A stretch of DNA of 64,000 nucleotides, from positions 6,919,322-6,983,321 of the forward strand of contig NC_060062.1 of assembly GCF_020283565.1 (NCBI RefSeq), written 5' to 3'. The notes under the pieces are model-generated. The model was not told the DNA's origin. It saw only the letters and a program-made list of their open reading frames with translations, and did no database searches. Made by a program: the position numbers and the translations under genes. This document shows, in pieces, positions 1 to 64,000 of the stretch (its first letter is position 1; each line of letters begins with the position of its first letter). This DNA is from Trifolium pratense (Eukaryota; Streptophyta; Magnoliopsida; Fabales; Fabaceae).

Positions 1-393
1 AACAAACATGTATATATAAGAAGGCCAAGTGTACTCTGGTTTCGATTTTCATGATCATATGCAAAAGCAAAAAGAAAAGTAATGTGTGAATTGGACAGTG
101 TGATAGATTATGAACTTTGTTTAAAAAACCACAGCTAGTTTAGTTTTTTGCCTGTACTCAGCTGTTTCAGAATGTTATCCAAGTAACCGACAACTACAAC
201 AGATAAACAAGTCAAACGTTTCATTATAGTTCGTGTGTATGATATAGTAGATAAACACCAAAAAGATAGAATAGGTAAAAAGCTTTAAAAAGATTTGATG
301 ACATTGATATCTCTACGTTCATTACAAAACTTGATCCATGTTTCTATCAATTTCTAATCTAACTCAGATTTACACAACAAAAATAACACTAAC
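1..393 (-). other. Probable intron of the Alfin-like gene
   Basis: Non-coding AT-rich sequence downstream of the exon ending at 394 (donor GT at 392-393 on the minus strand). No PHD-finger cysteine pattern is visible in any frame, so it is best read as the intron before the PHD exon. Confidence 0.6.
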
Positions 394-2451
394 CTTGGTG
401 CTGCCCCGAGATTTGCTTCCACTGTCTACAGTTGGCTTGTCCTTTATTGGCTTCCTCTCAGTTACAACTTCAAACACAGTTGGAAGGTCATTGATCAAGC
501 TAAATAAACGTTTCCTGCCATAAATCAATGGAATCATCAATAGAAAGAGGGAGCCATAAACCCGCTTCAAAGTAGTTGAGGGAAAATCTAAAACAATCAA
601 GTGCGTTAAAATGATAAATCAAACTCAGTTGCATGTATTGCCCTAAATAATCTTTGGAACCTGTAATTCACTTTGTAACACTGGTAAGGAGGGGGGAAAG
701 TATTACTGGTGTGGTGAGAGATAAACCACGTAATTTATCCCATATAATTGTTCAATTGCAAATTGAAGCTAAAAGTTAAAATAGAGTTGCCTTTCACATA
801 ACAGATAACAGTGATGATATCGATGCAATTCAGAAACTACTACAATTACAAGCCTCAGTTACAGCATATCACAAGGTTCTTAAGCATGTTAATTACAGAT
901 AACGAACCAGAAGCAACTTAAGTTACTATAACCACATACTTACTCACTATAGACAGTACAGTACCTTTCATTGCGGTTAAGCCGAGCTCCGAGATAAAAG
1001 GCAACGGAAAGCAACCAAGAATCACTGTGCACAGCAACCAAGGAAAGCCAGTCCCTACGGTTCATGCCATCCCTTGCAAAATTGATTCCGAGAGCTGGCT
1101 CTGGAAGCTCAGGTGGAACTTCCTCTGCAGGAAGAGTCACTTCCCATGATTCATTTGAATGTCCATAGAGACACAAGTTGTCCTTATCTTCAAAACAAAA
1201 AAGCACAATACAGAAACTTTGAAGTCAGTGAAACAAAACAACACAGATTCATAATTTATATTACAAAACCATAAAAACTTTGAGCAATTCCAGCATGAGT
1301 CTAACTCAACCACTTAGGTGTCTGTTAGGTCTCGTATCCAAATTCAAAAATAAAAAAATTGAACTGTCTCACTCTCAGGAACAGGGTTTCAAATAAATGT
1401 CTGCAACCGCAACCTGGGTTGCGTTGCGAGACGGTTTTATGTTACTGAAATCACAACGTAACAGCAATGAGACCACATTTGACAGTAATTCTCTACAATG
1501 CCAAGGAACGCAAAGCAACCCACCCGCTGTTTAAAATCTTGCTCAAAAGAATAACAATTTCACAAGACCAAAAGACCATAAACAGCTAGGATTATTAGCA
1601 CACAAAATCACACTATTCTAAAACAGTTAGCAAACACTCAATTATTAGTTATATAGATAGGGGTTTGCTCAATCCAAAGGAGTAAGATCCAAAAATATTG
1701 ATCAACTAAAATCCTAAAATCATCATAGCACAGACATCAGACACAACATACTGACATGTTGACACCAATAATAATTTGAGAAAATGCCATAATTCATAAT
1801 AATTTGAGAGCCTTCTAATTTGAAAAGTGTATGTGCTTCATAGATTAAAATCCATTACCAATCTTAAATTAATAGATTATTAGTTTGTTTCTGGATGTAT
1901 TTATTTATTTTAATAACTAATAACTGACAAACTGTCTTGTAGTTAAAAGGTAGTAACTGATGTGTGTCAGTTCATGCCTAAATAAATAAATAAATAAAAA
2001 CAAACAAAAATATAAAAATTAAAAAACACATGGGACATACTAAACTTTGACTTTATTTTTTCCTCAATTTCTCCAAAAATAAAAGATAACTCTCTCAGCT
2101 ATAACAACTCGTCAACTCTACAATTTCACACAGAAACAATAAAATTGAAAAACAAAACAAACAAAAAATCGAAAAAAAATTATATTTTTAGATAAATTAT
2201 AAAATATTAGTTCAGATCTTCAACTACCCATTTACCTGGATCACAGAGTGCGTAGAACTCATCAACATCTGAAACAAAAATCCAAAAAAAAAAATATTGG
2301 TTAGTTGAAAATTTGAAAAATCGAAGAAAAAAAAATTGGAATTGAATTGAGTGAATATACCTTGAGTTAAAGCACGAACGATACCATCTCTACGAGAACT
2401 GAAATCTTTGAAGATCTCTTCAACGGTGCGAGGACTTGACCCCATTTCCAT
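394..2451 (-). CDS. Alfin-like PHD-finger protein, 5' part (3' end outside window)
   Basis: The protein is an Alfin-like (AL) nuclear factor; the family binds H3K4me3 through a C-terminal PHD finger. Coding exons read by eye are 2361-2451, 2236-2268, 965-1187 and 394-514, all with GT-AG borders and matching phases. They encode the N-terminal Alfin domain: PRTVEEIF, then [16 protein letters not shown], the family hallmark [35 protein letters not shown] and [16 protein letters not shown], followed by the basic, serine-rich linker. The PHD finger itself is not seen in 1-393, so the last exon or exons must lie before base 1. Start: ATG at 2449-2451 (MEMGSS); the second Met two codons later is an alternative. 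The frame is intact and nothing suggests a pseudogene. The family assignment is secure; which AL paralogue it is cannot be told. Confidence 0.93.
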
Positions 2452-2822
2452 AAAACCTAATTTGAGATCTACGCGATTAGGGTTAGGATTTGAGAAGGTT
2501 CTAGAAATTGAGATGAACGGTGTTGATGAATTTGAAGTTTCAGTTAGAAGAGACTACTAAGCCATGAGAAAAGATCGATCGTAATGGAAAGAAAAGAACC
2601 TAATGAGAGAGAGAGAGTGAGGTTGGAAAAATAAATATACGAAAATAAAAATAAGAGTATAGTTATGTAGTGTGTTTACTTTTTAGAGCTTATATTTAGG
2701 ACTTTTATAATTAGGGTTAATTTTGGTCGTTGGATTAATCCTAACGGTTGGGAATTTAATTTTAATTGTTGGATTAATTTGATTTGGATTGGTTGTGTTA
2801 ATAATCTTAATGGTTAGCTTAT

Positions 2823-3205
2823 GGGTGTGTTTGGTAACACAAATAAGTTAGCTTATAGCTTATTACATGAGCTTATAAGCTTGTTTCAAAAAATTAAAGG
2901 TGTTTGGTAAAAAGCTTTTTTTACTAGCTTATAGTTTTTTTTTCATATGCTATTTCAAGTAGCGTGTGAGCTTATAGCTTATAGCTTTTTACACTTTATT
3001 TCATTTTTACCCTTTAATTTAATAATTACCCACTTTAAAAAAGAAATTACCCACTAACAATTATGTCATTTTATATTTATTAACCACTTTAAAAGCTAAT
3101 TTTACCAAACACTTTAATTTCAATTAGCTAGCTTTTCAGCTATCAGCTATCAGCTAGCTTATCAGCTATCAGCTAGCTTATAGCTTATTTTTACCAAACA
3201 GACCC
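2823..3205. mobile_element. MITE, PIF/Harbinger (Tourist-like)
   Basis: A 383-bp AT-rich non-coding element with imperfect terminal inverted repeats. The left end is GGGTGTGTTTGGTAA and the right end, complemented, is GGGTCTGTTTGGTAA. It is flanked by a 3-bp direct repeat TAT (2820-2822 and 3206-3208). The interior is dominated by repeats of AGCTTATAGCTTAT and CAGCTATCAGCTAGC. These ends and the 3-bp duplication fit Tourist-type MITEs. It lies upstream of the Alfin-like gene. Confidence 0.7.
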
Positions 3206-4870
3206 TATCAAAAAAAAACTTAATGGTTATGAATTACGGTGCGTTTGACCCTTTTTTTTTTTGTTTAAAAGTTACTTTAAGCTTAAAAAAAAATCTTAAT
3301 GGTTATGATATTAATTTTGATTGTTGGTTTGATTTGGTGATTGAAGTATGGTTGGAAGGAATTGGATTTTGTGCGGTTGATTATGTAGTTAGTAAATTTG
3401 GATCGTCTGATTTTGTTCGGACGATTTACATGTGATTGACTGCACTGCAGTTAGTATATTTGTGAATTTACTGAACCTCTATCCATGGTTGGAATGGTGT
3501 AATGAGTTGAAAATTAATTTGATTAATCTAACGATTTATGTATGGTTAAAATGACTATGTATAAAATTCAATAGGTAGGAGATACATTAATTTTGATCGT
3601 TAAATTATTTCGACAGTTGATATATGGTTGGAATGATATGTGTATACTTTGAGTTTGACTTTAATTGTTGGATTAATTCACCCAAATAAAATATTTAGTT
3701 TCACAAATAAAAATTATATTTTCTTAAATGAATATCATTTACCTCGAGAGAATTAGTCTCTGCAGTTGTGCGTGGAGAATAATTTTAGTTTACCAAAAAA
3801 AATTATATTTTTGTATTGACTTAACTCTTAATTACGGTCTTAGTTCCTCTATTTTTATTTACTCATTCAAATCACCCAATTTTGATCCCTCTCTCGTATT
3901 TTTATTTTTAAACTTGAAAAAATGATGATATATTATATTTGAATTGAAGTTTTTAGAGAATTTTCTTATAATTTCATATGGGTGTTAATTATTTTACATC
4001 ATCATATTGTGTGATACATCATTTAAAAGGCACATCAGCATTTGCGAGTAAATTTATTTAACGAAAAGACCCCAATTAAATGATTTTAAAATGAGAAATC
4101 AATTTTATAAGTAAATGAAATTTAAATAAGATGACAAAAATTATAATAAATTTTCTTTGATATTTACATATTGAGTTGACACCTTCTATTGTTGAGATGT
4201 CTTTCAAGTGCAACCCCTCCCTCTAGTTTCACTCTTAAGCCTTTGCTTGTATACGTTTTTAATCACACATCTATATGTTTGAATTCAGCTCTAGAAATGC
4301 AACGTTATCAAAACTCTTGGTTTAATTATGTTCAGTATAGTCCTATTATGGTTTGGGATGGGAGATTAAGAGATTAATGTATGCACTTTGCATGCAGATG
4401 ACTTTTAGTTTAATCACACAAAAGATACTTAAAAAAATTAGGATAGTTAATCTATCATTCAAAAGTTTCATCTTGTGTAAATTTATTTATTTATTATTTT
4501 GGTTACATATAAATTTATTAAGTTAATGAAGACACAATTCAACATTATTTCTCAAGCTCTCACTTCCAAGATACCTTAGTATTTTCATGCTCTTAAAATA
4601 ATACATGCAAATATTATTAGATTAATGTCAATTTTGTTAGATGACCCTTTAATTTATTCATTGGTTTAGTCCAAATTTATTTCTTTAGTTTAGATGACCC
4701 TAATGGTTTAGTCCGAATTCATTCATTGATTTATGTGTTTTTCTTTCCTCCCTTTTACTTTCACTAAAATCAAACACATCATGAAGAGTCACCGATGCAA
4801 TTAAACTAATATTTTATAATTAAGTATAATAAAATAAATTTTTGAATTGATGGTAAAAATAGTTTTGACA
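3206..4870. other. Intergenic, no gene seen
   Basis: AT-rich spacer. Short ORFs occur but none shows a recognisable family pattern or splice context. Confidence 0.6.
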
Positions 4871-5407
4871 AAAGTAGCTTGGACAGCAAGCCTGCCACCA
4901 GACGCTTTAAATGTAACATAGATGTTTCTTTCTTATCTCAATATAATAAAGTGAGAATTGACATATGCATTAGAGACGAGCTTTGAGTCTTTGTCTTGGC
5001 TATGTATAATCAATTTATTCCTATGTGTGCGGTTCATATTGGAGAAGCTTTTGGCTTACTCTATGCTCTTACTTGGGTTCATGAGTTAAACTTGGGACCG
5101 GTTGATTTTGGGCTCAATTCAAAGAAAGTGGTAGACAGATTCCATGCACGTACACATGATGCTACTGAGTTCGGTGATATAATCACACATTGTAAGAGTC
5201 TTTTTTCCCAATTTTACAATAACTCTCGTGTTGAGTTTGTTAGGCAACACGCAAATGAGGTTGCTCATAGTTTAGCTAAGGCGGCCACATCTTTAGCTAG
5301 TCCCCAAATTTTGGTTGATATACCATATTGTATTGAACATATCCTGATTAATGAAATGCTATAAACACATTTACGTAAAAAGTAAAAAAAAAAAGTAGTT
5401 TGGACAG
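4871..5407 (+). mobile_element. 5'-truncated L1-type LINE with 16-bp TSD; RNase H-like pseudogene
   Basis: The element body (4887 to about 5391) encodes the C-terminal RNase H-like domain (RVT_3 type) of a plant L1 ORF2: RFKCNIDVSF, ICIRDE, GEAFGLLYALTWVHEL, then ANEVAHSLAKAATSLAS, ending NEML and stop at 5362-5364. An in-frame TGA near 4984 breaks it. A poly(A) run follows at about 5384-5394. Flanks are AAAGTAGCTTGGACAG (4871-4886) and AAAGTAGTTTGGACAG (5392-5407), a 16-bp target-site duplication with one mismatch. This is a textbook target-primed, 5'-truncated insertion. The same C-terminus occurs in the larger LINE at 54423-56131. Confidence 0.88.
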
Positions 5408-5595
5408 TTGCAGTTTGATGAGGAACCTGCACATTACATTGCAGAATTCTTCACTAGTCAAAAAGGAATATCTCAAAAGCAGGGAAAGTTGAATCTCAAA
5501 ACAATAATCCACTGTATGTTCAGTTTCAAGCTATTACATTTGGTTTAATATCCATGCCATTATAAAATTCTCCACTTTGATTAATTACTTTTGAG

Positions 5596-5897
5596 AAAAT
5601 TACATCTTTAATCTCTTAACTTAATTTCAGTTAACACTTTAGTTTTTCATTTTTTTTATAAGTCATTTTGTCATGTTTGGATATAAATTCTAAGTTTCAA
5701 ATTTATAGTTTTCTTTCTTTGTTTGCAAAATCATAAATATATCTTATACAGTAAAAGAAAATTATAGATTTAAAGTTTAAAAAATTATATACAAACATGA
5801 ATAAAGGACAAAAAAACCAAAAAATTACGTAAAAAAAATAATATAAAAGACTAAATCCTTGCATAAAATTAAATTAAAGGACTAAAGATGTAATTTT
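5596..5897. repeat. Fold-back MITE-like element
   Basis: The two ends are inverted copies of AAAATTACATCTTTA followed by related AT-rich subterminal sequence, enclosing about 300 bp with no coding potential. A related but more diverged sequence lies near 10010-10270. The superfamily is uncertain because no clear target duplication was found. Confidence 0.5.
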
Positions 5898-6639
5898 ACG
5901 ATTATATCTTTATGCCTTTGCTGCCAAACTCAAGGAAATGGAAGCATAATGCAAGATAAGGATAGTAAAGAATTAGTTTAGTGACCTCTTACATTCACCA
6001 CCAAATATGTTAACTACCAATCTTGTGTGAAGATTGTATTTGCCTATTTGGAGTGTATGCAGTTAGAAATTCGTGCTTTCATGCGACATCGGTGATTGTT
6101 TGATCAAGATTGGACAACGCAAAAAACATGCAGATTTTGGTTTATTTGTTTTAAATCTAAAATACCAAATTTAAAATCTAGACCATCACAAATGCTCATT
6201 GAAGCCCCGAGTCCTGACCGCATGAGTGCACGTATTTCTGACTGCATGTAATACAAATGAGTGAACTCTCATCTTTCAACAGTAAATTGTTAAGTGTAGA
6301 GAGGTTGATGAAATTGTTGAAAAGAATAATGATAAAAATGAAAAATAAAAGAAATATAGATCCAAATATCCAAACACAGAAATTGAATCCCACCAAAACT
6401 TTTCACATAAACAAGTAAGCCACAAGTAAGCCAGGTGATTAAGAGAATTATTCACTCAGAAGACCAGAAACTAAATAACATATGAAACAACAAACAAATA
6501 ACAAACTTCTAATAAACTGTTCCTAGTTGAAAAATAGTTCACAAACGCCACGAATTTCCAATTGATTGAAAACCGCAAATAAAATTAAATTCCAATCGAT
6601 CACGGTTTCATATATGGTAGGGAGAAAAACCATCGGTGT

Positions 6640-9565
6640 CTATGAAGATGTCAATAATCGCTTGATGCCAGTCTTCTGCTCTGATGTAAGTCTAGATGGA
6701 AACTTAACGTTGAACTTGATTCTCAAGTTTCCCCTTTTGGAAGGTTCCTTAGGAATCGGCATACCCTCTCCTTTAACAACTTCTTCATACGATGGACTAA
6801 TGATGGTGTTGACGGGGACCGTAAGATTCCTCCCGTCAAGGGTTGCTATTTGCGCTGTGTAACCTGTCAGAGCTTCTACAAGAGAGATCTTTTGAGTAAC
6901 AACAAGATCATTGCCATCCCTCTTGAAGAGGCTATGAGGCTTCTCGTCGATAATAAAAACAAGGTCTGCAGGTATAAGTCCTCTTTGTTCATTTCCCTTC
7001 TCTGGAAAGGTTATTTTTGTTCCTTTCTTCCAACCTGGCTTGATCTCAATGGTTAGAATTTCCTCGACTGTGGTAGGCCTCCTTCAGAATAAGAAAATAT
7101 ACAGTTGATTAGTTCTATGGCAATTCAATTCACACCTATAATTTGCTGTTACTTTTGAACAGTGACGTCAAATAGTGGCACTATAGCATCGCAGAAATGT
7201 AACAAACTGCTATTGTTCTACGATACACAATTTAGTACAAAGAGATGTCAACTAACGTCTATTGTAGTGCTATAGCACTGAAGCGTAGAGGAATTTGAAC
7301 AAATCACTATTTTTCATGATCTGCAATTGACAACACTGCCTTTGAATACATCCTATCCTATGTGAACTTCATGTTGACAGATAAAACAAAAAATGACGTA
7401 CAAAAACATTGTATAAAGTGCAAAGTGAATGACTTCAGTTAGCATGAAATGGGAAAGATGAATTCTCACTCGCTGAGATGTAACATCAGTCTAAAAAACT
7501 TCTGAGTCTGGACTGTTACATATATACTAAAGAATTATGCACAGCGTTTAAACTTTAGACATGGTCAATTTTGAATCTGGACTGTTTCAAATTTTCGCAT
7601 ATCAATTTTGATGAAGTTTCAAATTATCACTTAAACGTGTCTGATTGCATGTTCTGCATTATTTTAATAGCGGCTTTAGTAGTCACATCACAACTAACTA
7701 GTTTGAATGAATAATGCAAATTATAAAATGCAATTCATAAACATGATGAAGAAGGTTGGTCTACAGCTACTGTGATAAGATGTAGATGCCAGCAAATTAT
7801 AATTTTTTTTAATGAAACGGCATATAGAAAGGTAATGTGCACAGAACTAAAAGTATAAGAACTTCATATAGATCAAAGATTTCAGATTCTCAAGTCCCAA
7901 TCCATCGCAAAACCTGCCACTTTATTATGGCCTGTTTGGATTGCCTTATTTGAACTTATCTATTGGCAATTGACATAAGCAAACGTTGAGATTGTTCGAG
8001 AGAGCTTATGGAAACAGTTTATGACATGTCCATAAGCTGTTTTCAGCTTATTTGCATAAGCTCTCCAAGGTAACTTATCAAGATAGCATATGAAAACAAC
8101 TTATAGGAAAACATTTTGACTTTATTTTAACTTTTGTTATAGAAATGGCTTATACACAAACGTTTAATTAAGTTGTTTATCCAAACTGAGACTATCAAAA
8201 CAGAGCCTTAGTGGAAAATTGATTATTTAGAGCATATAATAAAGAAAATGTATACTATGAAAATGACCATAAACCAACAACACATAACAAAAGTGAATCA
8301 TCGAACCAGACTTTGAATTCAATAATTTAAATATGTCCAATAAAACCAAAGCAACTAGGTTAATATAGGAAAAAGATGGAAGCAGGTTAAACTAGAAAGC
8401 TCACCCACTAGAATCAGAAACATCCCTGGAAATCTTCATTTTTTTGGTGGTCCCTTTATACAAATCCTCCAAACTGCATGGCAATGTTCTCTCAATCGGT
8501 GCACTTTTCCTCGGCGCATTGCCGGATCCTTCACCAGCCGCATTCCGAAACGAAGAGAAAAGGTCATCCCTAAACATTCCGCTCGGAAAGCCAGAAGCAC
8601 CAGGATGACCACCCATTCCACCACCAAAGGGTCTTTGAAACCCGAAGAACTCCGAAAATATGTCATCCGCACTTCTCGGATTGAACCGGAACATCGTCGG
8701 CCCATCGCTGGCATCAGAAAATCCACCCGCACCTTGCGGAGGCACCTGCCCCTTCAATCCCTCCTCACCATATTGATCATACACAGCTCTCTTTTGTGGA
8801 TCACTCAAAACCTATTCAAAAATCAAATCACTAGCAAAAACAAACAATTCCAAAATGATTCTAATCACAAGAAAACACAACATTTTCACCCCCAACATTT
8901 CAAATTGTAATCTTAAACCTCTCACCACACTGATCATACACTTCTCTCATTTGTTGATCACTCAAAAGTCAACCTAATCACAAGCAAAACAAAAAAACCA
9001 ACACAATTCCTAAATCACAAGAAAATAATAATTAAACATCCCAATGTTTCAAATTGCAACACCCAAACCCCACAATTCCAAATGACTCAAAAACACAAAA
9101 TTAAACACCCCATCATTCCAAATTGCATCCCCAAAACCCTATAATTCTAAATTATTCTAAATCACAATAAAAACACAAAATAAAATAACCCATCAATTCA
9201 AATTGCAACCCCAGAACCCCAAAATTTCCAAATTATCCAAAATCACAATAAAAATACAACCTTTAACACCCCCAAATTCCAAACAACAACCCCAAAACCC
9301 CAAAAATTAAAACTTTACAAAAAAAGTTCACAACCCAATTAACATTACATAAAGTAAATTGAAAAATAGAAAATGGGGTATCAAAAAATGCAAAACATAC
9401 ATCATAAGCTTCTGAGATTTGCTTGAATTTGGCTTCAGCATCTTTTTTGTTATTAGGGTTCTTATCAGGGTGCCATTTCATGGCAAGTTTGCGATAAGCT
9501 TTTTTGAGATCATCATCTTTGGCATTACGATCTACCTGAAGGACTTTATAGTAATCAACACCCAT
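6640..9565 (-). CDS. DnaJ / Hsp40 co-chaperone, class II (DNAJB type)
   Basis: A co-chaperone that stimulates Hsp70 ATPase and hands over clients, probably cytosolic. Exons read by eye are 9401-9565, 8405-8811 and 6640-7081; they total 1014 bp and join in frame to 337 aa plus stop. The J domain is at residues 4-68 with the catalytic HPD loop at 32-34 (WHPDKNP). A Gly/Phe-rich stretch spans about 75-160 ([18 protein letters not shown]), and the C-terminal substrate-binding beta domains run from about 160 to 335 ([50 protein letters not shown]). There is no CxxCxGxG zinc region, so it is class II, close to Sis1/DNAJB1 and Arabidopsis At5g01390 or At3g08910 (from memory). Start: ATG at 9563-9565 directly before VDYYKVL. 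The frame is intact, and introns of 589 and 1323 bp separate the exons. Confidence 0.95.
7928..8213. repeat. Possible MITE in intron 2 of the DnaJ gene
   Basis: The segment starts GGCCTGTTTGGAT and ends with sequence that complements to GGCTCTGTTTTGATAG, enclosing AGCTTATT-type AT-rich repeats like those of the MITE at 2823. No clean target duplication was found, so this is tentative. Confidence 0.35.
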
Positions 9566-10378
9566 CTCCGATTTGGGTTGTTACCGGAGAGAAAGAACAA
9601 TGTGTGTGTTCGTGTGTGTCACCGGTGGAAAAGAATAATAATGAGCTGAAACAAAAAATATAACATATCCAAATAATGTATACAAATAGTATATCTGGGT
9701 TCAACAAAAATAAAAAATAAAAATATACATGTACTACTTTGATGTCACCTAGTACTAGTAGGATTAGGATTAGACTTAGACCCAACTTTATCATGCTCTA
9801 GTATTATTATTTGGTAAAATTATCATTTTTTATTTGAAATTTTGAAATTATTGGTAAAATTATCATTAATATGTACTCAAAATTGTAGTTTAACCGGTAA
9901 AAAATAGCGAAGAAATTGTTATCGGATGTCATGGATGAGGTTCAAATTTCGATTATTCCATTTATGTGTGAGTTTATAATGATTTTGTCATTTTATCTAA
10001 TTACTATAAAAATTATTGTTGGTCTCTTAATTTAATTTCAAACAATAATTTAACTTTTTTATTAAAATTTTCAATGTTTAAATTAGATTTTAAACTTTTT
10101 AAATTTATAATTTTCTTTTTTCATTTGCACTCAATTATAAATATATGTTATGTTTCAAAATAAATTTAGATTTAAAGTTTAGAAAATCATGTACAAACCC
10201 CGTAAAAAAAATGATATACAAACATGAAAAAAAGAAGCTAGAATGACGTAAAAAATGACAAATAATTAATTTTTTATCTTCTTATTATTAAAAATAAATA
10301 TAAATTTAAAAGGAAAAAAAAATATTTTCCATTTAGAAACCAATCACAGTTCACCGATATAACATAGAGTTAAATAGT

Positions 10379-10513
10379 ATTCCCGTGAACTTAGCTCATT
10401 TGGTAAGGACATCGGTATTTTATATATAGAAGTCGGGATTCGAACCCCGAACATTTCACTTATTCGCCTTTGAAAAGGTGAATTTTTTAGACATTAAACT
10501 ATCTGATAAAAAA
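10379..10513 (+). mobile_element. tRNA-derived SINE with 18-bp perfect TSD
   Basis: A degenerate A box (AACTTAGCTCATTTGGT) and B box (GGATTCGAACCCC) mark a tRNA-derived head, followed by a short tail and A-rich end. Perfect 18-bp direct repeats AACATAGAGTTAAATAGT flank it (10361-10378 and 10514-10531). Related copies are at 29364-29485 and 30855-30996. Confidence 0.85.
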
Positions 10514-12193
10514 AACATAGAGTTAAATAGTTGTCTTTATTTAAAAATTGTTAAACATAATGTGACAAATTAAGAGTGAATGTGAATGTAAAATAATTTT
10601 ATATTTACTATGCATATTTATTAATTTCAATAGTAAAATGTAAAAATTAATTCGCATATATTGTTAGTATAAATATATTTTACATTGTGGATTAATTGTA
10701 ATAGTCTTCTTCTTCAATGAATGAATATCCTTAGTTAGTGCTTTATCTAATGTTTCCAATTCTCAAATCAAACAATTTTTGTTGTTTATCTCCTAACATG
10801 ACCGATTAACGATTGATATCTTTACACTTTTTTGTTTTCTTGGTACACCATATACTCATAATTATTTTTAAGGATTTTAGTTTCTATAAAAAGACAACCA
10901 ACCACCGATAATTTAAATCTGTTATTGATTTGTGTTACTCAATCTGACCTAACAATGTGTTGAAGTAAAAGATCTAATGAATAATGATGTCTTGTATGTA
11001 GCTACACTATATTTGGTATGCATAATAATAAAATAAATTTTTAGAATATATTATGACTCTCCGGTTGTTTGGTGTAACTACTATATTCATAAATAAATAT
11101 ATGGTTATCAATAGACCTTTCTTTTTTTATTAAAAATTAACAATTGAGTTTCCTCAAGATAGGACAAAATAGAGACTTTCATTTATAAAATCTGATAGGT
11201 TAAGAACATAAAATAATTCAATTCAGACTATATTTGGTAAAATATTGTATCAGCGGATATTATAATTAATTGGTTTATTGGCAAAATATTGAATTTAATA
11301 GATAAACTTTTATGGTTTCAATTATCTCTTATATTGAGGATTGAAGATACTAGTTAGAAGGAATATATTAAATATAATTAGCAGAGGCTTCTCTACATGC
11401 GGCTAAGTATTTACATACGTCTTTGTAAGCGTTTCTATATTTGGACATTATCAACAAAACATGTTGTATGACTCGGGGGTATTCGAGCCAACTGCGTACG
11501 ATTAGCCGGCCTTGCGGCGAAATACTTTTGATACAATTATTAATTTCACTTTAATACACTTTCACTCTCCATCATCATGGTGTTGAACAAAAACTCTAAT
11601 ACCATTTGTCTGAAAGTTTGGATAACACCGGAATCATGGTAAATACATGACAATAAAGATACAAATACACATGCACATCTTCATATGAAGTTTCAAACAT
11701 TGAGTATACAAGTTCTTTTCCTTCTCTTATATGTTATTAATTTAGTTTATTTATAATTGATGTAAGACTAACAACTCAACTCTCACACTTGAATTCATCA
11801 TTGTTGGAGTTTAAGTTTGGTTGGGTAGTTCGACATTGGTTCAAATTTCAAAATATGTTAAATGAATGATATATGAGATAACTTGTGTACTTAAGGTTTA
11901 GATTAGAGATGAGGTGTTTAGGTATCTTTATTGTCCATATCAACTCACACCGAACCAACATCTGATGCTAGAATCTGGTTCGGTGTGATGAGGAATTGGG
12001 AGTGAATCCATGTGAAATGAATTATTGTATCAAAATTCTTTATGGAGGTGGAGTTACACCTTACACGACATGTTTGGTTGGTTGATAACGTGCAATTATA
12101 TATATGTGAAGGGGATATTATTGTTAGAGTTTAAGTATGAGTAATTAGTCTCAAATCAACTAGAAATAGACTAATATATAAAAGACTTGACTT

Positions 12194-12728
12194 CAGGGAC
12201 GGATCCAAGAATTTATAAAATGGGGGGCCGAAAAATGTAATACTTCCTCGGTCTTTAATTTTTTTTGTCTTTTAACCTTTGAGCACACATGTTAAAAAAA
12301 ATTACATTACAAGGTTAGATTTTTTTTTACCCTTAATTCATTTGACGCCTACTTTTAATTTTTATAAGTATACAAATTAAAGGAAAAGTTCTTAATTAGA
12401 TTGTTTGAGAGAACCTGAACTTAATTCATGTGTGTTAGACAATTTTTAGTTAATTTTTACTTACTTTTTTACTGAACTTCAAATTACTAGAATCTCAAAA
12501 TAGTTAACAACCAAAAATCAATTAAACTAAAATATATTATTGATTATTATACACACAAAGTTGGACACATATAATTTAATTTTATCACTAAACAGAACAA
12601 TTGCAAGCTTGGAATCATGGTTATATATTATTAGTAGTATTATATATCATTATCATTATTAAGTATATGATAACAAGAGGGAGGGAGGGGCCCAAACCCC
12701 TGCTTGCCCCTCTGTAAATCCGTCCCTG
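12194..12728. mobile_element. Non-autonomous hAT-like DNA transposon
   Basis: A 535-bp element with 11-bp perfect terminal inverted repeats CAGGGACGGAT. It is flanked by an 8-bp duplication with one mismatch, CTTGACTT (12186-12193) and CTTGACTC (12729-12736). An 8-bp duplication and CAGGG ends are typical of hAT. No transposase reading frame is present. Confidence 0.8.
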
Positions 12729-14050
12729 CTTGACTCGTTATCATATCCTTATACAACTAATTATCATATCATATTTTTATTCTATTACATGCACCAAACA
12801 GACCTTTAATATATTAGATATATGAATATCTTCACTTTTCTATGATTCGACGTTCAACATCTACGCTTTCATCTAACTCATAATTGACACACCAACCCAT
12901 TGATACATAAGAAAATTATGGAAAGCTACAAAATGACGATAGCTGCCAAAAAATAAGAAGCAATAGCAGCCGAAGCACAAAGGTGAGTGCAATAATAGTC
13001 TGGGTTTTCAATTATAACAATAAGAAAATATAAAATAGATGTAACAATATCAAATTTTATTATCATGCCCTCAATTATTGTGGGAACAACAAAATCACAA
13101 ATTTGTCTTGTACCACCTTACTTTTTCTTTTTTCTTTTTTCTTTTTTTCAATATAAATCTAACAATTTTATTAAAACGCTATTCAACCACAATGCATACG
13201 CAAAATGGACTCAACAAACAATGTTACAACACAACAAAAAACAGTGAGGGTGTAACCTAGTAGACACCAGATCATAGAACGCCCCATCCTTAAATATAGG
13301 CACAATATAAAGACCGGAGATCCTATGTTGATATCAAAATTGAGTATGTTAGGGACATTCTAAAAATGAAACAAGGACCATCCTTTGTGAATTTGGGTGC
13401 TTTATTACTAGAATAAACGTGAAAATTAGTATTGATGTCAATAGACGATGCTAGTAATTAGTATTGTTAGTTTTGCAGATGGTAATAATCAAACTTTGCA
13501 GCTACCAACTACCAAGTCATCCAACAACTCACAAAGTATTGTGCCATTCATTGTTTATTTCGTTGCAAAGTTTACAAAAAATGAAGTAAATAACGAATGT
13601 ATTATTACATCAGGGATAAGTAAATACTCAAAGATGCAAGTCTAACTCTAAACCCTAGATACGTAATGTTCAAGTCTAAACAAGAAAGGCATCCACTAGG
13701 AGATCAATACATCATGTATACATTCCTAATTGCAACACTCAGCACTAGCAAAAACCCAAAATTGGGACCGATTTGAGATAGTATGATTCTTCAAATACCA
13801 TTCTAATATACATCACTCCACCTAAAAATGTACAAAGCCAGGATGTTCCTGATGCAAATTTTCACAACCCTTGGCACCTGGCCCAACTATTCAGCAATTT
13901 GCACATGGCGAATTCATCAATTCTGGCTCTTCATTCCCTAGTCTTGAGATAGCTAGTAGCAGTTTAGTCTAAGTAAGGTCGAGGCTATAATTTAACTTGA
14001 GTCTCACAGTTGACCAGTAGATTCCGCCACTCAACCATGATTGTTTAAGT

Positions 14051-17000
14051 TTAGCTCGCTGTAGATGATTCTTTGGATTTTTCTGTCATTGTGTCCTTAT
14101 CTGAGTTGCTTGTCTCACCTGTTTGTGTTTGGCTAGTTTGTGGTTGGCTAGTTTGTGGTTGGCTAGTTTGTGGCTGGCTAGTTTGTGTATGGCTAGTTTG
14201 TGGCTGACTTGAAACCTGTGAATCGGAAACAATGCCAAGAACAACCAGCACAGACCTGAACAAAAATTAAACTTAGAATCTATATTTGCAACAATAAAAA
14301 CATTGTTTTCCCATGAGCAATCAATATAGAAGGGGAAAGAAACAGTAAATTAACATAATTATTTTTCCGAATGATTAATGAACCTGGGAAGTGATGATTG
14401 TATATCTGGCTGGCTAGCATGAGCAATCAATGGTGCCTTCAGTACAGCAATTTTATTTAATGCAACTTCCAATTGCGGTGGAGGTAGCTGCACGGAAGCA
14501 TACACCACCAGAAACACATTATTTTTTTTTTGACGCAACCAGAAACACATTATTAAAATGTTCATTCTTATACAAAATAAGTATGTAAATGTGGAGTGTT
14601 GAACAGAGCCAAAAAACACTTTTGAGAAATTGTATTTTAAAAATAAAATAAAATTTATAAGCATTTAAGAATATTGTATGATGGAGACAAGAGCTTAGGA
14701 CTATGCAAACACCAAACAGTTACAACTAATAGTAAGTTCTTGATACATGATAATACCTGAAGCAAAACACCAAATGACTGAGGTTTCGTCAATTGCAAAC
14801 ACTTCAAGAATCCCACCCACAACTTTGGGTACTTCCATATCTACAACAACTCATTTAGTCATGCATATGCACACTGAACAGCTGAGTGGATTATAAAAAA
14901 TTAAATTGATCAAATAATCACCTGTTTCTTTACAAGGCGAGCAAGAATACCCATGATGAAGTCCACCTATCAAGTCAATAATTTGTACAAATATATGACA
15001 TTTAAATCAAACAGTAAAAACATATAACAAGGAATGATGGTGGATTTTTAATCGGAAAAAAAGGAAATAATTCAATTGTGAAAGATAAGCAAAGTAGCTC
15101 AGAGGGATCTTCATGGGGTTTCAAAACTGTTCTGTACGCTAAGCAATAAAATTCCTAAATTCTGATACACAAATAATAAAAAATGTTTCTTTGCATTTAT
15201 TAAACTTCCTTGTATAAGTAAGCTTCTTACCAGTGTCGGAAAAGCACCTATTGCTTGTAATACTGTCCGCATGAACAGTAAAGGAAGAGGAATTTGCTCA
15301 ACCTGCAGGGAAGAGCATTTGCTGTATGAGATCAAACTATGTTGAATATCCTTTCCAATTATATATAGCAATTCCAATACAACATACCAATTGATTCAAA
15401 ACTTTGGCAAGAACTTCTTGAGTAAAAGTTTGTCGTTGCTCAAAGCAAGCATTGCATGCATCAGTTACCTGCATGTAGACACTTCAGTTATGCAAAATCT
15501 ATCTTGATTTCTCGATTAAGCAGGATGCACAAACTAATTCAGCACAAAAGCCCAACCTTTTTTAAGGGAATTCCATCTCTTTCAGGATCAATTCCATGAA
15601 TAGCAATTAATACTTCAGCTGGTGTAAGCACTGGACCAGATTGTGATGATCCCTGTATAAAAGTTTTGCAATTAATTCAATAACTAAAATGTGTTCCCGG
15701 TTCAGAACAATATTTTCTTATTAGAACATTGTGGAGTATACTTCCCGCAACCTTTGTCGATCATGAAAGTTATCTAAACACAGTGAAATATTATTTTCGC
15801 ATACTGTACCCCCACCCCCTCAGCCACACCCTTACCCCATCCACTTCCCATACGCCTCTGCCACCACCTTCCCCCACCCAGAAATTGAATGAACTCAGTA
15901 AAAAAAAATGTCTTTACAAAGTTCTGATGTCTAGTTTTCCTCCATTTCCCCTCCTATATTTATTTTGTATTTATTGCCTTGAGCCTAAATAAAACTATGT
16001 TGTGTAGCTGAAACACGCAGATTCACCATCTCATAGTTTTGTTTTCTCTTATTCAACATGGTATCTAGATTTTAACAGAGGCAAACCTACAACCGTGCTT
16101 ACCCAGTGGTCGATTATTCTAAGTAAGACTGAGACATATTATGACAAGTATGTTAGCACGTAGAGAACCTTCCCTTAGAAGCTAGATATCAAGGGGGAAG
16201 AACCAAGCCACTTAATTGCCCCTGTGAGCCGACTTCCTGACGGCTGCACTGTATGACGCTTTACTCGAACTTTACGGTCAACCCCTCCACAGATAAACCT
16301 TTTCGAGCCACTAGCAACCAGCTCCGATACCAATTGATAGAAATCTAAGCACTTGGGAACCATCACTTAAAATCTAGCTATCAAGGGGGAAGAACCAAGC
16401 CACGTAAATACTCCACCAAGCATCCCATACTACTAAATGTGGGAGTTAGGGACCTCATAATATAAGTCCCAATCATAGCACCGACCCAGCAAGTCGATGT
16501 TCCAGCTGCTGTACTCTATGACGCTTAACTCAACCTTTCCGATCAACCCCTACGTAGGTAAATCTTTTCGAGCCACTGTGATACCAATTGATAAGTATCT
16601 AAGCTCTTGGGGAACCCTCACTTAAAAGCTAGGTGTTGAGGGGGAAGAAGCCACTTAAATACTTCATTGAGCCTCACGTATGTGAAACTCGGGCACCCCA
16701 TATACCCAAGTCCCTATGATATTATTCGCAAACAACGTTCCAACTTCAATTTGCTCTTTTTTTCACTATTGCGATTGTTACCATTCCAAAATCTTTTTCG
16801 ATCGTTTTTAACCTCTACCATCGTCAGCTTCAACCTTTTCCTGCAACCTCTCTAGCCGACCACCCCACCATCAGAAGCGCAATATCTTAATCAGCTCATG
16901 CTTAGAGACTCATCCCCAAACACCGCCTCACGCGACCACGTAACCAGTTCTCATCTCAAATGTTATATGCATTCCATTTTGTTCTCTTCTCAAACAACGG

Positions 17001-20000
17001 AAATGAAAACTTAAGTTTTTTGCATCATAAAATATCTAAACAATGGAATGAAACCTTTGATCCATTCCTCTCTACTGCACTCAGTTCTTTTTAAAATATT
17101 CAAACCTACTCTAAAGCTTAAGTTGTTAGGTGAAAACATATGAACGGTTTTATATCTAACAGTTTATTTATCACAGTTTTTCATTTAATTCTTGCCTTTG
17201 AATATATCTTGAGAAGTTACAATTTCAAAAGCTCCATAGCTTACAATCCTAGATTTCTCGATATATTCTGTTATAGCATGTATAATAGCTTTCAATTTAG
17301 GTGGACAACCTGGTAAATAGAATCCAATACTTGGTTCTAACCCTACTTCACCTTTAAGAAGTGAAAAAGTCTTCTTAGGTCCCACATAAATTAGCAACTC
17401 TGAATATTGGCTACAAAGGAGTGACACATACCTGCAATAGACGACCAAGTGCTCCTTGGAACTTCTCCGAAGGCAGGTTAACAATGTTGGGAAAAACCGG
17501 CATTACCTATTAAAGAATTGTTAAAAACATATCCACCAAATGAAAAATAAGAAACTTCAAGATAATTAGAAAGTAAACAAAAAAATAAAAAAGACAACTG
17601 ACAAACAGTTCTTACATGATCCATCTTCTTGATTTGAATTCACATTACAATTTTACTAAGAGTTTATTTTACATCCAAATGTAAAGAAAAAAACTAGGAA
17701 GTACCTCATCTTTCGGTAGGAATGGCAATATTGGAATAAGAACCTCTGCATCCTGTAAAGGACCAAACAGGTATTAGGCAGGCTCCCGAGTTTCACTACA
17801 ACACTTATAGGGCAAAATTTAAACATACCTTAAGTTTTGAATCATGTAACCTTTTCACAGTAAATATCAAATCCTTAGACGGGATCGTACCATCAGTGAG
17901 TGTACGCAACACCTGACATGGGCAATGTAAAAATATCAGATATCACCAAAAGACTCTCACAAGAATTATATGGTAAAACAGTATTCGATATATTTATAAA
18001 ATTTTTAACATTTGCAAAAAGTTACAAGGTAATCCAGTTAACCTGCATTAGGAGATCCTCACTTCCACTTGGGGGATCCGATATAATTTCAAGGAGATGT
18101 GAAGATGAACCCAATGTACGCACTAGTATGGGAATCTGACGATGAATAGCCTGCAGCATACAAGTAATGACATAAACCTAGTGACCAAAAACAAATGGTT
18201 AACAATATTCATTAGAATACCATATGTCAAAATCTGAAACCTGCTTTGCTGCTTTTGATGTGCTTCTATAGATGACAAATATTTCGCGAAAGAGAGAGTG
18301 TTTCTGTCATCACAAAGCATCAACATAAGGTACTTTTGATCAAACAACTAAAAGTTACAGAACAGGCAAGAAGAATCTGTCAACATATATATAAACAATA
18401 TCTCATAATATCTTGATTGTATCTCCAACTTAGATCATCTCATAGGACTAGCCCCTATATTTTCTTATATATGTTGATCTATTTCCTTATTTAATTAGGA
18501 GTTTAGGATAGAATCTAATACTGTATGAGAATAGAGAATTTAGGCTTTTGGCCTCAACCCAAAAAGTTAGTCCAAGATGTGAGGATTATCTAAGCCTTAT
18601 AAAAATATTCTTTGCATCTATATATATTCATTGTGGGATGTCAACCCACCCCCCGGTTCTCTCTCAAGTTATCTCCTTGTCAATGGGGTTTTCTACTTGC
18701 TGCATCGGCAACCAATCTAAGATCCTTATATTAGTTTGTACAACTTTAGTGTCCTACTTAGGCATTCACCATAGACTTCATAACCCTCTCAACACTTGTC
18801 CAAGCGTTTGGTCCATATATCCCAAAAGCAGTTTGATTCCGACTATTCAGCAGGGACCCTGGACATCCTAAAGATACAGTATGGCTCCGGCTATCTCAAA
18901 AAAGCAGTTTTGCCCTAGATTTCCCCGAATGATGGTTTGACCTAAATCCTAACTTCTGTCTCAGATGCAGTCCGAACTTGACTTTTGCTCCAAATGCATT
19001 CTATAGCCCCTCCTTTTGGTCATTGGTCCTATAGATGTGATCTGGTCTCCACCAGTCTCCAATTTCAAATTACATTTTTTTGGCATTTCTCTTTTATTAA
19101 TGGGTACATTTATAATAAGCTCAAAGTACAATAATCTTCAGCTTGAAGAAAAGTGTTAGACCATATGAAAAAGATACCATTTTTATTATATCTTAGTAAT
19201 TTGAAGTATGACATAGATTATCTCTTAGATTGATCTCCATATTTCTTTATAAATCATGATTTAATTCCTTTTACCATCAAATTAAAAGTCTATTAGTACT
19301 ACCAAACATATCATTCACATCCTATTTAATTTTAGGCAAATGCTAGGAATATTCTCTTGAAAGTTGTGTATTCAACACCTTGAAAGTATAAGTTTTGGTT
19401 TTTTCAACACAAAATTCTTTTTTTATTTCTCTTTTTAGTTTCTTAACAAGTGCCCCAAGCAAGACCCTTATTTTTATTTACTTTTTCTCCTTCAGTAACG
19501 GGAAGGACTAGCCCCTATAATTTCAACTGGATATATACTAGTAAACAACACAATACCTTTGTGCACAAGGCAAAATACAGTGACATGCCTCTCTGAGCCT
19601 CAGAAATTGAAAGTGATGAGGTGCCTTCAGATGTGCTTAATTGTCGATTATCTGAGACATCCTTAGTACTGCCACTCAAAGATACTGGTTCATTTGTAAG
19701 CTTTTCAATATCAGGTCCCTGAAAAGGAAAAGAGAAAAAGAAAACTAGTATATCTTGTTCAACAAAAACATGGCAAAAGCCTGCTGTTAATAAACTCTAC
19801 TAAAAAACTAAAATAAAATTCATAAAAATGTGAATACCTTCTGTGCATCAGCAATGGACCCTTCAGCATCAGTAGTTTCAGAAGCATCACCACTCATCAC
19901 TGAGAACAACATTTCCTTTGCAAAATCTTCTATTTGCTTAGAAATTGGTGATAAAGGATAAAGTTTATTTGCTACCTGCAAGAAGAGCCAAAAGTATAAG

Positions 20001-23000
20001 ACAAGTGGTTTTATGCAGTCAATTAAATTCATCAACGGGAAAATATGCTTAAGTACCAGGCGTATTGCTTTCATACGCACTTCTTCCAAGTGATGCACTG
20101 CACTCTTTCAATGAAAAATGATAAAAAGATCAAAGAACAGTTAGTTAGTTAGTTAGACACAGAAATTTACTAATAGTAAGGGAAGCAAGGTTTGAACATT
20201 CAGGTCCTACAATTCAAGGAAAACTGGGAGGGGGGGTATTCAAACATCATTTAGCCTCCTACTTTTTTCAGGACAATAATCACAACTACACAGAAAAAGA
20301 ACCACAAATGTTTAATATAAAAAGTAAGAGAAAAACCTGTAAAGCAATTTTTAAACAAGCATCTCGAATAGGAGGCCTTAAAAGAATCAAACTCCATACA
20401 GCACTTAGACCTTGAGTGACTCTATCCGCATTCAATGTGTTTGATTCATTTTCAGCTTTATCCCCATTTCCAGGAGAACACATGTTCTCTAACATTTTTA
20501 AAACTGATTTTGGCAAATAAGGAGATTCACCGAGCAGTTTGCTTAATGATTTATCCGAAGGTGGAAAAGAATCTCTAAGTGCTTCTGCCTGCAGTAGAAG
20601 TGAACCAAAAGCTCAACTGTTGCCTAGCAAATGGACATACAAGAACCATATAAAAAAATATAAAAAATAAAAAAACAGACCACTGCTAGGAAGAATGCCT
20701 CATATACAGAAGCTGCAGTTGTGGAAGAAAAGAAGTCAGGCTCCACTTCAGCCTCACCAAATAACCTGTAGAGGACACGCAATGTCAACTCATGTCCCTG
20801 ACACACAAGGCACTCATTGTTAGCATCTGTAGATTATTAACAAATGCAGATGGCACATAATATTTGCTAACTTACAAAGTTACAATTTATTTAAACAATA
20901 GTGTCTTTAATTAGTTCAGCAAGAACACAAGTTGACTGGATTTATAGGTTAACATGTTCTTCGTATATTGTTAGTTCTACAAACGGCAGTATCCATTATA
21001 CTTTTATGACATGGCATACCAACATAATATATTAAACAGGCTCTTTTTAGATTTTAAGCATAAAGTGTGGCACAAATTTCAAGCAGATTAACCCAAAAAA
21101 GTACAAAACGTGTTACAAAATGAACCCATAAAAGTATAATGAGACTTGATCATAATAAAAATAACAAGCAGATTAACACACAGGACAAGCGCTTACCTCA
21201 TGACTAGAGTAATCAATCAAAATATGCTTTTGTAACAATTTCCACGGGTCTAATTCCAAAGGAAACTGCATGATGAATGAAAAAAGAAAATGGTTACATT
21301 CCACTAGTTAAAAGCATTTATCTAGAAGGGGGGGAAAACTGTATAGAAAAGTCTTGAATATACTAGTTACTATGTCGAGCACTTAAACAGTTAAACTCAT
21401 TTGTCATTACACAACTGAAAAGAAAAAATCTGACATTCTTGATAAGTTGAATTTTTACCTCGACTCCTAAATAAGCAAGTATCGAAAATCGAACTTTTGA
21501 GCCTCCAGCTAGAGATATTTGCTTATATGCATCAATGATACGCATAAAACATGATATTTGCAAATGATCCTTTTGTTCATCTGCAAGATCAACAACTGGA
21601 GCAATCATCTTTGGCAAGACTAGACGCGCAGGCAACACAACTGAAGTAGCTGTTGAGGACACCAAGCTATTGACATCTGTAGCAACTGCTTTTGGGCTCA
21701 GCTCTTCAGATTTATCTGCTGATACTGATGGAACTGAGTTCAAGGGTGACCTATTATCCAAACTCGTAACCTGCTCTTGACTGGCATCTTCTATTTGCAT
21801 ATCAGTGGAAACCAATGAAGAAGGGGCCAAAGTTTCTGACAATGCATCAATTCGACCAAAAGAATCCAGGCCAGGGATTCCACTCTCTAAGTTGCCAACA
21901 TCATCTATGTCAGGCAGAGGTGTGCTGACATTCTCTACTCCAGGTATATAAGTATCCGAAGATGGAAAATCAGTAGGCGATGGTGCATTTTGAGATGAAA
22001 GAATCATGCCAGAATTCATGGCACTACTATCTACTCCAGGTGAAGAAATTTCTTCCTCCTCGTGAGACTTCTACGATATTTGTGTACATCAAAGTTTTAG
22101 TCAAACAATAACTATCAGAAATAAACAATAAAAACGCGAGGTTAAAAAAAAAAAAACCCAAATGCATAAATTATACCACTAAATCATTGGACACTGATCG
22201 ATGAGCATCAAGAAGTGAAGCAACGGGTGGGAAAGTACTAGAAAGTGACATAACACCAGCCACAAATGATTGTGGATACTTAGCCTTGTCGTGAGAACCA
22301 AATATACTAATGTCATGCAACTGTTCATCATTTCCTTCAGCATTAGGGCAATTTGGAGGTAGATAACGCATATTTGCCATCACCACCTCCGCTAGTAAGT
22401 CAGCAGAAATACTTGAGATAAGAATTTCCAAAGACGCAACAGCCTTTTCACCTTGAGCAACCAAAGCACCAAACATGGCAACAAGCTGCTGTACAGGCCC
22501 ATTATCCACATCTCCTTTTGAAGATGCTGGTACAGACGAAGGAGTGTCATCTTGTATGTTAGCAGTACTTTCATCTAACTCCTTTTTAGGTTTTTTCAAA
22601 ACGTCGGTTATTGTTTTAACACGTTTTCCAGGACCATCTGCATCTTGAGCTAAATCACCACCATTTTGAGATCCTGGCCGTTTTCTTCCCAGATTAATGT
22701 GCCCTGAATCAAACGAACTTACTGAAGCATCCTCTTCCTGTAAAATGATAATATGGTCATCAATAATTGAAAAGCAACACCTGATATTCCAGTGTATAAA
22801 TGTACTGCTATACTATTATAATTAAACAAGTTCTTTTGGCCCACAGGATTTTGTAAAACTTTCTCATAAAGAAAGATAAGTATTTAATAAATAATCCATA
22901 AAGAGTCATTTGTATCATCACACAGAGATGACCCAATGGTGTTTGGAAAATCTAAATTACTTCTTTGTTTCTAAAATATCGATTGGCAATTCATTTGTAA

Positions 23001-25539
23001 TCACAGCCATGACCCCAACTGTGACGCCAGAATTAGCCTCAATTACATGAAAACATGACCGCATTTTACTAAATTATCGACTATGGAAAATATTGCATTC
23101 TAGTAATTTTAAATTTTTTTATTAATTCCGTCAATTATAGTATATTACACCCCATTAATGCATTTTGCAAGTTCCAATCAATGGAGATAAAAAAATTAGA
23201 CAAAAAACATAATTGTGAAAAAAATGTGATCTTGATTTTCTAAAGCAACAAATGAAATGAAACAAAACTATTCGGCTAAAAATTGGAAGATATTTTGAAA
23301 TGGTGCGAGTAGTGCCAATCCCTTCTACAAGCAAAACAATTTTGAACAATAAATGCATTTCTATCTATCCTGTTACATTAGTAATATTTCATCCATCATA
23401 TACACACCTTCATATTCATCAATAAACAACTCAAATGAAAATTTATAACACAGAATAATAAAAATATATCCAATAAAACAACAGAAGGTACTGGTTACCT
23501 TGATAACTGGGTGATAATCCTCTTCTCTCTGTAATATACTTCCATTACTTGCAGAGATTGGATGGAACACCTGATCTGCCTTCCCTTCAGACTGCATCTC
23601 CTTCAAGGCACCAGCCAAACGATCTCTCCACTTCAAAATAAAAAATAAAAAATCAGTCTTCTATGTTCTCGTTTTTAAAGTATATAAACCTTGTTTAAGG
23701 GAAAAGTAATAAGAATGAAAGTATCTATTTGATATTTTTAAACTCTCCCTCTTCATAAACAATCAATTTCATAGTTTATACTTTATAAACATGGAAATGG
23801 GCATACACAGTGCATTGACTTTTACCCAGACATAATATAATACCATAAGTTTTCAGTCTCCTACAATGTAATATTCATTTTTGAGACAATTAATGCATTG
23901 TTACACATTTACAAATAAAAGAATTGGTTCTCCAGCTTCAAAATAAATACTTTGCAAAACGAGTCTAATTGTTGGTTTATCCTTATTTACCCGCCATTGT
24001 AGGCCAGTTACGTTGCAGCGGGTTGAAGGCAGGGTAGGTCAGGTTGCTTTGACCATTGGATTTTGGCAGATTAGAGGAAAGGTAGGGAAGGTTCTCATAC
24101 ATTTTTGTAATGTATTCCTTTTCTCAACGTTTTGAAAGGCCCAACCCTAATTTTTATTCTTTTCTGATTTCTGTCATTCACATGAATATAATCTTCAACT
24201 TTCATCTTCAATTTACAGAAACAGGTACCCACCCATGATTTGATTCACCATTCTCTCCCACCCCAGCCCCCACAATTGCATCCACAACAGCAGAAAAAGT
24301 TAGGGCTATGCCAGAGTTAAGGATACAGTACTTTTATGAATAATTATGATTTCAGGCTTCAGACTTGGATAGCAAATGGGTTAAGCCTTTTTTATTGATG
24401 GGTGGTCTTTTAATGGTCAACTAAAAATCCTGCACAATGCCCAAAATTCTTGCTCATGGGAGAGAGATAACAGAGAAGTGCAGGTGAAAGATGGCAAAAA
24501 AAATCAGTGAGCTGAGTGTGAAAATGGAATTTTACTTTTTCGTGTTTAAATTCCATTGGGTCTGTTTTACCCATCTCTATTTTCGGAGCTTCTTGGCACG
24601 GATGGCATGCCCGTCATGGAAATAGAAGCTACCAAGCCATGGCCACAAAATCATCACCCCATATGACATGCAAAATATTATATGGAAGTAATTTAAAGCT
24701 GTTTACCGACAATAAAAGCATTTTCTCTAGGTGGGGTTGGCAAATATGAAGTTTTGTGATATATAAAAATGAAGAAAATTTTAAAAGTTGAGACATACCA
24801 AAAAATAGATAAAATAATGAAAACTATAACTTCACATTAAGATTAAACAATCATGATATCAGTAACATCTTGGTTTGAAAGAAATACCGGGGCAGCACTT
24901 GGATGTGTACATTTCGTGCACGTAAGAAAGGCCTTCTTTAGAGCAAGATGCGCTGCAGACACACAGACCCCACTAACAACAGAGCTAGAGGGTTCCAAAC
25001 TGAGCAAAACTGGCAAGATACGGCCATAGAATGCAGGCCTGTCTATGGCAATGGCTGAAAGGCTGGGAATAGACCAAAGAGGAAGTTAATAGTAATAAAG
25101 TAGCATTTGAACAATAGATTTTTACAAACAGCGTTAACAGTAATCAGTAATTGCAGGAAATGAAAAAATAATCTGATTACAGACATAAAACAATCCTCAA
25201 ATTAGTGGCAAACATAATATTTTGGTTTGTTTCCAACCAAAAAACCCAGTCCGGTTTTTCTCTCGGAATGCCTGTGTAGCCATTAGCAAGTTTGTGAGGG
25301 TAAGATGAGCAAGCAAATACTAATCACCTATTCATCATGCATGTATCATCAGTAAGTGAAAACATAATATTCTCCTTGTGAGCAGATGTAAAAGAGAATA
25401 TATTAGTCATCTCATTATTATGCATGTGTCATCAGGAAAACAACACAAGTCATGTGACTGTTAAGCAGTCACTTTGGGCAGAAAATCAACAGACATAAAA
25501 TAATTGAATGAACACCTTTTAATTAGCACAATGATCAGT

Positions 25540-25630
<91 letters not shown>

Positions 25631-26827
25631 AAGAGAGAGAGAGATGAGGCCATGAAAGAAAAGTTCCAATACCTTTTAATTAGCACAATGATTACTGAGT
25701 TACTAAGAGACTTCACAGTTGGAAACCTGAGTTGATCAAGCAAGAGACCCAAACTATTACTGGCTTCCATTGACAAATCTCCGATGTTAAGTGCAGGATG
25801 ATCCCGCCTCAGCCATGATACATTAAATACCGGTGGCTTTCCTATACAAAAAATTAAGAAGCCACGTAAGCAGGTGATTTCAGGTTTACACTAACAATAG
25901 ATTGGCACAAACGTTTTTGAAAGAGTGATCATGTTATGCGACCGAACTTGAAACGTAATACCGTGATGAGAAGTCGGTTCTGTGGAACCATTAGGATCAA
26001 GTGTGTAAAGACGAATAACTGCTTCAACAAACTTCAGTGCCAGCAGCTTTGCTCCACTCCTTCCATTCTTTTAAATAAGTTACAGAGTACAACCATCAGA
26101 CAATATACAATAGCACGTAATTTCATATTTCAAGAAACCGGCGATTACTTACTTGAAATGCTATTGAGTATACTTTGTCTTTGAATTTAAGCATACACTC
26201 CCATGCAGATTCAAGTGCACTTTCTAACTCACTAGAATATAGACCCTGGAACAAAATAAAAGCAGGAAAGGAAATGTTGATATCAGGCAATTCAGTTACA
26301 ACAACAATCAACTGAACCGAAAGCTTTTCGGAATTAAGGAAGAACGAATTACCTGAATCGCAATTTTCTCGAGTGTGGAACTAAACAAATCAATTCCACA
26401 CAGTATAGCTTGGCGAACAACCGCCGGTGTATCATCATCCAAGATATCAATCAACATAGGCACAATATCAGGCAAGAATTCAGTGTTATTCAATCCAATT
26501 TCACCAACCATCCTTCAACCAGGAAAAAGAAACGAAAGATTTTGCATCAAAATTCAAATCCAAACACCAATGCAATGCAATGAACAAAAAAGATGAAAAT
26601 TGAACATACTCAGTGACGAATTTTCGAACAGGACTGAAACGATCGGAGAGGAAATCGAAAAGCGGGGGGAGGAACTCAGTGAGAATAACAGGGTCTTCCT
26701 GAGGAAGTTCATTCTTCAATTTACGCAATAATTCAAGCTTTGAAGGTATATCAATGGCCAATTTGGCTGAATGCATGAGACTTGCGAGCTTTTCGCGTGA
26801 AGTGACAGTCATGGATTTTCCAACCAT
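14051..26827 (-). CDS. ESP4: Symplekin / Pta1 homologue (ESP4-like), pre-mRNA 3'-end processing scaffold
   Basis: Symplekin is the scaffold of the nuclear cleavage and polyadenylation machinery; Arabidopsis ESP4 mutants affect RNA 3' ends and silencing. I model 27 coding exons: 26610-26827, 26353-26512, 26153-26245, 25962-26067, 25673-25841, 24888-25062, 23499-23630, 22177-22737, 21459-22070, 21197-21265, 20681-20797, 20337-20588, 20057-20104, 19838-19975, 19557-19718, 18241-18303, 18043-18150, 17829-17912, 17705-17752, 17432-17506, 15557-15652, 15388-15468, 15231-15302, 14922-14966, 14757-14840, 14384-14487, 14051-14255. All phases join: 4077 bp, 1358 aa, near the roughly 1340 aa remembered for ESP4. 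The N-terminal HEAT-like part (residues about 20-340) has [12 protein letters not shown] and [10 protein letters not shown] basic cluster (about 368-400: GRKRP, GKRVK, KKPKKE) suggests nuclear import. The symplekin C-terminal domain covers about 1100-1285 ([26 protein letters not shown]). The tail is Gln/Thr/Ser-rich. Confidence 0.95.
14128..14206 (-). repeat. 15-bp coding minisatellite in the symplekin tail
   Basis: About five copies of a 15-bp unit (GGCTAGTTTGTGGTT on the plus strand) encode tandem PQTSQ-type pentapeptides at the symplekin C-terminus. Units differ by single bases (H, T and P variants). The number of copies is likely to vary between accessions. Confidence 0.85.
14507..14554. 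mobile_element. Micro-insertion: poly(T) plus GACGCA with 17-bp TSD
   Basis: Perfect 17-bp direct repeats ACCAGAAACACATTATT (14507-14523 and 14538-14554) flank only 14 bp (poly T then GACGCA). In minus-strand sense this is TGCGTC followed by poly(A), which looks like an L1 insertion truncated to its last few bases. It sits in a symplekin intron. Confidence 0.75.
16181..16680. repeat. Tandem array of LTR-retrotransposon-like sequence in symplekin intron 20
   Basis: Three starts of a repeated unit occur at about 16181, 16373 and 16627, each beginning near CTAGCTATCAAGGGGGAAGA; the third copy is partial. Each full unit ends near GATACCAATTGATA, the complement of the TATCAATTGGTATC phrase common next to retrotransposon primer-binding sites. 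The spacing is uneven (about 192 and 254 bp). This explains much of the 1779-bp intron (15653-17431). Confidence 0.65.
18304..19556. other. Large symplekin intron with LTR-like debris
   Basis: A 1253-bp intron between the exons ending at 19557 and starting at 18303 on the minus strand. It contains sequence resembling plant Copia LTRs (around 18410-18540 and from 19145), but no bounded element or coding frame was found. Confidence 0.4.
25514..25692. repeat. (GT)n(GA)n compound microsatellite between 22-bp direct repeats that copy an exon-intron border
   Basis: A (GT)n tract (about 25539-25564) passes into a (GA)n tract to about 25644. The segment is bracketed by an exact 22-bp repeat ACCTTTTAATTAGCACAATGAT at 25514-25535 and 25671-25692. 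The right copy is the end of symplekin exon 5 with its splice donor (donor GT complement at 25671-25672), so the left copy duplicates that donor about 157 bp inside the intron. Confidence 0.85.
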
Positions 26828-27899
26828 GGCTACAGAGAAGAATGTGAATAATAAGAAGAAGAAACCCTAATCTTGGAGAATTTGCATTGAAATTGCGAGC
26901 GAAAGAGGATCAATTTTGTAATCTTATTATCTAGGGTTTATGAAGAAGAGGGAGAAGGGGATTTTGTTTGAAATTGTTAAACGCACGTTTGACTGTGTAT
27001 CACCATTGTCGTTTCGTTATGAGAAACGGGTCGGGTTTTTATGGATCCAAATCATGGGTGGTAGATAACACACAAAAGAAAATTTATATATTTCTTTCTT
27101 TCAACAGAAAAAGAAAATTGTGAATTTATATGATATATTGAGATGAGATTTTCTTAGAGGCTATAATATGCAATTTTGGTATACAAGATCTTTACAAGAA
27201 ATTAGTATTCAACCTAATGTTTTTATTGATAATAATCATAGAAAATGTGTGTTATGAGTAGTTGAGTAGGAGATAAGGACAGCAAAAAAAATTTGATGAA
27301 TATGTTAAGTAGCTATCATTATTTGGTTATTTATCGTAGTGTAAAATACCAAATCATTCACTCTTAAGCAAGAGATTTGTTCAATATTTTCTACTATAAT
27401 CTTAACATTCAAATATTTGAGGTTAAGGATATAATGTTGCTAGTAATATATATGCATGGAAAGTTAAATGGTTTTACCAACTTTGATTTTTCAAAAAATT
27501 CCTTATGCATATTATGATCCATCCATCAATCCAATTTGTTTTTGTTATATATTCAAAGAAGCAACTTAAGTTTGTACTTTTTATTTAAACTTTGAATATA
27601 ATTGTTAATGTTGTGTATTCTTCTTCTTGTAAATGTAATGACGAGTTACAAGCTACGCATGAAACTAAAATTTTCTGTTTGGTTGAAATTATTCGTTTCT
27701 TAAATTTGTGTATATATTTTGCATTTAAATTTTTTATTATTTCTTTATGAAATTATACATATTATACTTGGTCGCTTAAACTAAATTTCTGGCTCCATCC
27801 AGCTGGCGGTTATAGGTGGAAGTGGTCGAAATCGACTAGTGGATCATGATAGTATGTAACCCAATACATTTGAATTGCTCATTGTATAACGACTTTGTC
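26828..27899. other. Intergenic between symplekin start and fold-back element
   Basis: Contains the symplekin 5' UTR and promoter region, transcribed to the left. No other gene is visible. Confidence 0.6.
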
Positions 27900-28283
27900 T
27901 AACATGAACAAGTCCATCAAGTTGTGCATGGTGCACAAGTAGCTATTTATATTATAACGAATACGAATTTTACAAAATTTATGTTGGATTGAAAGTTTAT
28001 ATCATATAGATTATCTATAAAAATTTTGAATTTTTTTAAAAATCATTTGATATGTTATTGAGACCCATCAAAATTAACGGTTTATGGGTTTTTATTGAAT
28101 ACCGTTAATTTTGATGAGTCTCAATAACATAGCAAATGATTTTCAAAAAAATTCAAAATTTTTATAGGTGATCTATATAATATAAACTTTCAATCTAACG
28201 GTGGATTTTGTAAAATTCGTATCGATTATAATATAAATCGCTACTTGTGCACCATGCACAACTTGATGGACTTATTCATGTTA
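27900..28283. repeat. Long fold-back MITE
   Basis: A 384-bp palindromic element. The left arm begins TAACATGAACAAGTCCATCA and the right arm ends with its near-perfect complement. The arms of about 190 bp meet near the phrase AACGGTTTATGGG. The flanking 9-mers GACTTTGTC and GAATTGGCC match only partly, so the target duplication and superfamily are uncertain. It lies in the spacer between the divergently transcribed symplekin and rhodanese genes. Confidence 0.7.
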
Positions 28284-28771
28284 GAATTGGCCTTGTATAA
28301 CATTTATAAAACAGTGTGAAAATCGTCTCAACTTATAATTTCATTTCAGACGTTATTTGTGACTTTTAAAATTTAGATTTCAAAATACAAAAGTTAAAAT
28401 GCAAAAAGAAAGAAAATTCTTTCTCTTTTAATTGAGGTTTAAGTCTAATTCAATCATATAAAATTGACTTATAAAATAATAATTATCTCTATTTTATAAA
28501 TTCATATTCAGACCATCTCGAAGCAACTAATGCGAGACTCTTACACCTTTCCATAAGTTTTATTTAAGGAGTAGGAGAATAAAAATAAAATAAGATCAAG
28601 AAGAGGATAATGTGTCTTCGAATCTTCTTAGATATATTTAGATAGATTGATAAAAAAGCAAGTAGCAAACAGACAAAAAAGAAAGCTCACAAAGCCAATG
28701 TGTATGGTTCTTAATGGTAATGTTTCTCATCATCCAAAACAGTTCAATCAAATCCTTCATAGCATCACAAT

Positions 28772-30042
28772 ATGGCAACCAATTTGAACAATCTATTCAA
28801 AACTTCAATTCTAAATCACAAGACAAACCAAAAGAACAACCTTTTCACTACAACCACACAAAAAACCACAAGATTTCAAGTTACTATCAATGCTACATCC
28901 AATAAAAAAAGTGCTAAACAACTCATAGAATCTGGTTCAATAAGAACAATTTTACCAAAAGATGCTTCCACAGCTATGAACTCAGAAGGTTTCATTCTCC
29001 TTGATGTTAGACCAAATTGGGAGAGAGAAAAGGCACGTGTGAAAGGGTCATTGCATGTGCCAATGTTTGTTGAAGATAAGGATAATGGTCCTTTAACTTT
29101 GCTTAAGAAATGGGTTCATTTTGGTTATATTGGTGCTTGGACTGGTCAATATCTCACCACTTTTAATTCTGAATTTCTTAGTCAAGTGGAAAATGTTGTT
29201 CCTGGTAAAGATAGCAAGATTCTTGTTGCATGTGGTGAAGGATTAAGGTAAACATGTGAATGATTTTTATTTTATTTTTAGCAAAAATATGGTTATTTAA
29301 TCTCTACTATTAAGATGTTAGAGACTAAATTGACACATTTCATATACTTTAGAATTATCTATTTGCGTGAGCATAACTCAATTGATAAGAACATTGCACG
29401 TAAAATCCAGGGACCAGGGTTCGAACCCTACTACTCCCGCTATTTCACCTTAAAAAGTGAAATTTTAACCACCAATCTACCTGACAAAAAGAATAAAATA
29501 AAACTATTTTTATTAATATTTATGTAATTTGGGTGCTTTTGATGATCCGCTAAAAAATACAAAAATATCTTATATCTATTATATTTTCGAATATAAAAAA
29601 CATTACTTATCTCTGCAGTGTAGATTAGATTTATCATATCATATCATGTACTATGTTGTTCTGTTCTGTTTTGTCTAATACTTAATGTTTTGCGAATCAC
29701 ATAGATTAAATTGGAGAGAATTATAGTTTTTATTCAACAATATCAAGCAATTAAGTCATACTATATCTTAGCATATGAACAAGTTTATTTATTATTATGA
29801 CAATAAAGAAAAATATTGGTTGGTTTTTTGTTGAGTGATTCATCAGGTCACTAACAGCAACTTCAAAGCTGTATAATGGAGGCTACAAAAACATTGGATG
29901 GTTAGTTGGAGGTTTTAATCGTTCACAAGACAATGATTTCTCAGAAATAGAAGGAAAAGAGAAGTTGAAGTATGCTACAATTGGAGGAGCCTCTTACTTC
30001 TTCCTTCAATTACTCATACTTCTCCAGACAGTGAGTAAATAG
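28772..30042 (+). CDS. STR10: Rhodanese-like domain protein, plastid (STR10-like)
   Basis: A single-domain sulfurtransferase-like protein, probably imported into chloroplasts. Exons are 28772-29247 and 29847-30042; they join in frame to 223 aa. Residues 1 to about 45 are rich in Ser, Thr, Asn and Lys and lack acidic residues, as in a transit peptide. The rhodanese fold follows: FILLDVRPNWEREKARVKGS, VPMFVEDKDNGP, and the active-site loop with Cys154 in ACGEGLRS. The loop is split by the intron. A hydrophobic C-terminal segment (SYFFLQLLILL) suggests a membrane anchor. The best remembered match is Arabidopsis STR10 (At3g08920), similar in length and with the same CGEGLRS motif. The sequence CAGACAGTGAGT just before the stop resembles a splice donor, so a third exon cannot be fully excluded. 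The enzymatic substrate is unknown. Confidence 0.92.
29364..29485 (+). mobile_element. tRNA-derived SINE in the STR10-like intron
   Basis: A box like GCATAACTCAATTGAT and B box GGTTCGAACCCTACT, then a pyrimidine-rich middle and CTACCTGAC end, matching the SINE at 30855. No target duplication could be defined. It lies in sense orientation in the 599-bp intron. Confidence 0.7.
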
Positions 30043-30840
30043 TTAGTATTTTGGTCTCTAAATGTGTTATGCAGTGTTGGTATAGTCTCTGAATGAATGT
30101 ATCGAAACTTAAAAAATATCTCTAAATGTGTTTTCTGGATGAACTGACAAATAAAAGACACATTTCATGATTAAAAGAACTGGCAAAAAACACATTTGAT
30201 GATATTTATTTAGAGATTATAATGACACTATTAGACATATTTAAAGACTATTGGTATATCTTTTTGATAATATTCTTGAATTTGTACACTATTGAACTTG
30301 TAAGACTCTATGACCTTGTTGTATTTTGATTAAAAAAAATAAACTTCCTAGTTGGGCCGCTCAGACTTGTTGTAATCAGGATTAGCTGGTTGCTACTGAC
30401 GCCTGACAAAGACTTGTGCACCCCCTGTATAGGTCCAGTTTGGGAACGGAAATAAGTCCCCGTCACTTTCTTTTTTACCATACAAAGTTTTCACCATCGT
30501 TATAGACTTAGAGGTGACTAGTTGATTTCCATCGCCAAATTTGTCGAGACTCGGGAGCAAAAGTTGGATTTTTTTCTCCCAATCAAATATCAAATATTCT
30601 TTATATGCAAGAGTTGGAGATCATCGAACTCCCTACTTGATTGAGACAACCAAATTCATTACCATTTGATTTTTTTAACAAGCCATATTATTGTTATGTT
30701 ATAATATAAGACATAATAAAGAGCACAGACCATTAAAATTATATTGTATGTCCAACAAATGAAAAAGCTAATAAAACACAGACCATTAAATATTTGATAC
30801 AGCACATTCTCACATGAACCTCTAAAAACACACAAATAAA
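30043..30840. other. Spacer after STR10-like gene
   Basis: Includes the probable 3' UTR of the rhodanese gene. A minus-strand ORF at 30393-30593 shows no known pattern. Nothing else is supported. Confidence 0.5.
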
Positions 30841-31010
30841 ACTAACAACGATTGGTCCCCATGAGCTTAGCTCAATTGGTTGGGACATCAGCATTTTATA
30901 TGCAGGAGCCAGGGTTCGAACCCTGGACACTCCACTTATCCATCTTTAAAGGTGGAATTTCAAGCCACTAGGCTACCTGACCCAAAAAAAAAAAAAACTA
31001 ACAACGATTG
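30841..31010 (+). mobile_element. tRNA-derived SINE with poly(A) and perfect TSD
   Basis: The SINE body is 30855-30996, with A box TTAGCTCAATTGGT, B box GGTTCGAACCC and a poly(A) tail from 30984. Perfect direct repeats ACTAACAACGATTG (30841-30854 and 30997-31010) flank it; the match extends to 17 bp if adjacent A residues are counted. This is the best-preserved of the three related SINEs and shows family structure and orientation clearly. Confidence 0.9.
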
Positions 31011-32085
31011 AAACAAAAAAAAAACTAACAACAACACGTAGAGTACTCTTAGACACAGATCATCAACAAGAATATAACTAATCAATTTGTTACAACGGAC
31101 ATATAATCATGCATTATATATGTCACAAACTTAATTAAAGGTAAATCAAAAGAAATTAAGAAGAATTTGCTTCATTTTAAAGAGAAACAATATTGAATCA
31201 AATTTAAACATTTTCATCACCAAGTTTTTAAATTACGATCTGCAATCGTAATCACAGTTGCATAGTTAACGTTATAGAAATTATTGGTACAACATCATCA
31301 CAATTACAATTGCAGACACATTTGTTTGTAAATTTTTGCAATATTAAAGATTGTTGCTTAAGACGTGACCGCGACCTCACAATGTCGAATCCAATGGCTT
31401 ATGAGATTCTTAGAAGTGATTCAAATGTAAAAGATAGTAATCAAATGAGGAGCAGCATAAGATTTTTAATCAAGATTGGATGGAGGTTTGTAGGGTGTTG
31501 TAAGAGAGGATGGTACAAAATTCGAATGCACCTCCACATTTGAGGGAATTTATTTATCTCAATGTTATTTTTCACATATACAAATTCCACATTTATGATA
31601 AAAAATAATCAAGGTCATGCCTTTTTTTGGGTACAAAATCAAAGTAATCAAATTATAAGTTTACTGAGCAGCAACATTTTACTTATGGCAATGAGCAATG
31701 TAGATCTTATGATTCATTTTTTCCTTCCGCACTTGTGTTAGAATTTAGAACTTTGATGAAATCGTTGTGAATATAAATATTCATGTTAATTTAAGAAAAT
31801 GAGTCTTTTTTATTGTCAGGGACTAACCTAAGTCTAGAATTTTTTTATGAGGGATCAATTTAGATCTTCAATCTTAAAATTAATATACCAAACTATCCTA
31901 CATTAAAACATAAATATCAAAATGCCATACTTATAGCAATCTATACATTTTTTCTCCTTTTTTTTTCTTTTTCCTTTTCGATATTGTAAATAACTAAAAA
32001 TCTAAAATCAAATTTAATTAATAACATTCACAATAAATTAATTAGGTAAACTAAACAATTTTTTATGTACAACATTTGTACGATA
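31011..32085. other. Spacer, no supported gene
   Basis: An ORF on the plus strand (ATG near 31382, MSNPMAYEILRSD, about 54 aa) is the only candidate. It has no family pattern, so it is not called as a gene. Confidence 0.5.
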
Positions 32086-32231
32086 CCCTTCCAGACACAA
32101 ATATAAGAAAAAATGCAATTTTTAGATTCATTGTATAACAGATGTATCTGAACTATAATACAGAGTAAATACATTTGTTATTCAATGAATCTTTTAAGTA
32201 CATTTTTGCTTATATTTGTGTCCGGAGGGAG
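32086..32231. mobile_element. Stowaway-like (Tc1/mariner) MITE
   Basis: A 146-bp element with inverted ends CCCTTCCAGACACAAATATA and, complemented from the right, CTCCCTCCGGACACAAATAT. It is flanked by TA dinucleotides at 32084-32085 and 32232-32233. CTCCCTCCG ends and a TA duplication define Stowaway MITEs. Confidence 0.85.
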
Positions 32232-32283
32232 TATGTGTTAGATAACCAAATGTCTTAAAAATAAATAATCTCCTTTTTTTATA

Positions 32284-33391
32284 CTCCCTCCGTCACATTT
32301 TATAAGAACTCATTTGACTAAATGCACTATTCGTATGTATTGTTTTGATCGTATTTTTATAAAAATATTTAAATGTAAATATTATCATAAAAGATCTTGT
32401 TTGATTTGTTTCGACGAGTATTTTCAAAATACCAAATTTCTATAATTTTTACTAATACACAATTAAAGATATTCGTAATCAAAATTAAGTATTGGTGTAC
32501 GTGCAATGATCAATTAAGACCATCCACAATGGAGCACTCCAACTTTGAGTACTTAAATGGGTCCCACATTGACACATCACTAATTTATTATTTTTTAATA
32601 ATAGTACCTAATAGGTACTCAACCCCTCCAATGGAGCACTTCTTAAAAAGTTCTAAAATGGGTCCATCAATAATTTCACATCATTACAATAACTTATTAT
32701 TTAATTATATATTTTATAATATAAATTGATTGAATGATAAAATTACAAAATTAGTATGTACTATTTTTTCTTATAATTCGAAAAATAATTAAAATTCAAA
32801 ATTTAATTTAAAATAATATTGCCAAATTTTAAGTATTAGATAATTAAAAAATAATTTAAAATAACATTACATAATTTTAAAAACAATTAATTTTGTTGAT
32901 CATCATGCCCAAAACGTTGCCAAATATGCTCGACAAGATCATGTTGAAGTTCAAGATGAGTTCGCCTATCTTGAATTTGTGCTCTTCTTGACAAGTGTAG
33001 CCCATTATGGATAAATACCATCGGCTAAATAATACCCCATATTATATTAAGTTATATTTACCGAATATTGCACCAACGTCTATATGGTTGACATTAAATT
33101 TTTTTAGAGGCATGCCAATTCAAAAATTATGCTTTTGTGATGTACAAAAATAAAATTGTGTTTTTGTACCATTAATTCAAATTGAATATAGAAAATAAAG
33201 TGGGCTCATGAAAATAATATTTTAATGAAAAATAAGGTGGGTCCAAGAGGAGAGAGATGATTCTTATTTTAGAAGTAGTACATAATAGGTACTCAAATGG
33301 GTGGTACTCCAATGGTAGTACCTAATAAGTACCTAATAGGTACTACACCATTGGAGATGGTCTTAATCCTTATATTTTGGGACGAAGGGAG
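32284..33391. mobile_element. Stowaway-like MITE split by a nested Harbinger element
   Basis: The left end CTCCCTCCGTCACATTTTAT and the right end (complement CTCCCTTCGTCCCAAAATAT) pair as a Stowaway with TA at both flanks (32282-32283, 33392-33393). The two ends are 1.1 kb apart because the 845-bp element at 32518-33362 has inserted in the middle. Confidence 0.75.
32518..33362 (-). mobile_element. Non-autonomous PIF/Harbinger-like element with transposase C-terminal relic
   Basis: Inverted ends GACCATCCACAATGG and, complemented, GACCATCTCCAATGG are flanked on both sides by TTAA (32514-32517 and 33363-33366). On the minus strand, 33018 to 32887 reads HNGLHLSRRAQ, then HLELQHDLVEHIWQRFG, ending in TAA. 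This resembles the C-terminal tail of plant Harbinger-linked (Plant_tran / ALP1-like) transposases as I remember them. The rest of the transposase is gone. Confidence 0.7.
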
Positions 33392-33869
33392 TACACTCAT
33401 TAGATTAGTGTTTGATATCTTTATGACACTTATACGACACATTTGTGAAATGGAAAATCATTGACAACCTCCGTGTACTCATACACCTATACAATGTGGT
33501 ACGGAATGACAACATATATAGATCCAATGACAACCTCCGTGACAACATTGATTTTCTCTCCTTTTTATTCTTTGTAATTTACCAACTCTAAAATGTGTAC
33601 TTTTTATTTTATTATATATTTATTTATTCAATATCTGATTTAACCACTTCTATACCAGTTAAACTGGTCGAACTATAAACCAAAGGTCACATAGGTTTAT
33701 AAATCAAAGCAAGTAAAAAAAAAACACTTTTTTTGAGTTATCTCATCCATGACCTTGTCTGACAGACTTGTGCACAATGGCACCGTTTTGCTGCTCTACT
33801 ACCAGTAAGAAAGAATGCATTTTGATCATCGGTTCAAGAGCCAAAAACAACAACAGTTCTCCAACTTGA

Positions 33870-35004
33870 TGCCATGGCTTTTCAACAACAACAACAATTC
33901 CCCTCAAAGTCTTAGTGGACAAACAAATCAACAAAGTGGGGTCTTTGTTAGTGAAACTACACCATGGTGTCTGTCTGGTGTCGGATGATTTGAAGAAGAT
34001 TGTACCAAGTTCCACCATGAATTTGGGTATTCAGACTTAACTCAACTAGAGGAAGTCACACACCACATTAGCAAATAGGGTTGAGTTAGGCTAACTCCCA
34101 ATTCAAAACTAATATTAGGTTCCCCATTATCAGGCCACCCATTTTATATCAACACTAAGCGCAATAGTGTTGGGTGTGAGAGGGTGTCTTAAGAGTACCA
34201 CATCCGATGTGAGATGGCCTGAACACGAGTTTATAAGTAGATGCAATATTCATAATACAAGTCGGTTTTGTAGAAACTCGCTTGGTAGAATAATCTTAGC
34301 CAAAGCGAAGAACCGGCTTGACATGCCGCGAATCCTCTGGAAAGAGAGATGGAGGGTTGAGTTAGGCTCAACTTCCAATTCTAGGACTAAGTAAGAGAAG
34401 AAACATGCTAGGATAAGAGGTATATAGTTACGGATGTTATTAAGTAGTTAGAGGATGAGATCAAGTATAATTAGAAGAAATATGACATATTTTACTAGCT
34501 TGCTTGTGAAATGAAAAAACTTAAGTAAAGGTTAAATCTTTTGAGGAGACATCTCTCCTATTTTCATTCTTTCATTCAATTAAAAAAATAATCTTTTTTT
34601 CTACAATTTCATTCTTATTCTTTATGATAGGTTCCTGGTGGGTTTTTCTTATACTGTTATGCTTAGCATTTGTGTTTTAACATTGTGTATAGATATTGAA
34701 CCTCCTCAAGTATACCTTAACCTCTCATGAGCCTCTCACAAATACTATTTTGAAAAGTAGCTCCAAGAACAAAGGCAACTCATCACCTACCCAATCTGCA
34801 TCACCCATTAGAGTAATGCTGTGCATCAGCGACAAAAGTAAAATCGATATTAAGGTATTGAAAAGAAAATCTAAGAAAAAGATAATCGGTGCTGAAACCA
34901 ATGGAGATTTTGTTGACATCATTTTTAGCTTCCTTACCATGCCATTAGGGTCAATTGTAAAGCTTTTGGGACCTAACTCTAGCCTCAAACAAAAAACACT
35001 CTAG
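33870..35004 (+). pseudogene. DUF674 pseudogene with two internal deletions
   Basis: A decayed copy of the DUF674 genes at 36192 and 40506. The exon 1 remnant (about 33870-34077) retains the start region (ATG at 33875) but is frameshifted. IPLKVLVDKQ(I)NKV then jumps directly to LVSDDLKKIVPSS, so most of exon 1 is deleted. The exon 2 remnant (34693-35004) is preceded by a kept AG acceptor and reads ILNLLKYTLTSHEPLTNTIL, then GDFVDIIFSFLTMPLGSIVK. It jumps at LLGPNS to sequence like the parent's 3' UTR and stops at 35002-35004. The enlarged intron contains TRIM/LTR-like sequence (about 34150-34400). Function is not expected. Confidence 0.85.
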
Positions 35005-35472
35005 TTGGTTAAAGTTTATGGTTTCAGCTTGAATTTTCAATACGTTGTAGTTTCAGCTTATGTTTTCAACAATAGCTAGAAGATCTTAGACCTTGGTATA
35101 AGTTTATGGTTTATCTGTTTAGTTTTATGAGCTGAAGTTGTGAAATACTTCATTGGATTCTAATATGCTAGCTCTATTACTTTATAGTCTGGTCATGGAG
35201 TTGTATCTTGTTCTGTATGTATCAACTCCAAATCTTTCCTTCCCTGCTTGGCAGTCTTAGTTCTTTGTGGAACAATGCTCTCTAAGGCTTTGAGCAAACC
35301 TTATTATACTCCCTCCCTATAAATTGGAAAACTACAATTATTTTCATTTTTTGTTTACCTATTTTACTACATTTTTCAATATTATTTATTTGTCTACTGT
35401 TTATAACCAATAAGAAAATTAGATCTTATTATAATGTTGTCTATAATTTTAAAAACCGTATAAGAGCTACTT

Positions 35473-35694
35473 TTTTTTTTTTTGAAAACTTGGTATCCGG
35501 CCTTAGGACCGACTAATCCAAGGGGACCAATCCCACCGCCCACTTGCGGGGGCCCCATTTAAAGCCAGAGTTTTTTTGCTCTGTATGGACTTGGCCCACC
35601 GAAATTGGCACCAGTGGGAATCGAACCTGAGACCTTGAGAGGAGCATACTCCAAGGGCCCAAGCCAACACCACTCGACCAACCCCAAGTGGGTT
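35473..35694 (-). mobile_element. tRNA-derived SINE, second family, with 16-bp perfect TSD
   Basis: A poly(T) run at the left end (the poly(A) tail on the minus strand) leads into a 222-bp body with an A box (TGGTCGAGTGGTG) and B box (GGTTCGATTCC). Perfect direct repeats CGTATAAGAGCTACTT occur at 35457-35472 and 35695-35710. The head differs from the SINEs at 10379, 29364 and 30855, so it is a different family. It lies between the DUF674 pseudogene and the intact DUF674 gene. Confidence 0.88.
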
Positions 35695-36191
35695 CGTATA
35701 AGAGCTACTTAATGGATAGAGTAATAAAATTTGGACAAACTACTATGTTGATCTTTGAAAGTGTAACTCGTTGTCACATTGGTCTCTAAATGTGTCGAAA
35801 TTACAAATAGTAGTACATCTTTACTTCCTACTATTTTGTTAATAATTTATTTTCTCACCTCTCAACTTCTCTGGTGCACAACCCGTTAGTGGTAGTAGGA
35901 ATTTGGATTATGGTTTGAATGAAGAATTGAGAAATTAATGAATGGTAGTTAATCACAATGGCATAGGGACACATGTAATAGTACGACCTTGAAAATTGAG
36001 GTATTTGCCAAAGAACCCGCCTTTAATTAAACTTGACTCTTGACTTTTTTTATTTACATTTACCTTGAAACTTGAAGTATTAAGATAGTGCTGGTAAAAA
36101 AAAAATACAGGAGTATATAGTAGTAGTCAAGAAAGAAGGCTTGTCTCTCAAAAATCGTGAAGAAGAAGAGTTCTACAAAAAACGTTCTACC

Positions 36192-37877
36192 ATGGCTTCT
36201 GAACAACAAGAAGAAGAGTCAAAAACCATTTCCCTCAAAATCTTAGTGGACAAACAAAGCAACAAAGTTGTATTTGTGGAAACAACTAATGACTTTGTTG
36301 ACACTCTTTTCAGTTTCCTATCTCTACCACTTGCTACCATCTTTCGCCTTTTAGCCACCAATAACACTAACAATTACCAACAACTCTCAGAATCATCACC
36401 ATTCCTTGCCAACATCAACAACCTCTACCAAACCGTACAAAACACTACCTCGAATGATGTTTGGAACAACCCTGTCTGCAAAGAAATGTTGCTGCATCCT
36501 GGGAATCCATGTGAATCTCAATGCATGAAGTTATTCTTGAATGTAAATGAACCATCAAGTAAGTTTTATGTGTGTACTTCTTGTTACAAGTTTACTACTT
36601 TTCAAAATCTTCACTGTGCATGTGGAAAACCAATTACTAGACAGCCTGAGAATTTGGATTCTAAGGGTCAGGGGAATAATTGCCAAAATGGGGTATTTGT
36701 TAGAGAAAACGGATCAATGTTTCTGGTGTCTGATGATTTGAAGATTTTGCCTAGTTCCTCTGTGACTTACTTGCAGCTGTTGATGGAATCGGGGCATTCA
36801 GACTCAACTCAACTCGAGGAAGTCACACACAACATTGGCAAGCAGGAGGTAATTAATGTTTTTGTTTAGGGTTGTTACGTATTTCATACTCGTAGTACTT
36901 ATGCATCCTACCAGGTGGGTCTGATACTGTTGTTCTTACCATTTGTGTTTTAACATTTTGTATAGATATTGAACCTCCTCAAGTATAGCTTAATCTCTCA
37001 TGAGCCTCTAACAAATACTATTTTGAAAAGTTGCTCCAAGAACAAAGGCAACTCACACAACCCATCTGCAGTAGCAGTAAAAGTAGTGCCTTGCACTAGT
37101 AAGAAAAGTAAAATCGATATTAAGGTAGTACAAAGTAAATCTTTGAAAAAGTTGATCTTTACAGAGGCCAATGGAGATTTTGTTGACTTCATTTTTAGCT
37201 TCCTTACTATTCCTTTAGGGTCCATTGTGAAACTTTTGGGAGCTAACTCTTTTGCTGGATGTGTTGGTAATTTGTACAAGAGTGTGGAGAACTTGGACCC
37301 CACTTCTGTGTTACTGAATCCTGGTGTAGCACCACAGTCTGGTTATCCAAACCAGCCCCTCGACATTCCTCATGTAGAACACCCTGCTTATTTTTATGAA
37401 ACATTTTACATCGGCAAAACGAAAGGATGGTTTACTAAGGACAAGAGTTCATTGATAAGAGCAAGACAATTGATTGCAATGGACCCAAGAGAAGGTGCTG
37501 TGGGATTTGTGAAGAGAGCAGCATTATATGGTGTAGAAGATGATCTAAAAGTAAAGCCACTCTCTGCTAATTCTTTCCTTTCTTATTTGAATGAATTAAG
37601 CCTTTCCTTTGATGATCTTGAAGTGAAGGTGATAAGCATTGGTGAAGCTGAGGTAAGTTGGCTATTATTTTCTCACTGAATTTATAATCTTTTATGGTTT
37701 TGTTTTAACCTCTTGGATTTCCTTTACTTTGTGGTGTAGGCTTTGAAGTTCCTTGCAGCATTTTTGACATCAAAATTTACCTTGACTAGTGGACTACAAG
37801 ACTTTCTGAATGTGCCTAAACAAGAATCGACTCTTTTGAAAGTGCCTAAACAAGAATCAACTTTGACATCAAAGTAA
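36192..37877 (+). CDS. DUF674 family protein, intact copy
   Basis: DUF674 proteins (PF05056) are plant-specific and of unknown function, usually in tandem clusters. Exons 36192-36848, 36966-37652 and 37740-37877 join in phase 0 to 493 aa. The protein has two related halves. Half 1 has ISLKILVDKQSNKVVFVE and DFVDTLFSFLSLPLATIFRLL; half 2 (from residue 220) has IDIKVVQSKSLKKLIFTEA and DFVDFIFSFLTIPLGSIVKLL. Half 1 holds a Cys pair C128-x2-C131 and HCACG at 141-145, which could bind metal (inference). Start: ATG at 36192 in a good context (ACCATGG); upstream codons in the same frame lack ATG. The promoter region (about 35925-36030) is duplicated before the second copy at about 40118-40220, so promoter and gene were copied together. 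Confidence 0.92.
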
Positions 37878-38402
37878 AAACAAACTACTAGTTTGTTAAT
37901 TATCAATCTGTTGCAGTTTCAGCTTGTGTTTTCAACAGGATCCAGAAGATCTTGCAGTTTCTGTAGTTTGTGGTTTTCCTTTCTGTTTCTACTAAATTGA
38001 ATTGTCGTTTTCATATTTAGTTTTATGAACTGAAGTGATGAAACTCGTAATTTGATTGTGGTTTTTCTCTTCCATGGATTCTTATATGAAGTTGTATGTA
38101 GTTCTATATTATCTGTAGTTCTTAGTAGTAGAACAATGCTCTCTGAGGCTTTGAGGAGTAACAATCATAATCAATCATTCCTATACTCTCGAAAACGCTA
38201 GAGAAAATGAATCTAGGCATCTAGCAGTTGACACAAATCAGAATCAACATTATAAAAGCAATTAGCTAAGCAATAAAGCAATTAGTTAAAAGTTAAAAAC
38301 CAGTTTTCCTACCTTCTAAGCCTAGCTTAGTTGAAATTCAGATAGTTTTTGCATAGATTTCATTAATCTTGTGTGATGGTGGTACTCACAAAATGGCCCT
38401 TC

Positions 38403-38731
38403 TGTTGGGAATAATGCCTAAATATCTTTTTTGGAAGATTTTATATTTAAATATAGTTTAGATTTATATTTGAAATAATATAATATTAGGGTTTATGATT
38501 TATATTTTAGTTTATAATATTTAAGATTTGTTTAGAATTTATTATAGGATTAGTTTTGTTTTAAAATATATATGATTTGTTTTTATGTAGCTCTATATAT
38601 AGAGCCATAAGCATGATGAATAAAATAAGAACTTTAGTATTCTTTATATAACCCTATATTTGAGGAGAGTTTTCTCCCTAAAATTATATCTCACCAAATT
38701 CCGCAATACAAAAACACAAAAAACCATATCA
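38403..38731. mobile_element. Solo LTR (329 bp) with 5-bp TSD
   Basis: The segment begins TGTTGGGAATAATGCC and ends CCATATCA, so it has the TG...CA ends of an LTR. It is flanked by the 5-bp direct repeat CCTTC (38398-38402 and 38732-38736). CTCTATATATAGAGCC inside could be the LTR TATA box. No internal region is present, so unequal recombination has removed the element body. Confidence 0.8.
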
Positions 38732-39229
38732 CCTTCTTCTAGAAACTTAGCTATTGCTGTATGATCATTCCCCATCTTTTGTGACTATCGATTGTAATTT
38801 ATAAACATATTTCTCTTCATATAGCTGTTATGCTGAATGATTAGTACAATTAACATAATCATCAAAATTCTCTTTCTCCTTGTATTTTAATTCTACGCAT
38901 TTTTCTTTTTTTCATTAACACTAAATGCTGTTTTGTTCTGTACTAGCATTCCTATAGTGAGCTAGGCTGTTAATAGAATCTCCCTAACTATCGAAACGGC
39001 CACAATTGGCGTATGGTCTGATCATTGGGCACCGGGACTGAACAAAAAGAATGAACCCTATAAAAAAGTGGGGGTAGAATGAACAGTCGGGGTGTTGAGC
39101 ATAGAAATGTTACTGATTTTAACCAGACAGACAGCATATGAACTTGTAATCTATACTTTGTGTATTAAACAGACAGACATAGCCGCAGCGGAGCCATCTT
39201 AGAGTCCAACAAAAAATTTCACACGTGAC

Positions 39230-39690
39230 ATAATACATACTTCCTTCGGGCATGTTCTGGACTAGACTAGAACTAGTCCAACATTACACACCCTTTAGGC
39301 CCAACATGGCTTGGTCCACCACATCCATGTCAGCAGAACTTGGTGGAACATTTTCACCAAGGTAGGAGCAGATTACTGCTTCACCCACTATCTAAGGGTA
39401 ATATCTTGGCGGTTTGTCTTATTCCACCTAAGTAGATTCAACCTGATAAGAAGACCTTTGGCCTAGAGTTGGAGGCTATATAAGCTCTCCTATTCAGGAG
39501 AACAAGTAACACTATTCATTCACTCAATTATTTTCTCTCTCTTGTATCTTTTTGCTCTCTTTCTCTCTCTGACTTTAGCATCGGAGCACCTGCAGGTACA
39601 ACCCCCTCCGTGGATCAGTGGCTCGACCTGCCGTCAACCATCTGCTCAACGGACTGTCAGCTGGCCATCTATCTGTTCTGATCAACAGTT
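39230..39690 (+). mobile_element. LTR remnant, probably Gypsy type
   Basis: Contains GGCTATATAAGCTCTCC (TATA box-like), a CT-rich leader and GACTTTAGCATCGGAGCACC then TGCAGGTAC, phrases I remember from the 3' part of legume Gypsy LTRs. The borders are approximate and no target duplication was identified. A degraded Stowaway-like sequence (GGACACAAATATAAG and its inverted copy) follows at about 39698-39924. Confidence 0.5.
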
Positions 39691-40242
39691 AAGATCAGGA
39701 CACAAATATAAGAAAAAATAACCGTTTATGCGGTGTTTAAGAAATTTAGTTAAGTGTAGTTAACTTTCTTGATTTAATGCAAAAACATGAGTTAAGTTTA
39801 CTATATTATCCTTTGAAAAGTGATTTATGCCTCGGAAATCACAAACTTTTGAAAAGTGAAATGATTAAATAAGAATATTAATTTGTTTAAAAGTAGTTGA
39901 CTTTTGCTTATATTTGTGTCCAAAAATCGAAGTATTAGTCCAACAATAAATTTCAGTTTTGCCTTAAACTAATAAATCCTAAAAATGCCAACAATTTTGG
40001 CGAGAGCTTGAGCAACTCCCCAGACTCGCTGGGCCTTAGAATAGAAACGCCCCTGAGATACAGCATAAATATGAGGGTATGAATGTGGATAACGATGTAC
40101 AAAAAAGAAGAAGGAAAGTGGATAATGAATGGTAATTAATCACATTGGCATAGGGACATGTAGTAGCTAGTACGACTTTAATAAAAATTGAGAGATTTTC
40201 CAAAGAACCCGCCTTAAACAAAACTGAAACGGTTCATATTTT

Positions 40243-40453
40243 TTGTAAGGAAAATATTAACATGTGCACCAAAGGCACATGTTAAAGAAGCAAAAGTAGA
40301 AATAATATATTGAAACATGTGCATTTAACTTCTTAAGCATTAAATTTTTTTTTAACAATAAATGCAATTTTCTATATTTAGAACCTTAACATGTGCCTTT
40401 TATGCACATGTTAACATGACCCTTTTTGTAATTGTTGGAAAGAATTAATAAGC
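40243..40453. mobile_element. Insertion with a hairpin near each end, upstream of the second DUF674 copy
   Basis: Direct repeats CGGTTCATATTTT (40230-40242 and 40454-40466) enclose 211 bp. Inside are two imperfect palindromes at 40257-40285 and 40386-40414, both TTAACATGTGC...GCACATGTTAA. It lies 50-260 bp before the ATG of the DUF674 copy at 40506 and separates the duplicated promoter from the gene. The element class is not recognised. Confidence 0.6.
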
Positions 40454-40505
40454 CGGTTCATATTTTGATTTCTAGTAAAAATCAAATACTATACAACGTG
40501 CTGTC

Positions 40506-42921
40506 ATGGCTTATGCACAACCACAAAAAGAGACAAAAACAATTCCCCTCAAAGTTGTGGTGAACACATACAGCAAAAAAGTTGTATTTGTGGAAGCAAC
40601 TAAGGACTTTGTTGACACTCTCTTCAGCTTCCTATCTCTACCACCTGGTACCATTGTCCGCCTTTTAGCCACCACCAACAACAACAATGACCAACAACAA
40701 CTCCCAGAATCATCACCATTCCTTGAAAACATCAAAAACCTCTACCAAAGCGTTCAAAACATAACCTCAAATGATGTTTGGAACAACCCTGCATGCAAAC
40801 AAATATTGTTGCGTCCTAGGAATCCGTGTGAATCAATGTGCAATGAGTTGTTCTTGAATATTGATGATACTGAATCAACAAGTAAGTTTTATGTGTGTTC
40901 TTTTTGTGACAAGTTCACTACTTTTGAAAACCTTAATTGCACCTGCGGAAACCCTCCTGATAGACAGCCTAGGAAATTGGATTCTGATGGTCAGGGGAAT
41001 AATGAACAAAATGGGATCTTCGTTAGAGAAAGTGGACCAATGTTTTTGGTGTCTGATGATTTGAAGATTGTGCCAAGTTCCTTGCTGACCTCCACAAAAA
41101 TGGTGATAGAAGCAAAGATTCCAAACTTGATTCAGCTAAAGGAAGTCACATGCAACATTGGCGAACAGGAGGTAATGTTGTTGTGTTTTTAATCTTATTT
41201 TTAAATTTTATGTCTCCGGCTCATGGTGTTAAATCGCGGTTGCGGTTTGTTGCCATTGTGGTTGCTACGATGTGCATTGCGGCTGTTGCAGCGTGAAATG
41301 ATATTTAATTTTCACAAACTATACTAAGTGGCATCACCGTGCCACTACACTATTTATCCACACCATATAGTATAGTCTTAATTTGCTCTGAAAATACTAA
41401 TTGAGAGGTGCTTAGGTAGAAAGTTGAGAGACTGTTAAAAGTAACATTTTTTGTTAGTTCTAAGGTATTTTCTGATTTAGTGTTCTGAAATTTTAATTTT
41501 TGGTGAGAAGATTTAAACGAACATGTCTGAAACCATCAGATGTGGTTACGTTGTGGCCGTATATGTGATTAAGGATCACACCGCAATCGTGATGCGGTTG
41601 CGGAGGCTACCGCATCAGCAATATACGATTTTAGATGAACTCTTGTGTTCATACATAAATGTACATCTGAAGGCGACACCGGCTGTGGAGTTTTAGATGC
41701 AAATATGTTGTTAATGTTTGAGGTTGAAGGATGGATCAGTTTCCTTATGCAGGGGTGGTTTCTGGTTTGGGAAGGAATGCATTATTTTATTTTAGCTTCT
41801 CTGTTTGTTATGTTTTGCACACATTCTAAATATTTTACTAGCTTGCATGTTCAATATAAAACTTCAGTAAAGGTGAAATTTTTTTAGTAGATATCTCTGC
41901 TGTTTCATTCTTTCATTCAATATAATTTTTTTTTCTCGCTTTTTTCTGCATTTTCTGTCTATCAATTTTCTTATTCTTTTAAGAACATCTTGTGTTTGAA
42001 CATCTTGTACAGATATTGAACTTCCTGAAGTATGCCTTAACCTCTCATGAGCCTCTGACAAATACAATTTTGGCAAGAAGCTCAAGGAACAAATGTAACT
42101 CACCTAACAAATCTGCATCAACAGTTGGATTAATGCATTTCATAGGTGACAGCAGAAGTAAAATGGATATTAAGGTATTGCAAAGTATTTCTCAGAAAAA
42201 GATAATCATTGCAGAAGCCGGTGGAGATTTTGTTGACTTCATTTTTAGCTTCCTTACCATGCCATTAGGGTCAATTGTAAAGCTTTTGGGAGCTAACTCT
42301 TTTGCTGGATGTGTTGGTAATTTGTACGAGAGTGTAAAGAACTTGGACCCTACTTCTGTGTTACTGAATCCTGGTATAGCACCACAGTTTAGTTGTCCAA
42401 ACCAGCCCCTCAACATTCCTCATGCAATCCCGCCATGCAATGTATATTATTACGGTACAGAAACGCGAAAGCGGATGAGGGATCATCATTATAATAATAC
42501 AGAAAAAGAAAAGATACAGGAAGTGATTTCTAGGTCATGTGAATCAGTTTTTTATCGAAGAAACGTGACTGCACTGGACCCAAAAGTAGGTACTGTGGGA
42601 TTTGTAAAGAGAGCAACATTATATGGTGTAGGAGATGATCTAAAAGTAACACCACTTGCTGCTAATTCCGTCGTTTCGTATTTGAAGGAGTACGCTTCCT
42701 CTTTATGATCTTGAAGTGAAGGTGATAAGCATTGGTGAAGCTGAGGTAAAGTGGCTCTTATTTTATCACTAAATTTATTATAAAAGAATTATGTTTTTTA
42801 ACCTTTTTGATTCCCTTTACTTATGGTGCAGGCTTTGAGCCTCCTTGGAGCATTCTTGACATCAAAGTTTACCTTTACTAGTGTACTACAAGACTTATTG
42901 AATGTGCCTAAACGGTTGTAG
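40506..42921 (+). pseudogene. DUF674 family copy with a frameshift near the end of exon 2
   Basis: A close paralogue of the gene at 36192. Exon 1 is 40506-41171 (222 codons) and exon 2 starts at 42013. A 2-bp deletion after SVVSYLKE shifts the frame, so translation stops at TGA 42706-42708 and the product is 453 aa. Without it, exon 2 would end at 42745 and continue into exon 3 (42832-42921), whose frame and stop are still kept (ALSLLGAFLTSKF...NVPKRL). Both repeated halves and the Cys motifs (FYVCSFCDKF, CTCGNP) remain. Intron 1 is 841 bp against 117 bp in the intact copy; extra sequence near 41220-41640 carries a repeat rich in CGCGGTTGCGG and CCGCAATCG phrases. It may be a recent pseudogene or an expressed truncated protein. 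Confidence 0.85.
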
Positions 42922-43145
42922 TTTCGGCTTGTATTTTCAACAATAGCTAGCTAGTTAAGAACTTATAGTTTCAGTAGTTTGTTTGTGGTTTTCCTTTTCT
43001 GTTTCTACTACTTAATTGGAATGTGGTTTTTATATTTAGTTTTATGAACTGAATTCATGAAATTCTTAATTTGATTGTGGTTTTTCTATTTCATGGATTC
43101 TTATATGAAGTTGTATCTTGTTCTTTATTAGACTATGAGTCCTCT

Positions 43146-43440
43146 TCATATAAGACTCCACCATTGTACATGTTCCATGTATCTTTGCGCTAAAACTTGC
43201 ATGTGAACCACCGTGATCGAATCCAGCTGAAGATCAACCTTGGAGTAGCTTTTAATCCTGACCAGCAACAAACCCTGCCACTGCCAGTCTTCCCACGACT
43301 CAGCCAAGTAAGACTTAGTATCCCCAAGCGGTTGTGCAAACACGCATAGCCAATTCCCATGCTCATCATGAAGCAAGCCTCCACGACCTGCTCTCTCCTC
43401 CACACCTTTGGTAGTTTGGTAGAGGGCTTCAATTGGGCAA
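43146..43440 (-). mobile_element. LINE RNase H-like fragment
   Basis: The minus strand reads RAGRGGLLHDEHGNWLC, VFAQPLGD then YLAESW, the N-terminal half of the RVT_3 RNase H-like domain found at the end of plant L1 ORF2. The fragment is short and has no complete domain. It points opposite to the reverse-transcriptase fragment that starts 70 bp to the right. Confidence 0.7.
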
Positions 43441-43512
43441 TCTTTTGTCGGTAATGCGGCGGGCCCTGTTATTCCAGGTAGAGGGCTTCAGTAGGGCGAT
43501 CTTTTGTCACCT

Positions 43513-43671
43513 TACCTATTTATTATCTATGCTGAAGGTTTCTCTTCTTTGATCAAACAAGCATACAGTAGAGGAGTTATTCATTGGGTAAAAATGTGTA
43601 GGAACACACCAATTATTGCTAATCTGATTTTTATAGATGATTGTTTCATTTTCTTCAGAGTAACAAAATAA
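43513..43671 (+). mobile_element. LINE reverse transcriptase fragment
   Basis: The plus strand reads YLFIIYAEGFSSLIKQA, ANLIFIDDCFIFFRV and then stop at 43669-43671. FIDD corresponds to the F/YxDD catalytic motif of L1 reverse transcriptase. Just before it, a stretch of about 30 bp (GTAGAGGGCTTCA...ATCTTTTGTC) is repeated at about 43419 and 43479. Confidence 0.7.
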
Positions 43672-44271
43672 CTAACAAATTAGCTTATAATGGATAAATT
43701 AATTGATAAAACTTGTAGTGTTACTAAAATTAATGATTAAACTAACTTATAAATATAAAATGACAAAAAATATATGTTTAAGAATATTTAATTTAATTTT
43801 TATCTTGTAAAAGAAAAGAATATTTAATTTTTTAAAATAATATGACAAAGGTAAAAGTTAGAGTAAAACTGATGAGCGATACGCTTTAAACTATATAAGT
43901 TGATTGAAATAACTTATTAAAATAACTTTTTTTTTACATAACTTAGTAAAAATAAACTATAAAGTTGTGAAAAAAAAAAAAGAAGTTAACAAAAAAGTCA
44001 TTTTTTGTTGTGTAAGCTTTTAAGAACTATCTGACATTGTCGATCAGAAACTTTCGAGGAGATGGAATATTACAAAGGATACAAGCAATGAAGCAAAGCA
44101 TGTCAGTCCACACATCATCTCTTGTTTTTGAGATTTATTTGCCGGCTATTGATACCAATAACAAATAATTGTCACCAAAAAACAAAAGATACCAACATCA
44201 AACCTAAAAATATAGTTACTTGTTCATCAAGTAAGAGACCAAGACCGACCCTAGTTGCATTTTAGTAGCAG

Positions 44272-44279
44272 TATAAATA
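44272..44279 (+). promoter_or_regulatory. TATA box of the SKP1-like gene
   Basis: TATAAATA, 100 bp before the ATG at 44379. The same sequence is kept at 51422-51429 upstream of the second copy. Confidence 0.6.
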
Positions 44280-44378
44280 AAGCAGACCCATTGTTTTTCT
44301 TATTATTTTCTATTTTTAGAATAAAAAAGCAACAAATTGAGGGTTAATAATTTCACCTTTCAAACTCCAATAGTCATT

Positions 44379-44864
44379 ATGTCATCGACTAGGAAGATCA
44401 CCCTGAAGAGTTCCGATGGTGAGAGCTTTGAGGTTGACAAGGCGGTGGCGTTGGAATTGCAAACAATCAAGCATATGATTGAGGACAATTGTGCCGACGT
44501 CAATGGAATCCCTCTTCTGAACGTAAGTAGCAAGATCTTGACGAAGGTTATTGAGTATTGTGCGAAGCATGTTGAGGCTGTGAGTGTCGGAGAAGAAACA
44601 CCTTGTAGTAACGAGGATGATCTTAAGGCTTGGGACGCTGATTTCATCAAAGTTGATAATAGTACGCTCTTCGATCTCATTTTGGCTGCAAAAGAATTAA
44701 GCATCAATAGCTTGTTGGATCTTACATGTCAAAGTGTAGCAGACATGATCAGGGGTAAATCTCCCGATGAGATTCGCAAGATTTTCAACATTAAGACTGC
44801 CTTCACTCTGGAGGAAGAGGAGGAAATTCGTCGTGAAAACCAATGGGCATTCGAAGGATTGTAG
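44379..44864 (+). CDS. SKP1-like protein (ASK type), SCF ubiquitin ligase adaptor
   Basis: SKP1 links cullin 1 to F-box proteins in SCF E3 ligases. This single-exon gene encodes 161 aa. The N-terminal POZ-like domain has [20 protein letters not shown] then IKHMIED, and residues about 45-90 read [19 protein letters not shown] and H. The C-terminal Skp1 dimerisation/F-box-binding domain has [46 protein letters not shown] and [18 protein letters not shown], the family hallmark end. Start: ATG at 44379 (MSSTRKITL); an in-frame TTG at 44337 is not used. It is part of a tandem duplication with 51484-51954, and about 500 bp of 5' flank is shared. Confidence 0.95.
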
Positions 44865-45842
44865 AATAAACCATCAATAGTATATGAATATTAAATTACT
44901 CATAAAATATATAAATAATAATACAAAATCCCGTAAACTTAGCTTTTAAAGTCTTTAAATGCAATGATTATATTAACGGACTTTTAGTCAGATTTTATTT
45001 ACTTTGGAGATTGTTTATCATATTTACTTAGTTTAATGACAAAATAAGAGATAAAGTGATAGTTTTAAGACTAAATTGATGATTTATTCCTGATTATAGT
45101 TGAAAATTTCACAATCTTAGTCAAGGATCTGTCTTTGTCATGTCGATTTATGTTATGATCCGTTTTATTCATCAAATAACTGCAACGTAGATTTATGTAT
45201 GCTTTAATACTAGTTTTCTTTTCAATTTATATCCGTTAAGTCTTGTAATGAATGCATATATCAACGGTGATATTCAGCGCCATGACACCTAATTAAGTAT
45301 TTCAAAGATATCATCAACTCATGTATGTTTTCACTTGAGCTAAACTAAATATAACATGCCGTAAGCTGCAAGCAAACTAAGAAGCGTAGACTTATTTAGC
45401 ATAACCAAGAGTATTGACTTGGACGCTCGTAACAATTTGATGAATGCATAACAGTATGTTGAATCAAAATCAGTTGGCATGCTACAATAGCAAAATCAGT
45501 TGTCATGCATCTTTTGCATATTAGAATAATCATGTATCTTAGATAATCAAATACATTACTTGATAAGTAAGAAAATTGTAATCCGAGGTTAATCGGGTCT
45601 AAGTCTAACAAAGTATCTATGGATATAATGCATTTTGTTCTGATGCATAGAGCTTTTCAGTAGCCTAGTAAGTATTCAGAATGGGTTATTTCTTCAGCTA
45701 TAATCCCACAGATAAGTGTTATTGTATTCTGTCTTTTAACCTTCCTGCAAATAAAACAAAGAGTTTTATGAAAAATTCACAACAGAAGAAATAAAAATAA
45801 TCTAAACAAATTTGTTGAAGTAATTTACAACCATGTTATATA

Positions 45843-46560
45843 TGTTGGGAAACCAGACTAAATAGTCTCTTTAAAATGCGGAATTAACTCTCCCAACCAC
45901 CTGTGCAATTAAATGGGCAACCAGAAAATTCCAATAGCGGAGCAAAATAATAACGACGGTAAAATAAATATCAGACACCAGAATTTTACGTGGAAAATCC
46001 TCTCAATGTGAGAGAATAAAAAACCACGGGTCTAGCCAGATAAATCTTCCACTATAAATCAATAATGGGTACACAAATAGTCTTCTAGTAAATACTAGGA
46101 ACACCAATAATCATCACCTAAAGGTGGAATCAAACAACAACTCAATTTCCACACAAGTGGGTAAATTAACACAACCTAGAGAGAGATTTAAACAACCAAT
46201 AAAATTATCTAAGTGATAGAAAACACATACTCAAATTGTTACTTAAATCAAGTAACACTTTATCACTTGAATCACAAAAAAAATCTCTTCTCAAAAGAAC
46301 AAAGCCGTCGCTGCACTTTCTCCCTGTTTCTGGTGTGCGTGTGCTGCTGCTGTTGTTCTCACAATTGTGTTCTTCAATATATATGTATATATTAGGGATT
46401 AAAGAATCCCTTTATTCTTCTTGTCTTCACGTGACAAGGCCATGGGTCAATAATAAATCAAGCCCCATTCCTTTTAACACCTCCCCTTTAATTCTTTTTC
46501 TTTTATTTCTTTTTCTTATAATTGACGTGGGCCCCACTTGGAGAGTGAACCCACCCAACA
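45843..46560 (-). repeat. Copia 3' LTR
   Basis: Starts TGTTGGGAAACC and ends CACCCAACA. It is nearly identical to 49222-49939. Among the differences are a missing G in the first GGGG run and an extra A near 46023. Confidence 0.93.
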
Positions 46561-46574
46561 AATCTCCCCCTCAC
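46561..46574 (-). other. Copia polypurine tract
   Basis: On the minus strand GTGAGGGGGAGATT directly adjoins the 3' LTR, as expected for the plus-strand priming site. Confidence 0.8.
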
Positions 46575-46577
46575 GAC

Positions 46578-49175
46578 TCAAGTGGGGAGGGATCGTTCTA
46601 CCTTGGTAGCCTTCTTTGGTGCTCTTTTGCCCTTAGGCAATTTCACCAACTTAAATGTATTTTTCTCATGCAAGGAACTTCTCTCTTCTTGCATGGCTTC
46701 AAACCACTTTTCTTTATCAACATCTGTCATAATCTCTTGGTAGTAATCTGTCTCTCCACTATCAGTGACTGTTACATAATCTTGTGGAGGATATCTTTGA
46801 GAAACTTGACGCTCTCTACTTGACCTTCTCAACTCAGGTTCAACCGATGACTCAGAAGGCTCCTCTTCAACTGGCTCATCATGATCATATGTGTGATCAT
46901 TAGTTACATTCTCATCATCTACCTGTACATCTCCCCCATCAACAAGAGTTCCACTGGGAGGTTTAGGCACAACATCAATGTAACTTCTAGCATCAGATTT
47001 CTGTTTCTCAGCTTTCTCAAAGTCTTCAATGGTCTGGTCTTCGAGGAATTTCACATCTCGGCTTCTAACAATTTTCTTATCAACAGGGTCCCACAATCTA
47101 TAGTCAAACTGTTCATTGCCATAACCCATGAACAAACACTGCTTCGATTTCTTATCAAGCTTGGATCTTTCATCTCTTAGAATGTGAACAAAAGCTCTGC
47201 AGCCAAACACTCTCAAATAACCATAAGAGACATCTTTCCCTGTCCAAACTCTATTTGGAACATCACCATCAAGTGGAATAGAAGGAGAAAGGTTGATCAA
47301 ATCCACTGCAGTCTTCATTGCTTCACCCCAAAAGGCTTTCGACAACTTTGCATGAGAGAGCATACACCTAACCCTTTCATTAATGGTACGATTCATTCTC
47401 TCTGCAACTCCGTTGTGTTGAGGAGTCTTTGGAACTGTCTTCTCAAGCTTGATACCATGCTCTTTGCAATACTCTTCAAATGGACCTCTGTATTCACCAC
47501 CATTGTCTGCTCGAATACACTTCAGTTTCCTTCCTGTTTCTCTTTCAACACTTGCATGGAATTGCTTAAAAGTACCTAGTACCTGGTCTTTAGATTTCAA
47601 AACAAAAGCCCACACTTTTCTAGAGTGGTCATCAATAAAAGTAACAAAATATAAAGCACCACCAAGAGATTTACTATCCATCATGCAAACATCAGTGTGA
47701 ATTAAATCTAAAATATTCTGCCTCCTATGAGGACCAGAACTACGAAAGGAAACTCTATGTTGTTTACCATAAAAACAATGAGTGCAAGTTTTTAAAGGTG
47801 TACCTTTTACCGGAAGAAAATTTTTCTTCGCAAGAATGCTAAGTCCTTTCTGACTCAGATGACCAAGGCGTGTGTGCCACAAATCAGTCGATACATCTTC
47901 AACTGCGTTCACCTCCTCCTTGCACAACTTTACAGGCATCCTGTAAAGACTCGTGGGACTTTGCTCCTTTGCTACCACTAAAGAACCTTTGGTGATCTTA
48001 CATATTCCATCACCACCAAAGTAAGTGTGATAGCCCTCAATATCTAAGGCTTTGACTGAAATCACGTTTAGATGGATATCTGGAACATGTCTAACATTCT
48101 TCAACTGAAGCTTGCAACCAATACTAGTTTCAACCCAAACATCTCCCATACCAACAATTTTACAAACTCCCTCATTTCCCATTTTTACCGTACCAAAGTC
48201 ACCAATGGTATAAGATGAGAAGAAATCGCGCCTAGGAGTAACATGGTATGAGGCACCCGAATCAATAATCCAAGTTGAATCATGACTGGCAAGATTTATG
48301 GAATCATCATCATCACAAATAATGTAGACATCGGTAGCACTATCATGTGCAAATGCAGAAGTGTTTTTATCACTTTCATTCTCACTATCATCGTCTCTTT
48401 CCCTTAGTTGATCTCTCTTAAGCAATCTGCAATATTTCTTTATATGTCCCTCCCTGTTACAATAGAAACAGGTAAATTCTTTTCTGGCTTTTGACTTGCT
48501 GCGCCTCTCAGATTTATCATGCTTATGGAAATTTTTATTTTGGCTTCTCCCCCGTGACTCTGTAACAAGAGCTTCTGACTGAGTAGGAGAACCAATCAAA
48601 CCACGCTCTTTTCTTCGAGCCTCTTCATTAAGCATGCTTTCTTTAACCGTTGACATTACCAGCTTCCCACTTGGAGCTGAGTTTGTCAGTGTCACAACAA
48701 GAACTTCCCAGTTGTCAGGCAAAGAACTGAGCAATAATAAAGCCTGCAACTCATCATCCAGCTTAATATCAGTAGCTGTCAACTGATTCACCGTGTTCTG
48801 AAACACACTCATATGCTCTGCCATTGACTCACCATCTTTATACTTCATGTTAACCAGCTTTCGAATCAAACATGCTTTATTCTGCACATTCTTCCGTTCA
48901 TACAATTCTTTCAATTTATTCCACATTGTATGAGCATTCGTTTCAGCTTCAACATGAGGATACACACTTAAATCAAGCCACTGCCTGATAATAGCCACTG
49001 CTTTTCTATTCATCTTCTTCCAATCAGTATCTGAAGTATCCTTCGATCTAGCACTTTCACCCTCAATGGGATCATACAAATCTTTTGTATATAGCAAATC
49101 TTCCATGAGAGTCTTCCAAAGTGTGTAATTGAAAGAGTTCAACTTAATCATATTCAGCTCTGAATTTTTCTCCAT
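46578..49175 (-). CDS. Copia gag-protease-integrase polyprotein, truncated before reverse transcriptase
   Basis: One open frame of about 865 aa (ATG at 49173-49175, MEKNSEL; the upstream TTG is not needed). In order: a UBN2-type gag; zinc knuckle CFYCNREGHIKKYC at about residues 236-249; aspartic protease motif IIDSGAS at about 303-309; GAG-pre-integrase HTRLGHLSQKG; and the integrase core with HTDVC, RADNGGEY and NGVAERMNRTI, which supply the DDE-type residues. The frame ends at SSLHEKNTFKLVKLPKGKRA plus about 13 unrelated residues, exactly where reverse transcriptase should begin, and the 3' LTR starts 17 bp later. RT and RNase H are therefore deleted, while gag, protease and integrase stay open. 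Confidence 0.93.
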   Translation of the reverse strand: MEKNSELNMIKLNSFNYTLWKTLMEDLLYTKDLYDPIEGESARSKDTSDTDWKKMNRKAVAIIRQWLDLSVYPHVEAETNAHTMWNKLKELYERKNVQNKACLIRKLVNMKYKDGESMAEHMSVFQNTVNQLTATDIKLDDELQALLLLSSLPDNWEVLVVTLTNSAPSGKLVMSTVKESMLNEEARRKERGLIGSPTQSEALVTESRGRSQNKNFHKHDKSERRSKSKARKEFTCFYCNREGHIKKYCRLLKRDQLRERDDDSENESDKNTSAFAHDSATDVYIICDDDDSINLASHDSTWIIDSGASYHVTPRRDFFSSYTIGDFGTVKMGNEGVCKIVGMGDVWVETSIGCKLQLKNVRHVPDIHLNVISVKALDIEGYHTYFGGDGICKITKGSLVVAKEQSPTSLYRMPVKLCKEEVNAVEDVSTDLWHTRLGHLSQKGLSILAKKNFLPVKGTPLKTCTHCFYGKQHRVSFRSSGPHRRQNILDLIHTDVCMMDSKSLGGALYFVTFIDDHSRKVWAFVLKSKDQVLGTFKQFHASVERETGRKLKCIRADNGGEYRGPFEEYCKEHGIKLEKTVPKTPQHNGVAERMNRTINERVRCMLSHAKLSKAFWGEAMKTAVDLINLSPSIPLDGDVPNRVWTGKDVSYGYLRVFGCRAFVHILRDERSKLDKKSKQCLFMGYGNEQFDYRLWDPVDKKIVRSRDVKFLEDQTIEDFEKAEKQKSDARSYIDVVPKPPSGTLVDGGDVQVDDENVTNDHTYDHDEPVEEEPSESSVEPELRRSSRERQVSQRYPPQDYVTVTDSGETDYYQEIMTDVDKEKWFEAMQEERSSLHEKNTFKLVKLPKGKRAPKKATKVERSLPT

Positions 49176-49205
49176 TTTAAAATTGCACAAAACAAATCAA
49201 CCAAA

Positions 49206-49218
49206 GCTCTAGATACCA
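49206..49218 (-). other. Copia primer-binding site (initiator Met tRNA type)
   Basis: On the minus strand TGGTATCTAGAGC lies 3 bp inside the 5' LTR. It resembles the usual initiator-Met tRNA site TGGTATCAGAGC. Confidence 0.8.
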
Positions 49219-49221
49219 CTT

Positions 49222-49939
49222 TGTTGGGGAAACCAGACTAAATAGTCTCTTTAAAATGCGGAATTAACTCTCCCAACCACCTGTGCAATTAAATGGGCAA
49301 CCAGAAAATTCCAATAGCGGAGCAAAATAATAACGACGGTAAAATAAATATCAGACACCAGAATTTTACGTGGAAAATCCTCTCAATGTGAGAGAATAAA
49401 AACCACGGGTCTAGCCAGATAAATCTTCCACTATAAATCAATAATGGGTACACAAATAGTTTTCTAGTAAATACTAGGAACACCAATAATCATCACCTAA
49501 AGGTGGAATCAAACAACAACTTAATTTCCACACAAGTGGGTAAATTAACACAACCTAGAGAGAGATTCAAACAACCAATAAAATTATCTAAGTGATAGAA
49601 AACACATACTCAAATTGTTACTTAAATCAAGTAACACTTTATCACTTGAATCACAAAAAAAATCTCTTCTCAAAAGAACAAAGCCGTCGCTGCACTTTCT
49701 CCCTGTTTCTGGTGTGCGTGTGCTGCTGCTGTTGTTCTCACAATTGTGTTCTTCAATATATATGTATATATTAGGGATTAAAAAATCCCTTTATTCTTCT
49801 TGTCTTCACGTGACAAGGCCATGGGCCAATAATAAATCAAGCCCCATTCCTTTTAACACCTCCCCTTTAATTCTTTTTCTTTTATTTCTTTTTCTTATAA
49901 TTGGCGTGGGCCCCACTTGGGGAGTGAACCCACCCAACA
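49222..49939 (-). repeat. Copia 5' LTR
   Basis: 718 bp, TGTTGGGG...CCCAACA. It carries the promoter for the minus-strand polyprotein. It is almost identical to 45843-46560. Confidence 0.93.
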
Positions 49940-50343
49940 ATATATTCTTCTAAAATATTCTTAATTCACATTTATGAATGATCATAGTTGTTTGTGATTG
50001 GCTAAACTATATTTCAGCTCTTGATCATAGATTCATAATCTGTTTTGGCTCCATTGCTCCATTTACTACCTACTATGATCCTAAATGATACAAACTGCAG
50101 ATGCATTTGCATTTTTTTGCTGAAGTAAACTGCAGATCACTTACTACGAAAGTCTTCATTCCTTCACAATGTAATCAAAATTGGACTAGACCAGCATGTT
50201 CAACCAATTGAATTAGGAACTGGACCTACATTCGGTCCACATAGTCTCATTAAACACTATGGCAAAAAACCAACCTAAAAACCGGTAAGAAACCTCACAA
50301 AGCCAGTGTTGGCCGGTTTGTCACGGTTCAAGACAAAAACAAC

Positions 50344-50573
50344 TTTTTGTTACGTGGAAGTTTGAGACAACTAAGTACTACTGCACTGTCATTGATGCCC
50401 CGGACACATGATTACTGAAACATCCGAAGCTGATTGCGCTGTTCTCATCATTGATTACACAACTGGTGGTTTTGAAGCTGGTATTTCCAAGGATGGTCAG
50501 ACCCGTGAACATGCCTTTCCTTGCTTTCACCCTTGGTGTGAAGCAAATGATCTGCTGTTGCAACAAGGTATTT
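50344..50573 (+). pseudogene. EF-1alpha pseudogene fragment
   Basis: Short relic of translation elongation factor 1-alpha. It reads [12 protein letters not shown], then after a gap [51 protein letters not shown]. The bases for HRDFIKN between the two parts are deleted, which breaks the frame, and there is no start or stop. No intron is seen within the fragment, and it lies alone. It could be a truncated processed copy or a piece carried by a transposon. Confidence 0.85.
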
Positions 50574-51483
50574 GAATGTTGAAAAAGATTTGATTATATT
50601 ATAAATAACATCAAGATTATGTCCTTTTAGTCCCTCATTGAATATGATGGCTTAAGATTCTCATAAAGGATGACGTGACGCACTTAGTAAGGGGGTAAAC
50701 CAAAATTTGCTAACATCACATGGGGCAAAAGAACAGAATCTTAAACCAATATATTCAACGAGGGACTCAAAAGATAGAATCTTGACATTACATAGGATAA
50801 TCGAAATAAAATATATTACAAGAGATAAACCGAAATTGCGAACATTACATGAGGTAAATACTATTTAACTCTAAAAATGATGAGCTATACACTTTAAACT
50901 ATATAAGTTAATTGAAATAACTTATAAAATTAAGTTTTTTTTATAGAACTTATTAAAATAAACTATAAGTTAACAAACAAGTCTTTTTTTTGTTGGGTAA
51001 ACTTTTAAGATATAAACTCAAAATCTGACATTGTCGATTAGAAACTTTACAGGAGATGGAATCCCTCTCATATTTGCATACATCGTATTAATCTTGTGCT
51101 TCTGTATATAGTTTATAATAATAAAGAAAAATCTTAGCCAAATTATGATAAAACAGTGAAATATTGATTATAATTACAAGGCTACAAGCAATGAAGCAAA
51201 GCATGTCCGTCCACACATCATCTCTTGTTTTTGACGTCGTTTTTCAGATTTATTTGCCGGCCGGCTATCGATACCAATAACAAATAATTCTCACCAAAAA
51301 ACAAAATATACCAATAATAAATCTCTTCAATTCAAAATCAAATCTAAAAATATAATTTTTTTTAATTACTTGTATGTCAAGTAAGAGACCAAGACCAACC
51401 CCAGTTGCATTCTTGCAGCAGTATAAATAAAGTAACAAATTGAGGGTTAGGAATTTCATCTTTCAAAAAGGGGAAGTAACAAT

Positions 51484-51954
51484 ATTGAAATCAAGATCAC
51501 CCTGAAGAGTTCTGACGGTGAGAGCTTTGAGGTTGACGAGGCGGTGGCGTTGGAGTTGCAAACAATCAAGCATATGATTGTGGAAAATTGTGCTGACGAA
51601 GGAATCCCTCTTCCAAACGTGACAAGCAGGATCTTGACAAAGGTTATTGAGTATTGCAAGAAGCATGTTGAGGTTGCGCGTTGGGAAGAAGAAAAATCTT
51701 GTAGTAATGAGAATGATCTTAAGGCTTGGGACGCTGATTTCGTCAAAGTTGATAATGATACGCTTTGCAAACTCCTTGCGGCTGCATACGATTTAAACAT
51801 CAAGAGTCTGCTAGATCTTACACATCATACTATATCGGACATAATGAATGGTAAGACACCGGACGAGATTCGTAAGTTATTCAACATTAAGAATGATTTC
51901 ACTCCGGAGGAAGAGGAAGAAATTCGTCTTGAAAACCAATGGGCATTTGAATGA
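51484..51954 (+). pseudogene. SKP1-like tandem copy without an initiator ATG
   Basis: A paralogue of the gene at 44379. The reading frame is open from [23 protein letters not shown] through [15 protein letters not shown] to [17 protein letters not shown] and stop at 51952-51954. The ATG of the first copy is missing: the matching stretch reads AACAATATTGAAATCAAG, and an in-frame TAG lies upstream near 51450 with no ATG between. The first in-frame ATG is inside IKHMIVEN (51571), which would remove the first beta strands of the POZ-like fold. The TATA box (51422-51429) and about 500 bp of 5' flank are kept. Either it is a pseudogene at an early stage, or a non-AUG start is used. Confidence 0.82.
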
Positions 51955-52409
51955 TTATAGAAAACCGTCAATTTACCTTTTAAAGTATTTCTATTGTACA
52001 CTTTTTTTTAGAAGGGACGGAAAGGAAGTCTTTCTATTAACAACAAAATAAGTCTATTTTAGTTACATGACCTTATAATTTATTTGTTATTAGCTAAAAC
52101 ATTAACCTTATTAAACATAACCTTTATCAGAAGAAAAAATTCTCTCAATTTCTTTTTCCTCAATTGTTACTTTTTGACCATTGATTAATTTTTCTTCATT
52201 TTTTATAATTAAAATATTCTCACATATTTTTGATCCAAAGGTCTAAATATAAACATTATTTCCTCAATTTATTTTTTAATGGAGAGAATCTATTCTCCCT
52301 TATCAAAAAGGGTAACTTCTTTTTATTTCATTTTTTATGTACTTTATCCTAATAGTTTGGTTTTATATTATTTCTAACGGTTTTTTTAGTACAGGTGCAA
52401 AATTTGAAT

Positions 52410-52455
52410 TAGCGCTAACTCTTTTTTTTTTTTTTTTTTACAGTAGCGCTAACTC
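52410..52455. mobile_element. Micro-insertion: T18 plus ACAG with 12-bp TSD
   Basis: Perfect 12-bp repeats TAGCGCTAACTC at 52410-52421 and 52444-52455 flank only a run of about 18 T and ACAG. It is best explained as a reverse-transcribed poly(A) tail inserted with almost no body. Confidence 0.75.
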
Positions 52456-52688
52456 AATTGATCACTTTGATATTATATATTTTTCTTTCTAGTAAGGACA
52501 AAACTTATATGCATTTCTTTAGATGCTGTTTTTCCTGTTCCTCTCACAAAAAGGTAATTATTTATATTTTTAATTAAAAAAAAGTTTTTAAATAAAAATA
52601 ATTTCCCCCCATGTATCTAGCACAGTAAAAACTGTGTATATGGAACTGTACATAAGTTTGGTCCTTCTAATAATTCACTTCAATATCG

Positions 52689-52765
52689 GCTAAAGTGTGT
52701 GTTATTTTTTATTTTTAACGAAAAAGAGCTTAAAACATTTCATTAATAAGAATGAGCTAAAGTGT
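52689..52765 (-). mobile_element. 57-bp L1 3'-end insertion with TSD
   Basis: Repeats GCTAAAGTGT (52689-52698 and 52756-52765) flank a T-rich start and GAAAAAGAGCTTAAAACATT then TCATTAATAAG. In minus orientation this is the same 3' end (AATGAAATG...TAAGC...CTTTTTC, poly A) as in the LINEs at 4887 and 54423. Confidence 0.75.
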
Positions 52766-53220
52766 ATTATATATCCATTGATTATGACCATTAATATTGT
52801 TTTTTTTACTATGTTAATGTACAAAAATTTTACCGACACTGTTTAGTGGTGATTTATCTCAGTTTGAAATTTTATTGATATACAAAAGTTAGAAATCGAA
52901 TTCCTTACCACTTACATTGTTGATAATTAATACTTTATTAATTAGTGACTTATTTAAATTCACACTCATTAAAATGTATTTGTTTATAGTTGTCATATAA
53001 AAAATGTTTTTAATTTTAAAATAGTCATTTTTTTCACTTATATTAGTTTTTATAAAAACAAGTATATACAATTTTTAAAATAAGATGTGAGTATATTGTT
53101 GTTAGGTTGAGAGGTCATTAAATAAACGAAATTCAAGGCTAACCATAGAAATAAAACCCCATATGAAGACTTGGTCAAGCATGTGTCATTATAGGTTGAA
53201 ATCAAAGCATACAAATATCA

Positions 53221-53228
53221 TATAAATA
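53221..53228 (+). promoter_or_regulatory. TATA box-like site before the small basic ORF
   Basis: TATAAATA lies 131 bp before the ATG at 53352. Confidence 0.45.
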
Positions 53229-53351
53229 CAACATGTAGAATTCATATAATAATGTAGCTCATTATTATTATTCAATAAGCTACCCCTGCGTGACTTATTA
53301 CTTAATCAAATTAATATCTTCCTCTTGAATTCCATTTGAGAATTCAAGAAA

Positions 53352-53552
53352 ATGGGAGATTTTAAAGATAAAGTAAAGGTGACGGCAAAGAAAGCTAAGA
53401 CAACGGCAAAGAAAACGAAGAAAATTGTCGTTAAAAATGGGGTGAAGGCTGTTGGTGCATGCAAGAACGGTTGGGCAAAACTCAAGAGAGCCATTAATAA
53501 TTACAAGGAAAAGAAAAATATGAGGACAGAATATTTAGGTGATCGTCATTAG
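53352..53552 (+). CDS. Small lysine-rich protein, 66 aa, unknown
   Basis: An intact ORF (ATG at 53352 in context AAAATGGG, stop at 53550-53552). About a third of the residues are Lys or Arg, with a tandem-like start KVTAKKAKTTAKKTKK then IVVKNGVKAVGACKNGWAKLKRAI, which could form a basic amphipathic helix. There is one Cys and no signal peptide, so it is not a nodule-specific Cys-rich peptide. A TATA box lies upstream and an AT-rich 3' region follows. I do not recognise the family. The composition bias, start context and TATA spacing favour a real gene, but no homologue is known to me. Confidence 0.5.
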   Translation: MGDFKDKVKVTAKKAKTTAKKTKKIVVKNGVKAVGACKNGWAKLKRAINNYKEKKNMRTEYLGDRH

Positions 53553-53884
53553 ATCAAATTGAAGTATATATTTATATGATTATTCTTGAGGCTTGACCAA
53601 TTAATTCTTGTATTATCTTATAAGTTGGCTATGTAACATTTGGTTATTATGTTATGCAGCAAAGCATATATTATTACTTAATGTTTCACCCCTATATTAG
53701 ATTAATTTAATGAGAAAGTAGCCTTGTTAATTTTGTTGACATATCTTATTCTCTTTAATTCAATTTTCTTAGCCTTTCCAACAAAAAAATTAATGGAAAA
53801 ATAGAGAATTTGATCGATTGTTGTACCTAGCTTTTGAGATGACGATCAAACCGATGAACGCTATGATTTTGTGATAAAATGTGT

Positions 53885-53929
53885 ATGGAAAGTGTGTTTT
53901 TTTTTTTTTTTTTACAAAATGGAAAGTGT
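53885..53929. mobile_element. Micro-insertion: poly(T) plus ACAAA with 11-bp TSD
   Basis: Repeats ATGGAAAGTGT at 53885-53895 and 53919-53929 flank G, a run of about 17 T and ACAAA. This is the same architecture as the insertions at 14507, 52410 and 58579. Confidence 0.65.
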
Positions 53930-54422
53930 TTTCTTGTAATTTGATTTTAGGCTTAATTATATTTTTTTGTCTCTTATCTTTATTTTACATTTTAAGTTAA
54001 TCTCTTATCATTTAAAAGTTTCAAGTTAGTCTCTTATATTTTCTTTAAGTTTTGAGTGAAGCGGAACAAGAGGGGCATGAGTACATACTATATCTACGGG
54101 ACTGTGAAGTCTAAGAAATTTTATGTGTATTTTGTGTTTTGTTTGTTGTATATTTCTTTGTCATATATGATGTGCTGTATGTTTGATCTTTTACCAATGA
54201 TATTTTAATTCTTTCAAAAATTGTGATTTCTTTGATTAATAACAAGCTCACAAAGTTTGTATCTTAATTATAATAATGAATTTGTGTTATTTAATTTATT
54301 TTTTGTTGATTCTAAAGAGAGGGGGTTTAAAACCGCCGATGAATAGATACACATGAGAAGAAAAAAATTTGAAATTTTGGAGTCGGGCCATGGCCCTGTG
54401 CAGCCCATGTGCAGCTCAGTTT

Positions 54423-56131
54423 CTTTTTTTTTTTTATAGAAAAAGATGCTTATAGCATTTCATTCATAATCAATTGACTTATACATGTCGGTACATCAGT
54501 AAAGATATTGGAGCTAGCTAGAGATGTGGCTACCCTTGCCAAAGCATGGGCTACCTCATTTGCTTGTCTCCTATTAAACTCAACAAGAGAGTTTGTAAAA
54601 AATAATGAAAAATAGCGTTTACATTCACCTATAATGTCTCCAAATTCCGTAATATCATATCCCCTTTATTGAAATAGTCCACTACTAACTTTGAATCTAG
54701 AGCAAAGTCTACTGCATCAAGTTATAACTCACTAACCCATTTGATTGCATGAAGCAAACCCAAAGCTTCTCCAATATCCACATTGCATATAGGTGATAAC
54801 CACATAGACTTAGCAAGCACATACCGGCCTTCGTCATCACGAATACAGATTCCAATACCCACCCGGTTGCTGTGAGATGAAAATGACGCATCAATGTTAC
54901 ACTTATATCTCCCTGTTGCCGGTTTCCTCCATCGAATAGGAGCTTGTACCGACCTGTTAATAGACCTTAATTCAGAAGCGTTACTGTTGTCAGACCGAGT
55001 ACCCTCTGGTTGCTGCCTCGCCGCTGCTTTGTGCGCATTGATCCAGTCCTCAATCAACTTAATTGCTCTGGCCACCACTTGAGAACTTGTCTCTGTTACA
55101 TCTTGCCAAAGCTTTAAGTTTCTATGCTTCCATATACTCCACATAAGTGCAGCCATGTGTGTTGCTTGCTGCTCATCGAGTTGTTGTAGCAATAGAAAAA
55201 TGGAGGTTGCCGCAGTAGTTGTGGTTTTCACAGCTGCCTCCACCTTTTCGCACAAGCCAATGGATTGCCAAGCTCGAATAGACAAAGGACAATCAAACAA
55301 AATATGGCCAGTATCTTCATAATTGTCATCACACACCACACAATTTGATGGACATTGTATACCTTTGTCTCTCAACCGAGCACGTGTTGGAAAACACCCT
55401 CGACAAATTCGCCAAAGGAGGTTCTTCACCTTGGGAGGAACTTTGAGACGCCAAATGCCGGACCAAAACCCGGGACGACTAAGATGAGAGGTATCAAGAA
55501 GTTCTTCAACACACAACCTATATGCACTCTTGACCGTGTAATTCCCTTTTTTCTCCGCTTTCCAAACCAATTTATCCGAAGTAACTTGCTGAAACAAAGG
55601 TGTTCTCAAAATAGCATCAGCTGTATCTTGATCAAATAAATTATTTATGACATGACTATCCCACTCCTTTGTGGTGTTGCTAATAAGGTGCTTCACTTTA
55701 ATATTTTGTAAATGCATGACACTTGGATTAGAAGCTGAGATCGGCGTGCCACCTTGAATCCATGGTTCCCCAAGTATAGAGATATTTTCGCCTGAGCCGA
55801 TACACCATCGAGCGCCTTCACGAACAAGGAATTTAGCACTTGATATGCTCCTCCAAACATAACTTGGATTGTGACCAAGTGATGATGCCAAGAAATTGCT
55901 ATGGGGAAAATATATAGCTTTGAATAAGCGTGATACAAGACTATTCGGAGAAGATTGAAATTTCCACCCTTGTTTACCAAGCATGACAATGTTGAACGCA
56001 GTAAGATCTTTAAACCCCATACCTCCTTTATTTTTGTGCACCGAGAGTTTGTCCCAAGCCAACCAGTGTATACCTTTGTTATTAGACCCACCGTGACCCC
56101 ACCAGAAGGAATTCATCATTTTCTCAAATGT
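54423..56131 (-). mobile_element. 5'-truncated L1-type LINE, end of ORF2 with zinc-binding and RNase H-like domains
   Basis: The minus strand starts near 56131 within the ORF2 linker (EKMMNSFWWG, then GIHWLAWDKLSVHKNKGGMG). It continues through the reverse-transcriptase zinc-binding domain (VKNLLWRICRGCFPTRARLR, CVVCD, HILFDC) and the RNase H-like domain (YKCNIDASFSSHSNRVGIGI, IGEALGLLHAIKWVSEL). A stop follows SEL at 54725, and the rest of the RNase H domain is frameshifted but readable (DFALDSKLVVDYF, ANEVAHALA, NEML). The 3' UTR phrase AATGAAATGCTATAA and poly(T) at 54423-54435 mark the 3' end. No catalytic reverse-transcriptase core is left. A target duplication was not found. It is the same family as 4887-5391. 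Confidence 0.88.
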
Positions 56132-56402
56132 TTTTTTTTTGAAGGAATTTAACTTGAAATGTTGTGAATTGATAATTGTGCCCTTTTTTTAATTAAGTGT
56201 AAAAAAAAAATAAATAGAGAAGGGAAAGTGATGAAGTGAGAGGCGTATAATAATATATAGAGAGAGAGTTAGTGAGGGTTGGAATATTGTTTGTTAGTTG
56301 TGATACGTGATTGATGATAAGATTAATTAAGTGAGCCAGCAATAAAATAAATTTGAAATTGACATAGAGAGATTAATTAGGTGTGAGTCTTTATTGAACA
56401 AT

Positions 56403-56453
56403 ATTGAGAAGTGGTTTTTTACATAGCAAGAAAAAAAAAAATTGAGAAGTGGT
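56403..56453. mobile_element. Micro-insertion of 25 bp with poly(A) and 13-bp TSD
   Basis: Perfect repeats ATTGAGAAGTGGT at 56403-56415 and 56441-56453 flank TTTTTACATAGCAAG plus ten A residues. The poly(A) is on the plus strand here. Confidence 0.75.
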
Positions 56454-56566
56454 GTGAGTCCTTTGCTAGTGTAGATTGTGGTAATTGATGAGTGAAACAA
56501 ACTAAACAATGTCATAGTCATAGCTTGCTTAGAAAAAGAAGATTACTTTTTATCAAAAAAAAAAAA

Positions 56567-57713
56567 GGCTTTAATGCACTTTTGATCCCCCTATTTTGAA
56601 AAACTTGAACTTTTGATCCCCTTATTTTAAAAGCCAACTTTTTGATCCCCCTATTTTAGTTTTTTATGAATTTTGATCCCCCATCTCAATTTGGTCAAAG
56701 TTTTGCTTATGTGTCATGCTCATTGATGATGTGGCAGTGTACACATTGACATATCATATTCCATGTCATTATTATTATTTTTTAAAATAAAATATTATCT
56801 TTTAAAAATATTAAAATAATAAAAAAAAATTAAATAATTAAAAATAGTAAATTAACCAAATATATAATTAAAAATTACTAAATAACCCAAATATTTAATT
56901 AAAAATTAATAATTTACTCAAATATATAATTAAAAATAGTAAATTACTCGAAAATATAATTAAAAATTAATAAATTACCCCAACAACATGGATTTGATAG
57001 CAATGTGTGGGCTTGCTTCATGAATTGCATTGATATATGTTAACAAACTAAAGCAATAAAGTAATTTTGAGAGGAAACAATACAGCAAACATACCTCATA
57101 AAATCCTTCACGTTAGTCATTTTCTTGTTGATGAAGAATTGTTCACGCGATTGCTTCGAAAAACAACCGTTCACTCGAGCGCGTTGAAGAAGAACTGTTC
57201 ACGAACGATTGAGAGGGAGAAGTCGATCAACGATTTGTGTTTTTGATTTTCTAGGGTTCCATTTGGGAACCAACTTTGCGTTTCTCACTTCTTTGAAATC
57301 AAGAACGTGATCGTGTGCAGAGAATTAACAAGAGAAAGAAAAACTTTTTGATTTCCCATTATACTTCTTTGATTTTAGTTATATAATTAGTTATATAATA
57401 TAATGTTTTAATACTTTTAATAATTACTGATTTTTTTTATAAGATTAATTACTGATTTTTTATTAACTATTTTTTATTATTTTAATATTTGATTTTAAAA
57501 AATAATAATAATGACATGGAATATGATATGTCAATATGTACACTGCCACATCATCAATGAGAATGACACATAAGCAAAACTTTGACCAAATTGAGATGGG
57601 GGACCAAAATTCATAAAAAACTAAAATAGGGGGATCAAAAAGTTGGCTTTTAAAATAGGGGGATCAAAAGTTCAAGTTTTTCAAAATAGGGGGATCAAAA
57701 GTGAATTAAAGCC
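56567..57713. mobile_element. Long fold-back element, Mutator-like (MULE) MITE
   Basis: 1147 bp with terminal inverted repeats of about 240 bp. The ends are GGCTTTAATGCACTTTTGAT and, complemented from the right, GGCTTTAATTCACTTTTGAT. Inside each arm the phrase TTTTGATCCCCCTATTTT repeats three to four times at short spacing. The flanks are A-rich (AAAAAAAAA and AAAAAAGAA), compatible with a 9-bp duplication but not informative. No transposase is present. The centre (57090-57340) holds GC-richer sequence with no clear ORF. Confidence 0.75.
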
Positions 57714-59173
57714 AAAAAAGAAAAGAAAAAGAAGCTTACTAGCTAACAAAAAGTAATTTACATGATTATAATTTTTTTCAAACTAGCTAGTTCAATGAGA
57801 TATAAACTCAATACTAATTATGACCACACCGACCAACATGTATTAAATTAAAGATGATGTGAAATTATAGACCATACTTACATACCATACTATAGTATAC
57901 AAATGTCAGTTTCCTCCTCCAACTCTCCATGTTTCTTTCTTTTTTTTCGGTTCGACACTAGTTAGCACTACCAAGCAGCAGCTAGCGCGTTCTTTTCTTT
58001 TCTCTCTCACTCTCATTCTATAAACATTAGGGTTGAAATGTCAAAAATATCCTTGATGTTATATTTTTGTTGAAATTTTTTATGTTTAAAAGAAAAAAGT
58101 TGTGTCAAGCTATGCTATACCATTCTAAAGACTGACTTATGAATTCTCATGATAATTACGCCAAACTTACCATAATATGGAAAAGTAGAAATTGAATGGA
58201 GGATAAAAAAGTAATAACATGTTAAAATCAATTTATTTCTTGAGTATCGTTAATACTCTTGTCGTAATATTTAGTATTTCCCTTTGCATAATCATGATTA
58301 CATTTCACCACTTTTAAATAAATACACATGCATGTAATTTCAGCATAAATGATGATGTCTTAATCGAGTTGGAATTATTTAAAAAAAAAAACAAATCGAG
58401 TTGGAATCTTTTTCATTTTATAAGTTATTTATTTTTTTATTATAATATAGTTTTGAAAAGTAATAGAAGAAATATTTTAAAAAAAGTGATATTAATGAAT
58501 TTTAGTAATATAAGAAATAACATATTATAAACTCTTGTAAAAAAAATTATGATTATAAACTATCTTTATTTTTTTGTTTACAAACCAATACTTTTTTTTT
58601 TGACGAATACAAACCAATATTTTTAAAGTCTTTAACTTATGTATTTAGGGCATAAATTTACATGTTCCATAAATAAATATATGAAAAGTCGTTTTTTTAC
58701 AAGAAATAATTAAAAAGTTTTTTTATTATTTTCTTTAGAGCATAAAAAGTTTTTTTTTTATAAATAAAAAGTCTTATTTATGATTTGCCGCTTTGATTAG
58801 AAATTATTTTTTGAAAGTGGGTCCCGCAATCCCCTCCACGTTCACAATGTTAAACAAAGAACATCAAACAACAAAAGACAAACAAACAACCTCGACTCAA
58901 TTCTTTAGTACAGCCTGGTTCCTATTCCTACTTTAAAAAAAAAACCTCTTCCAATTTCCATTTATACCCCTAATCCATTTTCATAATTTTCCCTTACCAA
59001 GGGACAAAAAAATAATTCCAAGCTCACTCACCATCCCCAATACACCATACCCAAAAAAATGCACTTCATTCTTTCATTCCCAAAAATCCCCAATTCAATT
59101 AAGCCCTAATTTCATCAGCACCGAAAACCCTAAATCCCCAATTCTTCAATCGATCAATAACGATCTACGAAGA
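57714..59173. other. Intergenic and LIMR promoter region
   Basis: AT-rich spacer. The last 100 bp hold CCCTAA-type phrases (AAACCCTAAATCCCC near 59126), common in plant housekeeping promoters or 5' UTRs. Confidence 0.5.
58579..58619. mobile_element. Micro-insertion: poly(T) plus GACGAA with 12-bp TSD
   Basis: Perfect repeats TACAAACCAATA (58579-58590 and 58608-58619) flank C, a run of T and GACGAA. The GACGAA end is nearly identical to the GACGCA end of the insertion at 14507. Confidence 0.75.
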
Positions 59174-62100
59174 ATGGGAGATTTCAACTTAGCACTAGTA
59201 ATCGTAGCGATCGTTGTATGCATAATCGTGTTCATCTTCAATGTCTACCTTCTTGTTAACTACCAACATCCCGATGACGTTAATCAAGCTTACTTCCCTA
59301 AATTCGTCGTCGTTTTGGGTCTCTCTGTTGCAGCCATTTCAATTCTCATGCTCCCCGCCGATGTGGCTAACCGGCATGCTTGTCGTCATGCCATTTATAA
59401 TGGAGCGTGTAATCTCACACTCCCCATGAAAGATCTTTGGCTTGCGGTTTATATCCTTGACGCTATTCTTGTTTTCTTCGTTATTCCGTTTGCAATGTTT
59501 TACTATGAAGGTGACCAAGATAAGTAAGTGCATTGCATTTTTTCAATTAACTAACTAGTTTTCATCAAATAGTAGTGATCATTTTTTTATTATTTGCTCA
59601 AAATTAAGTTGAAACAAGAATTAAGTTGATGGATTTTCATATCCCTTAGGAATTAAATTGACGAATTTTGGACCTTTGGGAAGTCCTTGTGTTGCACCTC
59701 GTTATTTGTATAAAAAAAAATATTTTGACAAATTTCGGATATTTTAGGGACTACTTATTAAATTTATATATATAGTTTAGGGACTAAATTGTGGATAGAG
59801 TGATAGTTTAGGGACTAAACTGACGGTTTATTCTTTAAACAATCATGCTAATGTAGCATAGCACTTTAGAGTTTAGAAAGAAGAGGCCACATCCTTCACC
59901 AAACTTTCATTCTTCTCAGTCTCGCCCACCACATCCTTTGTCTTTATCCTTGCCAATATCCTTACTGCAGGCTGAGGTGCAGTTAACTTCCTTCGGGTTT
60001 TAGGCCGAGGTGGAGGCGAAGCAAGTGCATTATCACCCGAGGATAACGAGGCCACATCCTTCACCAATCTTTCATTCTTCTCAGTCTCGCCCACCACATC
60101 CTCCGTCAAAGTTTCATTCTTCTCCATCTCACGCACAATCTCCGTCAAACTTTTATTCACATCCTCCGTCAAACTTTTATTCTCCTCGGTTGTCACACAA
60201 TATTCACATGGTATAATCTGAAAAATGAAAGGAAAAAACCAGAACCAGTGGGCCTATAAACTTCCATAACAATCTCACACTCCCTCACCTCACTCTATAT
60301 ACTACTAAGAAGTATAACAAATAGTGCAAAAAAATACCTCGTCGGCTTTGATAGTTTTTAACACTTCCCAATCATCCCTTTTAGCATCATACTTTTGAAT
60401 TGGTGGGTAATCAAAAGACGATAGGTTTACATCTAAAGAAGGTATTCTCTCAAACAAAACAGCCTAACATTAATTAAGTAAAATATGTTAGCAAAAAATA
60501 AACCACATGAAAAATATAAGATATTAACAAAAAATGGAAATTAACAATTACCTCGAAAACTGGCGCACACCCTTTAAAATTGTATGTTTTTGCAACTCCC
60601 CTTTTGATTGCATTTTTGAGCTTATTGAATGATACATGTAAGTCATCATAGATTGCTTCAGCCCAGTTCACTTTTTCATATATATTAAGATCTTCTACCA
60701 TTGCCCAAGACGACGTACGCGGTCTCTTGGGATCCGTGGAGGGTACCAAAAACAACTCAATCAAAAAATAGCAGAAGAGTTTCTTAAAATTTAATTTACT
60801 TTCCTCGTCATTCACATTCACATTCATTTCACTCAAAAGTTTCTTAATTGTTGCTGTAGAGATTTCCCTAGAACTTAGATTACATTCTTTCATTAGGTCA
60901 TAGACAAATTCTGGAACTCTTTTTGCAGCAGGGGTGGATAAACTAAGCTCGGTATTTTCAAGACCCAACACATTTGCCACCTCTTTGGCACAGAAATAAA
61001 AAGATGTGTTATTGCCACCTCTTTTCAAGACCCAACAATAACACATCTTTTTCTTTCTGTGCCAAAGAGGTGGCAAATGTGTTGGGTCTTGAAAATACCG
61101 GGCTTAGTTTATCCACCCCTGCTGCAAAAAGAGTTCCAGAATTTGTCTATGACCTAATGAAAGAATGTAATCTAAGTTCTAGGGAAATCTCTACAGCAAC
61201 AATTAAGAAACTTTTGAGTGAAATGAATGTGAATGTGAATGACGAGGAAAGTAAATTAAATTTTAAGAAACTCTTCTGCTATTTTTTGAATGAGTTGTTT
61301 TTGGTACCCTCCACGGATCCCAAGAGACCGCGTACGTCGTCTTGGGCAATGGTAGAAGATCTTAATATATATGAAAAAGTGAACTGGGCTGAAGCAATCT
61401 ATGATGACTTACATGTATCATTCAATAAGCTCAAAAATGCAATCAAAAGGGGAGTTGCAAAAACATACAATTTTAAAGGGTGTGCGCCAGTTTTCGAGGT
61501 AATTGTTAATTTCCATTTTTTGTTAATATCTTATATTTTTCATGTGGTTTATTTTTTGCTAACATATTTTACTTAATTAATGTTAGGCTGTTTTGTTTGA
61601 GAGAATACCTTCTTTAGATGTAAACTTATCGTCTTTTGATTACCCACCAATTCAAAAGTATGATGCTAAAAGGGATGATTGGGAAGTGTTAAAAACTATC
61701 AAAGCCGACGAGGTATTTTTTTGCACTATTTGTTATACTTCTTAGTAGTATATAGAGTGAGGTGAGGGAGTGTGAGATTGTTATGGAAGTTTATAGGCCC
61801 ACTGGTTCTGGTTTTTTCCTTTCATTTTTCAGATTATACCATGTGAATATTGTGTGACAACCGAGGAGAATAAAAGTTTGACGGAGGATGTGAATAAAAG
61901 TTTGACGGAGATTGTGGGTGAGATGGAGAAGAATGAAACTTTGACGGAGGATGTGGTGGGCGAGACTGAGAAGAATGAAAGATTGGTGAAGGATGTGGCC
62001 TTGTTATCCTCGGGTGATAATGCACTTGCTTCGCCTCCACCTCGGCCTAAAACCCGAAGGAAGTTAACTGCACCTCAGCCTGCAGTAAGGATATTGGCAA

Positions 62101-64000
62101 GGATAAAGACAAAGGATGTGGTGGGCGAGACTGAGAAGAATGAAAGTTTGGTGAAGGATGTGGCCTCTTTATCCTTGGGTGATGTGCTCGAGTTTCTAAT
62201 AACATGTCAGTGTCTGATAGTCACTACAAGTGCGATTATATACCATCACTTTTATTTTCTCAAATTATAATTATTTATGGTGTCTATGTGTTAGTATTTG
62301 TGTTGTGTCTGGTGTCTATGTTTTTAGTTGATGGTTAATAGATATGTAGTGTAGTTTCTTCTATTTAGAAAGAAAATTGATGTTTTGTGATTTGAGAACA
62401 ATGTAATGAGTGATGGGATTCTGTGTGCAGGAGTATTGGGAAGAGGATTAAGAGTGCGTTGTGCTGGATGGTGACAACTACTATTGTGTGTGCTCTCGTT
62501 TTGGGTATTTTGTATGGTATGTATGTTTGCTTCCATGACGCTCTTGTTGATTTTGTACTTTTCAGTTTGACACTGTTGGTTTATTTCTTTGACTTGCTCT
62601 GTTTTTGTATGCGGTAGTGATAAGTTGGTAATTTGAGTGTTGGTTCTAAGTTTTAATTTTGTTATAAGAATTATGAACACGGTTGTTTCAATTTTAGGAC
62701 TTTGTTGGTTTGATGGTCATTATGGTAGAATGCAATGGTCTGATGTCATTGTTGGACAATGATTAGTGTGATTGAGCAGTGGGCCAAGCGTTAGAACTAG
62801 ATAAAAAGATAGATAGGTAGATAGAATGAGAGAGAAGAGTTAGCAGTATTAGATTGTGTTGTCACAAAGGACGGCTCATTTGTTTCTTGCCGATGATCAC
62901 TCGTTGATTTATAATCGGTAGGCAGAGGAATCCATTGATTATCATGATGCTCCTTGTCTCCAGCTAATTAAGTACAAGGAAAAGAAAGAAGTAGGGTTTA
63001 GTGGTTTATTTCAGAAGTGGTTTATCATCAAAGGTATTACTTATTGAAGTTTCGTTGACATATAAAACAATGTACTGTATCACTTAGCAGGATATGTAAC
63101 CATATGACATGATTTGCTCCTATTCTTTTGTTGAAGTGTCGCTTTGCCAATTTTTATTAGAGATGGGTTAAGCCAGATAGATTGTTGCTTTGTGTTATAG
63201 ATTTAAAACCCTTGGACTTCATCTTAGAGTTCATACAAGAGATATAAATTGTTTCTCAGCTTCCACCATGCAACTCAACCTTGGCGAGGTTTAGTCCTTT
63301 GGTGAGGTTTAGTCCTTGACATGGTATTAGAGTCGTTAATGTGGGCAGGAAGTCATTTCTAGTTGCCCTATTCTTCATTAATCAAAATAATAAAATAAAA
63401 TTTCAGCACAACTTGTAGATTAGATCGGGCTTGTGCATTTTCCATGCTTCAAGGGAAGGGCTCCTGGGTCCTGCATGAGGGGCCATGTAGCATCCTCCAA
63501 AATCCATGATTACATGTTTGCAACTTGTAAAGCAATAACAACATGTATGCACCACATACCACCCTCTAAGATGTATAAACACTAATTACAGCTCATTCTT
63601 TTTTCCCAAGAGTTTTCTATGCCTGTATAAGTGTAAAATCTGATTCTTCCATGTTAATCACCCATTGTCTTGAGTGAACTTTTAAAATATGTTCCTGATG
63701 TGATGTAATGTGAGGTGTCTGACTGTGCTTTTATTATGAGTGGTATATCAGGGCTTATTGGGAAGGTCGATTTTACTGTGAGGCATTTGTCTTCTTCCAC
63801 AAGCTCATTTCCTGGCTCATGGCAACAATTCAATAGTGGTCAAGAGTGTATTGGAACTGGCACCCGTCAGGTCCATTTTCTTTTACTAGTCCATTTTTAT
63901 GCTGGTTTTAATTTTAAATTTTTTTTTTCTTTTCTGTTTCTCATTCTTACTTTTCACCTTTGTCCATAAAACAGTGCTCTGCATACTCGGCTAGTCCTTC
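59174..64000 (+). CDS. LIMR / LMBR1-like membrane protein, 5' part (3' end outside window)
   Basis: A polytopic membrane protein of the LMBR1/LIMR (lipocalin receptor-like) family; its role in plants is poorly known. Exons read by eye are 59174-59523, 62431-62516, 63752-63870 and 63975 to the window end. The joins K(AA|G)S-IGKRIKSAL, YG|GLIGKVDF and RQ|CSAYSASPS keep the frame. The N-terminus MGDFNLALVIVAIVVCIIVF is a membrane segment, followed by NYQHPDDVNQAYFPKFVVV, LPADVANRHACRHAIYNGAC and LWLAVYILDAILVFFVIPFA. These nearly match Arabidopsis At5g01460 and At3g08930 as remembered. Intron 1 (59524-62430) is about 2.9 kb because it contains the palindrome at 59881-62169. Intron 2 has retrotransposon-like debris (GGTATTAGAGTCG near 63322). 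Confidence 0.93.
59881..61014 (-). pseudogene. Left-arm copy of an unknown multi-exon gene fragment
   Basis: Reads leftward with the same exons as the right arm. The exon from 61014 inwards carries VLGLENTELSLSTPAAKRVP and EFVYDLMKECNLSS. It is followed by the middle exon (FERIPSLDVNLSSF, DWEVLKTIKADE) and the repeat-rich exon (NKSLTEDV, EKNETLTEDV). It ends abruptly at 59881 inside VKDVAS. Splice sites are preserved. There is no start codon. Confidence 0.75.
59881..62169. repeat. Near-perfect 2.3-kb palindrome in LIMR intron 1
   Basis: The left arm 59881-61014 and right arm 61036-62169 are both exactly 1134 bp and inverted copies of each other, with about six substitutions seen by eye and no indels. 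The 21-bp spacer 61015-61035 is CCACCTCTTTTCAAGACCCA plus one A; both halves of it also occur in the adjacent arm (GCCACCTCTTT and TTTTCAAGACCCAA), which suggests a microhomology template switch. Gene-like sequence continues past the outer end of the right arm only. Confidence 0.95.
61036..62270 (+). pseudogene. Right-arm copy of an unknown multi-exon gene fragment
   Basis: Exons as read: about 61036-61498, 61587-61712 and 61833-62270, with GT-AG borders and matching phase 0. The first encodes AKEVANVLGLENTGLSLSTP, TIKKLLSEMN, LNFKKLFCYFLNELFLVPST, NWAEAIYDDLHVSFNKLKNA and YNFKGCAPVFE. The second encodes AVLFERIPSLDVNLSSFDYP and DDWEVLKTIKADE. The third is rich in repeats of (N/E)KSLTEDV and ETEKNE, then PPPRPKTRRKLTAPQP. 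The pattern loosely recalls the plant DUF1985 or plant-mobile-domain proteins spread by transposons, but I cannot name it with confidence. There is no start codon because the 5' end is cut at the palindrome centre. Confidence 0.7.

What the first reader, a model, noticed from the sequence alone, without database searches (positions are those of the whole stretch)
59881..62169. Large near-identical hairpin locus inside an intron of a conserved gene
Seen: two 1134-bp arms, inverted, gap-free, about 99.5% identical, with a 21-bp loop, in intron 1 of the LIMR gene. Known: long inverted repeats transcribed through give dsRNA that Dicer-like enzymes cut, for example the chalcone synthase inverted repeat in soybean, and young MIRNA genes can arise this way. 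Inference: every LIMR pre-mRNA would include a 1.1-kb hairpin, so the host gene's promoter may drive siRNAs against the gene family whose fragment forms the arms. This would be a natural intronic RNAi trigger.
Basis: partly seen in the sequence, partly recalled or inferred. Interest (0 to 1): 0.88.

Follow-up and report, generated by a model that had tools for sequence, protein, structure and literature searches.

The report
Large DNA hairpin in clover intron
Red clover carries an inserted 2.5-kb DNA hairpin, made from a transposon-like gene, inside an intron of a conserved membrane-protein gene; two more large inverted repeats made from the same gene family were found in its genome, but whether any of them makes silencing RNA is untested.

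Summary
The palindrome is real as assembled: arms 59881-61014 and 61036-62169, 1134 bp, 6 substitutions, no indel, 21-bp loop, inside LIMR intron 1 (59524-62430) of red clover. It fills most of an inferred 2481-bp insertion (59883-62363) flanked by an 11-bp direct repeat. The right arm is a sense fragment of a three-exon, DUF1985-like gene; the left arm is an inverted copy. The loop consists of arm pieces with 3-nt overlaps, suggesting template switching. Another T. pratense contig has the right arm's last exon beside LIMR exon 2. If the intron is diced, effects in cis are likelier. Unexpectedly, 3 of 10 examined loci of this subfamily are long inverted repeats (arms 858-1134 bp, at least 98%), against none of that size in 200 kb of random sequence, a weak control. 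One shares 232-253 perfect 21-mers with each of three dispersed copies and is the better silencing candidate. No small-RNA data were available.

The parts
59174..59523 (+). LIMR (LMBR1-like, At5g01460-like) coding exon 1
   Evidence: P0011 and P0009 residues 1-117 match 100%; start codon and donor read
59524..62430 (+). LIMR intron 1, 2907 nt; would be 415 nt without the inferred insertion
   Evidence: GTAAGT donor and GTGCAG acceptor
59872..59882 (.). left copy of 11-bp direct repeat TTTAGAAAGAA (target-site-duplication-like)
   Evidence: a match of 11 bp or more to the right flank arose in 1 of 2000 dinucleotide shuffles
59883..62363 (.). inferred whole insertion, 2481 bp
   Evidence: bounded by the 11-bp direct repeat; its left boundary lies within 2 bp of the left arm's edge
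59881..61014 (-). left arm: antisense copy of the DUF1985-like gene fragment
61015..61035 (.). 21-bp loop made of pieces of 60974-60986 and 60955-60970
   Evidence: 61012-61024 repeats 60974-60986, 61022-61037 repeats 60955-60970, overlaps of 3 nt
61036..62169 (+). right arm: sense copy
61034..61498 (+). gene-fragment exon 1 (DUF1985-like domain, cut at its 5' end inside the exon)
   Evidence: aligned with P0005, P0001, P0002
61587..61712 (+). gene-fragment exon 2
   Evidence: continues the frame of P0001 and P0002; intron edges read
61833..62270 (+). gene-fragment exon 3 with tandem peptide repeats; frame runs beyond the right arm
   Evidence: open frame 61797-62270
62170..62363 (+). unpaired right tail of the inferred insertion
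   Evidence: with query 62170-62431, only self in full length; 26 weak partial matches
62364..62374 (.). right copy of the 11-bp direct repeat
62431..62516 (+). LIMR exon 2
   Evidence: P0011 residues 117-147 at 62429-62521; edges read

Best explanation
A 2.5-kb segment from a transposon-like DUF1985-type gene was inserted into LIMR intron 1 of red clover, probably while a staggered DNA break was repaired (11-bp flanking duplication). During that synthesis the copying strand switched template several times at 3-nt overlaps and turned back, so the gene fragment was laid down twice in opposite orientation, leaving a loop patched from arm pieces (sequence shown, process inferred). With 0.5% arm divergence the palindrome is probably young (inferred). 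LIMR transcription then places a 1.1-kb near-perfect duplex in every unspliced pre-mRNA (follows from position). Most likely part of it is diced into 21-24-nt siRNAs that act mainly in cis, as methylation of the intron, because no close target gene was found in this genome (inferred).
For: Arms, loop and intron position. Direct repeat. Loop made of arm pieces. Both arms come from one source: both carry the same two extra residues relative to P0005 and the same repeat spaced 165 bp. Differences fall on both arms: against relatives the left arm is derived at 61053 and 61101 and the right arm at 61290. Right arm's last exon joined to LIMR exon 2 on a 5558-bp T. pratense contig: P0007. No close parent found. 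Long inverted repeats as probable sRNA precursors in rice: PMC7649420 passages; intronic siRNA clusters called sirtrons: PMC5260113 passages.
Against: No RNA, small-RNA or methylation data. Intronic hairpins may simply be spliced out and degraded. The direct repeat is AT-rich, and 10 bp or more arose in 10 of 2000 shuffles. The 194-bp right tail has no identified source. The palindrome centre and left arm were seen in one assembly only. A red clover LIMR protein of full length exists (P0011), but it comes from another assembly whose intron 1 was not seen.
Confidence: 0.45

Rival explanations
1. Inert passenger: the insertion happened as above, but the intron is spliced and degraded without useful siRNA production; no function.
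For: Five of the six arm differences change an amino acid and one is silent, as in unconstrained sequence (contexts, my reading of the codons); no close target found.
Against: Transcribed long inverted repeats are probable sRNA precursors in rice and siRNA sources in soybean (review passages).
Confidence: 0.33
2. One reading: LIMR's promoter drives siRNAs that silence the parental gene family in trans.
For: Anatomy; a closer relative exists in sequence data, P0005 (species not named), 85% identical with a run of 32 identical residues, so a target may exist in other haplotypes or relatives.
Against: No close parent found in this genome; no perfect 21-mer in the 8 coding relatives compared.
Confidence: 0.1
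3. A transposon of its own (foldback or non-TIR Mutator-like element) that moved into the intron as a hairpin.
For: The 11-bp flanking repeat lies in the 8-11-bp range given for MULEs (PMC6446971 passages); Ulp1- and DUF1985-type genes are carried by non-TIR MULEs (PMC13317346 and PMC5735166 passages); the subfamily has a multi-copy dispersed member (L034-L036).
Against: The left end lies inside coding sequence and the two ends do not mirror each other (7 of the first 20 bases); no second copy of this palindrome found; no transposase in the gene fragment.
Confidence: 0.08
4. Assembly artefact (fold-back read or misjoin).
For: Palindromes are a known artefact class (recalled); the left arm and centre were seen in one assembly only.
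Against: The outer ends rejoin LIMR intron sequence on both sides, so more than one misjoin would be needed; differences are substitutions on both arms, no indels; right arm's last exon beside LIMR on another contig.
Confidence: 0.04

Closest known systems
Long-inverted-repeat siRNA loci (soybean CHS, rice LIR sRNA-QTL loci)
   Same: Near-identical inverted copies that can be transcribed as one hairpin (passages)
   Different: Those have measured small RNAs, and the CHS locus a target; here none was measured and no close target was found
Intronic siRNA clusters (sirtrons)
   Same: Potential dsRNA inside an intron of a coding gene (cites Chen et al. 2011, which was not held)
   Different: No small-RNA evidence; the hairpin comes from an inserted foreign gene fragment
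Mu killer, inverted duplication of a maize MuDR transposon (recalled, not looked up)
   Same: Hairpin made from a transposon-type gene
   Different: Not shown to silence anything; lies in a host intron
VANC anti-silencing genes of VANDAL elements
   Same: DUF1985-type domain and tandem peptide repeats (PMC5735166 passages)
   Different: DUF1985 match is below Pfam's cut-off, and the plant mobile domain (PMD) matches some members as well; no VANA or DUF287 shown
Break repair with templated insertions and flanking duplications (SD-MMEJ; patch-mediated repair in rice)
   Same: Flanking direct repeat, short overlaps, templated pieces (passages)
   Different: Much longer synthesis (over 2 kb) than the small templated insertions described there; the rice paper itself was not held

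Membership tests
Endogenous hairpin siRNA locus | Long near-perfect inverted repeat within one transcription unit | tested here: met
   (transcription itself not seen)
Endogenous hairpin siRNA locus | Transcribed through and diced to 21-24-nt siRNAs from both arms | not testable with these tools
   no RNA data available
Endogenous hairpin siRNA locus | Trans target gene with near-identical 21-mers | tested here: not met
   exceptions: a 104-bp fragment on C2 with 4 perfect 21-mers and a repeat in the arm's intron 2; searches score best candidates only
Sirtron | Intron enriched in siRNAs that methylate the host gene | not testable with these tools
   no small-RNA or methylation data
Mutator-like element (MULE) | 8-11-bp target site duplication | tested here: met
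   11 bp; range
Mutator-like element (MULE) | Terminal inverted repeats, or repeated copies with the same ends | tested here: not met
   ends of the inferred insertion agree at 7 of 20 bases; no other copy found
Mutator-like element (MULE) | Transposase | tested here: not met
   the spliced gene fragment has two sub-threshold Pfam matches, neither a transposase; other frames of the insertion were not scanned; non-autonomous elements lack one anyway
DUF1985 (PF09331) | Pfam match above the gathering score | tested here: inconclusive
   arm gene E=0.038, 14.4 of 35.1 bits; 5 of 6 aligned members match at E<=0.01, best 8.7e-5, best score 23 bits in the row shown; PMD matches 2 of 6, best 4.1e-5; in the genome no DUF1985 match passes the cut-off, and the three long hairpins are not among its 17 rows
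VANC | DUF1985 plus DUF287, beside a VANA transposase in a VANDAL element | not tested
   only the layout (domain plus tandem peptide repeats) was seen:

The most novel reading that the evidence does not exclude
A subfamily of transposon-borne, VANC-like (anti-silencing-type) genes is repeatedly turned into large hairpins in the red clover genome. Three separate inverted repeats of different subfamily members (arms of 858-1134 bp, 98-99.5% alike), plus a shorter and older-looking one, were found among 10 examined subfamily loci. Hairpins lodged in or near host genes, one inside LIMR intron 1, would give the host a constitutive siRNA supply against an element's own counter-defence gene, and loss of close targets, as for the LIMR hairpin, would be the trace of successful silencing.
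Probability: 0.1. Interest if true: 0.82.

Novelty: new member of a known kind. Interest (0 to 1): 0.5.

Why it matters
If siRNAs arise from it, this is a natural intronic hairpin driven by a conserved gene's promoter, with its construction and its missing target readable from sequence. The recurrence in one transposon-type gene subfamily makes a question testable: do hairpins of transposon genes arise and persist by chance, or are they kept because they silence the element? The C7 hairpin with three matching dispersed copies offers a direct test with small-RNA and methylation reads.

Tried and rejected
Chance: rejected by length. Rfam family: no match in the window at gathering threshold. Retrocopy of a spliced mRNA: rejected, both arms keep two introns. 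Terminal inverted repeats of the insertion or in its flanks: none found. A target-site duplication around hairpin 2, or around its 3.5-kb interruption: none found. Close parent gene in the genome: not found. Literature: the listings shown by searches (only the top entries of each) named no red clover hairpin; this covers the open-licence library alone. The one paper listed for red clover plus inverted repeat plus small RNA was not opened. Background rate of palindromes: only 200 kb could be fetched, a weak control.

Against the recurrence reading: a search with the broad DUF1985 model gave 17 rows in this genome; 16 lie outside the subfamily loci, and none has an opposite-strand partner within 3 kb in that table. 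L034-L036 are recent copies of one element, not independent loci. Hairpin 1 is what led here; without it the count is 2 of 9. The fourth, shorter repeat (about 290 bp, 91%) is of a size that random sequence also showed (2 in 200 kb, arms 258 and 389 bp at 87%).

Full report
OBSERVATION. The window contains an inverted repeat with arms 59881-61014 and 61036-62169 (1134 bp, 6 substitutions, no indels) around a 21-bp loop (found again). Folded as RNA, all 1135 predicted pairs are in register, -2111 kcal/mol against -540 for one shuffled sequence. It lies in intron 1 of a LIMR (LMBR1-like) gene on the + strand: exon 1 matches red clover P0011 and subterranean clover P0009 over 117 of 117 residues, and the intron is 59524-62430.

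SPECIES. The window is C4:6919322-6983321 of a 413.6-Mb genome in 90 contigs. Contig C6 is 46,137,615 bases long, exactly the contig length listed for the Trifolium pratense LIMR proteins P0028 and P0029. P0007 and P0011, the nearest proteins to this locus, are also named T. pratense.

WHAT THE ARMS ARE. The right arm reads, in sense, as the 3' part of a three-exon gene. It starts inside exon 1, and the last exon's open frame runs past the arm to 62270. The left arm is an antisense copy that stops earlier. Eight proteins were found at E<=0.001: six Vicia proteins at 51-71% identity, a Logan-assembled relative P0005 at 85% (species not named), and P0007, a red clover LIMR model whose first 90 residues are this arm's last exon. 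A profile search gave 17 at E<=1e-6. The domain is DUF1985-like but below Pfam's cut-off: arm gene E=0.038; 5 of 6 aligned members at E<=0.01, best 8.7e-5; 5 of 10 further relatives. The plant mobile domain (PMD) also matches 2 of those 6, best 4.1e-5, and 2 of the 10. Tandem peptide repeats follow. This layout resembles VANC anti-silencing proteins, which carry DUF1985 and tandem peptide motifs (PMC5735166, passages only). That resemblance is a lead, not a test.

HOW IT AROSE. An 11-bp direct repeat, TTTAGAAAGAA, lies at 59872-59882, ending two bases inside the left arm, and at 62364-62374. Matches of 11 bp or more to that edge arose in 1 of 2000 dinucleotide shuffles of the right flank, and of 10 bp or more in 10. 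This bounds an insertion of 2481 bp; without it the intron would be 415 nt. Its two ends do not mirror each other (7 of 20 bases). The loop is not random: 61012-61024 repeats 60974-60986 and 61022-61037 repeats 60955-60970, with overlaps TTG and TTT, before the strand turns back. Serial template switching during break repair fits this; SD-MMEJ and rice patch repair are the nearest processes seen (PMC7407515 and PMC8355091, passages; the rice paper was not held). Both arms share two extra residues relative to P0005, so they come from one source copy. Polarised by relatives, the left arm is derived at 61053 and 61101 and the right arm at 61290; at 62002 P0007 has the left-arm state but other relatives vary, and 61917 and 61626 stay undecided. 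With recalled plant rates (6.5e-9 to 1.5e-8 per site per year) 0.53% divergence would mean about 0.2-0.4 million years, if gene conversion played no part.

ARTEFACT? A simple fold-back artefact would not rejoin LIMR intron sequence on both sides. The differences are substitutions on both arms. P0007, on a 5558-bp contig, has the arm's last exon joined to LIMR exon 2. P0007 does not show the left arm or the centre. Its first 82 residues match the left arm's reading at 100%, because it has serine where the window's right arm has leucine, so it is either another allele or a collapsed assembly.

TARGETS. DNA search of the genome with the right arm plus 37 bases (35 rows): the two arms themselves, one 104-bp piece at 91% on C2, an inverted pair at 69% on C7, and 30 short matches to a repeat of up to 66 bp in the arm's second intron. 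Protein search: 19 rows at 11 loci, no close parent; identities 26-60%, and 67% over 39 residues in the C2 piece. Both searches score only the best candidates. Of 1114 arm 21-mers, perfect matches number 4 in the C2 piece and 0 in each of 8 coding relatives (L031, L034, L035, L036, L040, L045, L046, L047); with up to two mismatches, 72 in the C2 piece, 4 in L040 (hairpin 2), 0 in the other seven; 0 perfect and 17 with up to two mismatches in each of three copies of the intron repeat. So the proposed silencing of the parental family has no evident target in this genome.

MORE HAIRPINS OF THE SAME SUBFAMILY. The C7 pair is a second palindrome: C7:57459178-57460927, arms of 858 bp at 98%, 50-55% identical in protein to the LIMR hairpin's gene and 93-95% identical to Medicago P0128. 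Inverted similarity continues for 546 bp at 95% beyond a 3.5-kb interruption of the left arm, and the repeat ends about 1 kb beyond the 3' end of a TLC ATP/ADP transporter gene. A third, C7:19403068-19405667, has arms of 865 bp at 98.4% with an 871-bp spacer. It is 93% identical to three dispersed copies on C4 (two) and C2, which are 95-98% alike among themselves over 0.8-2.75 kb and each keep a 235-aa open frame over the domain; 232, 240 and 253 of its 845 21-mers are perfect in them. A fourth locus, C1:22506308, has a shorter inverted repeat (about 290 bp, 91%) and gene pieces in both orientations. Six examined loci show no comparable repeat: C4:34798250, C4:34766586, C2:9217260, C1:29529005, C5:16952889 (a 38-bp self-match only) and the C2:35047576 fragment, within the roughly 1-1.5 kb held on either side. 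C7:6678303 was not examined. So 3 of 10 examined loci carry long inverted repeats and one more a short one.

CONTROL. The broad DUF1985 search gave 17 rows; the 16 outside the subfamily loci show no close inverted pair. By hand, 3 of 10 against 0 of 16 is about p = 0.05; without the hairpin that led here, 2 of 9 against 0 of 16 is about 0.12. Recurrence is suggestive only.

FUNCTION. What is shown is anatomy. That LIMR pre-mRNA contains the duplex follows from position. Dicing, methylation in cis and any effect on LIMR are inferred. A full-length red clover LIMR protein exists (P0011), but from another assembly whose intron was not seen. Long inverted repeats are probable sRNA precursors in rice (PMC7649420 passages) and siRNA sources in soybean (Jia et al. 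2020 as described in PMC8306516). In soybean lines with a transgenic hairpin the relative with 84% identity was silenced much less (PMC4465718 passages). That argues against strong effects on the distant relatives here.

Noticed in passing
L045 (G000 C7:19403068-19405667): Third long inverted repeat of the same subfamily (865-bp arms, 98.4%, 871-bp spacer) with hundreds of perfect 21-mers to each of three dispersed copies; the best candidate for a trans-acting hairpin.
   Followed up: partly
L040 4129-5878 and 131-668/5858-6403 (G000 C7:57455050-57465049): Second palindrome, 98% arms, its outer part separated by a 3.5-kb stretch, about 1 kb from a TLC ATP/ADP transporter gene; its gene is 93-95% identical in protein to Medicago MTR_8g045000.
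   Followed up: partly
L046 791-1076 / 1460-1749 (G000 C1:22505200-22508200): Shorter 91% inverted repeat with DUF1985-like gene pieces in both orientations.
   Followed up: partly
window 61729-61794 (arm intron 2): Stretch of up to 66 bp with 30 other matches in the genome, many in same-strand pairs about 3 kb apart, as in the two ends of an element.
   Followed up: no
window 56567-57713: Element with inverted repeats of 231 bp (97%) upstream of LIMR, MITE- or transposon-like.
   Followed up: no
window 45843-49940: Two direct repeats of about 720 bp, 98.75% alike, around an 872-aa Copia-like polyprotein frame: probably a young LTR retrotransposon (the name Copia is my reading, not a search result).
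   Followed up: no
window 62192 and P0007: A red clover gene model joins the arm's last exon to LIMR exon 2, which in the window would use a weak GT at 62192; it may be a prediction error or a real fusion transcript.
   Followed up: partly
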